Part shown: positions 1 through 57,375 of the stretch, in pieces
How the letters are laid out: each line of letters begins with the position of its first letter
Position numbering within the stretch: the stretch's first letter is position 1
Assembly: GCF_001428025.1 (NCBI RefSeq)
Contig: NZ_LMSC01000005.1
Location: 313,314-370,688 of the forward strand
Reading direction: 5' to 3'
DNA: 57,375 bases
Source: Phycicoccus sp. Soil748
Lineage (GTDB): Bacteria > Actinomycetota > Actinomycetes > Actinomycetales > Dermatophilaceae
The notes under the pieces: generated by a model
The model's input: only the letters and a program-made list of their open reading frames with translations
Told to the model about the DNA's origin: nothing
The model's database searches: none
Program-made: the position numbers and the translations under genes

Positions 1-1
1 G

Positions 2-241
2 GACGAGCGGGTCGAGATCATCAGCAGCCTGAAGATGGTCGACGAGGTCTTCGTCGAGGAGTCGCTGGAGAAGAAGCGCGACTACATCCTCGAGCACGGC
101 GCCGACGTGCTCGTCATGGGCGACGACTGGACCGGCAAGTTCGACTGGGTCGGTGACGTGTGCGAGGTGGTCTACCTGCCGCGCACGCCGTTAGTCTCGA
201 CCACCGGGCTCATCGAGCACATCGCCAAGATCGCCCCCTGA
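2..241 (+). CDS. Glycerol-3-phosphate cytidylyltransferase-like protein, 3' part only
   Basis: The reading frame is open from the window edge, so only the last 79 residues are present. They contain the features of the TagD/GCT family C-terminus: ERVEII, VDEVFVEES, a VMGDDWTGKFD segment and the ending EVVYLPRTP..STTGLI. Known members use CTP to activate glycerol-3-phosphate or a related alcohol phosphate for wall teichoic acid or capsule synthesis in the cytoplasm. The N-terminal HxGH nucleotide-binding motif lies outside the window. The last 51 bp overlap, tail to tail, the stop end of the DUF2304 gene on the other strand. The family call is firm; the exact substrate is not. Confidence 0.85.
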   Translation, partial: DERVEIISSLKMVDEVFVEESLEKKRDYILEHGADVLVMGDDWTGKFDWVGDVCEVVYLPRTPLVSTTGLIEHIAKIAP

Positions 242-583
242 GGCCGGGTACTGCACGGCGGCCTCGTCGAGCGCGAGCCGGCGGGCGAGCTTGGTGTAGC
301 GGGTCTCGAGGTCGCGGAAGCGCAGGTAGGTCGTCACCGTGAAGCTGAGGAACGCCACCACGAGCGCGTAGAGCACCATGTCGGTGCCGCGGCCGACGCC
401 GACGAGCTGGGCGATCCGGTTCCACACCGACGGGAACAGGATCGAGACCACCGCGAAGGCGGCGAAGAGCAGCAGGCCGAGGCGGCGGATGGCCTGCGCC
501 CGCGCACCGCGCGAACGGAAGAGCCGCGCCACCACCGCGATGACGACGACGATCAGCAGGATCTGGATGAGCACGATCTTCAT
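191..583 (-). CDS. DUF2304 family membrane protein
   Basis: A 130-residue protein with an N-terminal membrane segment (about residues 3-20) and two more hydrophobic stretches (about 33-50 and 69-85), followed by a basic then acidic tail with the signature YLRFRDLETRYTKLARRLAL. This is the DUF2304 layout of three short helices plus a coiled cytoplasmic tail. Its ATG overlaps the stop of the GT2 gene by 4 bp, so the two are translationally coupled. In other actinobacteria DUF2304 proteins are usually the immediate partner of a polyprenyl-phosphate GT2. I infer a role as membrane partner of that enzyme; no reaction can be read from the sequence. Confidence 0.85.
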   Translation of the reverse strand: MKIVLIQILLIVVVIAVVARLFRSRGARAQAIRRLGLLLFAAFAVVSILFPSVWNRIAQLVGVGRGTDMVLYALVVAFLSFTVTTYLRFRDLETRYTKLARRLALDEAAVQYPASGGDLGDVLDEPGGRD

Positions 584-1245
584 CGCAGGATCAGCTCCAC
601 GAGGATGTTGACGGCGTTCCAGAGCGACTGGCCCTTGGAACGTGAGTAGTCGGTGTAGAGCACGTGGACCGGGCTCTCGCCGTAGCGGATGTCGAGCGCC
701 CCGATCTGGGCGACCAGCTCGGAGGCGTGGGCCATCCGGTTCTGGGTGATCGACAGCCGTGACACGACATCGCGGTTGATGACGCGGAGCCCGTTGTGGG
801 CGTCGGTCAGGCGCGTCTTGGTCGTGAGGTTGGTGTAGGCCACGGCCATCCGCAGCACCAGCTTCTTGAGGGCGCCGGCTTTGGTGCGCTGGTCGAGGAA
901 CCGCGACCCGAAGACCACGTCGAGGTTCTCGGCCCGGGCCTTCTCCAGCATCTCCAGCACGTCGGACACCTGGTGCTGGCCGTCGGCGTCGAACGTCACC
1001 ACCCAGCGCATGCCGGGGTCCGAGAGCGCGTACTCGAAGCCGGTCTGCAGCGCCGCGCCCTGGCCGAGGTTGACCGGGTGGCGCACGACCACCGCGCCCG
1101 CGGCGTCGGCGGCGGCCGCCGAGCCGTCGGAGCTGCCGTCGTCGACGCAGACCACATGGGGGAACGTCCGGCGCACGTCGCGCACGACGTCAGCGATCAC
1201 CTGTTCCTCGTTGAACAGCGGGATCACGAACCATGTGTCCTGCAC
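580..1245 (-). CDS. GT2 glycosyltransferase, polyprenyl-phosphate type
   Basis: A 221-residue GT-A fold enzyme of the DPM1/GtrB-like group. It shows IPLFNEE at the N-terminus, VDDGSSDGS (about residues 35-43), GQGAALQTGFEYAL and the metal-binding FDADGQHQ. No long membrane segment is visible; the DUF2304 partner encoded directly downstream supplies one. These enzymes move a sugar from a nucleotide-sugar to a polyprenyl phosphate at the inner face of the membrane. The start is GTG, with a GAGGAG ribosome site (about 1252-1257) 6 nt upstream. It stands divergent to the SpoIID gene across 209 bp. A second GT2+DUF2304 pair of the same build lies at 48.0-49.2 kb. Confidence 0.9.
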   Translation of the reverse strand: MQDTWFVIPLFNEEQVIADVVRDVRRTFPHVVCVDDGSSDGSAAAADAAGAVVVRHPVNLGQGAALQTGFEYALSDPGMRWVVTFDADGQHQVSDVLEMLEKARAENLDVVFGSRFLDQRTKAGALKKLVLRMAVAYTNLTTKTRLTDAHNGLRVINRDVVSRLSITQNRMAHASELVAQIGALDIRYGESPVHVLYTDYSRSKGQSLWNAVNILVELILR

Positions 1246-1454
1246 TCGTACTCCTCGACTCGCCCGGCAGACCGCGCATCAGTCTATGGGGCCGGTGGAG
1301 GTCACAAATCGGTCGACACTCTCGCCAACCCCCTGACACCTGCGTGGTCGGTGGGGCATGGTGGGCCCTTGTGGCTGGTGCCCGTTTCCACACGGGCGAG
1401 CCCGACCACCTACCGACCACTGGTTGAGGGCACGCCGGGAGCGAGGAGCACGTC
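1246..1454. promoter_or_regulatory. Divergent intergenic region
   Basis: A 209-bp spacer between the GT2 gene (minus) and the SpoIID gene (plus). It holds the ribosome sites of both genes (GAGGAG at about 1252-1257 on the minus strand and at 1443-1448 on the plus strand), so both messages should have leaders. I could not fix a convincing -35/-10 pair. No small gene is supported here. Confidence 0.4.
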
Positions 1455-3536
1455 ATGTCAAGGGTCAGCACACTGAGGCCGCGCCGCTGGGCGTCGCTCG
1501 GGGCGGTCGCCGCCGTCGTGGTCGCGATGGGTGCCGTCACGGCCCTGCCCGCCCAGGCCGACGAGGTCTACCCTCGGCCGCCGTCGGGCACGATCTACCT
1601 CACCGGCCACGGCTGGGGCCACGGCCACGGCATGTCCCAGTACGGCGCGTACGGCGCCGCGCTGCAGGGCCTCACCTGGCAGCAGATCGTCGACTTCTAC
1701 TACCCCAACACCGCACGGACGGCGATCGGGAACCCCACCATCCGGGTCAACGTCACCGCGCACCTCGGCAACACGACCCGCGTCGCGCCCGAGGCCGGCC
1801 TGAGGGCCTCGTTCGGCACCGCCTACGACCAGGCCGGCTCCTTCGAGCTCAACAGCACCACCTGGGACAAGATCGCCATCCGCGAGTGGCGGGTCGTGCG
1901 CCCGACCCTCCAGCCGGGCGTCGCCAGCAAGCCGGTGCTGCAGTACGTCCTCTCGACCGGTGAGGTCCGCACCTCCCCGAAGGTGGCGACCGGACCACAG
2001 GTCAACATCTCCAACCCGACGACTGGCCTGGTGAAGGCGCTCAACAGCACGGGCAGCTACACCTACCGGGGCGAGGTGCGCGGCACCCTCATCGGTGCAG
2101 CTGGCGCAGAGTCGCTCGTGCCGGTCGTGGCCCTGCCGATGGACTCCTACCTGCGCAGCGTCGTGCCCAGCGAGATGCCGGCGTCCTGGTCGGCCGCTGC
2201 GCTCGGCGCGCAGGCCGTGGCAGCCCGCAGCTACGCCAACTACGGTCGCGAGCACCCGCAGAACGCCGCGTTCTACGACACGTGCCCGACGACCGCCTGC
2301 CAGGTGTTCAGCGGCTACCAGCGCACCTCAGGTGGGAGCACGACGACCTACGAGTACACCTCGACCAACACCGCGGTCACCGCCACCGGCGGGACGGTGC
2401 TCACCTACAACGGCGCCACCGCGTTCACCGAGTTCAGCTCCTCCAACGGCGGATGGAGCTCCGACGGCGGCAAGCCCTACCTCATCGCCAAGCAGGACCC
2501 CTACGACGGCGTCTCGGCCAACCCCAACCACACCTGGCGCACGTCGGTCTCGGTGGCGGGCCTCGAGCGGCAGTGGCCGTCCATCGGCAGCTTCCAGCAG
2601 CTGGCCATCACCGCGCGCGACGGCCACGGCGACTGGGGCGGCCGGGTCCGCAGCATGGTCATCACGGGCAGCTCCGGCTCGGTGACGGTCTCGGGGTTCA
2701 CCTTCCAGGCGCGGTTCGGGCTCAAGTCGGAGTGGTTCAAGCCCGACCAGACGGTCTCCGCGCCCTCGTTCCCGCGTGACCTGTCCGGCGACGGGCTCGG
2801 CGACGTCGTGGCCGTCCACGGCAGCAAGGGAGCCCTGTGGCTCTACCGCGGCAAGGGGGACGGGAGGGTGACGTCGGCGACGGCGATCAACAGCTCGGAC
2901 TGGCGCGTCATGCGGCTCACCTTCACCGCCGGCACCTGGAACGCCGACAAGCTGGCCGACGTCATGGCGGTCTGGCCCGACGGGTCCCTGTACGTCTACC
3001 CCGGCAAGAGCGGCGGCGGCATCTCGAGCGGGTCCAAGGTGGCGTCGGGGTGGCAGGCATACAACCTCGCCTTCCCGGTCGGCGACTTCGACGGCGACGG
3101 CTGCACCGACATCATGTCCCGGCGCGTGGACGACGGGACGCTGTGGCTGCACAGCGGCAACTGCGTCGGCGGCATCAAGGGAGAGCTCAAGGTCGGCAGC
3201 AGCGGCTGGGGCGCCTTCACCCAGGTCTCCAGCGCCGGCGACTTCAACGGCGACCGCCGCCCCGACGTGCTCGCCCGCTCCTCCGGCGGGACGCTCTACC
3301 TGTACCCGGGCAACGGTGCCGGCGGCTTCGGCTCGCGCACCATCGTCTCCAGCGGGTGGAACACCTACGACGCCCTCTTCTCGGTCGGCGACGCCGGCCG
3401 CGACGGGCACGCCGACATCTACGGTCGCGACTCCGCCGGTGTCCTGTGGGTGGTGCCCGGCAACGGCAAGGGCGGCGTGGGCAGCCGGTTCAAGGTGAGC
3501 AGCGGCTGGACCGGCCTCTACACCCTGCTGCGCTGA
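1455..3536 (+). CDS. Secreted SpoIID/LytB-domain protein with VCBS/FG-GAP repeats
   Basis: A 693-residue exported protein. Residues 1-35 form a signal peptide with likely cleavage after AQA. A SpoIID/LytB domain follows: GHGWGHGHGMSQYGAYG at about 51-67, then YLRSVVPSEMP at about 232-242 (Glu240 is in the position of the catalytic Glu of SpoIID lytic transglycosylases), and AQAVAARSYA. From about residue 440 to the end there are four VCBS/FG-GAP-like blade repeats with DLSGDGLGD-, DFDGDGCTD- and DFNGDRRPD-type calcium-binding loops. It probably cuts or binds denuded glycan strands of peptidoglycan, with the blades as an adhesion or substrate-binding module. The ATG has a GAGGAG site 6 nt upstream. 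Confidence 0.9.
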   Translation: MSRVSTLRPRRWASLGAVAAVVVAMGAVTALPAQADEVYPRPPSGTIYLTGHGWGHGHGMSQYGAYGAALQGLTWQQIVDFYYPNTARTAIGNPTIRVNVTAHLGNTTRVAPEAGLRASFGTAYDQAGSFELNSTTWDKIAIREWRVVRPTLQPGVASKPVLQYVLSTGEVRTSPKVATGPQVNISNPTTGLVKALNSTGSYTYRGEVRGTLIGAAGAESLVPVVALPMDSYLRSVVPSEMPASWSAAALGAQAVAARSYANYGREHPQNAAFYDTCPTTACQVFSGYQRTSGGSTTTYEYTSTNTAVTATGGTVLTYNGATAFTEFSSSNGGWSSDGGKPYLIAKQDPYDGVSANPNHTWRTSVSVAGLERQWPSIGSFQQLAITARDGHGDWGGRVRSMVITGSSGSVTVSGFTFQARFGLKSEWFKPDQTVSAPSFPRDLSGDGLGDVVAVHGSKGALWLYRGKGDGRVTSATAINSSDWRVMRLTFTAGTWNADKLADVMAVWPDGSLYVYPGKSGGGISSGSKVASGWQAYNLAFPVGDFDGDGCTDIMSRRVDDGTLWLHSGNCVGGIKGELKVGSSGWGAFTQVSSAGDFNGDRRPDVLARSSGGTLYLYPGNGAGGFGSRTIVSSGWNTYDALFSVGDAGRDGHADIYGRDSAGVLWVVPGNGKGGVGSRFKVSSGWTGLYTLLR

Positions 3537-3543
3537 CCTGCTG

Positions 3544-3589
3544 CACGACGAAGGGCCCCGCACCGGCCGGTGCGGGGCCCCTCGTCGTG
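3544..3589. terminator. Long hairpin, bidirectional terminator between convergent genes
   Basis: A 46-bp near-perfect palindrome with arms of 23 nt, one mismatch and essentially no loop; its core is GGGCCCCGCACCGG and the complement. It sits 8 bp after the SpoIID stop and 12 bp before the stop of the CoA-transferase gene on the other strand. There is no T-run, as is usual in high-GC actinobacteria. Confidence 0.8.
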
Positions 3590-3600
3590 CCGGTAGTGGG

Positions 3601-4239
3601 TCAGGCGAGGTCGGTCGTGAAGGCCGGCTCGGTCTTCTCGCGCACCTCGTCCTCGGTCACGCCCTCGGCGAGCTCGCGCAGTACGAGACCCTCGTCGGTG
3701 ACGTCGAAGACGCACAGGTCGGTGATGATGCGCTGGACGACGCCGCGGCCGGTGAAGGGCAGCGAGCACTCGTCGACGATCTTGTAGGACCCGTCCTTGG
3801 CGTTGTGCTCCATGAGGACGATGACCTTCTTGGCTCCGTGGACGAGGTCCATCGCGCCGCCCATGCCCTTGACCATCTTGCCGGGGATCATCCAGTTGGC
3901 GATGTCGCCCTTGGCGGAGACCTGCATGGCCCCGAGGATCGCGGCGTCGACCTTGCCGCCGCGGATCATGCCGAAGCTCTGGGCCGAGTCGAAGAACGAC
4001 GCCCCACGGCGCAGCGTGACGGTCTCCTTGCCGGCGTTGATGAGGTCGGGGTCCTCCTCGCCCTCGTAGGGGTAGGCGCCCACACCGAGGATGCCGTTCT
4101 CGGACTGCAGCACGATCTCGACGTCGTCGGGGACGTAGTTGGGGACCAGCGTCGGCAGGCCGATGCCGAGGTTGACGTAGGAGCCGTCGGTCAGCTCCCG
4201 GGCGGCGCGGGCCGCCATCTGCTCACGGGTCAGGGCCAT
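3601..4239 (-). CDS. scoB: 3-oxoacid CoA-transferase, subunit B
   Basis: A 212-residue protein of the family I CoA-transferase beta subunit (ScoB/PcaJ/AtoA). It has [14 protein letters not shown] near the N-terminus and the active-site segment SENGILG, whose Glu47 carries the covalent CoA thioester in this family. Length is normal. With the alpha subunit it exchanges CoA between succinyl-CoA and a 3-oxoacid such as acetoacetate (ketone-body or ketoadipate use). Only 3 bp separate it from the stop of the alpha-subunit gene, so the two are one transcript. The sequence alone does not decide between acetoacetate and 3-oxoadipate as substrate. Confidence 0.92.
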
Positions 4240-4242
4240 GGC

Positions 4243-5028
4243 TCAGGCCTCCTGGGTCGGGCGGGGACGGGTCGTGTGGCGCTCGATTTTCTTGTCGGCT
4301 GCCTGCTCGGGAGTGAGCGGGAGTACGCGGTGCACGTAGATGCCGGGGAGGTGGACGGTGTCGGGGTCGAGCTCGCCGGGCTCGACGAGCTCCTCGACCT
4401 CGGCGACGGTGACCCGGCCGGCCATCGCGGCGAGCGGGTTGAAGTTGCGCGAGCTCTTGCGGAAGACGAGGTTGCCGTGCCGGTCGCCCTTCCAGGCGCG
4501 GACGAGCCCGAAGTCGGTGACGATGGCGCGCTCGAGGATGAACTCCTTCTCCTGGCCGTCGACCTCGAAGACCTTGCTCTCCTTGGCCGGCGAGGCCTTG
4601 GCGACCGAGCCGTCGGCGGCGTAGCGCCAGGGGAGGCCGCCCTCGGCGACCTGGGTGCCGGCACCGGTCACCGTGTAGAAGGCGGGGATGCCCGAGCCGC
4701 CGGCGCGCAGCCGCTCGGCCAGCGTGCCCTGCGGCGTCAGCTCGACCTCGAGCTCGCCGGCGAGGTACTGGCGTGCGAACTCCTTGTTCTCGCCGACGTA
4801 GGAGGAGACCATGCGCGCGATCCGCTTGTCGCGCAGCAGGATGCCGAGGCCCCACTCGTCGACGCCGCAGTTGTTCGACACCGCCTCGAGGCCGCTCACC
4901 CCCGAGTCGTGGATCGCGGTGATGAGCACGCTCGGGACCCCGCAGAGCCCGAAACCGCCCACCGCCAGGGAGGAGCCGTCGACGATCCCGTCGATGGCCT
5001 CGGCTACGGAGGAGACGACTTTGTCCAT
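4243..5028 (-). CDS. scoA: 3-oxoacid CoA-transferase, subunit A
   Basis: A 261-residue alpha subunit (ScoA/PcaI/AtoD). It has the GGFGLCGVP CoA-binding loop at residues 24-32, the SNNCGVDEWGLG segment, and the GNLVFRK..RNFNPL region typical of the family. I chose the ATG at 5028 (protein begins MDKVVSS); an upstream in-frame extension of 28 residues is Arg/Trp-rich and unlike the family. A perfect TAGAGT -10 box ends 7 nt before this ATG, so the message is probably leaderless, which also supports the start. It forms the CoA-transferase heterodimer with the next gene. Confidence 0.92.
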   Translation of the reverse strand: MDKVVSSVAEAIDGIVDGSSLAVGGFGLCGVPSVLITAIHDSGVSGLEAVSNNCGVDEWGLGILLRDKRIARMVSSYVGENKEFARQYLAGELEVELTPQGTLAERLRAGGSGIPAFYTVTGAGTQVAEGGLPWRYAADGSVAKASPAKESKVFEVDGQEKEFILERAIVTDFGLVRAWKGDRHGNLVFRKSSRNFNPLAAMAGRVTVAEVEELVEPGELDPDTVHLPGIYVHRVLPLTPEQAADKKIERHTTRPRPTQEA

Positions 5029-5035
5029 GGCCGGG

Positions 5036-5041
5036 ACTCTA
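5036..5041 (-). promoter_or_regulatory. -10 box TAGAGT, leaderless start of scoA
   Basis: TAGAGT read on the minus strand, 7 nt before the scoA ATG; fits the actinobacterial TAnnnT -10 consensus. Confidence 0.6.
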
Positions 5042-5336
5042 GCCGCCGGGCGACGGCGGCTGTGCGTGGTCCCTCCCCACCAGGTCCGCGGGTCCGCGTG
5101 GCCGCGCCACATGCCGGGCCGGGGCCGGACGGGTGGGTCGGGTCGGCCGTACGGCGGAGGCGCGGCGGAACTCCACGGTTGTAGTTCGTCACTTCCGCTT
5201 GTGGCGGCTGATCACCAGTGGGACAAATGCTCTGCCTGCTCCGGAAGTGACCTCTGGGACAGGAGTCCGACCCGTCCCGCCGCGCCCCGCTCACGCCGTA
5301 CCCCGGTATGAGGGGCGCCGTCCCCTGGAGGCTGCT
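5042..5336. promoter_or_regulatory. Leader/regulatory region of the PG-binding protein gene
   Basis: About 300 bp without a gene, between scoA (minus) and the secreted PG-binding protein (plus). It contains a perfect 10-bp inverted repeat, GTCACTTCCG at 5188-5197 and CGGAAGTGAC at 5242-5251, with 44 nt between the arms, and a small AGGGG/CCCCT hairpin at 5311-5325 that ends directly at the GGAGG ribosome site (5327-5331). Either could control the downstream cell-wall gene as an operator or an RNA element. I recognise no known riboswitch class here. Confidence 0.4.
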
Positions 5337-6971
5337 GTGTCGCGTGCCACCCGTGCCCTCGGTGTGCTGAGCATCCCCGTCCTCACGGTGCCGCTGGCGG
5401 CTGCCGGTGCCCAGGCCGCGACGCTGCCCAAGCCGCCGAGCAAGGCGCTCCCGTCGGCGCTCGACGTGGCCTCGCCCTACCAGGCGCAGCGGCTCTGCGA
5501 CCCCGTGGCCAAGCCCGGCGTCACCGCGTTCGCGAAGCTCCTCTCGAGCCACTACGGGCTCGGCACGTCGTCCTACGGCATCATCCGCAACTGCAACAGC
5601 GGCGTCACCGAACACTCGGAGGGGCGCGCCTGGGACTGGATGCTCAGCGTCGACAAGCCGAACGAGAAGGCCGTCGCCGACTCGGTGACGGCCTGGCTGT
5701 CAGCCCCCGACGCCCAGGGCCGTCCCGGCGCCATGGCCCGTCGCTTCGGGATCATGTACATCATCTGGAACAAGAAGATGTGGCGCGCCTACGACCCCGG
5801 CCGGGGCTGGGCGCCCTACACGGGCTCGGCCCCGCACACCGACCACATCCACTTCTCGTTCTCCTGGGACGGCGCCTACGGCCGCACGTCCTGGTGGACC
5901 GGCAAGGCCCTGTCCACCGTCAGCCCCGGCCCGTCGGCATCCACGCCGACCTCCACCACCCCCGGTGTCCCGACCACCCCGGCGACCCCCACCAGCTACC
6001 CGACGCTGGCCCAGGGGTCGACCGGCCCGGACGTCGCGCTGGCCCAGAAGGTCATCGGTGCCACGCCGGACGGGGTGTTCGGACCGAGGACGGCGGCCGC
6101 GCTGCGGACCTGGCAGTCCGCCCACAGCGTCAAGGTCACCGGCGTGCTCGACGCAGCCACCTGGGCCCGGATGGTCGCGCTGCGGCTGGTGCCGGCCCGG
6201 GGGACCGCGGTGACACCCGCGCCCGCTCCGGTGCCCGAGCCCGCTCCCGCGCCGACCCCGGCGCCGAGCACCTCCACCGCCAGCCCGCTCGCGCCGTACG
6301 CCCGCACCACCCTGCGCCGCGGCTCCACCGGCGCCGCCGTCGTGGCGCTGCAGAAGGCCCTCAAGGTGACGGCCGACGGCGCGTTCGGGCCGCAGACCGA
6401 GTCGGCCGTCAAGGCGTTCCAGACCCGCCGCAGCCTGCCTGACAACGGTGTCGTCGGCCCCAGCACCTGGGCAGCCCTCATGGGTAGCACCGCCGCCCCG
6501 ACCGCGCCGTCGCGCTCGACGCCTGCGCGGGTGACGACGGCGTACACCCCGCTCATGTCGACGGTCCTGCGCACCGGCGCGAAGGGCGCCGCGGTCAAGA
6601 CCCTGCAGCGCGCCCTGGGGGGCCTGGCCGTCGACGGGTCGTACGGCGCGCGCACCGCGAGCGCGGTCGGCGCGTTCCAGAAGGCGCACGGCCTCAAGGC
6701 GACCGGCGTCACCAACGCGCACGTCTGGGCGGCCCTGGAGAACCGTGACTACCCGCTTCGCGCCTACTACTCGACGGTGCTGCGGCAGGGTTCGCGCGGT
6801 GCGGCGGTGACGGCTCTGCAGAAGGCGCTGCGCATCACCGCCGACGGCGACTTCGGCCGGGCGACGGCCGGCGCCGTCAAGGCGCTGCAGGGGCGCGCGA
6901 AGATCGCGCGCACGGGGACGGTGGCCACGGTGACGTGGAAGGCGGTCGAGGCCGAGCTGCGCCACCGCTAG
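5337..6971 (+). CDS. Secreted M15-like peptidase with four peptidoglycan-binding repeats
   Basis: A 544-residue exported protein. Residues 1-27 are a signal peptide ending AGAQA. Residues about 45-190 form a domain with the zinc-site pattern HSEGRAWDW (His93, Asp100) and HTDHIHFS (His170/His172), as in D,D-carboxypeptidase/extensin-like M15 enzymes. A Pro/Thr-rich linker and four PG_binding_1 repeats follow at about 222-282, 325-383, 405-468 and 478-541, each with a DGxFGPxT-like core. The role is probably wall remodelling or an autolysin. The start is GTG at 5337, 5 nt after GGAGG; the frame is open to 5133 but the extension is unlike a signal peptide. Its stop shares a CTAG with the convergent neighbour. 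Confidence 0.85.
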   Translation: MSRATRALGVLSIPVLTVPLAAAGAQAATLPKPPSKALPSALDVASPYQAQRLCDPVAKPGVTAFAKLLSSHYGLGTSSYGIIRNCNSGVTEHSEGRAWDWMLSVDKPNEKAVADSVTAWLSAPDAQGRPGAMARRFGIMYIIWNKKMWRAYDPGRGWAPYTGSAPHTDHIHFSFSWDGAYGRTSWWTGKALSTVSPGPSASTPTSTTPGVPTTPATPTSYPTLAQGSTGPDVALAQKVIGATPDGVFGPRTAAALRTWQSAHSVKVTGVLDAATWARMVALRLVPARGTAVTPAPAPVPEPAPAPTPAPSTSTASPLAPYARTTLRRGSTGAAVVALQKALKVTADGAFGPQTESAVKAFQTRRSLPDNGVVGPSTWAALMGSTAAPTAPSRSTPARVTTAYTPLMSTVLRTGAKGAAVKTLQRALGGLAVDGSYGARTASAVGAFQKAHGLKATGVTNAHVWAALENRDYPLRAYYSTVLRQGSRGAAVTALQKALRITADGDFGRATAGAVKALQGRAKIARTGTVATVTWKAVEAELRHR

Positions 6972-7702
6972 GGCGTCAGCGTCACGCCCTCGACCGCCTC
7001 GCGGCGAGCCTGGTCGTCGGCCGGGAGGGTACCCCGGGACAGGACGACGGACCCGTCCCCGGCCCACGCGGCCAACGCCTGGGTCAGGACGGTGCCGAGG
7101 TCTGTGCCGAGGTCGGTGCCGCGCAGGTGCACCCGCGACCCAGCCGGCCAGCCGAGGTCGGCGACGACGTCGGAGTACGGCGTGCGGACCCCGTCGACCT
7201 CGAGCGCGACAGCCTCGTCGACCGGCTCCTCCCAGGCCACGAACTGGTCGCCGTGCGTCGACAGCTCGCGGGCCTCGTCCATGGCGTCACCGGTCGGCAC
7301 GGCCGCCTGGCGCGCGAGGGCGGCGAGGGTCACGACGACTGCCTGCAGCTGGTCCGCAGCGAGGGCAGGGTCGTCGGTGACGACGAGGTCGAGCCTGTCC
7401 AGCGCCGCCTCCCCGGGAGTGCGGCCGACCACGACGGTGCCGCCCACGGACCACACGGCCAACGCCCAGTACAAGGCGCGCCAGTGGGGCGGCAGCGCGA
7501 GCAGGACGCGCGAGCCGGGCGCCACCTCGAACTCGTCCTGCAGCGCGTTGGCCGCCTTGCTGACCCAGTTGGCCAGGACCTTGGCGCTGAGCTCGATGCG
7601 CTCGCCGCGGGTCGGGCCGTCGGTGTCCTCGTAGAAGGTGACCCGCGGGCGAGCGGGGTCGGCGCGGAGCATGGCGGCGAGGACGTCCGGCGGGGTGGGC
7701 AT
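6968..7702 (-). CDS. TIGR03089 family protein
   Basis: A 244-residue cytoplasmic protein matching the actinobacterial TIGR03089 family. It resembles the N-terminal part of AMP-forming acyl-CoA synthetases (segments TFYEDTDGPTRGERIELS, LANWVSKAANALQDEF, SRVLLALPPHWRAL) but lacks the P-loop and the C-terminal catalytic domain, so it is probably not an active ligase. The function is unknown. The ATG at 7702 is preceded by TACTGT 6 nt upstream, pointing to a leaderless message. Divergent from the membrane protein at 7737. Confidence 0.85.
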   Translation of the reverse strand: MPTPPDVLAAMLRADPARPRVTFYEDTDGPTRGERIELSAKVLANWVSKAANALQDEFEVAPGSRVLLALPPHWRALYWALAVWSVGGTVVVGRTPGEAALDRLDLVVTDDPALAADQLQAVVVTLAALARQAAVPTGDAMDEARELSTHGDQFVAWEEPVDEAVALEVDGVRTPYSDVVADLGWPAGSRVHLRGTDLGTDLGTVLTQALAAWAGDGSVVLSRGTLPADDQARREAVEGVTLTP

Positions 7703-7708
7703 GGCCCC

Positions 7709-7714
7709 ACAGTA
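7709..7714 (-). promoter_or_regulatory. -10 box TACTGT, leaderless start of the TIGR03089 gene
   Basis: TACTGT on the minus strand, 6 nt before the ATG at 7702. Confidence 0.5.
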
Positions 7715-7722
7715 GGGGCCGA

Positions 7723-7728
7723 TAGCGT
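7723..7728 (+). promoter_or_regulatory. -10 box TAGCGT, leaderless start of the GT-C-like gene
   Basis: TAGCGT ends 8 nt before the GTG at 7737; only 8 bp separate it from the -10 box of the divergent gene, so the two promoters are back to back. Confidence 0.5.
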
Positions 7729-7736
7729 TGCGACCC

Positions 7737-9854
7737 GTGACCAGCCGCGAGCCCCGCAGCTACCCGTCCATCTCCGACCCCGGCGACCTCCCGCTCCTGC
7801 GCGGTGAGGCGTGGAGCGGCTGGCTCGTCACCCGGGTCGTCGTGGGCTCGGCCCTGTGGCTGGTGCTCGGCGCGACCGCGGCCGCGGTCCTCGCGCTGGT
7901 GGGCCTGTGGCAGCCGTGGGTCGCCCTGCCGGTCCTGGTCGTCCTGGCCCTCGTCGCCGGCTTCCTGTCCGGCAAGGTCCCCGTGAGGCCGCTGCCCGTG
8001 TGGTCGGGCGCGCTGCTCGTCACCCTCGCGCTCGCCTCCACCGTGTGGGTCGGGCTCACCCACTCCGAGCAGGTGCTGCCGCGGCGCGACTCCGGGTCCT
8101 ACCTGCAGTCCTCCATCCAGCTCGCCACCGGCCACGCCCGTCCCGTCGACCTCGCTGCGGACTCGGTCGGCGGCCCCGACGTGCTGCGCATCGACGGCAT
8201 CACGCTGGCCAGCCCGGCGTTCTACGCCACCGGTTCACCCCAGCACCCGACCATCCAGCCGCAGTTCCCCGTCGGCACCTCGGCCTGGTACTCCGTGGCG
8301 TGGTGGCTCGGCGGCGCGACCGCGCTCTTCTGGGCACCCGCGCTGCTCTGGGGGCTCGCCGTGCTGTCGATCGGCCTGCTGGCCTCGCTGCTCACCGGTC
8401 CACGCTGGGGGCCGCTGGCAGCGCTCGGTACGGCGGTGGTGTTCCCGCTCGTGCACGTCGCCCGCGCGACGTACTCCGAGCCGGTCGCCCTGCCGGTCCT
8501 CGCCGGCGGCCTCGTCGCCCTCGTGCTGGCGGCCCGCAGCGCCCGGGTGGGGGAGGCCGCCGCCGCCCGGTCGGCGGCCCTCGCCACCGGGGTCCTCATG
8601 GGCGGTGCGGTCGTCATCCGCGTCGACGCGCTGCGCGAGGCGATCCTCGTGGTCCCCGTCGTGGCGCTCGCCCTGGTGCAGCGGCAGGCGCACGCGCGGG
8701 TGCTCGGCTGGGCCACGGCGGGCTCGGCCGTGGTGTCGTTCGGGCTGACCTGGCTCACGTCGAGCGAGTACCTCGGCAGCATCGCCGGGTCGCTGCTGCC
8801 GCTCGTGGCCCTCGGCGTCGTGCTCTTCGTCGTGGCCGCGGTCGTCGTCGCCGGCGCCCGGCGCGGGTGGTCGGCCGGCTCGCTGGTGCAGGCATGGCTG
8901 CCCCGGGCGCTCGCCGGGCTGTTCGTCGTCATCGGGGTCTTCCTGGCGTCGCGCCCGCTGTGGCAGACGGTGCGGCAGTCGGCCGCCGACCCGGGGTCGC
9001 GGGTGGTCGCCGGGCTCCAGGCGCGGCAGGGACTCCCGGTCGACGGGGGCCGCACCTACGCCGAGCAGTCGGTGGTCTGGATGGCCTGGTGGGTGGGCCC
9101 CGTGGCGCTGGTGATCGCGCTGGTGGCGGTCGCCGTCCTCGCGCACCGCGCCGCCTCGGCCTGGGTCGACGGACGCGAGCTCCCGGCGTGGGCCGGGCCG
9201 GCCGTCGTCGCGGCTGGGTCCACACTGCTCACGCTCTACCGCCCGGGCATCACGCCCGACCACCCGTGGGCCGACCGGCGGCTCGTCATCGCGTTGCCCA
9301 CCGTCGTGCTCCTCGTCGTCGCAGCCGCAGCAGTGGCCTCCCGCTGGTCGACGCGACGCCTGCCGTACGCCGTCAACGTGGCCGTGAGCATCGGCATCGC
9401 GGCCGCGCTGCTCGTGCCCAGCGCCGTGGCCACGCTGCCCCACCTCGGTGAGCGCGTCGAGCTGGGCGAGCTGGCTGCGGTCGACGAGGTCTGTGCCCAG
9501 CTGCACCCGGGTGACGTCGTGCTGATGGGCGACAGCAGGGCGGCGAACGAGTGGCCGCAGGTGCTGCGCGGCTACTGCGGCGTGCCGGCGCTGTCGACGA
9601 CCTCGGCCCTGCGGAACGACCCCGCGCGGTTCGCGGCCGCGGTCGACCAGGTCGCCACGGCCGTCGACGCGCGCGGCGGTCGCCTCGTCCTGCTCGCGGC
9701 CGACTCGACCGACGCCCTCACGAAGCTCGGCCTGGCCCACGCGGTGGTCGGCACCGACCGGCGGGTCCGGGAGGACGCCCGGCTGCTCGAACGCCGCCCC
9801 GACCACCTCGTCGAGCTCCCCGTCCAGGTGTGGCTGGGTACCCCGAAGCCGTAG
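7737..9854 (+). CDS. Large multi-pass membrane protein, GT-C/GT39-like
   Basis: About 705 residues with a dozen or more hydrophobic helices between residues 30 and 570, and a C-terminal extracytoplasmic domain of about 130 residues (VCAQLHPGDVVLMGDSRA..). The first long loop carries the acidic motif LPRRDSGSY (Asp about residue 118), in the position of the catalytic Asp of GT-C enzymes that use polyprenyl-phosphate sugars. The likely role is sugar transfer at the outer face of the membrane. I prefer the GTG at 7737 because of the -10 box 8 nt upstream; a TTG three codons earlier overlaps that box. The fold-level call is moderate and the acceptor is unknown. Confidence 0.7.
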   Translation: MTSREPRSYPSISDPGDLPLLRGEAWSGWLVTRVVVGSALWLVLGATAAAVLALVGLWQPWVALPVLVVLALVAGFLSGKVPVRPLPVWSGALLVTLALASTVWVGLTHSEQVLPRRDSGSYLQSSIQLATGHARPVDLAADSVGGPDVLRIDGITLASPAFYATGSPQHPTIQPQFPVGTSAWYSVAWWLGGATALFWAPALLWGLAVLSIGLLASLLTGPRWGPLAALGTAVVFPLVHVARATYSEPVALPVLAGGLVALVLAARSARVGEAAAARSAALATGVLMGGAVVIRVDALREAILVVPVVALALVQRQAHARVLGWATAGSAVVSFGLTWLTSSEYLGSIAGSLLPLVALGVVLFVVAAVVVAGARRGWSAGSLVQAWLPRALAGLFVVIGVFLASRPLWQTVRQSAADPGSRVVAGLQARQGLPVDGGRTYAEQSVVWMAWWVGPVALVIALVAVAVLAHRAASAWVDGRELPAWAGPAVVAAGSTLLTLYRPGITPDHPWADRRLVIALPTVVLLVVAAAAVASRWSTRRLPYAVNVAVSIGIAAALLVPSAVATLPHLGERVELGELAAVDEVCAQLHPGDVVLMGDSRAANEWPQVLRGYCGVPALSTTSALRNDPARFAAAVDQVATAVDARGGRLVLLAADSTDALTKLGLAHAVVGTDRRVREDARLLERRPDHLVELPVQVWLGTPKP

Positions 9855-9860
9855 TCGCAG

Positions 9861-9887
9861 GGGGCGCCGCGTTCGCGCCCCAGTTTT
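9861..9887 (+). terminator. Intrinsic terminator with T-run
   Basis: A 7-bp GGGGCGC/GCGCCCC stem with a 7-nt loop, followed by AGTTTT. It starts 6 bp after the stop of the membrane protein gene. A T-run is uncommon in this window. Confidence 0.7.
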
Positions 9888-9917
9888 CGGCCCTTGGGCC
9901 GGTATCCGGGCGAAGTT

Positions 9918-10709
9918 CTAGCTGCGGCGGGCGAAGGCGTCGGCGGCGAGGCGGCGCACGGCGGCATACGTGCCCTTGTCGGCAGCCACGATGATGCCGG
10001 GCGTGAGCGCGGTGGGGGAGTAGGGCGTGCCGTCCGGGTGGCCGACGACGCCGCCGGCCTCGCGCACCATGAGCGCACCGGGGGAGTGGTCCCAGGGGCT
10101 GTTGCGGGCGTACAGGATGTAGTCGGCCGCGCCCTCCATGAGCCGCGGGTAGTCGACGCCGCAGCAGACCCACGAGCCGACCAGTGCGGGCAGCGAGCCG
10201 AGGGAGTGACCGCGCAGCGGCCAGATCGAGGTGACGCCCCTCGGGGGCACGTCGTCGGGCACGGGTTCGCGGACGACTCGCTCGCCGTTGCGCCAGGTGC
10301 CGGAGCCCTTCTCGGCGACCCAGGCCACCCCGTGCTCGGGCTGCCAGATCCAGCCGCGGACGGTCTCGCCCCGGCGGATCTCGCTGACCATGACCGCGTG
10401 GTCGGGGGAGCCGTGGACGAAGTTCTTGGTGCCGTCGACCGGGTCGACGGTGAACGCGTGCTCGGCCTCGACGTAGCGGTCCAGCGTCGTCGGGTCGGTC
10501 GAGGTCCGCTCCTCGCCCAGGACGAACGCGTCGGGGAACGCCGCCGACAGCTCCCGCGTGAGGATCGCCTCGGACTCCTGGTCGGCGACGGTCACCAGGT
10601 CTCCGGGGTTCTTCTCCATCACCTCGCCGTCGGCGAGCGATCGGAACCGCGGCGTGATGACCTCCGCCGCGACGGCCTTCATCAGGTCGAGCACCTGGTC
10701 CGTGTCCAC
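9918..10709 (-). CDS. Inositol-monophosphatase family phosphatase, HisN-like
   Basis: A 263-residue Mg-dependent phosphatase. It has GEE at residues 65-67, DPVDGTKNF at 89-97 and WDHSPGALMVREAGG from Trp206, the three metal-site motifs of the IMPase/HisN family. Length and the N-terminus (DQVLDLMKAVAAEV..RF) fit the actinobacterial histidinol-phosphatase branch, but inositol-1-phosphate or another sugar phosphate cannot be excluded. I chose the GTG at 10709: an upstream in-frame ATG at 10814 would lie inside the palindromic repeat and add 35 residues unlike the family. It is a single gene; no his gene is nearby. Confidence 0.85.
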   Translation of the reverse strand: MDTDQVLDLMKAVAAEVITPRFRSLADGEVMEKNPGDLVTVADQESEAILTRELSAAFPDAFVLGEERTSTDPTTLDRYVEAEHAFTVDPVDGTKNFVHGSPDHAVMVSEIRRGETVRGWIWQPEHGVAWVAEKGSGTWRNGERVVREPVPDDVPPRGVTSIWPLRGHSLGSLPALVGSWVCCGVDYPRLMEGAADYILYARNSPWDHSPGALMVREAGGVVGHPDGTPYSPTALTPGIIVAADKGTYAAVRRLAADAFARRS

Positions 10710-10796
10710 GTGCCCACCGTTCCACAGGTCGCCGTGCCAAGCGAAACCAGTCGCCCCGACCCCCACTCCGACCCGCCCCGTACCCGCCCAGCCAGG

Positions 10797-10846
10797 AGTC
10801 TTTGAGCGGTTCACCCGGTGATGGCCGGGTCAACCGCTCAAAGACT
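10797..10846. repeat. Palindromic repeat, copy 1
   Basis: Two 22-bp arms with one mismatch around a 6-nt loop. The core is TTTGAGCGGTTCACCCGG and its complement. The same element recurs at 11911-11968 and 21550-21601 with perfect 25-bp arms. It lies between the HisN-like gene and the AbiEi/DUF559 gene. Confidence 0.9.
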
Positions 10847-10914
10847 GTGGGGTGGGACGGGAGGGTGTGGACAAGTCGACGTCCCACGGGGCTCGAGTCG
10901 GCAGGGTGGCGGTC

Positions 10915-11931
10915 ATGGCCACCGACTGGCACCGGCTGCGGGTCCTCGCCGACCAGCAGCGCGACCTCCTGACTCGCCGGCAGTGCCTCGCCGCGGGGAT
11001 GAGCGCGCACGCCGTCGAGTGGCGGGTGACGAGTGGGCGGTGGGTGGCCGTGCAGCACGGCGTCTACCTGACCCGGCCCGGCCGCGACGACTGGGTCACC
11101 CGGGCAACGGCCGCACTCCTGCGATGCAGCTCGGGCGAGCCCGTGGCCGACGCAGCCCTTCGGGGACGGTCTGCCGCCTTCCTGTGGGGTCTGGTGGCTG
11201 TCGCCCCGCCCGCGGTCGAGGTCGTGGTGCCGCAGCGGCGTCAGGTCCGGACCGGCGCGGGGATCCGCGTCAGGCGCTCCATGCGGTGGGACGACTTGGT
11301 CGACGAGCGGGCCTGGCCCTGGCGGACGACGGTCGCCGCCACCGTCCTCGATGTCGGCACGAGCGGCTCGGCGATCGATGCCGTGGCCCTCGCCGCGCGA
11401 GCCGTCCAGAAGGAGCTGGTCTCGGCAGCCGAGCTGCGCCGCGAGCTGCGCGCTCGGGGCGGCCACCGCCACTCAGCAGTCATGGGTCTGGCCCTGGCGG
11501 ACGTCGCAGCCGGGGCGCAGAGCGGTGCGGAGCTCCTCTACCTGCGCGACGTGGAACGCGCCCACGGCCTGCCTCGCTCGGTGTCGCAGTCGCCGTCGGA
11601 CCTCGGGAGGCGACGGTGGCACGACCACGAGTACACGGCGTACCGGCTCGTCGTCGAGGTGGACGGCCGCCTCGGTCACGAGCAGTGGTCGGACCGCGTC
11701 CGTGACGGGCGGCGCGACCGGCTGCTGTTGGGCCAGGGCCGCACCACCACGCGGGTGTTCTGGAACGACGTCGCTGTGACGCCGTGCCAGACCGCCCACG
11801 ACATCGCGGCGATCCTGGGCGCCCGCGGGTGGAGCGGTACGGCGCGGCCCTGCCGCCGCCACGGGTGCGCGGTGGGAGTGGGCCCGTGGGCGGCCCGTGG
11901 GTGGACCGAGCCCGGGTCTTTGAGCGGTTGA
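10915..11931 (+). CDS. AbiEi-like N-terminal domain with C-terminal DUF559 (Vsr-like) nuclease domain
   Basis: A 338-residue protein. Residues about 5-55 (RVLADQQRDLLTRRQCLAAGM..HGVYLT) match the winged-helix N-terminus of AbiEi-type antitoxins; the C-terminal part (YRLVVEVDGR.GHE..DRVRDGRRDRLLLGQG) matches DUF559, a small PD-(D/E)XK/Vsr-like fold. Such solitary proteins are frequent in actinobacteria and their role is unknown; no AbiEii-type toxin is adjacent. The ATG at 10915 has a CAGGGT box 7 nt upstream; an earlier in-frame start would add 21 unrelated residues. The gene is bracketed by two copies of the palindromic repeat, and the downstream copy supplies its last four codons and the stop. 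Confidence 0.8.
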   Translation: MATDWHRLRVLADQQRDLLTRRQCLAAGMSAHAVEWRVTSGRWVAVQHGVYLTRPGRDDWVTRATAALLRCSSGEPVADAALRGRSAAFLWGLVAVAPPAVEVVVPQRRQVRTGAGIRVRRSMRWDDLVDERAWPWRTTVAATVLDVGTSGSAIDAVALAARAVQKELVSAAELRRELRARGGHRHSAVMGLALADVAAGAQSGAELLYLRDVERAHGLPRSVSQSPSDLGRRRWHDHEYTAYRLVVEVDGRLGHEQWSDRVRDGRRDRLLLGQGRTTTRVFWNDVAVTPCQTAHDIAAILGARGWSGTARPCRRHGCAVGVGPWAARGWTEPGSLSG

Positions 11932-11968
11932 CCCGGTCAGGGGCGGGTCAACCGCTCAAAGACCCGGG
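11911..11968. repeat. Palindromic repeat, copy 2
   Basis: Perfect 25-bp inverted arms around an 8-nt loop, core TTTGAGCGGTTGACCC and its complement, extended outwards by CCCGGG. The coding sequence of the AbiEi/DUF559 gene ends inside the left arm (TGA at 11929-11931). Confidence 0.92.
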
Positions 11969-12039
11969 TATGGCGCAGGGTGAGGCGCGGGGGTGCGGCG
12001 CGGGGTTGCTGCCTGTGCGTCGTGGGGGCGGGTGGCGGG

Positions 12040-12045
12040 TAGGCT
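12040..12045 (+). promoter_or_regulatory. -10 box TAGGCT of the glycan operon
   Basis: TAGGCT ends 10 nt before the ATG at 12056; leaderless or a leader of a few nucleotides only. Confidence 0.5.
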
Positions 12046-12055
12046 CGGCGCCGAG

Positions 12056-13192
12056 ATGAGCGAGCACACCAACACCGGTCAGGCCGTCCCCGTCGCAGGC
12101 CCCGCGACTGCCTCGGCGACGAGCCCGGAGACCGAGATGATCCCGACCGCGCCGAGCCCCGAGACCGAGATGATCCCGGCCGCGCCGAGCGGCCAGGAGC
12201 AGGGTCCGGTGACCACGGCGGACGGGCAGCTGGCGGTGCACCCGGCCGACGCGGCATACCTGCCGAGCACGGCGGCGACCCCGCAGAGCGCGCAGGACGC
12301 CGACAAGCCGTACGTCACCATCGTGCTGCCCTGCTTCAACGAGGCCGAGCACGTCCTGCAGGAGATCGACCGCATCACCACGGCGATGAACGCCAGCGAG
12401 TTCACCTACGAGCTGCTCTGCATCGACGACGCGTCCACCGACGACACCCTCGAGGTGCTGCACCAGGCGGCCCGCGACTACGCGAACATCCGCGTCATGC
12501 CGTTCCGCCGCAACGGTGGCAGCGGCACGGCCCGCCGGATCGGCACGCAGCAGGCGTACGGCGAGATCGTCGTCTGGACCGACGCCGACATGACCTACGA
12601 GAACGAGCGCATCCCCGAGCTCGTGCGGATCCTGCGCGACGACCAGTCCTACGACCAGGTGGTCGGCGCCCGCACCACCGAGGAGGGCACGCACAAGTGG
12701 GCCCGCGTCCCGGCGAAGTGGCTGATCCGCAAGATCGCCGAGAAGCTCTCCAACCAGAAGATCCCCGACCTCAACTCGGGCCTGCGCGCGTTCCGCCGCG
12801 AGGTGTCGCTTCCCTACCTGCGCCTGCTGCCCCCCGGCTTCAGCTGCGTCACGACGATCACGCTGGCGTTCCTGTCCAACCAGCACGACATCAAGTACGT
12901 GCCGACGAGCTATGCCAAGCGCGCGGGCGTCAGCAAGTTCCACTTCGTCCGCGACGCCTACCGCTACATCCTCCAGGTGCTGCGGATGGTCATGTACTTC
13001 GACCCGCTCAAGGTGCTCATGCCCCCGGCCCTGTGGCTGGTCGTCATCGGCGTCCTCAAGGCCGTCGTCGACATGGTGCGCCACCCGTTCTACTTCCCGG
13101 CGAGCACGGTGCTGCTCATCGTCAGCGGCATCATGATCGGCTCGCTTGCGCTGCTGTCCGACCTGGTCGTGCGCTCGCGCACGGGCGTGTGA
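12056..13192 (+). CDS. GT2 glycosyltransferase with C-terminal membrane helices
   Basis: A 378-residue protein. A disordered N-terminal tail of about 80 residues contains a tandem duplication of an 11-residue unit (PETEMIP core), from a 33-bp DNA duplication at 12121-12186. The GT-A domain follows: VTIVLPCFNEAEHV, IDDASTDDT, GSGTARRIG and the metal-binding WTDADMTYEN; two helices at the C-terminus (about 315-370) anchor it. These features fit a polyprenyl-phosphate mannosyl/glucosyltransferase (DPM1-like). It is the first gene of a run of four glycan genes in the same direction; the next begins 10 bp after its stop. Confidence 0.88.
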   Translation: MSEHTNTGQAVPVAGPATASATSPETEMIPTAPSPETEMIPAAPSGQEQGPVTTADGQLAVHPADAAYLPSTAATPQSAQDADKPYVTIVLPCFNEAEHVLQEIDRITTAMNASEFTYELLCIDDASTDDTLEVLHQAARDYANIRVMPFRRNGGSGTARRIGTQQAYGEIVVWTDADMTYENERIPELVRILRDDQSYDQVVGARTTEEGTHKWARVPAKWLIRKIAEKLSNQKIPDLNSGLRAFRREVSLPYLRLLPPGFSCVTTITLAFLSNQHDIKYVPTSYAKRAGVSKFHFVRDAYRYILQVLRMVMYFDPLKVLMPPALWLVVIGVLKAVVDMVRHPFYFPASTVLLIVSGIMIGSLALLSDLVVRSRTGV

Positions 13193-13202
13193 CGACGCTG
13201 CG

Positions 13203-15221
13203 GTGACGCCCATTGCCGCGCTGAAGGTCGCCGTCGTCGGTCCCACGCACCCCTACAAGGGCGGGGTGGCTGCCCACACGACGAGCCTCGCGCACGAGCT
13301 GGCCGAGGCCGGCCACGACGTCACGCTGGTGTCGTGGTCGCACCTGTACCCCTCGAAGCTCTACCCCGGTGAGCAGGCCGTCCCCGGGGGCGCGCCCGAC
13401 GTCGAGCCGTTCCCGCGCACCGTCCGGGCGCTGAGCTGGGCCCGCCCCGACACCTGGGTGCGGGCCGGGCGTCGCCTGCGCGGGTTCGACGTCGTTGTGG
13501 TGGTCCACGTGATCCCGGCGGTCGTCCCGGCTCACCTGGCGCTGCTGCGCGCCGCAGGGGCGGGCCGTCGCGCCACGTCGGCGGCTCTGGGTACGCGTCG
13601 ACCCGGCACGCGTCGACCCGGACCGCGCACCGTCGTGATCGCCCATAACGTGCTGCCCCACGAGACGCACCTCGGCGACCGCGAGCTCATGCAGCAGCTG
13701 TTCGAGCGCGTGGACGCGGTGCTCGTGCACAGCGACGAGCAGGCCCGGCTGGCGCACGAGCTGCACGCGCCTCGCGTCTCGGTCACCGACCTGCCGCCCC
13801 ACCTGCCCGGCGGCGCCCCCGTCGAGCGCACCACCCACGACGGCCCACCGCGGCTGCTCGCGCTGGGGATGGTGCGCGACTACAAGGGTGTCGACCTGCT
13901 CATGGAGGCGCTGGCCCAGGTGCCGGGCCCGACCCTGACGGTCGCGGGCGAGATGTGGGGCTCCAGCGGCGAACGCGTCAAGGAGCTGGCGCAGGACCCG
14001 CGGCTGCGAGGCCGCGTCGAGGTGCACGGCGGCTACGTGCCTGCCGACCGGCTGGCCCCGCTGCTGGCGTCGCACGACGTGCTGGCCCTGACCTACCGCA
14101 GCGCCACCGCCTCCCAGAACGCCCTCCTCGGCCGCCAGCACGGCCTGCCGGTCCTCGCCTCCGACGTCGGCACGTTCGGCAGCCAGGTGCGCCACGGTGT
14201 CGACGGCCTGCTCGTGCCACCCAACGACAAGGACGCCCTCGTGGAGGCGCTGCGCCGCCTCGCCGACCGCGACTACACCGAGCAGCTGCGCGCTGCCGTG
14301 CGGCCGCCGGACCTGTCGGGGCCGTGGGCCAACTACGTCGGCACCATCGAGGCGCTCGCCGCCGTCGAGCCGGCCGAGACGGACGACAACGACACCGACA
14401 CCCGTGGCACCGACACCCGCGGCACCGGCACCGGCACCGCCGGTGCCCGCGCCAGCACCGACGTCCCGGGCTCCGGCGACCACACGGGCGGCACGGGCCC
14501 GGCGGCAGTCGTCGGCCACCTGCGCCACCGGGTGTCCTCGGCGGTGCGCGGCCTGGTCGCGGCGTCACGGCCCGAGGTCGAGCTCGGCCGCGCCGACCTC
14601 CCCGACTGGATCCACCCCTCCGACATCCTCGCCGACGGGCACGACGCCGACGAGGCGAAGGCGTTCGCCCGGTCGCTGGGCCTGCCGCGCTGCAGCGACG
14701 GCATCGCCGCCTGGGCCGCGCTCGGTGCCCTCGCCGCCATCGTCCGAGTCCGCGACGACGGCCGTCGCAGCGCGGTCATCGTCGACGAGTCGGGCGCCCG
14801 CTCACCCCTGTCGCGGTGGGCCAGGGCGATCGGGTTCGCCCCCGTCGAGCTCGAGCTCACCGGCCACCGCTCCAGCGTCGAGGTCCTCGACGTCGACACC
14901 GCGTCGCTCGACGTCATCGTCCGTCTGCACCCCGGCGGCTGCGACGCCGACGACGTCGACGAGGCGATGAGCCAGGCGTCGTGGGCGCTGAAGTCCGGTG
15001 GGCTGCTGTGCACCACCCTGCCGATCGGCCCGGGCAGCGCCGAGGGCGCCCTCGGACCGGCCGACGTCCGGGCCGTCCTCGCCCGGGCCCACGACCTCGG
15101 CTTCGTCCTGGTCGGCGACCTCGACGGCGACATCACCGGGCGGATGCGGCAGGCGTCGGGCACCTCCACCCGCGCCGACACGGCATACGGGCTGCTGCGG
15201 CTGACCCTGAGGAGGCGTTGA
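13203..15221 (+). CDS. GT4 glycosyltransferase fused to a methyltransferase-like domain
   Basis: A 672-residue fusion. Residues 1 to about 385 are a GT-B glycosyltransferase of family 4: THPYKGGVAAHTTSLAHEL, VIAHNVLPHE, GMVRDYKGVDLLMEAL, GLPVLASDVGTFG. A Thr/Asp/Gly-rich linker (about 385-440, repetitive TDTRGTDTRGTGTGT) leads to residues about 463-672, which resemble the stand-alone methyltransferase two genes downstream (ALGALAAIVRVRDDGRRSA..; LDVIVRLHPGG..LKSGGLLCTTLPIG) but lack a clear SAM-binding motif I. It may be an inactive or regulatory methyltransferase. The start is GTG, 10 bp after the upstream stop. It overlaps the next ATG by 1 nt. Confidence 0.85.
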   Translation: MTPIAALKVAVVGPTHPYKGGVAAHTTSLAHELAEAGHDVTLVSWSHLYPSKLYPGEQAVPGGAPDVEPFPRTVRALSWARPDTWVRAGRRLRGFDVVVVVHVIPAVVPAHLALLRAAGAGRRATSAALGTRRPGTRRPGPRTVVIAHNVLPHETHLGDRELMQQLFERVDAVLVHSDEQARLAHELHAPRVSVTDLPPHLPGGAPVERTTHDGPPRLLALGMVRDYKGVDLLMEALAQVPGPTLTVAGEMWGSSGERVKELAQDPRLRGRVEVHGGYVPADRLAPLLASHDVLALTYRSATASQNALLGRQHGLPVLASDVGTFGSQVRHGVDGLLVPPNDKDALVEALRRLADRDYTEQLRAAVRPPDLSGPWANYVGTIEALAAVEPAETDDNDTDTRGTDTRGTGTGTAGARASTDVPGSGDHTGGTGPAAVVGHLRHRVSSAVRGLVAASRPEVELGRADLPDWIHPSDILADGHDADEAKAFARSLGLPRCSDGIAAWAALGALAAIVRVRDDGRRSAVIVDESGARSPLSRWARAIGFAPVELELTGHRSSVEVLDVDTASLDVIVRLHPGGCDADDVDEAMSQASWALKSGGLLCTTLPIGPGSAEGALGPADVRAVLARAHDLGFVLVGDLDGDITGRMRQASGTSTRADTAYGLLRLTLRRR

Positions 15222-16201
15222 TGAGTCGCGCCCGCGTCTCCACCGTCCTGCGCATCGTGCTCGCCCTGCTCGTCGTCGCAGCCGTCGCGGTCGCGGTCGC
15301 CCGCAACTGGGCCGACGTGTCCGCCGACATCGACAAGGTCGAGGGCGGCACCTTCGTCCTCGCCGCCGCGCTCGCCTGCATCCCCCCGGTCCTGACCATG
15401 CTGGGCTGGCGCGTCCTGCTGGCCGAGCTGGGCTCGCCGCTGCACGTCGCGCCGTCCGGTGGGGTGTTCTTCGTCGGGCAGCTGGGCAAGTACCTGCCCG
15501 GCGCCGTGTGGAGCATCGTCGCCCAGGCGGAGATGGGGGCTCGGCTGCACATCCCGCGCCGGCGCTCGGCGGTCGTGGCGTTCCTCTCCGTGGCCATCGC
15601 CGCGATCTGCGGGCTCATCGTCGGCCTCCCCGCGGTGCCGCTGCTCATCACCGGGAGCGACTCCTCGACGGCGGGGTGGCTGGCGCTGGTCGCCGTCCCC
15701 GTCCTCGCGGTCGCCTTCTACCCGCCCCTGCTCAACTGGGGGGTCGCCACCGTGCTGCGTGTCCTGCGGCGCGAACCCCTCGAGCGGCAGCTCTCCGGCC
15801 GCGCGATCGCCAAGGCGAGCGGCCTGTTCGTCCTCACGTGGATCTGCTCCGGCCTGCACGCCCTCGTCCTGCTGCGGGCCACCGGGGCGACCGCCGACGT
15901 CTCGGGCCTGCTCGTCGCGACGCTGTGCGGGTTCGCGCTCGCCTCGTCGCTGGCGATGTTCAGCGTCGTCCTGCCCGCCGGGGTCGGGGTGCGCGAGGGC
16001 CTGCTGGTGCTCATGCTCGCGCCGGTCAGCTCGACCTCGGCCGCCACCGCGGTCGTCGTGCTCTCTCGGTTCCTCACCGTGCTGGCCGACGTCCTCTTCG
16101 CGCTGCTCGGGTGGGCCTACGCCCGCCGCCACCACCTGCTCACCTCACGCGAGGAACGCGAGCGCGACCACGTCGTCGTCGACGACGCGCCCGCGGGATA
16201 G
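15221..16201 (+). CDS. YbhN/lysylphosphatidylglycerol-synthase-like membrane protein (UPF0104)
   Basis: A 326-residue integral membrane protein with about 8 helices. It has GQLGKYLPGAVWSIVAQAEMG in the first third and the PAGVGVREGLLVLMLAPV motif near residue 255, both characteristic of the UPF0104/flippase-like family that includes the membrane half of MprF. Members next to glycosyltransferases are thought to move or modify lipid-linked substrates; this one lacks the aminoacyl-transferase domain of MprF. Its ATG shares a base with the stop of the GT4 fusion and follows a GAGGAGG ribosome site (15209-15215), so translation is coupled. I infer a lipid-sugar translocation role. Confidence 0.85.
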   Translation: MSRARVSTVLRIVLALLVVAAVAVAVARNWADVSADIDKVEGGTFVLAAALACIPPVLTMLGWRVLLAELGSPLHVAPSGGVFFVGQLGKYLPGAVWSIVAQAEMGARLHIPRRRSAVVAFLSVAIAAICGLIVGLPAVPLLITGSDSSTAGWLALVAVPVLAVAFYPPLLNWGVATVLRVLRREPLERQLSGRAIAKASGLFVLTWICSGLHALVLLRATGATADVSGLLVATLCGFALASSLAMFSVVLPAGVGVREGLLVLMLAPVSSTSAATAVVVLSRFLTVLADVLFALLGWAYARRHHLLTSREERERDHVVVDDAPAG

Positions 16202-16204
16202 GTT
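16199..16204 (+). promoter_or_regulatory. -10 box TAGGTT, leaderless start of the methyltransferase gene
   Basis: TAGGTT begins in the stop codon of the upstream gene and ends 7 nt before the ATG at 16212, so this gene may be transcribed separately from the operon. Confidence 0.55.
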
Positions 16205-16211
16205 GGCGCCC

Positions 16212-17078
16212 ATGACCACACCAGACGAGGCGTCTGCCTCGGGCCAGGTGGCCGCACCGCCCGGGGGACCCCTGCTCGCCGTCGCCAAGCGCGCGGCCGA
16301 ACGTGTCCTGTGGGCCCGCGTCGCCGTCCAGCGTCGTGCCGAGTCACGGCGCGGGTATGCCGCCAACCGCCCGGTCCCCACCACCGTCGCCCCCACCGCG
16401 GTGCTGCGCACCGCCGCCGACTGGGAGGCAGCGGTCGCCGAGGGCCGGCACCTGCGACTGCCACTGCACCGCGACCTGCCGAAGAACTGGGACGCGCTCG
16501 GTGCCGTCGGTGCGGTGCTGCGCCTCGCCGACGACGGCACGCGCTCGGCGAGGGTGATGGACGCCGGCAGCGCCCGCTACTCACCCGTCCTGCCCTGGCT
16601 GCGGCTCTACGGCCTGGGCGAGGCGCCCGGGTCGCTGCTCGGGATCAACCTCGAGTTCGGCGCCGAGGTGCACCGCGACGGCGTCGTCTTCCGGCACGGT
16701 GACGTGACCGCCACCGGGCTGCCCGACGGCTCGCTCGACGCGGTCACCTGCATGTCGGTCATCGAGCACGGCGTACCCGTGGCGGCGTTCCTGCACGAGA
16801 CCGCCCGCGTGCTGCGCCCCGGCGGGGTGCTGTGCGTCTCCACCGACTACGACCAGTCGCCGCCCGACACCACCGGCCGCACGGCGTATGGCAGCGAGGT
16901 CAAGATCTTCGGTCCCGAGGACATCCGAGAGCTGGTCGCGACGGCCGACGCCGCGGGCCTCGAGCTCGTCGGCGACCTCGCCACCTCGGACGCCCTCTCG
17001 CACGCCGAGCGCCCGGTGCACTGGGACCGCGTCGGGCTGGACTACACGTTCATCCTGCTCACGTTCCGCCGTCGCTGA
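16212..17078 (+). CDS. Class I SAM-dependent methyltransferase
   Basis: A 288-residue protein with a basic N-terminal arm (1-60) and a Rossmann methyltransferase core: HGDVTATGLPDGSLDAVTCMSVIEHG (motifs II-IV) and FLHETARVLRPGGVLCVSTDY (post-motif), ending LDYTFILLTFRRR. The substrate is probably a sugar or glycolipid, given the operon. Upstream of the core, DALGAVGAVLRLADDG..SARVMDAGSARYSPVLPW parallels a stretch in the C-terminal domain of the GT4 fusion two genes upstream, so the two are probably paralogous. The ATG is fixed by the -10 box 7 nt upstream. Confidence 0.85.
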   Translation: MTTPDEASASGQVAAPPGGPLLAVAKRAAERVLWARVAVQRRAESRRGYAANRPVPTTVAPTAVLRTAADWEAAVAEGRHLRLPLHRDLPKNWDALGAVGAVLRLADDGTRSARVMDAGSARYSPVLPWLRLYGLGEAPGSLLGINLEFGAEVHRDGVVFRHGDVTATGLPDGSLDAVTCMSVIEHGVPVAAFLHETARVLRPGGVLCVSTDYDQSPPDTTGRTAYGSEVKIFGPEDIRELVATADAAGLELVGDLATSDALSHAERPVHWDRVGLDYTFILLTFRRR

Positions 17079-17089
17079 GCCGGACACGA

Positions 17090-17120
17090 AAGGCGCCGCC
17101 CCGCAAGTGGGCGGCGCCTT
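17090..17120 (+). terminator. Hairpin terminator
   Basis: A 12-bp stem AAGGCGCCGCCC/GGGCGGCGCCTT with a 7-nt loop, 12 bp after the methyltransferase stop, between convergent genes. Confidence 0.8.
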
Positions 17121-17143
17121 CGTCGTGAGGGCAGGGAGGGGCG

Positions 17144-17845
17144 TCAGGCGGCGCCGGGCTCCTGGGTGTCGCTGGCCGGGTACTTCTTCACGAAGTCGAT
17201 GACGGCCTGGCCGGACAGGTCGCCGCACATCTGGCGGTGGCCTGCGTCCTTGGCCCAGTGCGCGAGGGCGTAGGGCTTGCCGGCCGGGAACGCGCCACGG
17301 CTGGCGTCCCACTCGACGACCTTGAACTTGCCCGAGGACTCGGGGAGCTTGTCGGCCTTGTCGGCGACGTCCTTGAGCAGCGCGGTGTCCTTCACCTTGC
17401 TGCCGTCGTACCAGAGGATCGTGTAGCCGTGCTCGAGGTTGTGCACGAGGGTCTCGAGCGGCGGGCGGTCGGCCGCGGTGTAGAAGCCGCGTCCGCTGAC
17501 GTCGGGGGTCGCGAAGTGCGGGCCGTGGCTCGGCGGGACGGTGTCGTACTTCACCGAGGTCTCGTCGGGCTTGTTGGTGCCCGGGCCGACGTGCTCGCCG
17601 CTGCCGCCGCCGGCGTCGGTGGTGACCGGGTCGCAGGAGGCCGCGGCCACGGAGACCCCGAGGTTGGGCAGCTGACCGGACTTGGCGTCGTCGACGGCAT
17701 ACGCCACGACACCGCCGAGGCCCAGCAGCAGGACGACGAGGGCGATGCCGATGCCGGCCTTGACCTTGCGCTCCTTGGCCTTCTGCTGGCTCTGGATCTC
17801 GGCCAGGCGCGCCTTGCGGTCCTGGCTGACTCGCTTGTTGCTCAC
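17144..17845 (-). CDS. DUF3105 family membrane-anchored protein
   Basis: A 233-residue protein. A charged N-terminus (SNKRVSQDRKARLAEIQSQQ) precedes a single membrane helix (about 31-52) and an extracytoplasmic DUF3105 domain with HVGPGTN, YDTVPPSHGPHF, LETLVHNLEHGYTILWYDG and a late Cys (QMCGDLS). The clustered His residues suggest a metal site, but no activity is known to me for the family. The start is GTG at 17845 with a GAGGAA ribosome site just upstream. Divergent from the AlkA-type gene across 88 bp. Confidence 0.85.
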   Translation of the reverse strand: MSNKRVSQDRKARLAEIQSQQKAKERKVKAGIGIALVVLLLGLGGVVAYAVDDAKSGQLPNLGVSVAAASCDPVTTDAGGGSGEHVGPGTNKPDETSVKYDTVPPSHGPHFATPDVSGRGFYTAADRPPLETLVHNLEHGYTILWYDGSKVKDTALLKDVADKADKLPESSGKFKVVEWDASRGAFPAGKPYALAHWAKDAGHRQMCGDLSGQAVIDFVKKYPASDTQEPGAA

Positions 17846-17933
17846 GGGTTCCTCGGTGGCTCGGGGTCGGGTCGCGCAGAGTCTACGGGCCCCACCTTGG
17901 GTCGTTGTCACCCGAACGCGCGACACTGGCCGC

Positions 17934-18878
17934 ATGTCCCCGAGCCCGTCGACGACCGCAGAGCACCGTCGCGTGTGGCGCTCGCCGCGGCCGGTGTCGG
18001 TGGGCCTGCTCATCTCGATCCTGCGTCGCGGCGGCGGCGACCCGACGTTCCAGCCCGACCGCGGCGACGGCTGGTGGCTGGGGCTGCCGACGCCCGCCGG
18101 CCCGGCCACCCTGCGCCTCGAGCAGCGTGACGACCTCGGGGAGGTGGTGGCCACCGCATGGGGCCCCGGTGCCCAGTGGGTGCTCGCGCAGGTGCCCGAG
18201 CTGCTCGGGGACGCCGACGACGACAGCGGCTTCGTCGCCCACCACCCGCAGGTCGAGCGTGCGCAGCGCCGGTATGCCGCGTGGCACGTCCCGCGGTCCG
18301 GCCTGGTCATGCACGCGCTGGTGCCCGGCATCATCGAGCAGAAGGTCACAGGGCAGGAGGCCTTCGGCGGCTACCGGCGGCTCGTGCACCGGTTCGGGTC
18401 GCGCGCTCCCGGGCCGGGGCAGGAGCGGCGCCTGTGGGTCGCCCCCGACGCGGCGACCTGGGCGACCGTGCCGTCGTGGGAGTGGCTGCGTGCGTCCGTG
18501 GACGGGGCCCGCTCGGCGACGGTGGTGCGCGCGGCCAAGGTCGCCGGACGGCTGGAGGAGTGCGTCGGGCTCACGGCGACGCAGGCGCGGGCCCGGCTGC
18601 GCGCCGTACCCGGCATCGGCGTGTGGACGTCGTCGGAGGTGGCGCAGCGAGCGCTCGGCGACGCCGACGCGGTGAGCTTCGGCGACTACCACGTGGCCAA
18701 GAACATCACCTGGGCGCTGCTGGGCGAGGCCCGCGACGACGACGTCCTCGCCGAGCTGCTCGAGCCCTACCGCGGGCACCGCTACCGCGTGCAGCGGCTG
18801 CTCGAGCTCGACGGCCACTTCCGGCCGCGCCGAGGGCCCCGGATGGCGCCGCGCACCCACCTCCCCGGGCGGGTCTGA
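17934..18878 (+). CDS. DNA-3-methyladenine glycosylase 2 family protein (AlkA-like, HhH-GPD)
   Basis: A 314-residue DNA base-excision repair glycosylase. The helix-hairpin-helix VPGIGVWTSSEV lies at residues 225-236 and the catalytic Asp251 in VSFGDYHVAKN, the HhH-GPD arrangement. ALVPGIIEQKVTGQEA at about 128-143 is the usual first helix pair. It removes alkylated bases such as 3-methyladenine. The ATG at 17934 is preceded by GACACT 6 nt upstream, one base off the TAnnnT consensus. It is a single gene, convergent with cofE 24 bp downstream. Confidence 0.85.
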   Translation: MSPSPSTTAEHRRVWRSPRPVSVGLLISILRRGGGDPTFQPDRGDGWWLGLPTPAGPATLRLEQRDDLGEVVATAWGPGAQWVLAQVPELLGDADDDSGFVAHHPQVERAQRRYAAWHVPRSGLVMHALVPGIIEQKVTGQEAFGGYRRLVHRFGSRAPGPGQERRLWVAPDAATWATVPSWEWLRASVDGARSATVVRAAKVAGRLEECVGLTATQARARLRAVPGIGVWTSSEVAQRALGDADAVSFGDYHVAKNITWALLGEARDDDVLAELLEPYRGHRYRVQRLLELDGHFRPRRGPRMAPRTHLPGRV

Positions 18879-18902
18879 CGCGCCCGCCAGGCGACGGCGT
18901 CG

Positions 18903-19988
18903 TCAGGTCCAGCGGCGTTCGGTGACGGTGAGGGTGGCCTCGAGCCCGTCGACCTCTGCAGGGGCCCCGGCGTGCAGGGACTCGCCCCACAGCGCGACCT
19001 GCAGGCGGGCCACGGCCACGCCGAGCTCGTAGCCGCTCGGGGCACTGACGCGCAGCTCGTAGGTGTCGGCCGCGGTCGCGGCCCCCGTGCCTGTGCTACC
19101 GCGGCTCCCGACGTCGACCCCGGCCTCGGGGGCGCCGCGCAGGGCCACGGCGACGGCCCGGCCGAGGCGGTCGGCCACGGGTTCGGGTGCCACTGAAGGG
19201 ATCCCGTCCTCGAGGGCGGCAGCAGTGCCGGGCGCCGTGCCGAGCGCCGAGCGCACGGCCTCGACGCTGCCCAGCCCGAACCAGTCGGTGGGGCCGTGCC
19301 GCAGCAGGGCCCGCGCGCCGGGCCCGGCGTCGGCGCTCGCCCACCGCGACCCGCGGACGACCGCGGCAGGCACGGCGTCGGTCTTGCCCTTGACGAGGTC
19401 GGCCGCGGCGGCGAGCTCGTCGGCCACCGCCCGCGCGGTGACGTGCAGGGGGCGCTCGTCCGCGTCGACGCCGCCGCGCAGGTCGTCGAGCACCTCGAGG
19501 CCACTGGCGCCCAGGGCGAAGTCGGTCTGCCCGCCGCGCCACGGACGTCCGGCAGTGTCACTGAGCACCACCCCGAGGCGCTGCAGCCCCGTGGCGGCGA
19601 GCAGCGTGAGCCGCAGACGGTCCGCCTCGGCGTCGGGGTCGGCCGGCAGGACCAGCACGTCGTCGCGGCCGCCGGTGTTGGAGGCGTCGACACCGGCGGC
19701 CGCCATGACCGGCCCGGCGACCGCCTGCACGACCTGCGTGACGCGGTCACCGGCACGGCGCTCGGCCACGACGCGCACCGTCTGAGCAGCGACGACGGCG
19801 GTGTGGTCGGCGCCGTCCGCCCAGAGGCCGAGCGACTTGGAGACGACCTTGCTGGAGACGACGAGCACGTCACCGTCGACGAGCTCGAGGCCGGACGAAG
19901 CCAGCGCCGTGAGCAGCAGGTCGGCGAGGTCGTCGTCGGTGTGGACCTCGGGGACCCCGGTCACCGGCAGCAGCGTCAGGCCGGCCAC
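18903..19988 (-). CDS. cofE: Coenzyme F420-0:L-glutamate ligase, no nitroreductase domain
   Basis: A 361-residue protein. Residues 1 to about 245 are a CofE/FbiB N-terminal domain (LLPVTGVPEVHTDDDLADLLL, DGDVLVVSSKVVSKSLG, VVLSDTAGRPWRGGQTDFALG, LVKGKTDAVPAAVVRG). It adds L-glutamate residues to F420-0 with GTP. Mycobacterial FbiB continues with a nitroreductase-fold domain that reduces dehydro-F420; here the last ~115 residues (WFGLGSVEAVRSALG..TYELRVSAPSGYELGVAVARLQVALWGES) are much too short for that fold and I do not recognise them. The start is GTG, 3 bp after the cofD stop. Confidence 0.88.
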   Translation of the reverse strand: MAGLTLLPVTGVPEVHTDDDLADLLLTALASSGLELVDGDVLVVSSKVVSKSLGLWADGADHTAVVAAQTVRVVAERRAGDRVTQVVQAVAGPVMAAAGVDASNTGGRDDVLVLPADPDAEADRLRLTLLAATGLQRLGVVLSDTAGRPWRGGQTDFALGASGLEVLDDLRGGVDADERPLHVTARAVADELAAAADLVKGKTDAVPAAVVRGSRWASADAGPGARALLRHGPTDWFGLGSVEAVRSALGTAPGTAAALEDGIPSVAPEPVADRLGRAVAVALRGAPEAGVDVGSRGSTGTGAATAADTYELRVSAPSGYELGVAVARLQVALWGESLHAGAPAEVDGLEATLTVTERRWT

Positions 19989-19991
19989 GGT

Positions 19992-20984
19992 TCAGTGCCC
20001 AGCGGCGGCACCGGGGCCGGCGAGCTCGAGGGCCAGGTCGAGGGCGGCGCCGGCGATGTCGGCGGCGGCGTCGCGGTCGGTCATGAGCAGCGGCCGGGCG
20101 CGGACCGTGGCGCGGGGGAGGCGCACGCCGGCGGCGTCCTCCTGCGAGACCAGCCACCCGTCGAGGAAGTCCTCGTAGAGGCCGGCGACGGCAGAGGCCG
20201 TGGTGTCGACCCCGATGGCGGCCAGGCAGGCGTCGGCGTGGCCGCGCACCGGTAGGCCGCCGATGAGGGGGGAGACGCCCACGACGGGAGCAGCGGTGCC
20301 CCGCAACGCATCTCGCACACCCGGCACGCCGAGGATGATGCCGATCGAGACCACTGGGTTGCTCGGCGGGAGGAGGACGACGTCGGCCTGCCGGATGGCG
20401 TCGAGGACGCCCGGGGCCGGGGTGGCGCGGTCCATGCCGACCGCGATGAACCGCTGTGCGGGGATCGAGGCCTGGTGCCGCACCCACCACTCCTGGAAGT
20501 GGATCGCGCGCTGGCCCTCGTCGTCCTCGACGACGACGTGGGTCTCGACGGGGGAGTCGGTCATCGGCAGCAGCCGGACGTGCTGGTCGGGCAGCCCCCA
20601 CCGTTGCGAGAGCCGGGCCGTGACCTCCGAGAGCGAGACGCCCTGGCCGAGCCACTGCGAGCGGACGACGTGGGTGCCGAGGTCGAGGTCGCCGAGCCCG
20701 AACCACTGGGGCACGGCGCCGTACGCCGCGAGCTCGCCCTGCACGCGGTGGGTCTCCTCCGCGCGCCCCCAGCCCTGGCCCTCGTGGATCCCGCCGCCGA
20801 GGGTGTACATCAGCGTGTCGAGGTCGGGGCACACCCGCAGCCCGAACAGGCTGATGTCGTCGCCGGTGTTGCCGATGACGGTCAGCTCGGTGTCGCCGAG
20901 GCCGGGGGTGCGGTCGAGGTGGGTGCGGAGGCCGCGCAGGAAGCGTGCGCCTCCGACGCCACCGGCCAGTGCCGTGATGCGCAT
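19992..20984 (-). CDS. cofD: 2-phospho-L-lactate transferase (CofD/FbiA)
   Basis: A 330-residue enzyme that joins the 2-phospholactyl (or phosphoenolpyruvyl) unit to Fo in F420 synthesis. It starts MRITALAGGVGGARFLRGL and has VIGNTGDDISLFGLRVCPDLDTLMYTLGG, the GDLDLGTHVVRSQWL segment, PMTDSPVETHVV and DVVLLPPSNPVVSIG, all diagnostic of CofD. I used the ATG at 20984: the longer open frame upstream adds 51 Gly/Pro/Arg-rich residues. AAGACT lies 7 nt before the ATG (one base off TAnnnT). First gene of a cofD-cofE operon. Confidence 0.93.
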   Translation of the reverse strand: MRITALAGGVGGARFLRGLRTHLDRTPGLGDTELTVIGNTGDDISLFGLRVCPDLDTLMYTLGGGIHEGQGWGRAEETHRVQGELAAYGAVPQWFGLGDLDLGTHVVRSQWLGQGVSLSEVTARLSQRWGLPDQHVRLLPMTDSPVETHVVVEDDEGQRAIHFQEWWVRHQASIPAQRFIAVGMDRATPAPGVLDAIRQADVVLLPPSNPVVSIGIILGVPGVRDALRGTAAPVVGVSPLIGGLPVRGHADACLAAIGVDTTASAVAGLYEDFLDGWLVSQEDAAGVRLPRATVRARPLLMTDRDAAADIAGAALDLALELAGPGAAAGH

Positions 20985-21107
20985 GAGCTGCAGTCTTCCA
21001 GCAGGTCCACCGGCGCGTCCCCCGGGCCCATCCGCGGGGCCGCCTGTCGGGGCCGCCCGCGAGGGGACGCGCCCGGAGCCATGCCGGCGGAGCAACCCCC
21101 AGCCCGG

Positions 21108-21125
21108 CCACAGGGTGCCCACAGG
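21108..21125 (+). promoter_or_regulatory. Direct repeat CCACAGG-N4-CCACAGG, PhoP-box-like operator
   Basis: Two identical 7-mers with a 4-nt spacer (11-bp period), 21 bp before the ATG of the first small membrane protein. The layout equals the mycobacterial PhoP box (TCACAGC-N4-TCACAGC). Two related copies lie in front of the paralogous gene. Confidence 0.55.
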
Positions 21126-21146
21126 TGGCCGCCGCACCGTCGGGGT

Positions 21147-21497
21147 ATGAGATCACGAGACCCCCAGCGCGTCCTCCGCGCGATCCGCCGCACCACGGTC
21201 GGGTCGCTGCTGGCAGCCCTCGTCGGCTCCGGCTTCGTGGCGGTCCACCTGGCCGGCGACCACGCGAGCGCCGCCGCGGCCGCCGCGACCCGCGCCTCCG
21301 ACGACCGTGCCGTCCGTGACGAGCAGGTGCCCCAGCCGGAGCCCACGCCGCAACCGGTACGGCGCCCGAGCACCAGGACCCGGCACCACACGACGCGCAA
21401 GGCCCCGGCCCCGGCGCCGGCGCAGCAGGGCTTCCAGCCGGTGGCGCCGGTGCAGCCGAGCACCGGCCCCGCGCAGTCCGGCAGCGGCGGCTCGTGA
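21147..21497 (+). CDS. Small membrane-anchored protein 1, paralogue of the protein at 21852
   Basis: A 116-residue protein of no family I can name. It has an Arg-rich N-terminus (1-17), one membrane segment or signal anchor (about 18-36, ending AVHLAGDHAS), a Pro/Arg/Thr-rich middle and a C-terminal tag running from GF at residue 95 to GS at 116. The N-terminal anchor (RRTTVGSLLAA..VAVHLAGD) and the tag align with the 88-residue protein encoded at 21852, with 10 of the last 22 residues identical. Orientation should be N-in, tail outside. A PhoP-box-like repeat lies just upstream. I infer a role tied to the redox cluster. Confidence 0.7.
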   Translation: MRSRDPQRVLRAIRRTTVGSLLAALVGSGFVAVHLAGDHASAAAAAATRASDDRAVRDEQVPQPEPTPQPVRRPSTRTRHHTTRKAPAPAPAQQGFQPVAPVQPSTGPAQSGSGGS

Positions 21498-21524
21498 ACC
21501 CCTGCCCGTCACCCGTCGTCCTCT

Positions 21525-21560
21525 GTGCTGCGGGTCTTTGAGGTGCTGCGGGTCTTTGAG
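21525..21560 (+). repeat. 18-bp perfect tandem duplication at the edge of palindrome copy 3
   Basis: GTGCTGCGGGTCTTTGAG occurs twice head to tail (21525-21542, 21543-21560). The second copy forms the beginning of the left arm of the palindrome, so the element seems to have been partly duplicated on insertion or by slippage. Confidence 0.9.
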
Positions 21561-21601
21561 CGGTTGACCCGGTCAGGACCGGGTCAACCGCTCAAAGACC
21601 C
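21550..21601. repeat. Palindromic repeat, copy 3
   Basis: Perfect 25-bp arms with a 2-nt loop (AG), core TTTGAGCGGTTGACCCGG and its complement. It lies between the two paralogous small-protein genes and is followed directly by a 13-bp tandem array. Confidence 0.92.
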
Positions 21602-21604
21602 CAC

Positions 21605-21710
21605 CAACACCAGGGACCAACACCAGGGACCAGCACCAGGGACCAGCACCAGAGACCAGCACCAGAGACCAGCACCAGAGACCAGCACCAGGAGACCAGC
21701 ACCAGGGGAC
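21605..21710 (+). repeat. 13-bp tandem repeat array, eight units
   Basis: Eight head-to-tail units of CARCACCAGRGAC (two of them 14 bp long) in an untranslated spacer. One strand is almost free of T. The array is probably prone to slippage, so unit number may differ between strains. It separates palindrome copy 3 from the operator-like repeats of the redox operon. Confidence 0.92.
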
Positions 21711-21851
21711 GGGGCTGGCGAGGACGCACTGCAGGTCCACAGGAAACCCACATCCGCCCCGGACCGGCTCCGTAGCTGCCGCACAGGAACCCCACAGCGG
21801 CCGACGCGAGTGTCGGAACCGAACAGCCACCCACGAGAAGGGACCGCCCCG
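21711..21851 (+). promoter_or_regulatory. Promoter/operator region of the redox operon with two PhoP-box-like repeats
   Basis: The rest of the 354-bp gene-free stretch. It contains CCACAGG-N4-CCACATC at 21737-21754 and GCACAGG-N4-CCACAGC at 21781-21798. Both have the 7+4+7 layout seen at 21108, and they lie 44 bp apart, four times the 11-bp period, so a regulator would bind both on the same face. An AGAAGGGA ribosome site precedes the ATG at 21852. I could not place a clear -10 box. Confidence 0.55.
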
Positions 21852-22118
21852 ATGAGCTCCCCCCGCAACCCCCTGAGCCTGGCCCGCCGCTGGACGGCCG
21901 GCGTCCTGCTGGCCTCCACGCTCGGCGCGGGGGCCGTCGGCGTCCACCTGGCGCAGGACCAGGGCACCACGACGGCCGGCTCGACCGGCACCAGCGGATC
22001 CGCCTCCGACACGAGCAGCTCGGGCTCGTCAAGCAGCACGGGGTCCACCGGCTTCAGCGCCGTCCCCGGGGTGTCCTCGGGCACCGGCTCCGCCCAGACC
22101 AGCACGAGCGGGTCGTGA
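21852..22118 (+). CDS. Small membrane-anchored protein 2, first gene of the redox operon
   Basis: An 88-residue protein, not a family I can name. An ARRWTAGVLLASTLGAGAVGVHLAQDQG anchor (about 11-38) is followed by a tail almost wholly of Ser, Gly and Thr, ending in a tag that starts with GF (residues 67-68), continues with spaced Val, TG and AQ, and ends GS, as in the paralogue at 21147. The tail should be outside the membrane. It lacks an FMN_bind domain. Its stop overlaps the GTG of apbE by 4 bp, so its synthesis is tied to that of the flavin transferase. It could be a structural or electron-carrying partner; unproven. Confidence 0.7.
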   Translation: MSSPRNPLSLARRWTAGVLLASTLGAGAVGVHLAQDQGTTTAGSTGTSGSASDTSSSGSSSSTGSTGFSAVPGVSSGTGSAQTSTSGS

Positions 22119-23194
22119 GCGCCGTGCACACCGACACCGCCCGCGTGGGCCAGAACGTCTTCACCGCGTCCGCCTCCTTCGAGGCCATCGGCACCCACCA
22201 CCACCTCATCGTGACCCGGCCGGAGACCCTCGGCGTGGCCATCTCCGCCGCCCGCGACCTCCTGGCGGAGCTCGACGCAGCGGTGTCGCGGTTCCGTCCC
22301 GACTCGGAGGTGAGCGCGCTCGCCCGGCAGCACGCCGACCGCGACGCCACCGCGCTGGTGTCGCCGGTGTTCGCCGCGAGCCTGGCTGCGGCGCTGCGTA
22401 CGGCGCGGCTGACCGACGGACTCGTGGACCCCACCGTGGGGGGCGCCGTCATCGCCTCCGGGTACGACGCCGACCTGGCGGTCGTCCGCGCTCGTGACCA
22501 GCGCGACGACGGCGCGCGCGACGACGACCCGCGCGACGACGACCCGCGCAACGACAGCGCGCGCCGGGACGACCCGCGCGACGACGACCCGCACGGCACG
22601 CGCGGGCTCGTGGAGCACGCGGTCGTCCCGGGCTGGCGCACCGTGGAGCTCGACCAGTCGCTGCGCCAGGTTCGCGTCCCGGCCGGCACGGTCCTCGACC
22701 TCGGCGCCAGTGCCAAGGCGTGGGCGGCCGACACCATCGCCGCCCGGCTTGCCGCGTCGCTCGACGGCGGTTTCCTGGTCAACCTCGGTGGCGACCTCGC
22801 CGTCTCGGGCGACCTGCCCGCCGACGGGTGGCAGGTCGCCGTCGAGGGCACGGCGGGCGAGGTGCGCCAGGTCGTGGCCGGCCACGGGCAGGCCTTCGCC
22901 ACCTCCTCGACCGGCCGGCGCACCTGGGCCCACGAGGGCCACCCCCGCCACCACATCGTCGACCCGCGGACCGGTCTCACCGCGCCCGCCGTGTGGGAGC
23001 AGGTGACCTGCGCCGGGGCCACCGCAGTGGAGGCCAACGCCGCGTCGACGGCCGCCGTCGTCCTCGGGCGGGAGGCGCCGGCGTGGCTGGCTGCCCGCGG
23101 CATACCGGCACGGCTCGACCCGGCCGGCGGCGGACCCGTCGTCACGACGCCCGGCTGGCCACAGCCCGGCGCGAGCGGGAGGAGCGCGGCATGA
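22115..23194 (+). CDS. apbE: FAD:protein FMN transferase (ApbE family)
   Basis: A 359-residue ApbE-family protein: FEAIGTHHHLIV, LAELDAAVSRFRPDSEVSAL, TDGLVDPTVGGAVIASGYD, LDLGASAKAWAADTIA, FLVNLGGDLAVSGD, HHIVDPRTG and VEANAASTAAVVLG follow the family order. These enzymes move FMN from FAD to a Thr/Ser of a redox protein. No signal peptide or lipobox is visible, so this copy should act in the cytoplasm. Residues about 126-165 are an insert of Asp/Arg/Pro repeats (DDDPR units) from a GC-rich 15-bp repeat. Coupled by 4-bp overlaps to the genes on both sides. The flavin-accepting partner is not evident in the window. Confidence 0.88.
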   Translation: MSAVHTDTARVGQNVFTASASFEAIGTHHHLIVTRPETLGVAISAARDLLAELDAAVSRFRPDSEVSALARQHADRDATALVSPVFAASLAAALRTARLTDGLVDPTVGGAVIASGYDADLAVVRARDQRDDGARDDDPRDDDPRNDSARRDDPRDDDPHGTRGLVEHAVVPGWRTVELDQSLRQVRVPAGTVLDLGASAKAWAADTIAARLAASLDGGFLVNLGGDLAVSGDLPADGWQVAVEGTAGEVRQVVAGHGQAFATSSTGRRTWAHEGHPRHHIVDPRTGLTAPAVWEQVTCAGATAVEANAASTAAVVLGREAPAWLAARGIPARLDPAGGGPVVTTPGWPQPGASGRSAA

Positions 23195-23751
23195 ACGAGC
23201 TCCTGTGGTTCGTCTCCCGGGCGACCGGCACGGCGAGCATCGTCCTGCTGACCGCGGTGCTCGTCCTGGGGGCGCTCACCGCCGGCCGCCGCAGCCGCGC
23301 CCTGAGCCAGACCGTCGTGGTCGGGCTGCACCGGTCGCTGGCCCTCGGCACGTCGGCGTTCCTGCTCGCGCACATCGGCACGGCGGTCCTGGAGACCTAC
23401 GTCAGCATCGACTGGGTCTCCGCGTTCGTGCCCTTCACCGCCGGCTACCAGCCGCTGTGGGTCGGGCTCGGCACCCTCGCCTTCGACATCGTGCTGGCCG
23501 TGGTCGCGACGTCCCTGCTGCGGCACCGGCTCTCCCGGCGCGCGTGGAAGGCCGTCCACCTCACGGCATTCGCCCTCTGGCCGCTCGCCCTCGTCCACGG
23601 CTACGCCATGGGCACCGCGAACGAGCCGCTGCTGCGCCTCGTACCCGTCGCCTGCGCCGTCGTCGGCGGCCTCGCCCTCACCTGGCGCGCCGTCGCGCGC
23701 CACGCCGACCAGGACCGCCGCCAGGCGATCCTCACCCAGGAGTGGTCATGA
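23191..23751 (+). CDS. Ferric-reductase-like transmembrane protein
   Basis: A 186-residue protein with about six helices: ELLWFVSRATGTASIVLLT at the start, then HRSLALGTSAFLLAHIGTAVLETYVS, RRAWKAVHLTAFALWPLALVHGYAMG. The His pairs in the middle helices fit the haem ligands of the ferric-reductase/MsrQ/YedZ-like superfamily. It would carry electrons across the membrane through b haem or to a bound flavin. It overlaps apbE and the NuoF-like gene by ATGA, so the order ApbE - membrane cytochrome - flavoprotein - ferredoxin is one translated unit. Confidence 0.82.
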   Translation: MNELLWFVSRATGTASIVLLTAVLVLGALTAGRRSRALSQTVVVGLHRSLALGTSAFLLAHIGTAVLETYVSIDWVSAFVPFTAGYQPLWVGLGTLAFDIVLAVVATSLLRHRLSRRAWKAVHLTAFALWPLALVHGYAMGTANEPLLRLVPVACAVVGGLALTWRAVARHADQDRRQAILTQEWS

Positions 23752-24851
23752 ACCTCGTCCAGCTGCTCGAGCAGTCCGGCCTCACCGGCCGTGGTGGTGC
23801 GGCGTTCAGCACCGCCACCAAGGTCCGCGCCGCCCACGAGCACGGTGCCGCGCTCATCGTGAACGCCTGCGACGGCGAGATCGGAGCCATGAAGGACGCG
23901 TACGTCGTCGAGCACCACCTCCCGGAGCTGGTCCGCGGCGCCACGCTCGTCGGTGGCCGGCGCGTCCGGTACGCAGCCCACCGCGGGTCCGCGACCGAGG
24001 CCCGGCTGCGCTCGGCAGGGCTCGACGTGCTCTCGGCACCCGCGCGGTACGTGTCGTCGGAGGAGACGTCCCTCATCTCGCTGGCCCAGGGCGGGCTGGC
24101 GCGGCCGATGACCAAGCGGCAGCCGTTCGTCATGGGCGGCGCAGACAGCGAGGGACGGCGCATCAGCCCCACGGTGGTGCTCAACGCCGAGACCCTGTGG
24201 CGGGTCGCCCAGGTCGTCGAGCACGGGCCGCAGTGGTTCCGGTCGCAGGGCCTGCCGGACGAGCCGGGCCCGCGCCTGGTCGGCGTCGGCGGTGCGGTCT
24301 CCCGCCCGGGCGTCATCGCCACGAGCGCCGGGATCGCCCTGCGCGACATCGTGGCGGCAGCCGGGGGCGACCTCGACCACAGCGGCCCGGTCATCGTCGG
24401 CGGCCTCGGCGGCGTGCTGCTCAGCCGCGCCGAGGCTGCCTCGGCCACCTGGTCGACCGAGGGCCTGCGGGCGTTCGGTGGGCGTCCGGGGTCGGGCGTC
24501 GTGCACGTGCTCGATGCCGGCGACTGCCCCGTGGCGCAGCTGGCCCACTGGTTCGACCACGCGGCGGGGGAGAGCGCCGGCCAGTGCGGTCCGTGCATGT
24601 TCGGCCTGCCGTCGATCGCCGCCGACTGGCACGAGCTGGCCGTCGGGAGCTCGCCCGTCGCCCGCGAACGCCTCCAGCGCCGGGCCGCCTCGGTCACCGG
24701 CCGCGGTGCGTGCCGCTTCCCCGACGGCGTCGCAGGGCTGGCCACCTCGGCCCTGCGCGTGCTGTCCGACCACCTCGCCGACCACGCCTGCGGCCGCTGC
24801 GCCGAGGGCCACCCCTCCAGGAGCAGCCATGACCGCGTCCTCGCCCACTGA
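23748..24851 (+). CDS. NuoF-like flavin/Fe-S protein (SLBB and Complex1_51K-type)
   Basis: A 367-residue protein related to the 51-kDa subunit of complex I. It has GRGGAAFSTATK (residues 14-25, FMN-binding), NACDGEIGAMKD, YVSSEETSLI and an SLBB-like part (VGVGGAVSRPGVI). Near the C-terminus ESAGQCGPCMFG takes the place of the usual ESCGxCxPC: Cys280 and Cys283 are kept but the first cluster ligand is Ala. Further Cys follow in GACRFPDG (Cys322) and HACGRC. It probably takes electrons from NADH or ferredoxin in the cytoplasm and passes them to the membrane cytochrome. It overlaps the ferredoxin gene by 23 bp. Confidence 0.85.
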   Translation: MNLVQLLEQSGLTGRGGAAFSTATKVRAAHEHGAALIVNACDGEIGAMKDAYVVEHHLPELVRGATLVGGRRVRYAAHRGSATEARLRSAGLDVLSAPARYVSSEETSLISLAQGGLARPMTKRQPFVMGGADSEGRRISPTVVLNAETLWRVAQVVEHGPQWFRSQGLPDEPGPRLVGVGGAVSRPGVIATSAGIALRDIVAAAGGDLDHSGPVIVGGLGGVLLSRAEAASATWSTEGLRAFGGRPGSGVVHVLDAGDCPVAQLAHWFDHAAGESAGQCGPCMFGLPSIAADWHELAVGSSPVARERLQRRAASVTGRGACRFPDGVAGLATSALRVLSDHLADHACGRCAEGHPSRSSHDRVLAH

Positions 24852-25086
24852 CCGCCGCGACCGTCCCGCGCTCGCCGGCCACCCCACCGTCAGGGTCGAC
24901 CGGGTCGCCTGCACCGGGCACGGCGTGTGCGCCAGCCTTCTCCCGGGAAGCGTCCGGCTCGACGAGTGGGGCTATCCCGTCGTGCTCACCGCCGCCGAGG
25001 GAGGCGTCGACGACGGGGAGAGCGCACGGGCTGCGGCGGTCCGTCTCTGCCCGGCCATGGCCCTGTACGCAGAACGCCGGAGCTGA
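24829..25086 (+). CDS. 3Fe-4S-type ferredoxin
   Basis: An 85-residue ferredoxin with only three cluster Cys: Cys28 and Cys34 in CTGHGVC and Cys74 in LCP. His31 stands where a fourth ligand would be. This is the pattern of mycobacterial/streptomycete 3Fe-4S (or His-ligated) ferredoxins that usually serve P450s. The segment LPGSVRLDEWGYPVVL is typical. As last gene of the redox operon, it is more likely the electron donor or acceptor of the NuoF-like protein; no P450 is in the window. Confidence 0.88.
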   Translation: MTASSPTDRRDRPALAGHPTVRVDRVACTGHGVCASLLPGSVRLDEWGYPVVLTAAEGGVDDGESARAAAVRLCPAMALYAERRS

Positions 25087-25170
25087 CCTACGGTCGATGG
25101 TGGACGCCCCGTGCTCGGGCGCCGCGTCCCTATCAAGGTTCATCTGATCGGGCAAATATCAGACTTCCGC

Positions 25171-25200
25171 TTGACGAACCACGTATGACACGCGTGTAAT
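25171..25200 (+). promoter_or_regulatory. whiB promoter (TTGACG, 18-nt spacer, TGTAAT)
   Basis: TTGACG at 25171-25176 and TGTAAT at 25195-25200 in the most AT-rich stretch nearby. The predicted start near 25207 leaves a leader of about 50 nt ending in a GAGGAGG ribosome site. Confidence 0.65.
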
Positions 25201-25255
25201 TCCATTGTTGTCATCGGGCCGGTGGCGACAACGGCACCGGGTCGAGGAGGAAGCC

Positions 25256-25519
25256 GTGCACGAACTTCAGTTGGTCGCCCTGGACGGCGGCGACGACACC
25301 GAGATGTCCTGGCAGGAGCGTTCGCTCTGCGCCCAGACGGATCCCGAGGCGTTCTTCCCCGAGAAGGGCGGCTCGACGCGCGAGGCCAAGAAGGTCTGCG
25401 TGGGCTGCGAGGTGCGCTCCGAGTGCCTCGAGTACGCCCTGGCGAACGACGAGCGCTTCGGCATCTGGGGCGGGCTGTCCGAGCGGGAGCGCCGCAAGCT
25501 CAAGAAGCGTGCGGTCTAG
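25256..25519 (+). CDS. whiB: WhiB family Fe-S regulator (WhiB2/WhmD type)
   Basis: An 87-residue protein with the four WhiB cluster ligands Cys25, Cys48, Cys51 and Cys57 (C-x22-CxxC-x5-C), the GIWGG turn at 69-73 and a basic C-terminal tail RERRKLKKRAV. It binds a 4Fe-4S cluster, normally partners sigma factor A and controls septation and wall genes. The neighbourhood (manB, DUF3499, zincin-like, cofDE) is that of whiB2/whmD in mycobacteria and whiB in streptomycetes. The GTG at 25256 lies 5 nt after GAGGAGG. Confidence 0.93.
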   Translation: MHELQLVALDGGDDTEMSWQERSLCAQTDPEAFFPEKGGSTREAKKVCVGCEVRSECLEYALANDERFGIWGGLSERERRKLKKRAV

Positions 25520-25552
25520 TCGCCGGACCGGCGACCCCCTCGTGACGAGCTC

Positions 25553-28500
25553 ATGACGCTGGCCCCGCCCCACCGCACGACCGACGCCGGATCGGCCCCC
25601 CACCCCGGCTCCAGCCAGAGCTCCCACGCGGGTGCCGCCCCCGGCGCCGAGACGACCGGCGTCGCGGCCGCCGTGACCGCGGTGCTGGTGCTCCGCGGAC
25701 CCGCGTCCGCGCTGCCGCAGACCTTGGACTCCCTGGCCCGGCAGACGCGTCTCCCCGACCGGCTCCTGGTCGTGGACCCCGGCCTGGACGGCAACGCCGT
25801 CGAGGTGGTCCGCGCCCACCGGGCCCTCGCCGACGCCGTGCCGGACGCCGCGTACGTCAGCGTCGCCGACGCCGCCACGCTCACCGAGGCCGTCCGCGCC
25901 GCCCTCGCACAGGTTGGCGAGCACGCGGCTGCCGCCGGTGGCGAGCACCGCTCCGTCGCGGGCGAGACCCCGGCGGTCCCGGACGACACCGCAACCGTCG
26001 CCGACGAGACCCCCGCTGTCGAGCACCTGTGGGTGCTCACCTGCGACAGCGCAGCTGCGCCCACGACGCTGGCCCGGCTCCTCGACGCCGTACGCCGCTC
26101 GCCCTCGGTCGGCGCCGCCGGCCCCAAGCTCCTCGACTGGACCGTCCCTGGTGCCCTGCGCTCCGTCGGCGTCCAGCTGACCCGCAGCGGTCGGGTCATC
26201 CCGTCCCCCGCGCCGGGTGAGCCCGACCAGGGCCAGTACGACCGCCGCTCCGACGTCCTTGCGGTGCCGGCGACGGGGATGCTCGTCGAACGGGCGGTCT
26301 TCGACGGCCTGCGCGGTCCCGACCGGGCGTTCGGCGACTTCGGCGCCGACGTCGACTTCTCCTGGCGCGCCCAGCAGGCCGGCCACCGGGTCGTCGTCGT
26401 GCCCCGGGCCACGGTGTGCACCGGCGCGCCACTGGGTGACGACGACCGGAGCCCCTCGGGCTCGGGGGACACCGCCACCCGCATGCGGCGCCAGGCCCGG
26501 CGGGTCGCGCTGGCCCGGTGCGCCTGGTGGGCGCTCCCGTTCCTCGCCGTATGGGTGGCCCTGACCAGCCTGGCCGCCGCCCTCGCGCTGCTGGTCGCCA
26601 AGCGGCCGCGCGCCGCCTGGGCCGAGCTGTCCGACCTCGGTGCCGTGCTCACGCCCGGCCGCGTGCTGGGCGCCCGGTGGCGCTCACGGGGCACGCGCCG
26701 CGTACGCCGTCGTGACCTCGCCGGGCTGTTCGTGCCCGCCTCGACCGTGCTGCGCCACACCGGCGACCTGGTGCACGACCAGGTCGCCTTCGACGACGGC
26801 CGCGTCCTCGAGACGACCACCGAGGTCGTCGAGGCCGGTCCGGTGCCCGACGAGGCGCAGGACCTGCACGTGCTGGGCTCCACCTGGCTCTCGCGCGCCG
26901 CTCGCAACCCCGGCCTGCTCGCCTTCCTCCTCGCCACGGTGACCGCGCTCGTGGCCACCCGGTCCATGGGCGGCGGCCTGTTCGAGCGGCTCGGGTCCGG
27001 CGTCGTCGGTGGGGAGCTGCTCGGCGGCCGCGCCACCACAGGGTCGACCTGGCACCTGTGGCTCGACGGCTGGCACGGAGCCGGCCTCGGCCAGTCCGGG
27101 GAGCAGGGCCCCCACCTCGTGGTCCTCTCCGCCCTCGCCTGGCTGGTCACCCACCTGCCCGTCGTCGGTGCCCCCGCGTCGCCGGTGGGATCGGCGGTCG
27201 CGCTGCTCGTGACCCTCGCCGTCCCCGCCTCGACGCTCGCTGCCTACCTCGGCGCCCGCGTCATCACCCACTCGCGCTGGCCGCGGGCCCTGGTCGCCCT
27301 GGCGTGGGGGAGCACCGCGGTGCTGACCTCCGCCACTGCGACCGGTCGGCTCGGCGGCCTCGTCACGGGGATGCTGCTGCCCCTCGTCGCCGCCGGGTTC
27401 GCCCTCGCCGCCCGGAGGGGTGGCTCGACGACCGTGACCGCCGCGACCGTGCTGGCCACCGCGGTGCTCGGGGCGTTCGTCCCGGCGTTCCTGCCGCTGG
27501 CGGCGCTGGCCGCGGTGCTCGTCGTCGTCCTCGGCCGCGGCGGTGCGCGCCTGCGGGGGCTGGCCCTGCTCGTCGGACCCGCCCTGCTGCTCGGGCCGTG
27601 GGTGCAGACGCTCGTCGAGCGACCCATGCTCCTGCTCGCCGGGCCCGGACTCACGGTGTGGGGCGCCGACCAGGCGCTGCCGTGGCAGCTCGTGTTGCTG
27701 CACCCGGGCGGCCCGGGTTCGTACCCCGTGCTGCTGTCCGCCCCCGTCGTGCTGGCCGGTGTGCTGGGTCTGTTGCGGGCCGGCCGCCGCGGCTGGACCG
27801 CCACGGTGCTGTCCTTCACCGGCCTCCTCGGCCTCGCCTACGCCCTGCTGGCACCCCGCCTGGTGCTCGCGACCGTGCCCGCGGGCTCGCCCGACGCCGG
27901 CGCCTCGGTCACCGCGTGGTCCGGCACCGGACTGGCGCTGCTGGCCCTCTCGCTCCTCGCGGCAGCGCTCCTGGGTGCCGACGGGCTCGCGGTCTCGCGA
28001 GCCCGCGGTGGCTGGGTGGCACTGACCCGCTGGCCCGTGGCCGCTGCGCTCATCGTCGCCGTGGTCGCCGGGATCGGCTGGACCTCGTGGAAGACCCTCG
28101 GCGACACGCTCGGTACGTGGACCGATCCGCGCCCGGCCGTCGCCGTCGACCAGGCCGAGAGCGGTGTCGGCAACCGCATGCTCCTGCTGCAGCCCGAGGG
28201 CACTGGGCTGTCGTTCGACCTGCTGGGGCGCGAGCCCTCCGACCTCGCCCGGTCCCTGCCGCCGACGGCCGCGGACCGCCCTGACGAGACCGCGCTCGCG
28301 ACCGCGGTCGGCCAGCTGTTCCAGCAGGGCGCCGCACCCGGTGAGCTCGACCCCGCCAAGGCGCTGTCCGACCTCGCGGTGGGGTTCGTCGGCCTGCGCA
28401 CCGACGACACCGATCCTCGGATCCGGGCGCTGGACGCCACCGCCGGCCTGGGCCGCCTCGGCCAGCACGACGGCGTGACGTTCTGGCGGGTCCTCCCCGG

Positions 28501-28873
28501 CGGCTCGAGGGCCGACGACGGGTCCCTGGCCCCCTCCCGCATCCGGCTCGTGACCGCCCGCTCCGCGCAGGCACTGTCCGTGGACGGCGACCACGGCCGC
28601 CTCGTCACACGGGCAGTCGTGCCCCAGGGCGCCTCCCTCGTCCTCGCCGAGCCCGCCGGGTGGGTCCGGCACGCCCGCGTGGAGGTCGACGGCCACGTGG
28701 TGGCGCCGGCCGACGAGGGCGTCGCCTACCCCGTACCCGCGGGCGCGCACACCCTCACCGTCGAGGTGCTGCCCTCCGACGCCACCTGGCGCTGGGCCCA
28801 GGGTCTCGCCCTCCTGCTCGTGGTGTTCCTCGCCATCCCCTTCGGCAACCGTGCCTCGAGGAGGCGGTCGTGA
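25553..28873 (+). CDS. GT2 glycosyltransferase with large multi-pass membrane region
   Basis: An 1106-residue protein. The N-terminal GT-A domain (about 40-300) has AVLVLRGPASALPQTLDSL, GAAGPKLLDW and FGDFGADVDFSWRAQQAGHRV, the last being the ED/DxDW-type motif of rhamnosyl/galactofuranosyl GT2s. An Asp/Glu-rich insert lies at about 115-155. From about residue 325 on there are some 14 helices and then an extracytoplasmic C-terminal domain (VEVDGHVVAPADEG). It probably adds a sugar to a lipid-linked wall glycan. Starts 33 bp after whiB and overlaps the DUF5719 gene by 4 bp, the usual actinobacterial order. Confidence 0.85.
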   Translation: MTLAPPHRTTDAGSAPHPGSSQSSHAGAAPGAETTGVAAAVTAVLVLRGPASALPQTLDSLARQTRLPDRLLVVDPGLDGNAVEVVRAHRALADAVPDAAYVSVADAATLTEAVRAALAQVGEHAAAAGGEHRSVAGETPAVPDDTATVADETPAVEHLWVLTCDSAAAPTTLARLLDAVRRSPSVGAAGPKLLDWTVPGALRSVGVQLTRSGRVIPSPAPGEPDQGQYDRRSDVLAVPATGMLVERAVFDGLRGPDRAFGDFGADVDFSWRAQQAGHRVVVVPRATVCTGAPLGDDDRSPSGSGDTATRMRRQARRVALARCAWWALPFLAVWVALTSLAAALALLVAKRPRAAWAELSDLGAVLTPGRVLGARWRSRGTRRVRRRDLAGLFVPASTVLRHTGDLVHDQVAFDDGRVLETTTEVVEAGPVPDEAQDLHVLGSTWLSRAARNPGLLAFLLATVTALVATRSMGGGLFERLGSGVVGGELLGGRATTGSTWHLWLDGWHGAGLGQSGEQGPHLVVLSALAWLVTHLPVVGAPASPVGSAVALLVTLAVPASTLAAYLGARVITHSRWPRALVALAWGSTAVLTSATATGRLGGLVTGMLLPLVAAGFALAARRGGSTTVTAATVLATAVLGAFVPAFLPLAALAAVLVVVLGRGGARLRGLALLVGPALLLGPWVQTLVERPMLLLAGPGLTVWGADQALPWQLVLLHPGGPGSYPVLLSAPVVLAGVLGLLRAGRRGWTATVLSFTGLLGLAYALLAPRLVLATVPAGSPDAGASVTAWSGTGLALLALSLLAAALLGADGLAVSRARGGWVALTRWPVAAALIVAVVAGIGWTSWKTLGDTLGTWTDPRPAVAVDQAESGVGNRMLLLQPEGTGLSFDLLGREPSDLARSLPPTAADRPDETALATAVGQLFQQGAAPGELDPAKALSDLAVGFVGLRTDDTDPRIRALDATAGLGRLGQHDGVTFWRVLPGGSRADDGSLAPSRIRLVTARSAQALSVDGDHGRLVTRAVVPQGASLVLAEPAGWVRHARVEVDGHVVAPADEGVAYPVPAGAHTLTVEVLPSDATWRWAQGLALLLVVFLAIPFGNRASRRRS

Positions 28874-30360
28874 ACGTCTCCGTCAGCGGCATCGTCCGGA
28901 CGGTGCTCGTCGCCGCGGCCGGCGCGGGCCTCGTGGTCGCTGCCACGCAGAGCCAGGGCGCGATCGCCCTCGGGTCGAGGACGGCGGACGACTCGCGCGT
29001 CAGCGGCTCCACCGACCCCGTACGCGGCTCGACCGTCGTGTGCCCCGGCCCCGAGCTCAAGGGGGTCCCCGGCGTGGACGACCTCCCACTGGGGGTAAGG
29101 GTCGCGGCAGCTGCCGCCCCCGCGTCGGTCCTCAGCGGGGTCGCGCCCGTGTCGACGCCGGGCAGCGTCGTGCTCACGGCAGTCCCCGGCGGCCCCGCCA
29201 AGGACACGGCGACGACGCGCGGCGACCTCGCCGCCGCCGACGTCGGTGGTCGCTCCGGCGTCCTCGCCGAGGCATCGCAGGCGCTGGCTCCCGGCCTGGC
29301 CGCGGCGCAGTCCTGGCTGGTGGCCTCCGGCGACCAGCGGGCGCTCGCCTCGAGCCCCTGCACCCAGGCCGGGTCGGACTTCTGGGTCCTGGCGGGCGGA
29401 GGCGCTCCGGGCCGCCAGGAGCGGCTCGTCCTCACCAACCCGGGCGGCAACGCGGTCACCGTCGACCTGACCCTGCACGGCCCCGACGGCGAGCTCGCGT
29501 CACCGCAGGGCAAGGGCATCGTCGTCCCGGCTCGCGGCCGCACGTCGTTCCTCGTGGACTCCATCGCCGGCGACGTCGCGTCGCCCGCCCTGCACGTGGT
29601 CGCCGAGGGTGGGGTCGTCTCCGCGGCGGTCAACGACTCGTGGCTCGACGGCACGCGCCCGGCCGGCTCCGACGACGCCGTACCCACCGCACCGCCGTCA
29701 CGAGACCAGGTCATCCCCGCGGTCCAGGTCGCCGGCCCGGCCGTGCTGCGCGTCGCCGTACCGGGTGACTCCGAGGCCGTCGTCCAGGCCAGGGTGCTCA
29801 CCGCGACCGGGCCACGCGCCCTGCCTGCCGGTGGTGTCACGCGCCTCGACGGCGGACAGGTCCGCGACATCGACCTGTCCAAGCTGCCGTTCGGCACCGT
29901 CGGCATCCAGGTCCGGGCCGACGTCCCGGTCGTGGCCGCGGTCATGGTCAGCCGAGGTGCTCCCGGTGCGCCGAGCGACTTCGCCTGGTCGTCGTCCACC
30001 CCGGCGCTCACCGGTGTGGCCGGGCTGCCGTTGATGGACCCTGCAGGCTCGCCGAAGCCCCTGGCCCGTGGCCTCGGGCTCAGCGCCACCGGCGACACGG
30101 CCGTGGTCGACGTGGTCACTCTCGGCGCGGGCGGGGCGGAGAAGACCCAGCGCGTGACCGTGGCCCGCGACAGCTCGTCGACGGTCAACCTCACGGGCGC
30201 GAGCTCGGTGTGGGTGCGGCAGGTCTCCGGCAAGGGCCTGCTGCACGGCGGGGTCATCTCGGCCATCTCCGTCGCCGACGGCACCCTCATCACCTCGACC
30301 CCGCTGCTCGACACGGCCCTGCGGACGACGAGCGTGAGCCTGCGCGAGGTCCGCCACTAG
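28870..30360 (+). CDS. DUF5719 family exported protein
   Basis: A 496-residue protein with an N-terminal signal anchor (about 5-33) and a long beta-rich extracytoplasmic part: ERLVLTNPGGNAVTVDLTLHGPDGEL, GIVVPARGRTSFLVDSIAGDV, ALHVVAEGGVVSAAVNDSW. Two Cys (VVCPGPE, SPCTQAGSDFW) may form a disulphide. This is the DUF5719 family, found right after the whiB-linked GT2 in many actinobacteria; it presumably works with that enzyme outside the membrane. Function not established. The start is GTG inside the end of the GT2 gene (GTGA overlap). Confidence 0.85.
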   Translation: MNVSVSGIVRTVLVAAAGAGLVVAATQSQGAIALGSRTADDSRVSGSTDPVRGSTVVCPGPELKGVPGVDDLPLGVRVAAAAAPASVLSGVAPVSTPGSVVLTAVPGGPAKDTATTRGDLAAADVGGRSGVLAEASQALAPGLAAAQSWLVASGDQRALASSPCTQAGSDFWVLAGGGAPGRQERLVLTNPGGNAVTVDLTLHGPDGELASPQGKGIVVPARGRTSFLVDSIAGDVASPALHVVAEGGVVSAAVNDSWLDGTRPAGSDDAVPTAPPSRDQVIPAVQVAGPAVLRVAVPGDSEAVVQARVLTATGPRALPAGGVTRLDGGQVRDIDLSKLPFGTVGIQVRADVPVVAAVMVSRGAPGAPSDFAWSSSTPALTGVAGLPLMDPAGSPKPLARGLGLSATGDTAVVDVVTLGAGGAEKTQRVTVARDSSSTVNLTGASSVWVRQVSGKGLLHGGVISAISVADGTLITSTPLLDTALRTTSVSLREVRH

Positions 30361-30402
30361 GCCCGAAACCGGTCAGCCGGGGACGGTGTGGCCTCGGGGC
30401 GG

Positions 30403-30858
30403 TCAGTCGTCGCCGGTGTCGTAGCGGGGGTCGAGGTCGCCGGGCGCCATGCCGAAGAGTGCGGCAACCTGCTCGACGACGACGTCACCGACGATCGCGG
30501 TCAGCTCGCGCTGGTCCTGGGCACGCGCCTCGATCGGCCTGCGGTAGATGACGATCCGCGCCGGCTGCCTGCCGTGGGAGGGAAAGACACGGCCCAACGG
30601 GACGCCGTCGCGCTCCCACGGCGCGGGGTCGGTGGTCGGCACGTCCTCGACGGCGAACTCGACCTGCTCGAACCGCGGTCCCAGCCGTGGTTCGAGCCTG
30701 GCCGCGCTGTCGAGCACCAGGTCGTCGAACTGCTGGCGCCGAGTCACCATCGCGGGCACGGCAGGCCATGCCAGCGGGCCACGGACGCCGCGGCCGCGGC
30801 GGTCCCGGCGTGGTCCGCGGCGGGCGGCGGGCGAACCGGGGGAGCCGGACGAAGTCAC
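30403..30858 (-). CDS. Zincin-like metallopeptidase family protein lacking HExxH
   Basis: A 151-residue protein of the small metallopeptidase (zinicin-like) family that is always next to DUF3499. QQFDDLVLDSAARLEPRL, VEFAVEDVP and RIVIYRRPIEARA match the family. Where other members have HEVAHH, this one reads VEQVAAL (from residue 128), so both His ligands are gone and peptidase activity is unlikely. Its Arg/Pro-rich first 30 residues look disordered. The GTG start follows TAGGGT by 6 nt (leaderless). Confidence 0.82.
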   Translation of the reverse strand: MTSSGSPGSPAARRGPRRDRRGRGVRGPLAWPAVPAMVTRRQQFDDLVLDSAARLEPRLGPRFEQVEFAVEDVPTTDPAPWERDGVPLGRVFPSHGRQPARIVIYRRPIEARAQDQRELTAIVGDVVVEQVAALFGMAPGDLDPRYDTGDD

Positions 30859-30864
30859 GCGACC

Positions 30865-30870
30865 ACCCTA
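30865..30870 (-). promoter_or_regulatory. -10 box TAGGGT, leaderless start of the zincin-like gene
   Basis: TAGGGT on the minus strand, 6 nt before the GTG at 30858. Its divergent partner box is 35 bp away. Confidence 0.55.
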
Positions 30871-30905
30871 CGGCGTGCCGGGTCGGCGGCCGCCGGGTCG
30901 TCGCA

Positions 30906-30911
30906 TAGAGT
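30906..30911 (+). promoter_or_regulatory. -10 box TAGAGT, leaderless start of the DUF3499 gene
   Basis: TAGAGT ends 7 nt before the GTG at 30919. Confidence 0.6.
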
Positions 30912-30918
30912 CCCCGTC

Positions 30919-31329
30919 GTGAGTCTGTCCAGGAGGTGCTCCCGCACCGCGTGCCCCAAGGCCGCCATCGCGACGCTCACCTACGTCTACGCTGACCAGA
31001 CCGCGGTGGTCGGCCCGCTCGCCACCTTCGCCGAGCCGCACACCTACGACCTGTGCCTCGACCACGCCGAGGGGCTCACCGCCCCGCGCGGGTGGGAGAT
31101 CGTGCGGCTGTCGGGGGAGTACGTCGAGCCCGAGCCGTCGCACGACGACCTGCTGGCGCTGGCCAACGCGGTCCGCGAGGCGGGGCGTCCCCGGCTCGGT
31201 GAGCAGCCGCTGGCACGCACGGCCGGCCACCCCACCGGGCACACCACGGTGCGGGCGGACGACGAGGGCGCCTCGGGTGCCGTCGAGACCGGTCGTCGCG
31301 GGCACCTGCGCGTTCTGCGCGACAGCTGA
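30919..31329 (+). CDS. DUF3499 family protein
   Basis: A 136-residue cytoplasmic protein starting SLSRRCSRTACPKAAIATLTYVYAD. Two Cys (CSRTAC) and a later CLDH pair make a probable zinc site. ATFAEPHTYDLCLDHAEGLTAPRGWEIVRL is the family core. The function is unknown, but the gene is fixed beside the zincin-like gene and manB in actinobacteria. The GTG start is supported by the -10 box 7 nt upstream and by the length of homologues. Confidence 0.88.
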   Translation: MSLSRRCSRTACPKAAIATLTYVYADQTAVVGPLATFAEPHTYDLCLDHAEGLTAPRGWEIVRLSGEYVEPEPSHDDLLALANAVREAGRPRLGEQPLARTAGHPTGHTTVRADDEGASGAVETGRRGHLRVLRDS

Positions 31330-31336
31330 CCCCGGC

Positions 31337-31342
31337 TAGGGT
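31337..31342 (+). promoter_or_regulatory. -10 box TAGGGT, leaderless start of manB
   Basis: TAGGGT ends 6 nt before the GTG at 31349. Confidence 0.6.
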
Positions 31343-31348
31343 TGCGGC

Positions 31349-32806
31349 GTGTCCACGCCCCACCTCGCCGACTTCGTCAAGGCCTATGACGTCAGGGGCC
31401 TGGTGCCCGAGCAGCTCAACGTCGACGTGGCCTGGGCCCTTGGTTCGGCGTTCGCCCAGGCGGTCGTCATCCCCGAAGGTGCCACCGGCGTCGTCATCGG
31501 CCACGACATGCGCCCCTCCTCGCCGGAGCTCTCCCGCGCCTTCGCGGCGGGCATCACCGCGCACGGCCTGGACGCCACCCTCATCGGCCTGTGCAGCACC
31601 GACGGCCTCTACTACGCCAGCGGGGCTCTCGACCTGCCCGGGGCGATGTTCACCGCGAGCCACAACCCCGCGCAGTACAACGGGATCAAGCTCTGCCGCG
31701 CGGGCGCCCGGCCGGTCGGGCAGGACTCCGGCCTCGCCGCGGTCCGCGACCTCGCACAGGAGCTGCTCGACTCCGGCACCAGCGCCGGCCCGGCCGAGGT
31801 CGCGAGCGGTGAGGTGGGCGAGCGCGACCTGCTCGCCGACTACGCCACCTTCCTGCGCGGACTGGTCGACCTGTCGGGCAGCCGCCCGCTGAAGGTCGTC
31901 GTCGACGCCGGCAACGGCATGGGCGGCCACACCGTCCCGGCCGTCCTCGGCTCGGGTGCTGGCCTTCCCCAGCTGCCGCTCGAGGTGGTTCCGCTGTACT
32001 TCGAGCTCGACGGCACCTTCCCCAACCACGAGGCCAACCCCCTCGAGCCCGAGAACCTGCGCGACCTGCAGGCCGCTGTCGTCGAGCACGGCGCCGACCT
32101 GGGCCTGGCGTTCGACGGCGACGCCGACCGGTGCTTCGTCGTCGACGAGCGCGGCGAACCCGTCAGCCCCAGCGCCGTCACGGCCCTCGTCGCGACCCGC
32201 GAGATCGCCCGCGAGGTGGCCGCCGGCGCCAAGGCCGAGGACGTCGCCGTCGTCTACAACGTCATCTCCTCCGCCGCCGTCCCCGAGATCATCGCCGAGC
32301 AGGGCGCCCGCGGCGTCCGCACCCGTGTCGGCCACTCGTTCATCAAGGCGGAGATGGCGCGCGAGGACGCGGTGTTCGGCGGCGAGCACAGCGCGCACTA
32401 CTACTTCCGCGACTTCTGGTTCGCCGACACCGGCATGCTGGCCGCCATGCACGTCCTCGCGGCGCTGGGCGAGCAGGACGAGCCGCTGAGCGGGCTCACC
32501 GCTGCCTACACCCGGTATGCCGCGTCCGGCGAGATCAACTCGACGGTCACCGACGCCGCAGCGGCCACCGCGCAGGTGCGCGACTGGGCTGCTGCGCAGG
32601 GCGCCGAGTTCGACGAGCTCGACGGGCTGACCGCGACCCATGCCGCGGCCGAGGGGGCCGACGCGACCGGTGACCGCATGTGGTGGCTCAACCTGCGCGC
32701 GTCCAACACCGAACCGCTGCTGCGGCTCAACGTCGAGGCCGCGGATGTGGCCACCATGGAACGGGTGCGGGACGATGTCCTCGCCCTGGTGAGAGGAGAA
32801 GGCTGA
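31349..32806 (+). CDS. manB: Phosphomannomutase/phosphoglucomutase
   Basis: A 485-residue alpha-D-phosphohexomutase. It has the active-site Ser104 in TASHNPAQYNGIKL, the Mg loop DGDADR at 256-261, the sugar-specificity loop GGEHSAHYYFRDFWFADTG (from about 344) and the phosphate loop RASNTEPLLRLN near the end. It interconverts mannose-6-phosphate and mannose-1-phosphate, the entry to GDP-mannose, which the gmd/fcl genes in this window would then use. It heads a run manB - Trm112-like - SIS isomerase in one direction, with 1-nt overlap to the next gene. Confidence 0.94.
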   Translation: MSTPHLADFVKAYDVRGLVPEQLNVDVAWALGSAFAQAVVIPEGATGVVIGHDMRPSSPELSRAFAAGITAHGLDATLIGLCSTDGLYYASGALDLPGAMFTASHNPAQYNGIKLCRAGARPVGQDSGLAAVRDLAQELLDSGTSAGPAEVASGEVGERDLLADYATFLRGLVDLSGSRPLKVVVDAGNGMGGHTVPAVLGSGAGLPQLPLEVVPLYFELDGTFPNHEANPLEPENLRDLQAAVVEHGADLGLAFDGDADRCFVVDERGEPVSPSAVTALVATREIAREVAAGAKAEDVAVVYNVISSAAVPEIIAEQGARGVRTRVGHSFIKAEMAREDAVFGGEHSAHYYFRDFWFADTGMLAAMHVLAALGEQDEPLSGLTAAYTRYAASGEINSTVTDAAAATAQVRDWAAAQGAEFDELDGLTATHAAAEGADATGDRMWWLNLRASNTEPLLRLNVEAADVATMERVRDDVLALVRGEG

Positions 32807-33009
32807 TGGCCGAGCAGACCACAGGAGCCCCGATCGAGCCCTGGCTGCGCGAGATCCTGCGCTGCCCGGCCTGCCGCTCGGGGCTCGCCGACGCTGACGG
32901 TGCGGCCGGTCCGGAGCTGCACTGCACCAACGCCGACTGCGGCCTGCAGTACCGCATCGACGACGGCGTGCCCGTCCTGCTGGTCGACGAAGCCCGCAAG
33001 CCGGCCTGA
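32806..33009 (+). CDS. Trm112-like zinc-ribbon protein
   Basis: A 67-residue protein with a zinc ribbon: Cys20 and Cys23 (CPAC), Cys40 and Cys45 (CTNADC), then IDDGVPVLLVDEARK, the typical Trm112/YcaR ending. Trm112 proteins activate class I methyltransferases in eukaryotes and archaea; the bacterial ones are less well known. Its ATG shares one base with the manB stop and follows a GAGAGGAGAAGG ribosome site. Confidence 0.9.
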   Translation: MAEQTTGAPIEPWLREILRCPACRSGLADADGAAGPELHCTNADCGLQYRIDDGVPVLLVDEARKPA

Positions 33010-33026
33010 CCCGGAGGCGGCGACCG

Positions 33027-34235
33027 ATGGCTCCCTACCTCGACGAGGCTCGCATCGACAGCGAGGAGGCCATCGCCGTCCTCGACAGCCACCAGACGCT
33101 GCGCGGCCTCGCCACTGCGGGCGCGCAGGTGCGCGAGGCCATCAGCCTCTCCGCCGAGGGCGGCATCACGCGGGTCGCGGGCGGTGAACGTCCGCGTTCC
33201 GTGCTGGTCGCGTCGTTGGGCGGTTCGGGCGTGGTGTGCGACATCCTCGACCTGCTGGCCGAGCCTGGTTCGCCCGTGCCGGTCAGCGTGCGGCGCAACG
33301 TGCCGCTGCCGGGGTGGGTCGGACCCCTGGACCTGGTCATCGCCGTGTCCCAGTCCGGCCGCGCCGCCGGGCCGCTCGCCCTCGCGGCCGAGGCCGCCCG
33401 GCGTGGCGCCTCGCTGCTGACCGTCGGGTCCGCCGACTCACCGCTGGCTGACGTCGCGGCGCAGGCCCGCGGGGTCCACATCGACATCGGCCGCGGCCGT
33501 ACCACCTCCCGCACCGCACTCTGGTCGCTGCTGGCCCCGGTGCTGCTCGCCGCCGGAGGCCTCGGCCTCGTCGACGTGGGGGAGCAGGTGCTCCTCGAGA
33601 CCGCCGACCGCCTCGACGAGGTGGCCGAGGCATGCCGTCCCTCCTCGGAGTCGTTCGTCAACCCCGCCAAGGTGCTTGCCGTCGACCTCGCCGAAGGAGT
33701 GCCGGTCGTCCTCGGCGACGGCCCCCTCAACGGCGTCGCCGCCGGCCGCGCCGCGTCGATGCTCGCCCGGACCGCGCGCATCCCCGCCATCCACGGCGAG
33801 CTCCCCGACGACGCCGCCCAGATCGTGGCCTGCCTCGACGGGCCGTTCACCACCGCGTACGGCGCCTCTGCCGGGGCCCTCGCGGGGGGCGGCTCCGGGG
33901 GCGCCTCGGGGGGTGCGGACATCTTCGCCGACCCGTTCCTGGACGGGCCGGTCTCACCGCGGCTCGGGCTGCTGATGCTCCGCGACGCGGTGCCGGACCC
34001 CCTGACCCGCGAGGCCGCCGAGTCCGCTGCCGTGGCCGATGCCGTCGCCGAGGCCGCGCGCGAGGCCGGGGCCCGGGTCAGCGAGGTCACGGCGCTGCCC
34101 GGCCACCCGCTGACCCGCCTCGCCGGGCAGCTCGCGACGACCGACTTCGCGGCCACCTACCTGGCGCTCGGCCTCGGCCTCGACCCGGCCGTCTCGCCGC
34201 ACGTCACGGACCTGCGCAACCGCACCGGCCGCTGA
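33027..34235 (+). CDS. SIS-domain sugar isomerase-like protein (actinobacterial PGI/PMI-like)
   Basis: A 402-residue protein. The N-terminal SIS domain (about 50-200) has VLVASLGGSGVVCDILD, VIAVSQSGRAAGPLALAAEAARRGA and LTVGSADSPL; the C-terminal half has SFVNPAKVLAVDLAEGVPVVLGDGPLNGVAAGRAASML. This is the family next to manB in mycobacteria (Rv3256c-like) and is related to bifunctional phosphoglucose/phosphomannose isomerase. I infer fructose-6-phosphate to mannose-6-phosphate isomerisation feeding ManB, but activity in the family is uncertain. A Gly/Ser loop sits at about 285-300. GGAGGCGGCGACC precedes the ATG. Confidence 0.8.
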   Translation: MAPYLDEARIDSEEAIAVLDSHQTLRGLATAGAQVREAISLSAEGGITRVAGGERPRSVLVASLGGSGVVCDILDLLAEPGSPVPVSVRRNVPLPGWVGPLDLVIAVSQSGRAAGPLALAAEAARRGASLLTVGSADSPLADVAAQARGVHIDIGRGRTTSRTALWSLLAPVLLAAGGLGLVDVGEQVLLETADRLDEVAEACRPSSESFVNPAKVLAVDLAEGVPVVLGDGPLNGVAAGRAASMLARTARIPAIHGELPDDAAQIVACLDGPFTTAYGASAGALAGGGSGGASGGADIFADPFLDGPVSPRLGLLMLRDAVPDPLTREAAESAAVADAVAEAAREAGARVSEVTALPGHPLTRLAGQLATTDFAATYLALGLGLDPAVSPHVTDLRNRTGR

Positions 34236-34257
34236 CGACGGGCCGCTGACCCACCCA

Positions 34258-34785
34258 CTACTGGGCCAGGGCGAGGACCTCGGCGGTGGGAAGGGTCGCG
34301 AGCTCGGCGGCGTCGACGACGAGCTTGCTGGCGCGCATGCCGCTGCCGATGACGACCTGGCCGGCTGCGACCACGGCCTCGTCAACGAGCACCGGCCAGT
34401 CGGCCGGGAGGCCGACGGGCGTGATGCCGCCGAACTCCATGCCGGTGAGCTCGACGGCGTCCGCCTGTGGCGCGAAGCTGATCTTGCGTACGTCGAGGTG
34501 CCGCCGGACCACGCCGTTGACGTCGGCGCGGGTGGAGGCGAGCACGATCACGGCCGCGTAGCGCAGCTCGCCGCCGCGCTTGCCGGCGACGACCACGCAG
34601 TTGGCCGAGTGCTCGGGCGCGCTCTCGTAGGCCTCGCAGAACGCAGCCGTGTCGGCCAGCGTCGGGTCGATCGGCGCGACGCGCGCGCTCGGTGCCAAGG
34701 ACAGTGCCTGGGCCACAGGCGGCGCGAGCAACTCGGGGTGGTCAGCGGCGGGGGACCAACTGAGGGTGCCTTCTGCGCGGTTCAC
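34258..34785 (-). CDS. YbaK/ProX-type aminoacyl-tRNA deacylase
   Basis: A 175-residue protein of the YbaK/EbsC family: TAAFCEAYESAPEHSANCVVVAGKRGGELRYAAVIVLASTRADVN, RKISFAPQADAVELTGMEFGGITPVGLP. The late Lys and Gly-rich loop fit the Cys-tRNA(Pro)-type hydrolase fold. It is thought to remove wrongly attached amino acids from tRNA. The GTG at 34785 follows TAGCCT by 7 nt, and that box overlaps the end of the membrane-protein gene upstream on the same strand. Confidence 0.85.
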   Translation of the reverse strand: MNRAEGTLSWSPAADHPELLAPPVAQALSLAPSARVAPIDPTLADTAAFCEAYESAPEHSANCVVVAGKRGGELRYAAVIVLASTRADVNGVVRRHLDVRKISFAPQADAVELTGMEFGGITPVGLPADWPVLVDEAVVAAGQVVIGSGMRASKLVVDAAELATLPTAEVLALAQ

Positions 34786-34792
34786 GCCAGCG

Positions 34793-34798
34793 AGGCTA
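34793..34798 (-). promoter_or_regulatory. -10 box TAGCCT, leaderless start of the ybaK-like gene
   Basis: TAGCCT on the minus strand, 7 nt before the GTG at 34785, partly inside the stop codon of the upstream gene. Confidence 0.5.
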
Positions 34799-36301
34799 CC
34801 GACCCGTGGCCGGTTCGAGCAGGACGTACCCGGCGTCGGTGCCGCGGGTGCCCCAGCCCCGCGCCTCCAGCGCCGCGACGAGGGGTGCGTCGCGCTCCAC
34901 GAGGGCGGCGCGGGCACCGTACTGGTCGAAGTCCTGCTCCCAGCCGGGCTCGGTGCTGAGCACCCGCAGGTAGGCCCGGGCGCGGGCGGGGCCGTAGATC
35001 TCGGCCCGGGTGTCGGCGGTGTGGCGCAGCTCCGGGTGGGCGTACATCAGCCAGCCGCCCAGCAGGTCGGTGTTCCAGACGACCGTGCCGGGGGCCAGCG
35101 CCGACAGCGAGGCGTCGAGCCGCGACGGGACGCCCTGCGGCTGCTCCGGCCCGGTGGACGCGAGCAGGCCCGCGAGACCGAGCGCCAGCACAAGCCCCGC
35201 GCCGACCAGCACGCGTTCGGCTGCGGTGCCCTGGACGCGGGCACGGCCGAGGGCGCGGTCGAGAGCCCGGGCAGCCAGCGGAGCCACGATGACGGCGCAC
35301 AGGCCCACGGTGCGCATCGACGACACCCCCCACGCGACCGCCACCAGCCACAGCAGACCCTCCGACCACCGAGGCAGGGTCCGACGGGCCGCCCAGAGCA
35401 GCGGCACGAGCAGCACGAGGGCGAGGGTGACGAGCACCGACGGGCTGTCGAGGGTAGGGCGGCGCCACTCGAGGATGTAGGGGCTGACCGCCCGCACCGT
35501 CGCGAAGCTCTCGTAGAGCCGCAGCCCCAGTGGTGTCAGGGCGGTCGCGGCCGCGCTCGCCACCACGACGCCGGCGAGCCGCACGACGTCGCCACGGGTG
35601 GCACGCGGGCCCCGGCTGGGTTCTTGGCGGCGTCCATCGTCCCGAGCCGGTCGAGGACTCCGGCCATCGAGCGCGACACCGAGGACCACGGCCGCGCCCA
35701 CCGTCACCCCGACCACCCACGTCCCGTGGCAGCACGCCCACAGCCAGGTCACGGCGACGAGCCACCATCGCGGCCTGAGGTCCCGGGCGGTGCGCAGCCA
35801 GGCGCCGATAACCACGGCCAGCAGGACGAACCCCACGAGCTGCGGTCTGGGGCTCAGGCTGTCTGCGGTCCCGAGCACCGCGGCCCCCGCGACGAGCGCA
35901 GCGGCCAGCGGCCCGGCGACGCCGCGGCAGAGCGCGAGCAGGGAGGCGCACACGGCGAGCTGTCCGGCCGAGGCCAGCCAGGCGACGGCCGGCAGCCCGC
36001 CGAGGTGGTGTGCCCAGGCCATGGCGAGCTCGGGGAGCCACTGGTTGAGCACCCACGGCTGGGTCGTGAAGGTGGAGTACGGGTCGGGGCCGGCGAAGTC
36101 GTGGGTGCGCCACAGGTGCTCGCCCGCCAGGACGTGCCACAGGGTGTCGGGGTCGCTGATGCCGGACCCGGCGTGCCGGGCGAGCGCGAGCAGCAGCAGG
36201 ACGAACGCCACGAGCGGACCCCACCGCAGCACCGCCGGGGCGGGTGTGGATGACGTCTCCTGCGCGGGACGCGCGTCCACGGGGGCCGAGTGGGACGTCA
36301 C
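34796..36301 (-). CDS. Multi-pass membrane protein, GT-C-like
   Basis: A 501-residue protein with about 10-11 helices after residue 27 and a C-terminal soluble part (about 400-501, WNTDLLGGWLMYAHPELRHTADTRAEIYG). The first outer loop has GISDPDTLWHVLAGEHL (Asp50, Asp52), the acidic pair found at the catalytic site of GT-C enzymes. The tail with DLLGGWLMY..P..R..D.R is common in actinobacterial DUF-type mannosyltransferase-like proteins. The start is GTG inside the stop of the upstream membrane-protein gene (4-bp overlap), so the two form one coupled pair. The donor is unknown. Confidence 0.72.
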   Translation of the reverse strand: MTSHSAPVDARPAQETSSTPAPAVLRWGPLVAFVLLLLALARHAGSGISDPDTLWHVLAGEHLWRTHDFAGPDPYSTFTTQPWVLNQWLPELAMAWAHHLGGLPAVAWLASAGQLAVCASLLALCRGVAGPLAAALVAGAAVLGTADSLSPRPQLVGFVLLAVVIGAWLRTARDLRPRWWLVAVTWLWACCHGTWVVGVTVGAAVVLGVALDGRSPRPARDDGRRQEPSRGPRATRGDVVRLAGVVVASAAATALTPLGLRLYESFATVRAVSPYILEWRRPTLDSPSVLVTLALVLLVPLLWAARRTLPRWSEGLLWLVAVAWGVSSMRTVGLCAVIVAPLAARALDRALGRARVQGTAAERVLVGAGLVLALGLAGLLASTGPEQPQGVPSRLDASLSALAPGTVVWNTDLLGGWLMYAHPELRHTADTRAEIYGPARARAYLRVLSTEPGWEQDFDQYGARAALVERDAPLVAALEARGWGTRGTDAGYVLLEPATGR

Positions 36302-38550
36302 CGCAGCGACGGCGGTGAGGCGGCGGCGTACTCCTGCAGGCTGGCGGCGTTGACGCCCGAGGTCGTCGTCACCTGCAGGTCGGACACCTGCAGCGACGCC
36401 TGGTCACGCCCCTGGCTCCCGGCGATGGCGGTGATCCCGCCGGTTGCCTCGAGGCGGACCTCGGTGCGCCCCCGGGGGAGGGTCAGCGGCACCGTCACGG
36501 TGCGCGGCTGGTCCTGGGCGACGGTGACGCTACGGGTCGGCCCACCCGGCGCGGAGACCGTCACCGTGCGTTGGGCGTCGCCGTTGCCCGCGACCTCGAA
36601 GCTGACCTGCACCTGCACCGGCGTGGTGCCGAGGTTGCTGGCGGTGACCACAGCCGTGGGGCCCGTCCACTGCGACGGTCGGCCGGAGGTGGTGTCGACG
36701 AGGGATCCCGCGAGGCTGACGACGATCGGGCGCAGCACCGCGTCGCGGCGACGAGCGAGGCCGTCCTCGCCGAGGGAGGCGCTGAGCGACGCACCCAGGG
36801 CTCGAAGGTCGTAGGCGACGAGGTCGGCGCGGTCCGCAGTGGCGACCGGTGATCCGAGGCGCTCCTGGAGGGCGTCGGTCGGGTCGTTCGCGCCGGCGTA
36901 CCCGTCACGGTCGACCTCGACGGCGCAGAACCCGGCCGCTGCAAGGTCCTCGACGAGCCGCTGGTGGTCGGTGATCGGGAGCGCGAGCTGCCAGTCGGCC
37001 CGCGACGTGCCGCGGATCGCTCCGTAGCTCCACGCCAGCGAGGCGGGGGAGGCGGTGCTGGGCAGCAGGTGGTCGTAGTCGCCCATCGACCCCGGCGGGG
37101 TCTCCTCGGGGTAGGCGACGACGGGTAGCTGGAAGACGGGGCAGCTGCGCCCGACGTGGCCGGCGATGTCACGGGTGAAGGAGGCCAGCTCGGCCTGCTC
37201 CCGGGCGAGCGCGTCGTACCGCGGGGCCACGCCGGGGTTGGTCTGGTCGAGAACGCCCAGACCCAGGACGACGGCCGCGGCCACCCAGGCGGTGCGGCGG
37301 CCGTGGCGGCGCCCGAGCCGGCTCAGCCACAGGCCGACCGCGAGCAGGCCGAAGAGCGCGATCAGCACGACGAACCGGGACCAGGTGCGGATCTGCGGGG
37401 TGAAGAACAGGGCGACGACCGAGCCGAGGCCGGCGCGCGTGTAGAAAGCCAGAGAGACGAGGGTGAGGACGGCCAGCAGCCCCCACAGCCCGGTGGACCG
37501 CCGACCGAACGCCAGCGAGGCCAGGGCCACCCACAGGATCGCCACCACCCCGGCCAGGGCGACGAAGCCGAGCGCCGGGCGCTCCACGCTGGGAGGGGCG
37601 GCCACGCCGTACGCGAAGGAGAGGAAGCGTAAGGGGGCCGCGCGGTGCTCGTACCAGGGCAGGACGAGCTCGATGATCTTGCCGGCGTAGGTCTCGGACT
37701 CGCCGATGACTCGCTGCGCAGGCAGGGCACCGGTGACGAGGTCGCCGGCCCGGCCGCGGGTGGCCGCGAAGAGCGAGCCGCCACAGAGCAGCCCGAGCAC
37801 CGCCGCGGCCGCGGCGCCCGGTGCCAGCGCAGCCGCACGCGTCCCGGTGCCCAGCCGAAACACGAGCACCACTGCGAGGAGGATGAGCGTGAATGCGACG
37901 TAGTAGACGTCCGAGAGGCCGACCACGAGCAGGACGGCGACCGTCCTGGCCACCTCCCAACGCGCCCGCCGGGCGACCACACCGCCCGCGCGCAAGGCGG
38001 ACCGAGGAGGCAACAGAGACTCCCCGCGTGCGACCCGGACGACGACCCACACCGCGAGCGGCACCACCCAGTACGCCGCCAGCCACAGGTGGGCGAACCA
38101 CTCCTGGTGCCCGGGGATGACGGAGAACAGGACCCCGGTGACGACGGCTGCCGGGCGGGTCGCGCCCAGCTCGCGCGCGAGCCAGTAGGCGGCCAGGGCC
38201 GCAGCCGGGAAGCCGAGCACGAAAAACACTGCGCTCGCCGTCGCCGCGGAGTCGGTGAACAGCCCCAGTGCCTTGATGCCGGCGAAGTTGAGCACGTCCG
38301 CCGTCGAGTAGAACGCCTGGTTGAGCCCGAACGGCGCGCCGACGTGGTCGTTCACCCGGTACCAGTCGCTGCGCAGGATCGCCCGCGTCTGCACGAGCAC
38401 CTGCGGCGCGTCTCCCGACAGTGACAGGGGGATGCCAGGACGCCAGCCCCATAGGCGCAGGGCCTGCGCAGCGGCAAGGAGGGACAGGACCGCCGTGATC
38501 ACCGGGCCCGCGGCGGAGCCCGCGAACGCACGGATCCGCGGCGAGGTCAC
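36298..38550 (-). CDS. Large multi-pass membrane protein, GT-C/YfhO-like
   Basis: A 750-residue protein with about 11-12 helices in the first 440 residues. The first loop reads LSLSGDAPQVLVQTRAILRSDWYRVNDHVGAPFG (Asp47), then GHQEWFAHLWLAAYW; this matches the early loop of large GT-C-like glycosyltransferases. The last ~200 residues form a beta-rich outer domain (VQVQVSFEVAGNGDAQRTVTVSAPGG). It likely transfers a sugar at the outer membrane face. The start is GTG at 38550. It is divergent to the CDF gene with 106 bp between them. Confidence 0.68.
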   Translation of the reverse strand: MTSPRIRAFAGSAAGPVITAVLSLLAAAQALRLWGWRPGIPLSLSGDAPQVLVQTRAILRSDWYRVNDHVGAPFGLNQAFYSTADVLNFAGIKALGLFTDSAATASAVFFVLGFPAAALAAYWLARELGATRPAAVVTGVLFSVIPGHQEWFAHLWLAAYWVVPLAVWVVVRVARGESLLPPRSALRAGGVVARRARWEVARTVAVLLVVGLSDVYYVAFTLILLAVVLVFRLGTGTRAAALAPGAAAAAVLGLLCGGSLFAATRGRAGDLVTGALPAQRVIGESETYAGKIIELVLPWYEHRAAPLRFLSFAYGVAAPPSVERPALGFVALAGVVAILWVALASLAFGRRSTGLWGLLAVLTLVSLAFYTRAGLGSVVALFFTPQIRTWSRFVVLIALFGLLAVGLWLSRLGRRHGRRTAWVAAAVVLGLGVLDQTNPGVAPRYDALAREQAELASFTRDIAGHVGRSCPVFQLPVVAYPEETPPGSMGDYDHLLPSTASPASLAWSYGAIRGTSRADWQLALPITDHQRLVEDLAAAGFCAVEVDRDGYAGANDPTDALQERLGSPVATADRADLVAYDLRALGASLSASLGEDGLARRRDAVLRPIVVSLAGSLVDTTSGRPSQWTGPTAVVTASNLGTTPVQVQVSFEVAGNGDAQRTVTVSAPGGPTRSVTVAQDQPRTVTVPLTLPRGRTEVRLEATGGITAIAGSQGRDQASLQVSDLQVTTTSGVNAASLQEYAAASPPSLR

Positions 38551-38643
38551 CAGAGGAGTATGGGGGAGCCCGCGCGGGCCGCCGGTCCCCGGCGCGCAGG
38601 TTCGGCCGAAGGGACGACTCGGGCGGCCGCCCGATCCCGCCTA

Positions 38644-38649
38644 TACGCT
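38644..38649 (+). promoter_or_regulatory. -10 box TACGCT, leaderless start of the CDF gene
   Basis: TACGCT (within TATACGCT) ends 7 nt before the ATG at 38657. Confidence 0.6.
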
Positions 38650-38656
38650 GTCCGCC

Positions 38657-39613
38657 ATGTCAACCGAGGGTGGGACCAGGGCGATCCTGGCGGCGCTAGC
38701 CGCCAATCTGGGGATCGCGGTCACGAAGTTCGTCGCGTTCCTGCTGTCGGGGTCCAGCTCGATGCTGGCCGAGTCTGTGCACTCGTTGGCCGACTCCGGC
38801 AACCAGGGCCTGCTGCTCCTCGGCGGCAAGAAGGCCAAGCAGGAGGCGACGCCGGAGCACCCGTTCGGGTTCGGCCGCGAGCGCTACGTCTACGCGTTCA
38901 TCGTCAGCATCGTGCTGTTCAGCATCGGTGGCCTGTTCGCCCTGTACGAGGCCTACCACAAGTACCACGAGAGCCGGCTGCACGGCGGGGCGATCGAGAG
39001 CTGGCAGTGGCTGCCCGTGGCGGTGCTGCTCGCGGCGATCGTCATGGAGGGGTTCTCCTTCCGCACGGCGGTCAAGGAGAGCAACCACTCGCGCGGCAAG
39101 CGCTCGTGGAAGGAGTTCATCCGGTCAGCCAAGGCCCCCGAGCTCCCCGTGATTCTGCTGGAGGACTTCGCCGCGCTCGTCGGCCTCGTGTTCGCCCTCA
39201 TCGGCGTCTCCCTGACGCTCATCACGGGCAGCGGCGTCTGGGACGCGTTCGGCACCGGTGCCATCGGCCTGCTGCTGGTCAGCGTCGCGATCGTGCTCGC
39301 CATCGAGATGAAGTCGCTGCTCATCGGCGAGTCCGCCAACCCCGCTGCGCGGCGCCGCATCGAGGAGGCGCTGTCCTCGCCCGCCGGCATCGAGCGGGTC
39401 ATCCACGCGAAGACCATGCACCTCGGCCCCGAGGAGATCCTCGTCGCCGCCAAGCTCGCCGTGGCGCCCGGCTCCGACGCGGCCGCCATCGCCGACGCCA
39501 TCAACCAGGCCGAGGCCGCAGCCCGCGCCACCGAGCCGGACCTGACCCTGCTCATGTACCTCGAGCCCGACATCGACCTCGCGGCCCGTGGAGACGCTCC
39601 TGCGCGTGGGTGA
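38657..39613 (+). CDS. Cation diffusion facilitator (CDF) family transporter
   Basis: A 318-residue protein with six helices and a cytoplasmic C-terminal domain. Helix 2 has SVHSLADSGNQ and helix 5 has LLEDFAALVGLVFAL, the paired metal-site motifs of CDF exporters. ATPEHPFGFGRERYVYAFI is the loop typical of this large CDF branch. It exports Zn, Mn or another divalent metal by proton antiport. Its place between the manB-SIS block and ahcY is kept in other actinobacteria, so it marks one edge of the glycan insertion. It overlaps the flippase gene by up to 26 bp. Confidence 0.9.
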   Translation: MSTEGGTRAILAALAANLGIAVTKFVAFLLSGSSSMLAESVHSLADSGNQGLLLLGGKKAKQEATPEHPFGFGRERYVYAFIVSIVLFSIGGLFALYEAYHKYHESRLHGGAIESWQWLPVAVLLAAIVMEGFSFRTAVKESNHSRGKRSWKEFIRSAKAPELPVILLEDFAALVGLVFALIGVSLTLITGSGVWDAFGTGAIGLLLVSVAIVLAIEMKSLLIGESANPAARRRIEEALSSPAGIERVIHAKTMHLGPEEILVAAKLAVAPGSDAAAIADAINQAEAAARATEPDLTLLMYLEPDIDLAARGDAPARG

Positions 39614-40895
39614 GGCGCGGCGCGGCGGCCTGCGGCAGCGCTTAGTGCCCGGTCGGCCGACCGCGGTGGTCGTAACCATCACGGCCGGCTACGTCGCGGT
39701 CGCCGTGTCGTCCGTGGCACTGCTCGGCGCGGGACCGCGAATCCTGGGACCCGCGGCGTTCAGCACCCTCGCGCTGGTCTGGACGCTGAGCAGCGTCTTC
39801 GGCCTCGGCCTGGGCACGCCCACCGAGCAGGCGGTGACCCGGCGGATCAGCGCCGGTGAGCCCGGTGCGCTGCGCCCACTGGGCTGGCTGTTGCTGTGGG
39901 CGGGAGTCGTCGTCCTCCTGTTGCTCCTGCTGGGCGACCGCCTGCCCGCCGCCAGCACCGGGAGTGGTCTGGTCCCGGGCGCGGTGCTCGCGGTCGTGGG
40001 CTGGGTCGGCGTCACCGCCGTTCGGGGTCGCCTCGCCGGTCAGGGCCACCTGACGAGGTATGCCGTGGTGCTGGGTGCGGAGGCGCTGCTCCGGATGGTC
40101 TTCGTGCTGCTGGCCGTCCTGCTCCCGGAAGCGACTGGTTCGCTACTTGCGGCCTCCGTCGGTGGCCCGTTGGCCCTGTCCGCGGCCATCGGCGCCGTGG
40201 CTCTGCGTCGGCTCCCCGTCCCGTCACCCAGCACGACCGACCCTGAGCGCGGTGACGGTTCCCACGGCAAGCACTCCGGCGAGCACCTCCAGTTCGGGGT
40301 TGTCTCCATCGCGTACCAGGTGTGCCTCAACGGACCGGCGCTCGCCCTCGACTGGAAGGTGGGGCACACCCAGCCGGCCCTCGTCGGGGCCTTCGTGGCC
40401 GTGAGCACGGTGCTCCGCTCCCCGAGCCTGCTGGTCGGTGGTCTGTCGACGCAGGCGCTGGTGACGCTGAGCTCGGCGTGGGCGTCGAGGGACCTGTCCT
40501 CCTACGCCGCGTCCACTCGGGTGCTCGCTCGTCGCTGGGCGGCCCTGGTCATGCCGACGACCTTGCTGGTCCTGGTCCTGTCGCCATGGCTGCTCCCGCT
40601 CTACTACGGCTCCTCGCTTGAGGTGTCCGCAGCGGTGGTCGTCTCGCTGGCCGTCTCGACGCTGGTCGCGACGGCGGCAGCCGTCGGCACCGGACCGCTC
40701 TTCGCCGCAGGCCGTGGTCGCACGGCGGCGGTCGCCTGGGCAGCCGGGGCCGTCGTCACGACGGCCCTCGTGGTCGCGTCCGCCGGGGACACGACCGTGC
40801 TCGTGGCAGGTCTGGTCTGCGGCCCGTTGGTGGCCGGCGTCATCGTGCTGCGCGCCGTGGCCCTGACGATCCGGTCCAGCGAGCTGCAGGGCTGA
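39588..40895 (+). CDS. Polysaccharide flippase-like membrane protein (Wzx/MATE fold)
   Basis: A 435-residue protein with 12 or more hydrophobic helices and little else: VVVTITAGYVAVAVSSVALLGAGPRILGPAAFSTLALVW at the start is the usual beginning of Wzx-type O-antigen/teichoic-acid translocases. It would move lipid-linked glycan across the membrane. The start is uncertain: GTG at 39588 or GTG at 39606, both inside the CDF coding end. It converges with the Gmd-like gene 12 bp downstream and begins the surface-glycan region. Confidence 0.75.
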   Translation: METLLRVGEARRGGLRQRLVPGRPTAVVVTITAGYVAVAVSSVALLGAGPRILGPAAFSTLALVWTLSSVFGLGLGTPTEQAVTRRISAGEPGALRPLGWLLLWAGVVVLLLLLLGDRLPAASTGSGLVPGAVLAVVGWVGVTAVRGRLAGQGHLTRYAVVLGAEALLRMVFVLLAVLLPEATGSLLAASVGGPLALSAAIGAVALRRLPVPSPSTTDPERGDGSHGKHSGEHLQFGVVSIAYQVCLNGPALALDWKVGHTQPALVGAFVAVSTVLRSPSLLVGGLSTQALVTLSSAWASRDLSSYAASTRVLARRWAALVMPTTLLVLVLSPWLLPLYYGSSLEVSAAVVVSLAVSTLVATAAAVGTGPLFAAGRGRTAAVAWAAGAVVTTALVVASAGDTTVLVAGLVCGPLVAGVIVLRAVALTIRSSELQG

Positions 40896-40907
40896 CCCGG
40901 CCTGCGA

Positions 40908-41879
40908 TCACGCCGAGGCGAGGGCCCGAACGTCCGCGTCGACCATGAGGTCGATGAGCTCGTGGAAGCCCACCGTCGGTTCCCACCCGAGATCACGCTG
41001 CGCGCGGCTTGGATCCGCCACGAGATCGGGCACGTCTGCTGTGCTGCGCACGAGGCCCTGGTCGAACCTCACGTGGTCCTGCCATCGCCGCCCTACGCGG
41101 TCGAAGGCGGCCTCGAGGACCTCGGCCACGGAGTGCAGGATGCCGGTGCCGATGACGTAGTCGCGCGGTTCGTCGACCTGCAGGGCCCGCCAGGCGCAGT
41201 CCATGTAGTCGGCGGCGTACCCCCAGTCCCGTCGGGCCGACACGTCGCCCAGTTGGAGGACCTCGTCGCTGCCGGCTGCGATGCGCGCAGCGGCAGCGGT
41301 GATCTTGCGGGTGACGAACCGGGGGGAGCGCCGTGGTGACTCGTGGTTGAACAAGATGCCGCTGACGAGGAAGAGCCCGAACTTCTCGCGGTAGGCGCGG
41401 AGGAGGAAGTCGCCGTACGCCTTGGTGGCGCCGTAGGGGTCGGAGGCGCGGTAGGGCGTCTGCTCGTCCTGAGGCGACACCTCGGCCTGGCCGAACACCC
41501 ACGAGGACGACGAGTGGAAGACCCTGGTGGTGGGCGAGTGGTCACGGATGATGTCCAGCAGGCCGACCAGGGCCACCGCACCCACCTGTGCTGTGGCGGC
41601 GGGGTCGGCCCAGGCGTCCGGGCCGAAGGACACGGCCGCGCAGTTGTACAGCTCGTCCGGGCGGTGCTGGGTGACCAGTGCGTCGAGCGCGCCGGTGTCC
41701 CGGACGTCGATGCGGTGCAGGGCCACGCGGTCCGCGACGGCGGCGAGGTGGGCGTTGGTCGTGCCCCGGACCACGCCGACCACGTCGTACCCACGACCGA
41801 CGAGCTGCTCTGCGAGGTAGGAGCCGTCCTGGCCGGCGCAGCCGAGGACCATGGCCCGACGCGGGCTAGCCGTCCCCAT
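40908..41879 (-). CDS. GDP-mannose 4,6-dehydratase-like SDR protein with Glu-to-Trp change
   Basis: A 323-residue extended SDR that clearly belongs to the Gmd branch: [19 protein letters not shown] (catalytic Tyr/Lys) and [22 protein letters not shown], which only Gmd proteins have. But the dehydratase motif SSSE of true Gmd (SSSEMFG at 45279) reads SSSSWVFG here: the catalytic Glu is Trp, and the RRSS-type cofactor loop is gone too. It is therefore probably not a dehydratase; a 4-keto reductase (as in GDP-rhamnose synthesis) is one possibility. I favour the ATG at 41879 over 41852 because it keeps the first beta strand. It overlaps the methyltransferase gene by 14 bp. Confidence 0.85.
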   Translation of the reverse strand: MGTASPRRAMVLGCAGQDGSYLAEQLVGRGYDVVGVVRGTTNAHLAAVADRVALHRIDVRDTGALDALVTQHRPDELYNCAAVSFGPDAWADPAATAQVGAVALVGLLDIIRDHSPTTRVFHSSSSWVFGQAEVSPQDEQTPYRASDPYGATKAYGDFLLRAYREKFGLFLVSGILFNHESPRRSPRFVTRKITAAAARIAAGSDEVLQLGDVSARRDWGYAADYMDCAWRALQVDEPRDYVIGTGILHSVAEVLEAAFDRVGRRWQDHVRFDQGLVRSTADVPDLVADPSRAQRDLGWEPTVGFHELIDLMVDADVRALASA

Positions 41880-42738
41880 GGGCCCGCTCGTGGCCGGGGG
41901 GCTGCTTGGTGAGCACGAGGTAGACCACTCCGTGGTCCTGTCCCACCAGCAGCTCGGGGGTGCCGGACACCGCGAAGTTGCCCGGGCAGACGAAGCGCAG
42001 GAGCGGGCCGACGACGTAGCTCCAGGGGGTGTGGCCGTAGAACCAGCGCTCCACCTCTGGCCTGCGTTGTGCGGCGAACTCACGGTGGGAGACGACCCAC
42101 CGGTCGTGCGCCAGCATGGCCACGAGCTCGTCCACGGCGTAGTCGTGCTTGAAGAAGTACTTCCCGTCGTTCCCGGCCTCGGACGCCTCGCCGTAGATGG
42201 CGTCCCCGACCATGACGTCCCGGGCTTCGGTGGCCACGTCGGTGGTCAGGTGCAGCGTCCCGCCGGGGCGCAGCACCCGCCACATCTCGTGCAGAGCAGC
42301 GGCGTCGCCACCGTGGCCGATGTGCTCGAGGACGGACAGGCAGACGACGTGGTCGAAGCTCTCGTCGCCGTAGGACAGCGAGGTAGCGTCCTCGACCGCG
42401 AGGGTCAGGGACGGGTCGAGGACGGCCCAGTTGTCGACCTCCGTGCTGAACAGGTCGACGGACGTCCACCGACCACGGCCTTCCCGCTGGAGGAGCGAGG
42501 GCAGGAGCTTGGGGCTCGACACGTCCAGGCAGTCGCCGGAGAACTCGCCGTCGGCGACCACCCCCATCTCGTAGTAGCGCCACGGGTCGAGGGGGACGAG
42601 CAGCCGAGCCATGCCCGCACGCCGGGCGGGCCACCCCCGCACGGCCGTTCGGCCCAGCCAGGAGAATCCGATGCGGTAGCTGTGCCTCCAGAGGCGACGC
42701 CAGCCCGGGTCGGACTTAGCCTTCCCGATGCTGACCAT
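41866..42738 (-). CDS. Class I SAM-dependent methyltransferase
   Basis: A 290-residue protein. The core has LTLAVEDATSLSYGDESFDHVVCLSVLEHIGHGG and LHEMWRVLRPGGTLHLTTDV (motifs II-VI of the Methyltransf_11/25 type); KYFFKHDYAVDELVAML is a lid segment. A typical GxGxG motif I is weak (CLDVSSPKLLPSLL). It probably methylates a deoxysugar or the finished glycan. The start is ATG at 42738, 23 bp inside the end of the C-methyltransferase gene. Third gene of a four-gene minus-strand operon. Confidence 0.82.
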   Translation of the reverse strand: MVSIGKAKSDPGWRRLWRHSYRIGFSWLGRTAVRGWPARRAGMARLLVPLDPWRYYEMGVVADGEFSGDCLDVSSPKLLPSLLQREGRGRWTSVDLFSTEVDNWAVLDPSLTLAVEDATSLSYGDESFDHVVCLSVLEHIGHGGDAAALHEMWRVLRPGGTLHLTTDVATEARDVMVGDAIYGEASEAGNDGKYFFKHDYAVDELVAMLAHDRWVVSHREFAAQRRPEVERWFYGHTPWSYVVGPLLRFVCPGNFAVSGTPELLVGQDHGVVYLVLTKQPPGHERAHGDG

Positions 42739-44026
42739 CGATGAGCCGTACGTCGGGCATGGGGATGATGAACTGGCCGCCGCGTCCGAGGAACTCGGCC
42801 TCGCGCTCCAGCATCTCGTCGAGGAAGTGCCAAGGCAGCACCAGGTAGTAGTCCGGTGCGAAGGCACGGGACTCCTCCTCGGACACGATCGGGATGCTTG
42901 TGCCGATCGTCTCCCGCCCCCACTTGTCGGGGTTGCGGTCCGCGGCCATCGGCACGAGGGAGGAGTCGATGCCGGCATACTGGAGGGTGGTGTTTCCCTT
43001 GGTCGACGCGCCGTAGACGTGCACCGTGCGCCCGTCAGCGACCAGGCGGGTCAGCGTGTCCCGCAGGTCGGTCCGCACCCGCTCGGAGCGTTCGGCGAAC
43101 GCGGCATACGGGGCCGCGGTGCCCAGCCGAAGCCGCTCCTCTTCCGCGCGCATGGCGGCCAGGTTCTCGGCGTCGGCCGCCGAGGCGGTGGTGTGCTCTG
43201 CGTGGCCGACGAACAGCCGGATGCTCCCGCCGTTGACGTCGTTGAGCTCTGCGCGCAGGACGTGCAGCCCGGCCGACTCCATAACCCGCTCGATCACCGC
43301 CAGGGAGTAGTACTCCAGGTGCTCGTGGCACACCGTGTCGAAGCTGTTCATGGTCAGCATCGTGGGCATGTAGGAGAATTCGCTGACCCACACCCCGTCG
43401 TCCTGCAGCGAGTCGGCGATCTCGCGGACGAACTGGCGCGGGTTCTCGAGGTCGTAGAACATCGCGATGGCGGTGATGACTTTCGCCTTGCGGTCGCCCG
43501 CGAAGGAGGCGACCGCCTCGTGGCTGAAGAAAGTGTTGACGACGTCGTACCCCTTCTCGACGGCGTACCGCGTGACGTCCGAGGGGTCGACGCCCAGGTA
43601 GGTGACGCCGCCCGGGGCGAGGGGCCGGTAGCCGTCCAGGAGGGTGCCGTCGTTGCACCCGACGTCGATGACCAGGTCTCCCTCCGAGAGGCCGCCGACG
43701 AGCTCGGCGGCCTGCCGGGCGATCTCGTGGAGGTTGTCGGTCATTGTGCGATTGATTCCGCTGCGGTACCAGTAGGCGTCGTACAGCAGGTGGCCGTTGA
43801 GCGAGTGGCGCAGCTGGACGAGACCGCAGGCGGACGGGTCCGCCTCGACGTCGCAGCGGACCAGCTCGAGCGGGAACCGCTGGGCGTCGCGTCCGGTGCC
43901 TATCGGGGGGAAGGCCCCTGCCACGGCCTGGGAGCCGAAGTCCATCACGGGGACGAGGGCGGTGTTGCCGCAGACGCGGCAGTCCTTGCGCTCGGTGATC
44001 TGTCCGGTGTCGAGGGCGTCACTCAT
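42716..44026 (-). CDS. NDP-sugar C-methyltransferase (TylC3/NovU type)
   Basis: A 436-residue protein with the three-part build of sugar C-3/C-5 methyltransferases. An N-terminal zinc domain starts CRVCGNTALVPVMDFG (residues 16 on). The SAM domain has VIDVGCNDGTLLDGY and the catalytic VCHEHLEYYS, whose His/Glu/Tyr set deprotonates the carbon beside a keto group. The C-terminal domain has VHVYGASTKGNTTLQYAGI. It adds a methyl branch to a 4-keto-deoxyhexose. Beside Gmd and Fcl, the substrate is probably a GDP-4-keto-6-deoxyhexose. The start overlaps the GT2 stop by 4 bp. Confidence 0.87.
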   Translation of the reverse strand: MSDALDTGQITERKDCRVCGNTALVPVMDFGSQAVAGAFPPIGTGRDAQRFPLELVRCDVEADPSACGLVQLRHSLNGHLLYDAYWYRSGINRTMTDNLHEIARQAAELVGGLSEGDLVIDVGCNDGTLLDGYRPLAPGGVTYLGVDPSDVTRYAVEKGYDVVNTFFSHEAVASFAGDRKAKVITAIAMFYDLENPRQFVREIADSLQDDGVWVSEFSYMPTMLTMNSFDTVCHEHLEYYSLAVIERVMESAGLHVLRAELNDVNGGSIRLFVGHAEHTTASAADAENLAAMRAEEERLRLGTAAPYAAFAERSERVRTDLRDTLTRLVADGRTVHVYGASTKGNTTLQYAGIDSSLVPMAADRNPDKWGRETIGTSIPIVSEEESRAFAPDYYLVLPWHFLDEMLEREAEFLGRGGQFIIPMPDVRLIDGQHREG

Positions 44027-45063
44027 GCCTGGTGGCTCTTTCTTCCGCTGGCTGGCTGGGAGGGATGAGGGGTAGGGACGGTGCCGGCAGCGGCTCCGGC
44101 ACGCCGTCGGTGCTCGTCGAGCGAGTGGTGGTCGCGCTGGTAGTCCAGGCGCCAGTGGTCGAGCAAGGCAGCCATGGCCGAGGCATAAGCACGAGGTCGG
44201 CGCCGGGCATCGGTGCGCCCCAGCGCGAGCTCGCACAGGGCCAGCCGTCGCTGCCCCAGGGTGCGCAGGCGCTCGGCACCCGGCACGCCGCGCTCGGCCC
44301 ACCACGACCAGACGCGATATTGGTTGAAGGTGTACTGCCAGCGCATCTGCCACATGTGCTCGCGTCCGCCGCGTCGGGTCATGCTGGAGGACGAGTCGAC
44401 GAGGGTGACCAGGCGCTGGCCCACGAGTTCCACGCCGTCGCCCTCGGACGCCAGCTCGGACAGGAACCCCACGTCGTTGCCGTAGGGGAATCGGTTGTAG
44501 TCGATACCCAGTGGGTTGTCGAAGCGGATGTGGCGGTCGAAGACGCGCCGGGCAGCGTCGGTCCGGTAGACCGCGCAGATCTGGGTGAGGGGCATGCGGC
44601 GGGTGAAAATCGCCTCCGAGTACTCGCAGGCCGTGAGGATCCCGGCCTCGTCGGAGTAGTAGGGGCGCAGCTCGCCGTGGCTCTCGACCTGACCGCTGCA
44701 GGAGACGATGGCCCGGCCGTCGCGTACGGCCCTGCCGGCCGCCGCCATCATGACCTCGGAGTACCGCTCCGAAAGCACGTCGTCCGCCCAGACGAAGGCG
44801 CACCAGCCACCCGTGACGTCGTGCAAGATCACGCGCCAGGCCTCGACCGGGCCGGAGTTGTCGTCCGACGTCAGGAAGCGCGTCGCAATGTCGTCCGGGG
44901 CGTCGGCGAGCACGCGTTGGACGATCGATCGGGTGTCGTCCTGACTGGCCTCGTCGTAGACAACCACCTCGAGCGGTCGGTAGCTCTGAGCCAACACGCT
45001 CGACAAGGTGCGCTCGATGGTTTCGGCGCTGTTGAACGTCGGCACCATGAGGGACAATTTCAC
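44023..45063 (-). CDS. GT2 glycosyltransferase
   Basis: A 346-residue GT-A enzyme. It has LMVPTFNSAETIERTLSSVLAQSYRPLEVVVYDEASQDDT at the start and CAFVWADDVLSERY as the metal-binding (DDx) segment; the last 60 residues are basic. It belongs to the broad family that adds a single sugar from a nucleotide donor in the cytoplasm. As first gene of the operon with the C-methyltransferase and Gmd-like protein, it may use their product. The start is GTG at 45063, divergent from gmd across 215 bp. Confidence 0.85.
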   Translation of the reverse strand: MKLSLMVPTFNSAETIERTLSSVLAQSYRPLEVVVYDEASQDDTRSIVQRVLADAPDDIATRFLTSDDNSGPVEAWRVILHDVTGGWCAFVWADDVLSERYSEVMMAAAGRAVRDGRAIVSCSGQVESHGELRPYYSDEAGILTACEYSEAIFTRRMPLTQICAVYRTDAARRVFDRHIRFDNPLGIDYNRFPYGNDVGFLSELASEGDGVELVGQRLVTLVDSSSSMTRRGGREHMWQMRWQYTFNQYRVWSWWAERGVPGAERLRTLGQRRLALCELALGRTDARRRPRAYASAMAALLDHWRLDYQRDHHSLDEHRRRAGAAAGTVPTPHPSQPASGRKSHQA

Positions 45064-45278
45064 GGTTGTGATCTCGCTTCCAGTTCAGCCTCGCCGTTCA
45101 ATGCTCTGGACGACTATGTCAGGCGCCCGTCGCCGGATGGCTAGTCTCCGCCCGAGAGTTGGACAAAGGGACGACCTTTCGGTGAAAGGAACCTCGGTCG
45201 GGCGAACGTGCACAGGTATCGTGACGCCGTGCCGGATGCGTGTGCCGGTTCCGACCATCAAAGAATTGAGGTCCACGA
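45064..45278. promoter_or_regulatory. Divergent promoter region between the two deoxysugar operons
   Basis: A 215-bp spacer. On the plus strand TATCGT at 45217-45222 is a -10 candidate for gmd with a ~50-nt leader and a weak GAGGT ribosome site. On the minus strand ATAGT (complement in CGACTATGTC, 45111-45120) is a weak candidate. Visibly more A+T than the flanking housekeeping DNA. No small gene is supported. Confidence 0.4.
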
Positions 45279-46298
45279 GTGACGAAGCGAGCCCTGATCA
45301 CGGGCATCACGGGTCAGGATGGCTCCTACCTCGCCGAGCTGCTGCTGTCCAAGGGCTACGAGGTGCACGGCCTCATCCGCAGGGCGTCGACCTTCAACAC
45401 GACGCGGATCGACCACCTCTACGTTGACCCCCACGAGTCGGGCGCCCAGCTCTTCCTCCACTATGGCGACATCACCGACGGCTCTCGCCTGGTCACGCTG
45501 CTCAACGAGGTGCGGCCCGACGAGGTCTACCACCTGGCGGCCCAGTCGCACGTTCGTGTCAGCTTCGACGAGCCCGAGTTCACCGGCGACACAACAGGTC
45601 TCGGCACCATTCGCCTCCTTGAGGCGATCCGCATGATCGACTTGGAGTGCCGGTTCTACCAAGCCTCGAGCTCGGAGATGTTCGGGGCCTCGGCGCCACC
45701 TCAGAACGAGGACACTCCCTTCTACCCCCGCAGCCCCTACGGCGCGGCAAAGGTCTACAGCTACTGGGTGACACGGAACTATCGCGAGGCCTACGGACTG
45801 TTCGCCGTCAACGGGATCTTGTTCAACCACGAGAGCCCACGCCGTGGTGAGACCTTCGTGACGCGCAAGATCACGCGTGCTGTCGCGCGCATCAAGGCCG
45901 GGCTCCAGGACGACGTCTACCTCGGGAACCTCGACGCCGTGCGTGACTGGGGTTATGCGCCTGAGTTCGTGGAGGCCATGTGGCTCATGCTCCAGCACGA
46001 CACTCCGCAGGACTACGTGGTTGCGACAGGAAGCGCCTACTCCGTGCGTGACTTCGTGCGGCTCTCCTTCGAGCACGCAGGTTTGGACTGGGAGAAGTAC
46101 GTGCGGTTCGACGACCGCTACCTGCGCCCCACGGAGGTCGACGCCCTCATCGGTGACCCGTCCAGAGCGGCCGAGGCACTGGGCTGGACACCCAAGGTCC
46201 ACACGCCCGACCTGGCCGCGATCATGGTGGACAGCGATATCAAGGCCCTGGAGACGGAGGGCACCCCCTGGGTGCACCGGGCGTGGTCGCGTGTCTGA
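45279..46298 (+). CDS. gmd: GDP-mannose 4,6-dehydratase
   Basis: A 339-residue enzyme: [19 protein letters not shown] (NADP site), [22 protein letters not shown] with catalytic Glu133, and YGAAK with Tyr154 and Lys158; [24 protein letters not shown] follows. All catalytic residues are present. It turns GDP-mannose into GDP-4-keto-6-deoxymannose. The start is GTG at 45279. Its last bases overlap the start of a GT2 gene by 8 bp; with fcl this makes a GDP-L-fucose operon. Codon choice is less GC-biased than in the manB block. Confidence 0.95.
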
Positions 46299-47082
46299 CG
46301 GCGGCTCAGTCCTCGCCGTCGTGCCCACTCTGGGCGAGCGGGTCGACACCTTGGGTGCAGCCCTGGCCAGCGTGCGTTCGCAGGAGGGCGTGGACGTCAG
46401 GTTGGTGGTGGTCGTCCCGCAGGACGCCGCTGAGGCCCGTGAGATCGCCGCGCAGTACCAAGCGGTGATCATCGACGATCCCAAGCGAGGGTTGTCCGCT
46501 GCGGTCAACGCGGGCATCGCCGCGGCGCGAATGGAGTCCTACTTCTCCTGGATCGGTGACGACGACGAGCTGCGGCCCGGCGGCCTCCGCGCGCTCGTCG
46601 ACCTGATCGAGCGGGAGTCAGCGGTCGTTGCGTTTGGCGCCTGCGACTACATGGACGGCGACAACCACGTCTTTGCGGTGAGCCGGGCGGGTGACTGGGC
46701 CACCCGGGTCCTGGCCTGGGGGCCTGACCTGATTCCTCAACCGGCCTCGATAACGAGGCTGGCAGACATACGTGCGGTCGGTCCTTTCGACGAGACCCTG
46801 CGCTTCGTCATGGACTTGGACATGTTCCTGCGGTTGCGTCGTCGTGGCCGCTTCGTCAGTACCCCCAAGACTGTGGCGTCCTACCGCTGGCACCCGGATG
46901 CCTTGACCGTCGCGAACCGAGACGTGTCGATCGCTGAGGCGGAGTCAGTCAAGCGCAAGTACCTGCCCGCGCCGTTGCGTCCATTGGCCCCTGCATGGCA
47001 CTTGCCGGTTCGTCTGGCAATCAATGTTGTGTCGAGCCGACTGTCCAAGCGTGCGCGAGCTCGGGTACGGGTGTCGCTTTGA
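46291..47082 (+). CDS. GT2 glycosyltransferase
   Basis: A 263-residue GT-A enzyme: [57 protein letters not shown] (metal motif DDD) and [23 protein letters not shown]. Its place inside gmd-fcl suggests a fucosyl- or related deoxyhexosyltransferase, by context only. The start is GTG at 46291 within the gmd end; the stop shares a base with the fcl ATG. Third-position A/T is frequent here, as in both neighbours. Confidence 0.85.
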
Positions 47083-48035
47083 TGGCTGTCGAAACGCTCG
47101 ACAGGTCAGCGCCCTTTTACGTTGCGGGACACCGAGGGTTGGCGGGGGGTGCCGTCTGGCGCCACCTGCAGGACCAGGGTTTCGACCACCTCCTCGGGCG
47201 GAGTTCGACCGAGCTGGACCTGCGAGACCGGGACGCTGTGTTCGAGTTCTTGCGCCGCGAGCGGCCGCGCTACGTCGTCATGGCGGCCGCCCGGGTGGGC
47301 GGCATCGGCGCCAACAGCACCCACCCCGTCGAGTTCCTCTCCGACAACCTGCAGATGCAGACGAACGTCCTTGATGCCGCCCACGAGATCGGCGTCGAGC
47401 GACTGCTCTTCCTCGGCTCCTCTTGCATCTACCCGAAGTTCGCGGAGCAGCCGATCAAGGAGTCCTCACTTCTCACCGGAGCACTCGAGCCCACCAATGA
47501 TGCCTATGCGATAGCGAAGATCGCGGGTGTCATGCATGTACAAGCCATGCGTCGCGAGTACGGGCACCGCTGGATCAGCGCGATGCCGACGAACCTCTAT
47601 GGCCCCGGCGACAACTACGACCCGAGCTCCTCGCACGTGCTGGCGGCGCTCATTCGCAGGTTTGCGGAGGCGGTGCGGGATCAGGCTCCCAGCGTGACCA
47701 ACTGGGGGACCGGTACACCGCGCCGGGAGTTCCTCCATGTGTCGGACCTCGCGTCTGCCGTGCTGCACTTGATGCAGACGTATGACGATCCCTCGCCCAT
47801 CAACGTCGGAACCGGTTCCGACCTCAGCATCAAGGAGCTCTCCGACCTCGTGGCCCAGGTCAGCGGGTTCGGCGGGACCGTCGAGTGGGACGAAAGCAAG
47901 CCGGACGGAACCCCACGCAAGGTGCTCGACGGCTCTCGGCTCGCAGGCCTGGGTTGGCGCGCCCGAGTCGGCCTGAGCGAAGGGCTCAGCGAGACATACT
48001 CTGCATACGTCGAGGGGGCCCCCGCCGCCTGCTAG
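47082..48035 (+). CDS. fcl: GDP-L-fucose synthase
   Basis: A 317-residue NADPH-dependent epimerase-reductase: YVAGHRGLAGGAVWRHL, AARVGGIGANSTHPVEFL (the family signature), SSCIYP with Ser114 and Cys115, and YAIAK with Tyr142 and Lys146; LYGPGDNYDPSSSHVLAALIRRF carries the catalytic His. It makes GDP-L-fucose from the Gmd product. Normal length. It shares a CTAG stop with the convergent DUF2304 gene. Confidence 0.94.
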   Translation: MAVETLDRSAPFYVAGHRGLAGGAVWRHLQDQGFDHLLGRSSTELDLRDRDAVFEFLRRERPRYVVMAAARVGGIGANSTHPVEFLSDNLQMQTNVLDAAHEIGVERLLFLGSSCIYPKFAEQPIKESSLLTGALEPTNDAYAIAKIAGVMHVQAMRREYGHRWISAMPTNLYGPGDNYDPSSSHVLAALIRRFAEAVRDQAPSVTNWGTGTPRREFLHVSDLASAVLHLMQTYDDPSPINVGTGSDLSIKELSDLVAQVSGFGGTVEWDESKPDGTPRKVLDGSRLAGLGWRARVGLSEGLSETYSAYVEGAPAAC

Positions 48036-48430
48036 CGGGGAGAGTCCTGGTCGCGGTCTTCGGCGGCGATGGATCGCGCACGGGGCTCGTCAGCGGACCC
48101 GACAAGAGTCCTGAGCAGCGCAACCTCCTCGGCCAGCACCCGAGTGCGCTCCCGCAGGCGGCCGGCCTCCGCGCTCAGCTGCATGATCATGATGAGCATC
48201 GCGATGCTGCCGAGGAAGAGCAACAGGTTGAGGGGAACCGTCACCCCGAGCGCGGTGGCAGCCCGTTCGAGCAGGCGGGGGAAGAGGGCCAGCAAGATTG
48301 CGCCGACGCCCAAAAGGATCCACACCAGGGCAAAACGCCCACGGAGATAGCGACGCCGGACCATCTCGATGACGACGCCGACGACGACGAAGCCACTGGC
48401 CACGCCCAACCAGTACGCGTCACCGTTCAC
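48032..48430 (-). CDS. DUF2304 family membrane protein, second copy
   Basis: A 132-residue protein with three helices (about 5-23, 32-50, 64-80) and a tail beginning QLSAEAGRLRERTRVLAEEVALLR, a likely coiled coil. Same family and position as the protein at 191-583, here also coupled to a GT2 gene (GTGA overlap, start GTG at 48430). A membrane helper for the polyprenyl-phosphate GT2 is inferred. Confidence 0.85.
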   Translation of the reverse strand: MNGDAYWLGVASGFVVVGVVIEMVRRRYLRGRFALVWILLGVGAILLALFPRLLERAATALGVTVPLNLLLFLGSIAMLIMIMQLSAEAGRLRERTRVLAEEVALLRTLVGSADEPRARSIAAEDRDQDSPR

Positions 48431-49161
48431 GGTGAGGAGTCTGCAATGACCGGCCACTCGCGGACAAGGCCGAGCATCACCACGCACCCTGCACGGAGGA
48501 GCTCGACTGAGGAACGGGCACTGCCGTGGCTGGGACGGCCCGTGTTCCGGTGACGCATGGCGACCGGTACCTGGGTGACGGTCAGGCCGGACTTCCGGGC
48601 GATGACAAGCGTCTCCAAGGTGTCGCCAAGGTACTCGGCCGGGTAGTGCTGGGCGTACACGGAGATGGCCCGCGGTCCGCAGGCACGAAAGCCCGAGGTC
48701 GCGTCATCGAGCCGTGTGGTCATGAGGGCAGACATGCCGGAGGCAAGGCCACGCATGGCCCACCGCCTCGGACCGCGGACGACGTAGTCGCCGGTCCCGG
48801 CGAATCGCGCACCTACCGCGACGTCGTGGTGCTCCAGGGCTGCCAAGAGCTGCGGGATGAAGGCCGGGTCGTGCTGGCCGTCGCCGTCGACCTGGACGAC
48901 TGCGGAGTAACCCTCACGCTTGGCGTGGCGGAAGCCGGTGCGCATCGCGCCGCCCACACCGAGGTTGAACGGGAGTGTCGCAACACGGGCTCCGGCCGCC
49001 CGAGCCACGGCGGACGTTGCATCGCACGACCCGTCGTCCACGACGAGGATGTCGGCAGTTGGCACGGCGCGCGTCACACTCGCGACCACGCCGGCAATCG
49101 CCTCGGCCTCGTTGTAGGCAGGGACGACGACGAGGACCTTTCCCCGGCCTCTTGTCCCCAT
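48427..49161 (-). CDS. GT2 glycosyltransferase, polyprenyl-phosphate type
   Basis: A 244-residue GT-A enzyme of the DPM1-like group: VLVVVPAYNEAEAIAGVVASV, LVVDDGSCDAT, FNLGVGGAMRTGFRHA and VQVDGDGQHDP. It should charge a polyprenyl phosphate with a sugar in the cytoplasm, with the DUF2304 protein as membrane partner. The lipid-linked sugar would be the donor of the GT-C-like proteins nearby. The start is ATG at 49161; no clear promoter box was found in the 251-bp spacer to the divergent GT-C gene. Confidence 0.88.
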   Translation of the reverse strand: MGTRGRGKVLVVVPAYNEAEAIAGVVASVTRAVPTADILVVDDGSCDATSAVARAAGARVATLPFNLGVGGAMRTGFRHAKREGYSAVVQVDGDGQHDPAFIPQLLAALEHHDVAVGARFAGTGDYVVRGPRRWAMRGLASGMSALMTTRLDDATSGFRACGPRAISVYAQHYPAEYLGDTLETLVIARKSGLTVTQVPVAMRHRNTGRPSHGSARSSVELLRAGCVVMLGLVREWPVIADSSP

Positions 49162-49399
49162 GTTCGGTGCCCGCCCCCGTCAGCGATCTCGACGTACGCC
49201 CTTGCGACGCGTTGACAGGGTTGCAGGGGAGGACGCTGCCGTGGAGGCCTCGCCATCTCAACTGGCCGAACGGCTGAGGCGATCCGGCCTGAACGAGTGT
49301 GGTGACTGGGGCCGGATCTGGCGAACAGGCGCTGGGGTCGACCCCTCGAGGGCGCCCGCGGGCGAGTGGTCAAGGCACAGAAGCATCGGGCCAGCCGGG
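49162..49399. other. Gene-free divergent spacer
   Basis: About 240 bp between the GT2 gene (minus) and the GT-C-like gene (plus). I see no open frame with a family match, no strong hairpin and no repeat; only the -10 box at 49400 is convincing. Confidence 0.4.
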
Positions 49400-49405
49400 T
49401 ACTCT
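49400..49405 (+). promoter_or_regulatory. -10 box TACTCT, leaderless start of the GT-C-like gene
   Basis: TACTCT ends 7 nt before the ATG at 49413. Confidence 0.6.
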
Positions 49406-49412
49406 CGTCCCC

Positions 49413-51092
49413 ATGTCTACCGAGGTCCCGGCCCATTCTCGCGTCGCGTCGACCGCCGGAGACTCCGCCCGTGAAGGCTCCCAGCCCGCCGCCGGGACGC
49501 ATCCTGACCGCGAGGTCACTGCGACCGCGGCAGAGCCGGGAAGTCACTGGCTGAGCGGCCGCCCCTTCCGCCGCACCCACCTGCTCGAAGCAGCCGTCAT
49601 CGGGCTCGCGGTGATCGCGCTCGCCTACGTCTACCGCTCGATCGTCGTGCCCACCGACCCGTGGCACTACGTGCGCTCGGCGATGTACTTCCCCAGCGAC
49701 GGGTGGGTCGCCCTGGGCTACACCCGCTACGGCATGGTCCTGGCCAACCTCCCCACCGTGTGGCTGTTCGGCAACGCCCAGGCCACCTACTACTTCTGGC
49801 CCATCCTGTCCTCGGGCCTCATGGCCGCGGGCGTCTACCTCATCGGCCGGCGCTTCTGGGGACCGGTCGCCGGCCTCGCCGCGGTGGCGCTGCTCATCTC
49901 CAACCGCGTCATCTTCTACAACCTGTCCCGCGGCTACCCCGACATCATGTCGATGGCCCTGTTCGTCGGCGCCATCCTCTGCGCGCTGGCGGCCCGCGAC
50001 CAGCAGGCCAACTCCCGCCGCGCGTGGCCCTGGCTGCTCGCGACCGGCTTCCTGCTCGGCTGGGGCTTCGAGGTGCGCGAGACCTCGATGCTGGTCTGGC
50101 CGCTCATCGCCGTGATCCTGGTGCAGCGCCGCCACCTGCTGCGGACCATCGCGCTCGTGGTCCTGCCCATCGTCGGCTGGGCCGCTCTCGACGTCCTCAT
50201 CAGCTGGGTCGCCTACGAGGACCCCCTGCTGAAGTTCCACGTCCTCACCGGCCTCGACGTGAGCCTGGCGGAGACGGCGACCGGCGAGGTCAAGAACGCC
50301 GCCATCCTCAACCAGCCGCGCAGCTTCTACGTCACCTACATCCCCGACCGCGCCCTCCAGAGCGAGGGTGGGCTGTGGATGGTCCTCATGGGGGCCCTGA
50401 CACTCGTCGGCCTGTTCGTGCGCAACCACGCCGTGCGGCTCATGAGCCTGTGGTTCCTGCTCGCCTACGGTCTGACCGTCCTCGCCGGGGGCGCCCTCGA
50501 CCCCGCGCACCCGCGCGGCCTGCTCCACGTGGAGCGCTACTGGATCCCGTTCGTCCCGGCCATGGCCCTCGCGAGCGCGGGCCTGGTGGCCGTGACGGTG
50601 CAGTGGGTCGCCCGTCACTCGCCCCTGCGTCGGGCATCACGGATCCTCGGGGCGGCGCTGGGTACGGCGCTCGCGGCCGTGCTCTGCTTCGGCCCGGTGG
50701 CGTTCGCGGTGCAGTACGCCTCCGCCAACCCGGCCTTCGCGCCCGCGGGCGGGGCGGCGCTGGAGGAGCTGCGCAGCGAGCTGGACCGGCGTGACTTCCA
50801 AGGCGGGCGCATCTTCTCCGACTGGGAGACGGTGCGGATCTTCGAGGCCTACCAGCGGCCGTTCTTCGGGGGAGCCAAGGAATACCCGGGGGAGGCGCGC
50901 AGCATCACCGGAGGCCCCCAGCCCCAGCCGGGTGACTACGTGGTCCTGTGGCAGAAGAACTCCAAGACGTGCGGCTTCTGCTCCAACGCGCTCAAGCCGT
51001 GGACCGCGAAGCACCCCGACGGCCCGCCGTCGTCGTGGAAGGTCGACTACACGACCAGCCACGGCATCCTGACGCTCTACAAGGTGCAGTAG
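49413..51092 (+). CDS. GT-C/GT39-like multi-pass membrane protein
   Basis: A 559-residue protein with a disordered N-terminal 50 residues, about 11 helices and a C-terminal outer domain (about 445-559) containing KTCGFCSNALKPW. The first outer loop has VPTDPWHYVRSAMYFPS (Asp82), and helices 4-5 read SRGYPDIMSMALFVGA and GFEVRETSMLVWPL, as in the ArnT/PMT-like fold. It likely adds a polyprenyl-phosphate-linked sugar to an acceptor outside the membrane. The donor lipid may come from the GT2+DUF2304 pair next door. Confidence 0.72.
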   Translation: MSTEVPAHSRVASTAGDSAREGSQPAAGTHPDREVTATAAEPGSHWLSGRPFRRTHLLEAAVIGLAVIALAYVYRSIVVPTDPWHYVRSAMYFPSDGWVALGYTRYGMVLANLPTVWLFGNAQATYYFWPILSSGLMAAGVYLIGRRFWGPVAGLAAVALLISNRVIFYNLSRGYPDIMSMALFVGAILCALAARDQQANSRRAWPWLLATGFLLGWGFEVRETSMLVWPLIAVILVQRRHLLRTIALVVLPIVGWAALDVLISWVAYEDPLLKFHVLTGLDVSLAETATGEVKNAAILNQPRSFYVTYIPDRALQSEGGLWMVLMGALTLVGLFVRNHAVRLMSLWFLLAYGLTVLAGGALDPAHPRGLLHVERYWIPFVPAMALASAGLVAVTVQWVARHSPLRRASRILGAALGTALAAVLCFGPVAFAVQYASANPAFAPAGGAALEELRSELDRRDFQGGRIFSDWETVRIFEAYQRPFFGGAKEYPGEARSITGGPQPQPGDYVVLWQKNSKTCGFCSNALKPWTAKHPDGPPSSWKVDYTTSHGILTLYKVQ

Positions 51093-51109
51093 CAGCAGGC
51101 GGGGGAGGG

Positions 51110-51349
51110 TCAGCCCTCGAAGGACTGGCCCTCGTCGACGCCTTCGTCGTCCGCGCCTGGCAGGCGGTCCTCCTGGTTGTCGGGGTCGACCTGGTAGTCG
51201 GACTTCACCTCGTCCCAGGCCTCCATCTTCTCCTCGTCGACGTCCAGCTCGACCCGCTCAGGCTGCTGCTCGTCGACCGTGGTCGCCTTCGCCTCGTCGA
51301 CGTTCGCGTCCGCGATCTCGCTCGGGACTCCGCTGCTCGGCTCGGTCAT
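51110..51349 (-). CDS. Small acidic protein, unknown
   Basis: A 79-residue protein rich in Asp and Glu, with no hydrophobic helix and no Cys. Its middle, ERVELDVDEEKMEAWDEVKSDY, may be a short helix; the rest looks disordered. A GAGAGGTA ribosome site lies just before the ATG at 51349, which supports a real gene. It is divergent from ahcY. I recognise no family. Confidence 0.6.
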   Translation of the reverse strand: MTEPSSGVPSEIADANVDEAKATTVDEQQPERVELDVDEEKMEAWDEVKSDYQVDPDNQEDRLPGADDEGVDEGQSFEG

Positions 51350-51443
51350 GGTTGTACCTCTCGCTCTGTGGTCCGGACCACACCTTCCTACTGCACCGCT
51401 GCGGCACGCGCACGACGGATGTGGTGCTCGACGGCGGAGTCGG

Positions 51444-51549
51444 TAGACTGGGCGGTCGCCGGCGTGGGTGATAACCCGCTCCTTCGATGTTCGCCCAGAT
51501 GGGCTGCGCCGGGTCCGCAAACCAGCAAGTCAACTTCAGGAGTTCTTCC
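51444..51549 (+). promoter_or_regulatory. ahcY promoter and structured leader
   Basis: TAGACT at 51444-51449 is a good -10 box, giving a leader of about 95 nt, long for this window. The leader contains a GGGT-GATA-ACCC hairpin and further GC-rich pairing, and ends in CAGGAG before the ATG at 51550. RNA-level control is possible. The rest of the 200-bp spacer to the acidic-protein gene shows nothing else. Confidence 0.45.
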
Positions 51550-52980
<1,431 letters not shown>

Positions 52981-53007
52981 GGTCCCGCCGCGGCGTCAGC
53001 ACCACCC

Positions 53008-53044
53008 GGTATGCCGCCCGCTCACCTCGAGCGGGCGGCATACC
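53008..53044 (+). terminator. Hairpin terminator of ahcY
   Basis: A perfect 16-bp stem (GGTATGCCGCCCGCTC and complement) with a 5-nt loop, 27 bp after the ahcY stop. Confidence 0.85.
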
Positions 53045-53083
53045 CGCGTCAGGGGGTGTCGTGGCCGGAGTCGACCAGTTGGT

Positions 53084-54970
53084 GTGGCACCGTTGGCCGT
53101 CGTGGGGGAGAGGACTGGCAACGCGACAGGCCGTGGTCGACGGTCTGCACCGGTCTGGGGGCTGCTACCGGCCCTGCTCGTGTCGATTGCGACTGTGGTC
53201 GTGGAGCTGGGGGCCGCGGGCCGTGGGCTCGACCTCATGGACGAGAGCTACCAGCTCCGTCTCATCGAGAACCCCGGCGCCTCGCGACCCGTCGGTGAGG
53301 TCTACCTGTTCTCATTTCTCGTGCACCCGGTGTTCGTTGCCGTGGGGCACGACATCGCTTGGTTGCGCGTCACCGGCATCGTGGCCCTTGCGGCGACGGC
53401 AGCGTGGACGTGCTCGGAGGCTATGCACCTGTGCGGCGTGAGCGATATGTCGAGTTCGGGTCTGCGGAGGTCGGAGCGCGCCCGCACCGTCACTGCAATG
53501 GCTTGTGCATCGGCCGCCTCGATGCTGGTGTTCACCCTCGGCGTTCGCGTTCCCGGATATCGGGCCGTTGCGCTCTTGGGACTACTGCTCGTCGCGGGCG
53601 GTCTGGCCAGGTACCTGACCAGATCCCGCCGAGGGGGACCGCTGTTGGTGGGCATAGGTGTGTGGCTGACCTTCGTCGGCAAGCCGCCGTCCGCGGTCGC
53701 CGTTGCGGTGGTCCTTCTGGTGATGCTGTCGGCTCGTCGCGCGCTGTCGGTGCGCGCTCTGGGCCAAGGACTCGCTGGTGCAGCCGTCGCAGCCGTCGTG
53801 ACACTCCTGGTCGCGAGGCTGAGCCCCGCGGATGCCCTGCGCTACCTGAAGGGGGGAGCGCGGCTCGTGAGTCTCCTCGGGGACCACTCCAGCCTGCCCC
53901 AGATGCTCGGGTGGTCGCGGATGGAGGTGCGGGGTCTACTGGTGTTCGGCTTGCCCTTCCTGCTGGTGTTCGCGGGCTACCTCGTCTTTAGTCGGGACAC
54001 CATGCGGGATCCCGCGCGTGACCCCCGAGTGGTAGGTGCCTTGAACGCGGTCCTGGTGCTGCTGGGCCTTGGGACAGGCGTGCTCGGGGTCCGAGCTCTC
54101 GGAGCCGTCGGTCAGGGCGCCCAAGCGCTCTCGGTGACCCTGGTGTTGGGGCTATTCGCCATCGCGGGGGCAGCGGGTGTGCTGGTGGTCGGCACCAGCG
54201 AGGGCGGGTTTGGCCAACGCGCTCGGCATCCGGCTGACCTGCGCGCCTTCCTCGTGGTGCTCTGCGTCCTCCCTTGGGCCTACGCCGTGGGGTCGAACGT
54301 CTCGCTCACGTTCTCCATGGCGCAGGCCGCCGTCTTCTGGGTGATCGTCCTCGTGGCCGTCGAGGCGCGCAGTAGGCAGGCGATCGGAGGGCGGTCGCAC
54401 TGGTCTGCCCTCTCGGTGACGGGTTGCATGTGCGCATGTCTCGCCGCGTCCGTGACCTGGGTGAGCCTGCACGACGGGCGGAGCGCGATACCGCCTCCGC
54501 GTGGCGCCGAGGCCGTTCAGGTCCTCGGCGGGTCCGTGGTGCTGGACCACGACACGGCAGTCATCGGCCATGCGCTGCGGGCGGCGGCCAAGAGCGAGCG
54601 GATGGATGACAGGACGCCCGTCGTCGACGTCACGGGCATGGGTGCGGGCTACGCCCTCATCCTTGGGGGGCGTCCCCTGGGACGCGCGCACTTGTACGGG
54701 ACCTGGTCCGGCCGAGTCCCCTCCGCTCGCTTCGCCCTCAGCCAGGTGCCATGCCCCGACCGCGCCACCGCCTACGTGATCCACGCCCCTTCCAACCCCT
54801 CGGATGTCAGCCCTGCCCTGTCGGTCGGTGCGACGGTGGACGTGCTCGAGGACTACGACACGGTCCTCGAGTTCACGTCGCACCAGTACGACAAGGACTG
54901 GCGAATGGCCCTGCTGCGACCCAGACCCACCCTTGCGGCGAAGCTTGGCTGTCCTGGCGCCGTCCGTTAG
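53084..54970 (+). CDS. Multi-pass membrane protein, GT-C-like
   Basis: A 628-residue protein with about 11-12 helices and a C-terminal outer domain (about 470-628). The first loop has GRGLDLMDESYQLRLIENP (Asp53, Glu54), the DE pair of GT-C enzymes. The second half of the helix bundle (VFWVIVLVAVEARSRQ) is loosely packed with small loops. The start is uncertain: GTG at 53084 or GTG at 53102. Third-position A/T is common, unlike ahcY. Convergent with gtrA-like gene 3 bp downstream. The substrate is unknown. Confidence 0.68.
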   Translation: MAPLAVVGERTGNATGRGRRSAPVWGLLPALLVSIATVVVELGAAGRGLDLMDESYQLRLIENPGASRPVGEVYLFSFLVHPVFVAVGHDIAWLRVTGIVALAATAAWTCSEAMHLCGVSDMSSSGLRRSERARTVTAMACASAASMLVFTLGVRVPGYRAVALLGLLLVAGGLARYLTRSRRGGPLLVGIGVWLTFVGKPPSAVAVAVVLLVMLSARRALSVRALGQGLAGAAVAAVVTLLVARLSPADALRYLKGGARLVSLLGDHSSLPQMLGWSRMEVRGLLVFGLPFLLVFAGYLVFSRDTMRDPARDPRVVGALNAVLVLLGLGTGVLGVRALGAVGQGAQALSVTLVLGLFAIAGAAGVLVVGTSEGGFGQRARHPADLRAFLVVLCVLPWAYAVGSNVSLTFSMAQAAVFWVIVLVAVEARSRQAIGGRSHWSALSVTGCMCACLAASVTWVSLHDGRSAIPPPRGAEAVQVLGGSVVLDHDTAVIGHALRAAAKSERMDDRTPVVDVTGMGAGYALILGGRPLGRAHLYGTWSGRVPSARFALSQVPCPDRATAYVIHAPSNPSDVSPALSVGATVDVLEDYDTVLEFTSHQYDKDWRMALLRPRPTLAAKLGCPGAVR

Positions 54971-54973
54971 CCG

Positions 54974-55432
54974 TCAGCGGTCGCGAAAGATCCAGAAGCG
55001 CATCGCCAGGAAGCGCACGACGGTCGACCCGACCATGGAGCCACCGACGACGATGGTCTGCATCAGGGCCGGCGGTTGGGTGGTAGTCGAGTGCAGAAGC
55101 CACAGGGCTGCAGCGGACAGTGCCCAGGTCAGGGCGAACAGGCCGAGTGACTGCAGGTGCTGCCGCGCCACGCCTTCGGTGCCCGTGACGCCGAAGGTCC
55201 ACCGGCGATTGGCAGCGGTGTTGGCCACGGTCGCCAGCAACAGGGCGCCGAGGTTCGCTGCCTGGCTGTACGGCAGCGCCTGTAGGAGGCCTGCGAAGAG
55301 CCCGAGGTGAAGCACGGTGCTGCCTATGCCGACGCAGGCGAACCGCACGAGTGCAGGGTCGAGGAGGCGAACGGTGCCTGGAGTGAGGGCGCGCGGCGGC
55401 GCGACCTCGCTCAGCAACGGCGTGGCTGCCAT
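54974..55432 (-). CDS. GtrA-family membrane protein
   Basis: A 152-residue protein with four helices: LVRFACVGIGSTVLHLGLFAGLL, ANLGALLLATVANTAANRRWTFG (family signature NRxWTF), LGLFALTWALSAAALWLL and VGSTVVRFLAMRFWIFRDR. GtrA-type proteins are thought to flip polyprenyl-phosphate sugars across the membrane, so this could serve the GT2 and GT-C proteins of the region. AGGGGGAC precedes the ATG at 55432. Confidence 0.88.
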   Translation of the reverse strand: MAATPLLSEVAPPRALTPGTVRLLDPALVRFACVGIGSTVLHLGLFAGLLQALPYSQAANLGALLLATVANTAANRRWTFGVTGTEGVARQHLQSLGLFALTWALSAAALWLLHSTTTQPPALMQTIVVGGSMVGSTVVRFLAMRFWIFRDR

Positions 55433-55611
55433 CTAGTCCCCCTCAGGCTCGACTTCGGCGTCAGGAAGACCCTAGGGAGGCGAGTACCGCGTCGGAATGG
55501 CCGAGGCAGGCTTCGACACGAACAGACCCCTGCGGGTCGGCCGAACGGAGGACGTCGGCAACGTTCTGTGCGCGAGATCCCACCAACGCCACCTCAACGA
55601 CATTCCTCGTC

Positions 55612-55617
55612 TACCCT
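55612..55617 (+). promoter_or_regulatory. -10 box TACCCT, leaderless start of the last membrane-protein gene
   Basis: TACCCT ends 7 nt before the ATG at 55625. The remaining ~180 bp up to the gtrA-like start show no gene. Confidence 0.55.
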
Positions 55618-55624
55618 CCGAGCC

Positions 55625-57298
55625 ATGACCAGCCATGCCCGCGGGATCCGGCCGCGGTGGTCGCGCCAGTTCGGACGCGTGGTGGAGGCGCTTCCCGATG
55701 GTCTGCTTGCCGTGACTGCGTGCGCGGCCCTGCTAGGCGCGGTCACCGACTGGGCGGGCCTGCGTCCGCTGTCCAGCTCGGGTGCCTCCAGGGTGGTGGT
55801 GCTGCTGCTCGTCGCGGTGGGTTGCGCCACCGTTGGCGTCGGGAGAGGCGATCGTCGGACTGGGGCGAGCGTCCTCCCCAGCCTGCCGGGGTTGGTCCTG
55901 GGGGCATACGCGATCGGTCTGCGGTTTCGGTCTCCCGGTGACCGTGCTGAGTGGTTCCTCGGAGGGGACCACGTCCGTCACCTGATCTTCGTCGCGGAGG
56001 AGCAGGTACAGGGCAACCTCGACTACGGCTCCCAACCTTATCCGCACGCATGGCACACGGTCGTGACCGCAATCTGGTCCGCGAGCGGTGCTCGCATCGA
56101 CGCTGCCGGACTGCGCTCGCTGGTCGACATCATGTCCATGGCTGCGTGGTGCCTGCCCGCAGTTCTCAGCATCGCCACCGGGTCGCTCACCGTTGCGTTC
56201 GCGCAGCGCTGCGGTGCCTCACGAGCGCAAGCCGATGCTGCCGGTCTGGGGGCGGGGGCCGTCATCTTGTTGCCACCTTTCCTCGGCTTCTACCAGGCCT
56301 CGGGCTTCGAGAACTCCTACATCGGGGCCATCGTCCTGGCGGTCGTCGCCCGTGAGGTACTGACCGTCGGCGACCGTAGGCGCGGCTCCGCCATCGCGCT
56401 CACGTTGGTCGGCACCGTGGTGTGCGCCCACAGCTGGCAGCTCCTCCTCCCTGCTTGCGGGGCAGCCGTCGTCCACGTCGCATGGCCGGTGGTGAGGAAC
56501 GGGAGTCTGAGCGGCCGGTGTGGTCTGGCGCTCGGATCGGTCGTGTGCATCGTGGCGGCAATGCCTGCCCTTTTGGCGCTCTTCACCACCATTGGCATCC
56601 AGCACGCGACCGACTCGGGGGTCGAGGCACCCTTCCCAGTCGCGCTGCTGGTCGTCGGCCTGGGAGCTGCCGTCGCGCTGACGCTGCGCCACCGTCGTGA
56701 CCGAGCACTGTCAACCCTGCTCGTGATCGCGGTCCTCCCGGCGCTGACGGCCATCTTCGTCGCCCTTTGGGTAGGCATCCCGTTGAGCAACTACTACCCG
56801 AGCAAGCTGTTCTGGCACTCCGCCGTGCTGACCCTCTCGCCCCTCGCCGTGCTTGCCGTCATGGTGTGGGGTTGGTCGCGGACCCGAGATTCCTCCAGGG
56901 CGCTGCAGGCCTGCCGCGGCGTGGCCGGGGCGCTCGCGACGCTGGTCCTCGTGTACGCGTTGGTCAGCCCGGTGGCTGCGTATGTCGGCGCCTGGTCGAC
57001 GGTGCGGGGCCCCCTGGTCTTGGACGCCATCACCGCGCCAAGGGCTGGGGAGGCCCAAGTCGTGTGGCTGGGCACCATCGGTGACGACACCATCGGCCGG
57101 ATCTTGCTCGACTTCTACCGTGTGCCGGCAACCCGCGATCGTACGCCGCAGAAGCCGCTCGACGTCGCCGATGAGTGTGAGGTACTGCGCGCTGCTCCTC
57201 GGCCGACGGTGCTGAGTGACCGCAACCCCGCGGACGTCCGCAGGCGCTACGCATGTGTCCCCGACATCACGGTGATCCGGTCGGAGTCAAGGCGTTAA
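55625..57298 (+). CDS. Multi-pass membrane protein, GT-C-like
   Basis: A 557-residue protein with about 12 helices and a short outer C-terminal domain (about 480-557). An outer loop has FLGGDHVRHLIFVAEEQVQG (Asp115) and GSQPYPHAWHTVVTAIW, resembling actinobacterial DUF6541-type glycosyltransferase-like proteins. CEVLRAAPRPTVLSDRNPADVRRRYACV at the end holds two Cys that could pair. Probable sugar transfer outside the membrane. GC at third positions is lower than in the manB block. The 77 bp after its stop carry only an 11-bp palindrome (57326-57336). Confidence 0.68.
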   Translation: MTSHARGIRPRWSRQFGRVVEALPDGLLAVTACAALLGAVTDWAGLRPLSSSGASRVVVLLLVAVGCATVGVGRGDRRTGASVLPSLPGLVLGAYAIGLRFRSPGDRAEWFLGGDHVRHLIFVAEEQVQGNLDYGSQPYPHAWHTVVTAIWSASGARIDAAGLRSLVDIMSMAAWCLPAVLSIATGSLTVAFAQRCGASRAQADAAGLGAGAVILLPPFLGFYQASGFENSYIGAIVLAVVAREVLTVGDRRRGSAIALTLVGTVVCAHSWQLLLPACGAAVVHVAWPVVRNGSLSGRCGLALGSVVCIVAAMPALLALFTTIGIQHATDSGVEAPFPVALLVVGLGAAVALTLRHRRDRALSTLLVIAVLPALTAIFVALWVGIPLSNYYPSKLFWHSAVLTLSPLAVLAVMVWGWSRTRDSSRALQACRGVAGALATLVLVYALVSPVAAYVGAWSTVRGPLVLDAITAPRAGEAQVVWLGTIGDDTIGRILLDFYRVPATRDRTPQKPLDVADECEVLRAAPRPTVLSDRNPADVRRRYACVPDITVIRSESRR

Positions 57299-57375
57299 AC
57301 GCGGGGTGGGCTCCTAGCTGTACTGACCTGACAGGTTGGTCAAGCGGGTGATGGGTGGCTTGTTCCCGCAGGCGG

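Follow-up and report, generated by a model that had tools for sequence, protein, structure and literature searches.

A membrane redox operon of Phycicoccus sp. Soil748 with a candidate C-terminal flavin acceptor for its ApbE-family enzyme

In the portions of PMC12052999 relevant here, the ApbE motif is given as Dxx[ST]GA[ST], with FMN placed on the last residue, Ser accepted at that position, and only a minor effect of changing the motif Asp to Ala; engineered flavin-tags described there are seven residues long and work best at a terminus. Substrates of ApbE named in the relevant parts of PMC8238504 and PMC11334425 include FMN_bind, NqrB/RnfD, DUF2271, DUF3570, Flavodoxin_4, and FMN_red proteins, and the former, an eLife 2021 survey, indicates in those parts that there are still genomes encoding ApbE but no known substrate, and that not all substrates have been identified. 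The same parts describe MsrQ-like flavinylation clusters as broadly distributed in Actinobacteria, with 31 of 1797 containing a NuoF-like protein (Meheust et al. 2021, PMC8238504).

We analyzed a 57,375-nucleotide stretch of the Phycicoccus sp. Soil748 genome (the window) containing an operon that resembles these clusters. Judging from sequence comparisons, the operon likely encodes a membrane electron-transfer module in which the cytochrome is served by a domain-less tether whose C-terminal Ser is flavinylated by ApbE.

Operon organization and redox proteins

The operon genes are arranged in the order small protein B, ApbE, ferric-reductase-like membrane protein, NuoF-like protein, and Fer4_15 ferredoxin, with neighboring genes overlapping by 4, 4, 4, and 23 bp (Table 1). 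The first-pass annotation had described these five overlapping genes and an upstream paralog of the first, small protein A, and its reading frames, coordinates, and overlaps all held. A and B have both the anchor and the tail in common. Due to the 25-bp inverted repeat between them, A may belong to its own transcription unit.

Table 1. Features of the operon region, in window positions
Feature	Position	Strand	Description
Small protein A, 116 aa	21147..21497	+	N-terminal TM segment, Pro/Ala/Thr linker, C-terminus ...QSGSGGS; paralog of B
Inverted repeat	21550..21601	none	Lies between A and B; 25-bp perfect, with a 2-nt loop; one copy of a dispersed palindromic element
Small protein B, 88 aa (tether)	21852..22118	+	N-terminal TM segment, Ser/Thr/Gly linker, C-terminus ...QTSTSGS; proposed FMN acceptor
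Putative C-terminal flavin tag of B, QTSTSGS	22095..22115	+	Final seven codons; stop codon 22116-22118
ApbE-family FAD:protein FMN transferase (predicted)	22115..23194	+	S264 and H280 retained; N308 at conserved-Asp position; no export signal seen
Membrane cytochrome, ferric-reductase/STEAP/NOX-like	23191..23751	+	Four invariant His: 47, 61, 123, 136
NuoF-like, Complex1_51K + NADH_4Fe-4S	23748..24851	+	Putative electron-input protein
Fer4_15 ferredoxin, single-cluster	24829..25086	+	

The membrane protein had no Pfam match over the cut-off, and PF01794 was not listed up to an E value of 1. Its His residues form two pairs in membrane helices (H47/H61 and H123/H136) that did not vary across 19 rows. 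STEAP and NOX proteins made up all nine of the best PDB matches to its predicted structure in Foldseek, with a probability of 1.00 yet E values of 0.008 to 0.05 and none at E ≤ 0.001, and five plasmid relatives are annotated as "ferric reductase-like transmembrane." The NuoF-like protein matched Complex1_51K (3e-16) and NADH_4Fe-4S (2.6e-9) in Pfam and kept GRGG. Relative to ESCGxCxPC, which we take to be the four-Cys cluster motif of NuoF, the first Cys position was Ala in 20/20 and C351 was nearly invariant. The ferredoxin matched Fer4_15 (2.6e-11; Pfam).

In the window, cofD and cofE adjoin the operon. We provisionally rejected a link to F420: by eye, the flanks inspected in L057 and L072 show other genes, and the six recurrent neighbor clusters did not include cofD. 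In 19 loci, recurrent neighbors did include a cluster of ORFs that by eye are response-regulator/kinase-like. Four loci had a membrane protein in common; of the two copies scanned, one matched cytochrome b561 weakly and below the cut-off.

The C-terminal tail and the ApbE group across relatives

Pfam and NCBIfam searches, with FMN_bind, DUF2271, DUF3570, and NqrB included, returned no family over the cut-off for A or B, in agreement with the first-pass remark that these proteins fit no family recognized there. [ST]GA[ST] was absent from all six operon-region proteins, and we therefore rejected the membrane protein, NuoF-like protein, and ferredoxin as ApbE targets. The canonical Dxx[ST]GA[ST] was likewise absent from A and B, with a relaxed form present at the C-terminus.

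In relatives, the product of the gene coupled to an operon-type ApbE has a single TM helix, a low-complexity linker that varies, and a C-terminus that is conserved. We took 88 loci, 86 of which yielded an ApbE row. Among 80 ApbE rows with a cytochrome or NuoF nearby, 76 had an ORF with a TM segment ending beside ApbE; these ORFs were picked blind to their C-terminus, and only one candidate existed in 74 of the 76. Tails ended in [ST]x[GAST]S in 69/76 loci and in [ST]x[GA]S-COOH in 66, versus the 2.2 that the composition of each tail would predict, although the sequences are related and these counts are thus not independent. The 69 fitting tails had 64 different last-eight sequences, with H (20), Q (19), or D (3) at position -7 in 42. 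The tails share the register of the ApbE motif, with [ST] at -4, a small residue at -2, and Ser at -1. Only 2/76 tails match the canonical motif exactly (DSNTGAS in L050 and DSTSGAS in L072), and the L223 tail, HATSGATS, contains SGAT. G stands in most tails where A is usual, and positions -7 and -2 are noncanonical in most loci. Among other coding-like ORFs, [ST]x[GA]S ends were found in 0/34 and 1/181. As a held-out check, six plasmid copies fetched later all had fitting tails, each with H or Q at -7. Linkers were Ser-rich (mean, 26%), and low-Ser tails (4 to 11%; L222, L214, L206, and L221) also fit. The tail motif was found in 21 families, all of one class.

Of the 63 genomes of the class, all except G118, G161, and G361 were retrieved. 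Rows without a cytochrome or NuoF were excluded; of these, L172, L182, and L183 had fitting tails, and L195, L205, L212, and one ApbE of L213 had no TM ORF. The ORF step missed L046, in which a tail ending in TTTTGS precedes the cytochrome gene, and L060 is cut. The tail was missing at L039, L074, L187, L196, L207, and L211. A Chloroflexi MAG locus (L065) had the tail gene, with no ApbE found within 10.8 kb. Among same-family NuoF loci without ApbE, 12/15 lacked a tail ORF on the scanned operon strand; L066 and L073 of this set are cut near the contig start, and L078 and L054 show no cytochrome. The other three of the 15 were L060 and L061, which are cut at or before ApbE and have no tail, and L065, which has one. 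The first-pass annotation had called for a neighborhood census and would have taken small proteins without ApbE in most relatives as evidence against its reading; instead, the small protein adjoined an operon-type ApbE in most of those examined.

The window ApbE matched PF02424 well over the curated cut-off (152.7 bits versus 25.6; E value, 1.8e-44; Pfam), and solved FMN transferases also match this profile. Ser and His were kept and the catalytic Asp was replaced by Asn in 80/81 operon-locus rows covering the site (79/80 loci), compared to Asp in 19/19 rows (17 genes) for ApbEs of FMN_bind loci. The relevant part of PMC12052999 lists this Asp with Ser and His as the three conserved catalytic residues of ApbE; a search of PMC4767422 yielded no passage on it. 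The Asp-to-Asn change was probably one event, given that the operon ApbEs all group together (support, 0.992). Asn was present in L195, L205, and L212 although no tail was seen there. As Asn replaces a residue called catalytic, the activity of the operon ApbE could be lost or altered.

The source genome encodes one FMN_bind protein, which lies outside the window, with the motif SGATYTS, beside a second ApbE of another group that has Asp (L001). Thus, the window holds no FMN_bind target, as had been noted, and the concern that a distant FMN_bind protein might be the sole ApbE target was not borne out. We rejected this protein as a target of the operon ApbE, considering that it has its own ApbE and that 39 of the 77 genomes searched lack FMN_bind (38 have it). 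FMN_bind was absent from all 29 genomes with a single ApbE match. Our known-substrate search covered four of the six substrate types named above, FMN_bind, DUF2271, DUF3570, and NqrB/RnfD, and the 39 genomes had none of these over the cut-off (one weaker DUF2271 match).

A proposed electron path and its alternatives

Charge before the TM segment was more positive than after it in 69/70 tail proteins, which would place the tail outside. A strict Tat pattern was found in 0/70, and RR preceded the TM segment in 45/70. The window ApbE has no strongly hydrophobic N-terminus, consistent with the missing export signal reported at first pass, and no hydrophobic stretch of at least 1.6 was found ahead of ApbE in 77/80 rows. 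A tail that is outside by charge is hard to reconcile with FMN addition by an ApbE without such a stretch, and with the lack of a strict Tat pattern in the tail proteins. However, the second ApbE is also signal-less by eye though its FMN_bind partner is N-terminally anchored in the same orientation as the tail proteins, so the missing signal is not decisive.

We propose a model in which the flavin carrier is a tether rather than a folded domain. B (and A) would be anchored by one N-terminal helix and end in a C-terminal flavin tag, [H/Q/D]-x-x-[S/T]-x-[G/A]-S-COOH, onto which ApbE would move FMN from FAD, most likely at the C-terminal serine. Electrons from NADH or a reduced ferredoxin pool would enter through the NuoF-like protein and ferredoxin, the diheme-type cytochrome would conduct them across the membrane, and the tethered FMN would receive them from the cytochrome for an acceptor outside, possibly ferric iron. 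We infer FMN attachment, the residue modified, the direction of electron flow, the membrane side, and the final acceptor. An electron path that starts at NADH or ferredoxin and leads to the outside by way of a membrane cytochrome had been suggested at first pass and stands on these same terms. Of the two new flavin acceptors suggested then, the small protein is retained, with the relatives pointing to its extreme C-terminus, and the membrane protein, lacking [ST]GA[ST], is dropped. On balance, we also favor the idea that the Asp-to-Asn ApbE clade is adapted to an acceptor serine with a free carboxylate, and that a disordered tether bearing FMN on its final residue forms a domain-less swinging arm for a diheme cytochrome in many Actinomycetes families and on conjugative plasmids.

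A flavinylated tail could instead be cytosolic (N-out), with FMN as a swinging arm that brings electrons to the inner heme from the NuoF-like protein or ferredoxin, and the cytochrome itself reducing the outside acceptor. The signal-less ApbE rows would fit this arrangement, as would the NuoF-like protein and ferredoxin, neither of which has an export signal by eye, but it is unlikely given the charge bias of 69/70 tail proteins and the equally signal-less second ApbE with its similarly oriented partner. Another possibility, which we consider quite unlikely, is that the small protein is not flavinylated and that ApbE modifies another protein; the C-terminal motif would then act toward ApbE or the cytochrome as a signal for docking or quality control. 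Although the noncanonical -7 and -2 positions and the Asn at the catalytic Asp are compatible with docking, the tail residues at -4, -2, and -1 are in register with the ApbE motif, L050 and L072 have it exactly, and L223 has SGAT. Furthermore, no operon-region protein has [ST]GA[ST], and 39 genomes lack every substrate searched for over the cut-off.

The same Asn, replacing one of three conserved catalytic residues (PMC12052999, in the part relevant here), might mean that this ApbE clade is no longer a protein FMN transferase and performs FAD hydrolysis or adds another group to the C-terminal serine. Retention of Ser and His in the same rows, the strong match to a profile shared with solved FMN transferases, and the resemblance of the tail to an FMN acceptor motif make such a loss improbable. 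Finally, Ser-rich linkers raise the concern that the C-terminal pattern is an artifact of Ser/Gly-rich composition or of frame choice in GC-rich DNA. This is hardly credible considering the 66 ends observed versus 2.2 expected, the fit of low-Ser tails, the single candidate ORF in nearly all rows, and the six held-out plasmid tails. We return to the flavinylated, outward-facing tether as the preferred explanation.

Comparison with described flavinylation systems

No report of this operon or of a natural flavinylated tail was found in the open-license literature searched. The frame is already in print as MsrQ-like clusters, including the 31 with NuoF, with no mention of the tether found. The tether is a concrete candidate ApbE substrate in 21 families of one class, with an exact residue proposed. 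If the model is true, a folded flavin domain would not be required for covalent flavin carriers, the ApbE motif would reach C-terminal serines, the Asp-to-Asn change would provide a handle on ApbE acceptor choice, and the tether would represent a new means of keeping an electron carrier at the membrane. The tether and its ApbE could also yield a natural flavin-tagging pair for laboratory use.

As in MsrQ-like systems, in which the relevant parts of PMC8238504 propose that electrons pass from NAD(P)H to a flavin outside, ApbE adjoins a ferric-reductase-like membrane protein that has two heme sites. Those systems typically include an FMN-binding-domain gene, whereas the operon has a tether that lacks a domain and carries a C-terminal motif, together with an Asn-type ApbE. 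Within the source genome, the FMN_bind-ApbE locus is similar in its signal-less ApbE (by eye), anchored partner, and adjoining reductase-like membrane gene, but differs in its canonical SGATYTS, Asp-containing ApbE, and a reductase that by eye includes a fused NAD-binding part. Like known ApbE substrates, the tether gene adjoins apbE and encodes an ApbE-like motif, and FMN_red sites lie on an unstructured C-terminal extension (PMC8238504 and PMC11334425, in part); in contrast to their folded domains, the tether consists of a TM anchor and linker, with the last residue as the proposed acceptor. The tether motif recalls the engineered flavin-tag described in part of PMC12052999, a seven-residue motif that works best at a terminus, but that tag is man-made and canonical, whereas the tether motif is natural, mostly diverged, and would leave a free carboxylate on the acceptor serine.

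The window operon and its small anchored proteins

The operon of the window encodes small protein B, ApbE, a membrane protein, a NuoF-like protein and a ferredoxin, with small protein A encoded upstream. Our re-examination placed all six reading frames where the first-pass annotation had put them, with overlaps of 4, 4, 4 and 23 bp along the five operon genes. Pfam agreed with the proposed families of ApbE, the NuoF-like protein and the ferredoxin, and the description of the small proteins as belonging to no known family held in a Pfam and NCBIfam profile search, with nothing over the cut-off. Judged by anchor and tail, small A is indeed a paralogue of small B. The two genes are separated by a perfect inverted repeat, whose core, TTTGAGCGGTTGACC, has three copies in the window; a search with a 20-base stretch of its arm gave nine exact matches genome-wide. 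This long palindrome is a dispersed hairpin or terminator-like element. We also observed a tandem array that stops approximately 150 bp 5' of small B, F420 genes upstream of the operon and a regulator gene 3' of it.

Coordinates of features (window positions unless another locus is named)
Feature	Position	Remark
Palindrome copy	10801-10842	
Palindrome copy	11915-11960	
cofE, cofD	18903-20990	F420 genes; strand opposite to operon
Palindrome, small A/small B	21550-21601	25-bp perfect inverted repeat; z -10.8
Tandem array	21590-21706	13-bp unit
NuoF-like gene	23748-24851	
WhiB regulator gene	25256-25519	
Tail protein of L065	4998-5306	Chloroflexi MAG; ends VVSGGS

A conserved C-terminal tail beside ApbE

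Relatives were gathered by three routes. A NuoF-like search of 59 genomes of the family gave a distinct group of closer relatives, from which 20 regions were taken (ApbE present in 19). An ApbE search of 394 genomes of the class gave 63 at E <= 1e-20, of which 57 yielded 60 regions, three were already in the set and three were left out. Eight named loci from a scan of genome contigs were added, seven supplying an ApbE row. Tail counts rest on the 80 ApbE rows with a cytochrome or NuoF nearby, and a candidate was an ORF with a transmembrane (TM) segment and a stop adjoining the start of ApbE; candidates were ranked on their codon GC pattern with the C-terminus ignored.

Such an ORF was present in 76 of the 80 rows (a single candidate in 74) and 69 carried the tail, so that the small protein adjoins this ApbE in most of the relatives examined. 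These 69 ended in [ST]x[GAST]S; the stricter [ST]x[GA]S was present in 66 of the 76, versus 2.2 expected from each linker's own composition; other coding-like ORFs had the ending in 0/34 cases in the window and 1/181 in the class loci. Counting back from the C-terminus, the 69 fitting tails had Ser at -1 in every case, Gly (60) or Ala (6) at -2, Ser (38) or Thr (31) at -4, and His (20), Gln (19) or Asp (3) at -7. The tail occurred in 21 handle-coded families, the linkers diverged widely (Ser-rich, Pro-rich or Ala/Lys-rich), and 64 of the 69 last-eight sequences were distinct.

Seven of the 76 adjoining ORFs were off pattern. The C terminus at L223, HATSGATS, includes the canonical SGAT (on this draft contig the ApbE matches are split over two overlapping frames), and L186 has its tail gene 3' of ApbE rather than 5'. 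No tail was found at L039, L074, L196, L207 (C terminus PSGG) or L211. Among the four rows lacking a candidate, L175 has two tail genes, both 3' of ApbE; L181 and L194 start at contig ends; and at L187 no tail gene was seen. The L065 locus has the cytochrome, NuoF-like protein, ferredoxin and tail protein, with no ApbE found within the sequenced piece examined.

A plasmid search run once the pattern was fixed matched 188 records, with Enterococcus and Pantoea among the genera that supplied most of them. Six loci (L253 to L258) of the 10 listed among these matches, from Arthrobacter, Gordonia and Rhodococcus, were examined. Five have the same four core genes annotated, and L257 has four similarly sized genes annotated as hypothetical. 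All six fit the pattern (PHTTTRAS, PQVHTAAS, HARSAGS twice, PHTSTRAS and PQTATRAS), each with His or Gln at -7, although the Arthrobacter tails are alike, as are the Rhodococcus tails, so the six amount to about three independent cases. The tail protein is annotated, as hypothetical, only in L256 and L258. In every case a large plasmid carries the module, and typing marks three of these six plasmids as conjugative.

ApbE substrates and the operon ApbE clade

According to the ApbE review PMC12052999, the acceptor motif is D-x-x-[S/T]-G-A-[S/T] with FMN placed on the final residue, Ser is accepted less readily than Thr, replacing the Asp has little effect, and a seven-residue tag is labeled best at a terminus. 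The tail lines up with this motif so that the acceptor position falls on the last residue of the protein, and the match is exact at the C termini of L050 (DSNTGAS) and L072 (DSTSGAS).

An FMN_bind protein encoded elsewhere could instead have been the target of the window ApbE. The Soil748 genome has one (motif SGATYTS), on a different contig, bearing out the earlier statement that the window has none. Its gene has a reductase-like gene 5' of it, with a fused NAD-binding part as judged by eye, and a second ApbE 3' of it. The FMN_bind protein thus has its own ApbE, leaving the window ApbE without a known partner type beside it. Across 77 genomes, a set including some without a tail at the ApbE locus (e.g., G110, G214 and G061), FMN_bind was absent from 39, among them all 29 genomes with a single ApbE match (Fisher p 6e-13, kinship ignored). 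The search also covered DUF2271, DUF3570 and NqrB/RnfD; PMC11334425 names Flavodoxin_4 and FMN_red as further substrates. None of the 39 had a DUF3570 or NqrB/RnfD match or DUF2271 over the cut-off (one weaker match, in G103). The known substrate domains covered are missing where the need for them would arise. Because of this absence, the register with the motif and its exact form in two loci, we propose that the tail is flavinylated.

The operon ApbEs keep the catalytic Ser and His. At the third conserved residue, Asn replaces Asp in 80 of 81 operon-locus rows covering the site (79/80 loci), the exception being the tail-less L074 with Glu; ApbEs adjoining FMN_bind have Asp in 19/19 rows (17 genes). 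Since the operon ApbEs form one group apart from the FMN_bind-locus ApbEs (support 0.992), the change probably occurred once. A C-terminal acceptor would add a negative charge, for which losing the Asp charge may make room. L195, L205 and L212 have the Asn with no tail seen.

Proposed electron path and relation to known systems

Four His residues are invariant in the membrane protein (spacings 14 and 13), whose model contains five long helices (mean pLDDT 84.9). Its best fold matches were STEAP and NOX proteins, none at E <= 0.001. The membrane protein is likely a two-heme transmembrane cytochrome. GRGG is kept in the NuoF-like protein. In 20/20 sequences, this protein and 19 relatives, Ala occupies the position of the first Cys in the four-Cys cluster motif; close to the C terminus, a Cys and a His may take its place. 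Electrons may come from NADH or ferredoxin. We also observed a VIT family gene close to the plasmid copy in L256, which fits the iron link proposed for related clusters in PMC8238504.

Charge distribution puts the tail outside in 69 of 70 tail proteins, yet, as previously noted for the window, ApbE shows no export signal (77/80 rows). The Soil748 FMN_bind pair poses the same puzzle. Either the tail is labeled before export, or it lies inside with the flavin working on the cytosolic side.

We found no mention of the tether in the literature searched, including the sections consulted of PMC8238504 and PMC11334425. MsrQ-like clusters of Actinobacteria are already on record in the former, a NuoF-like protein being present in 31 of them, and the same paper states that some ApbE substrates remain unidentified. 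Our findings strongly suggest a system of known kind with a candidate flavin carrier of a new kind.
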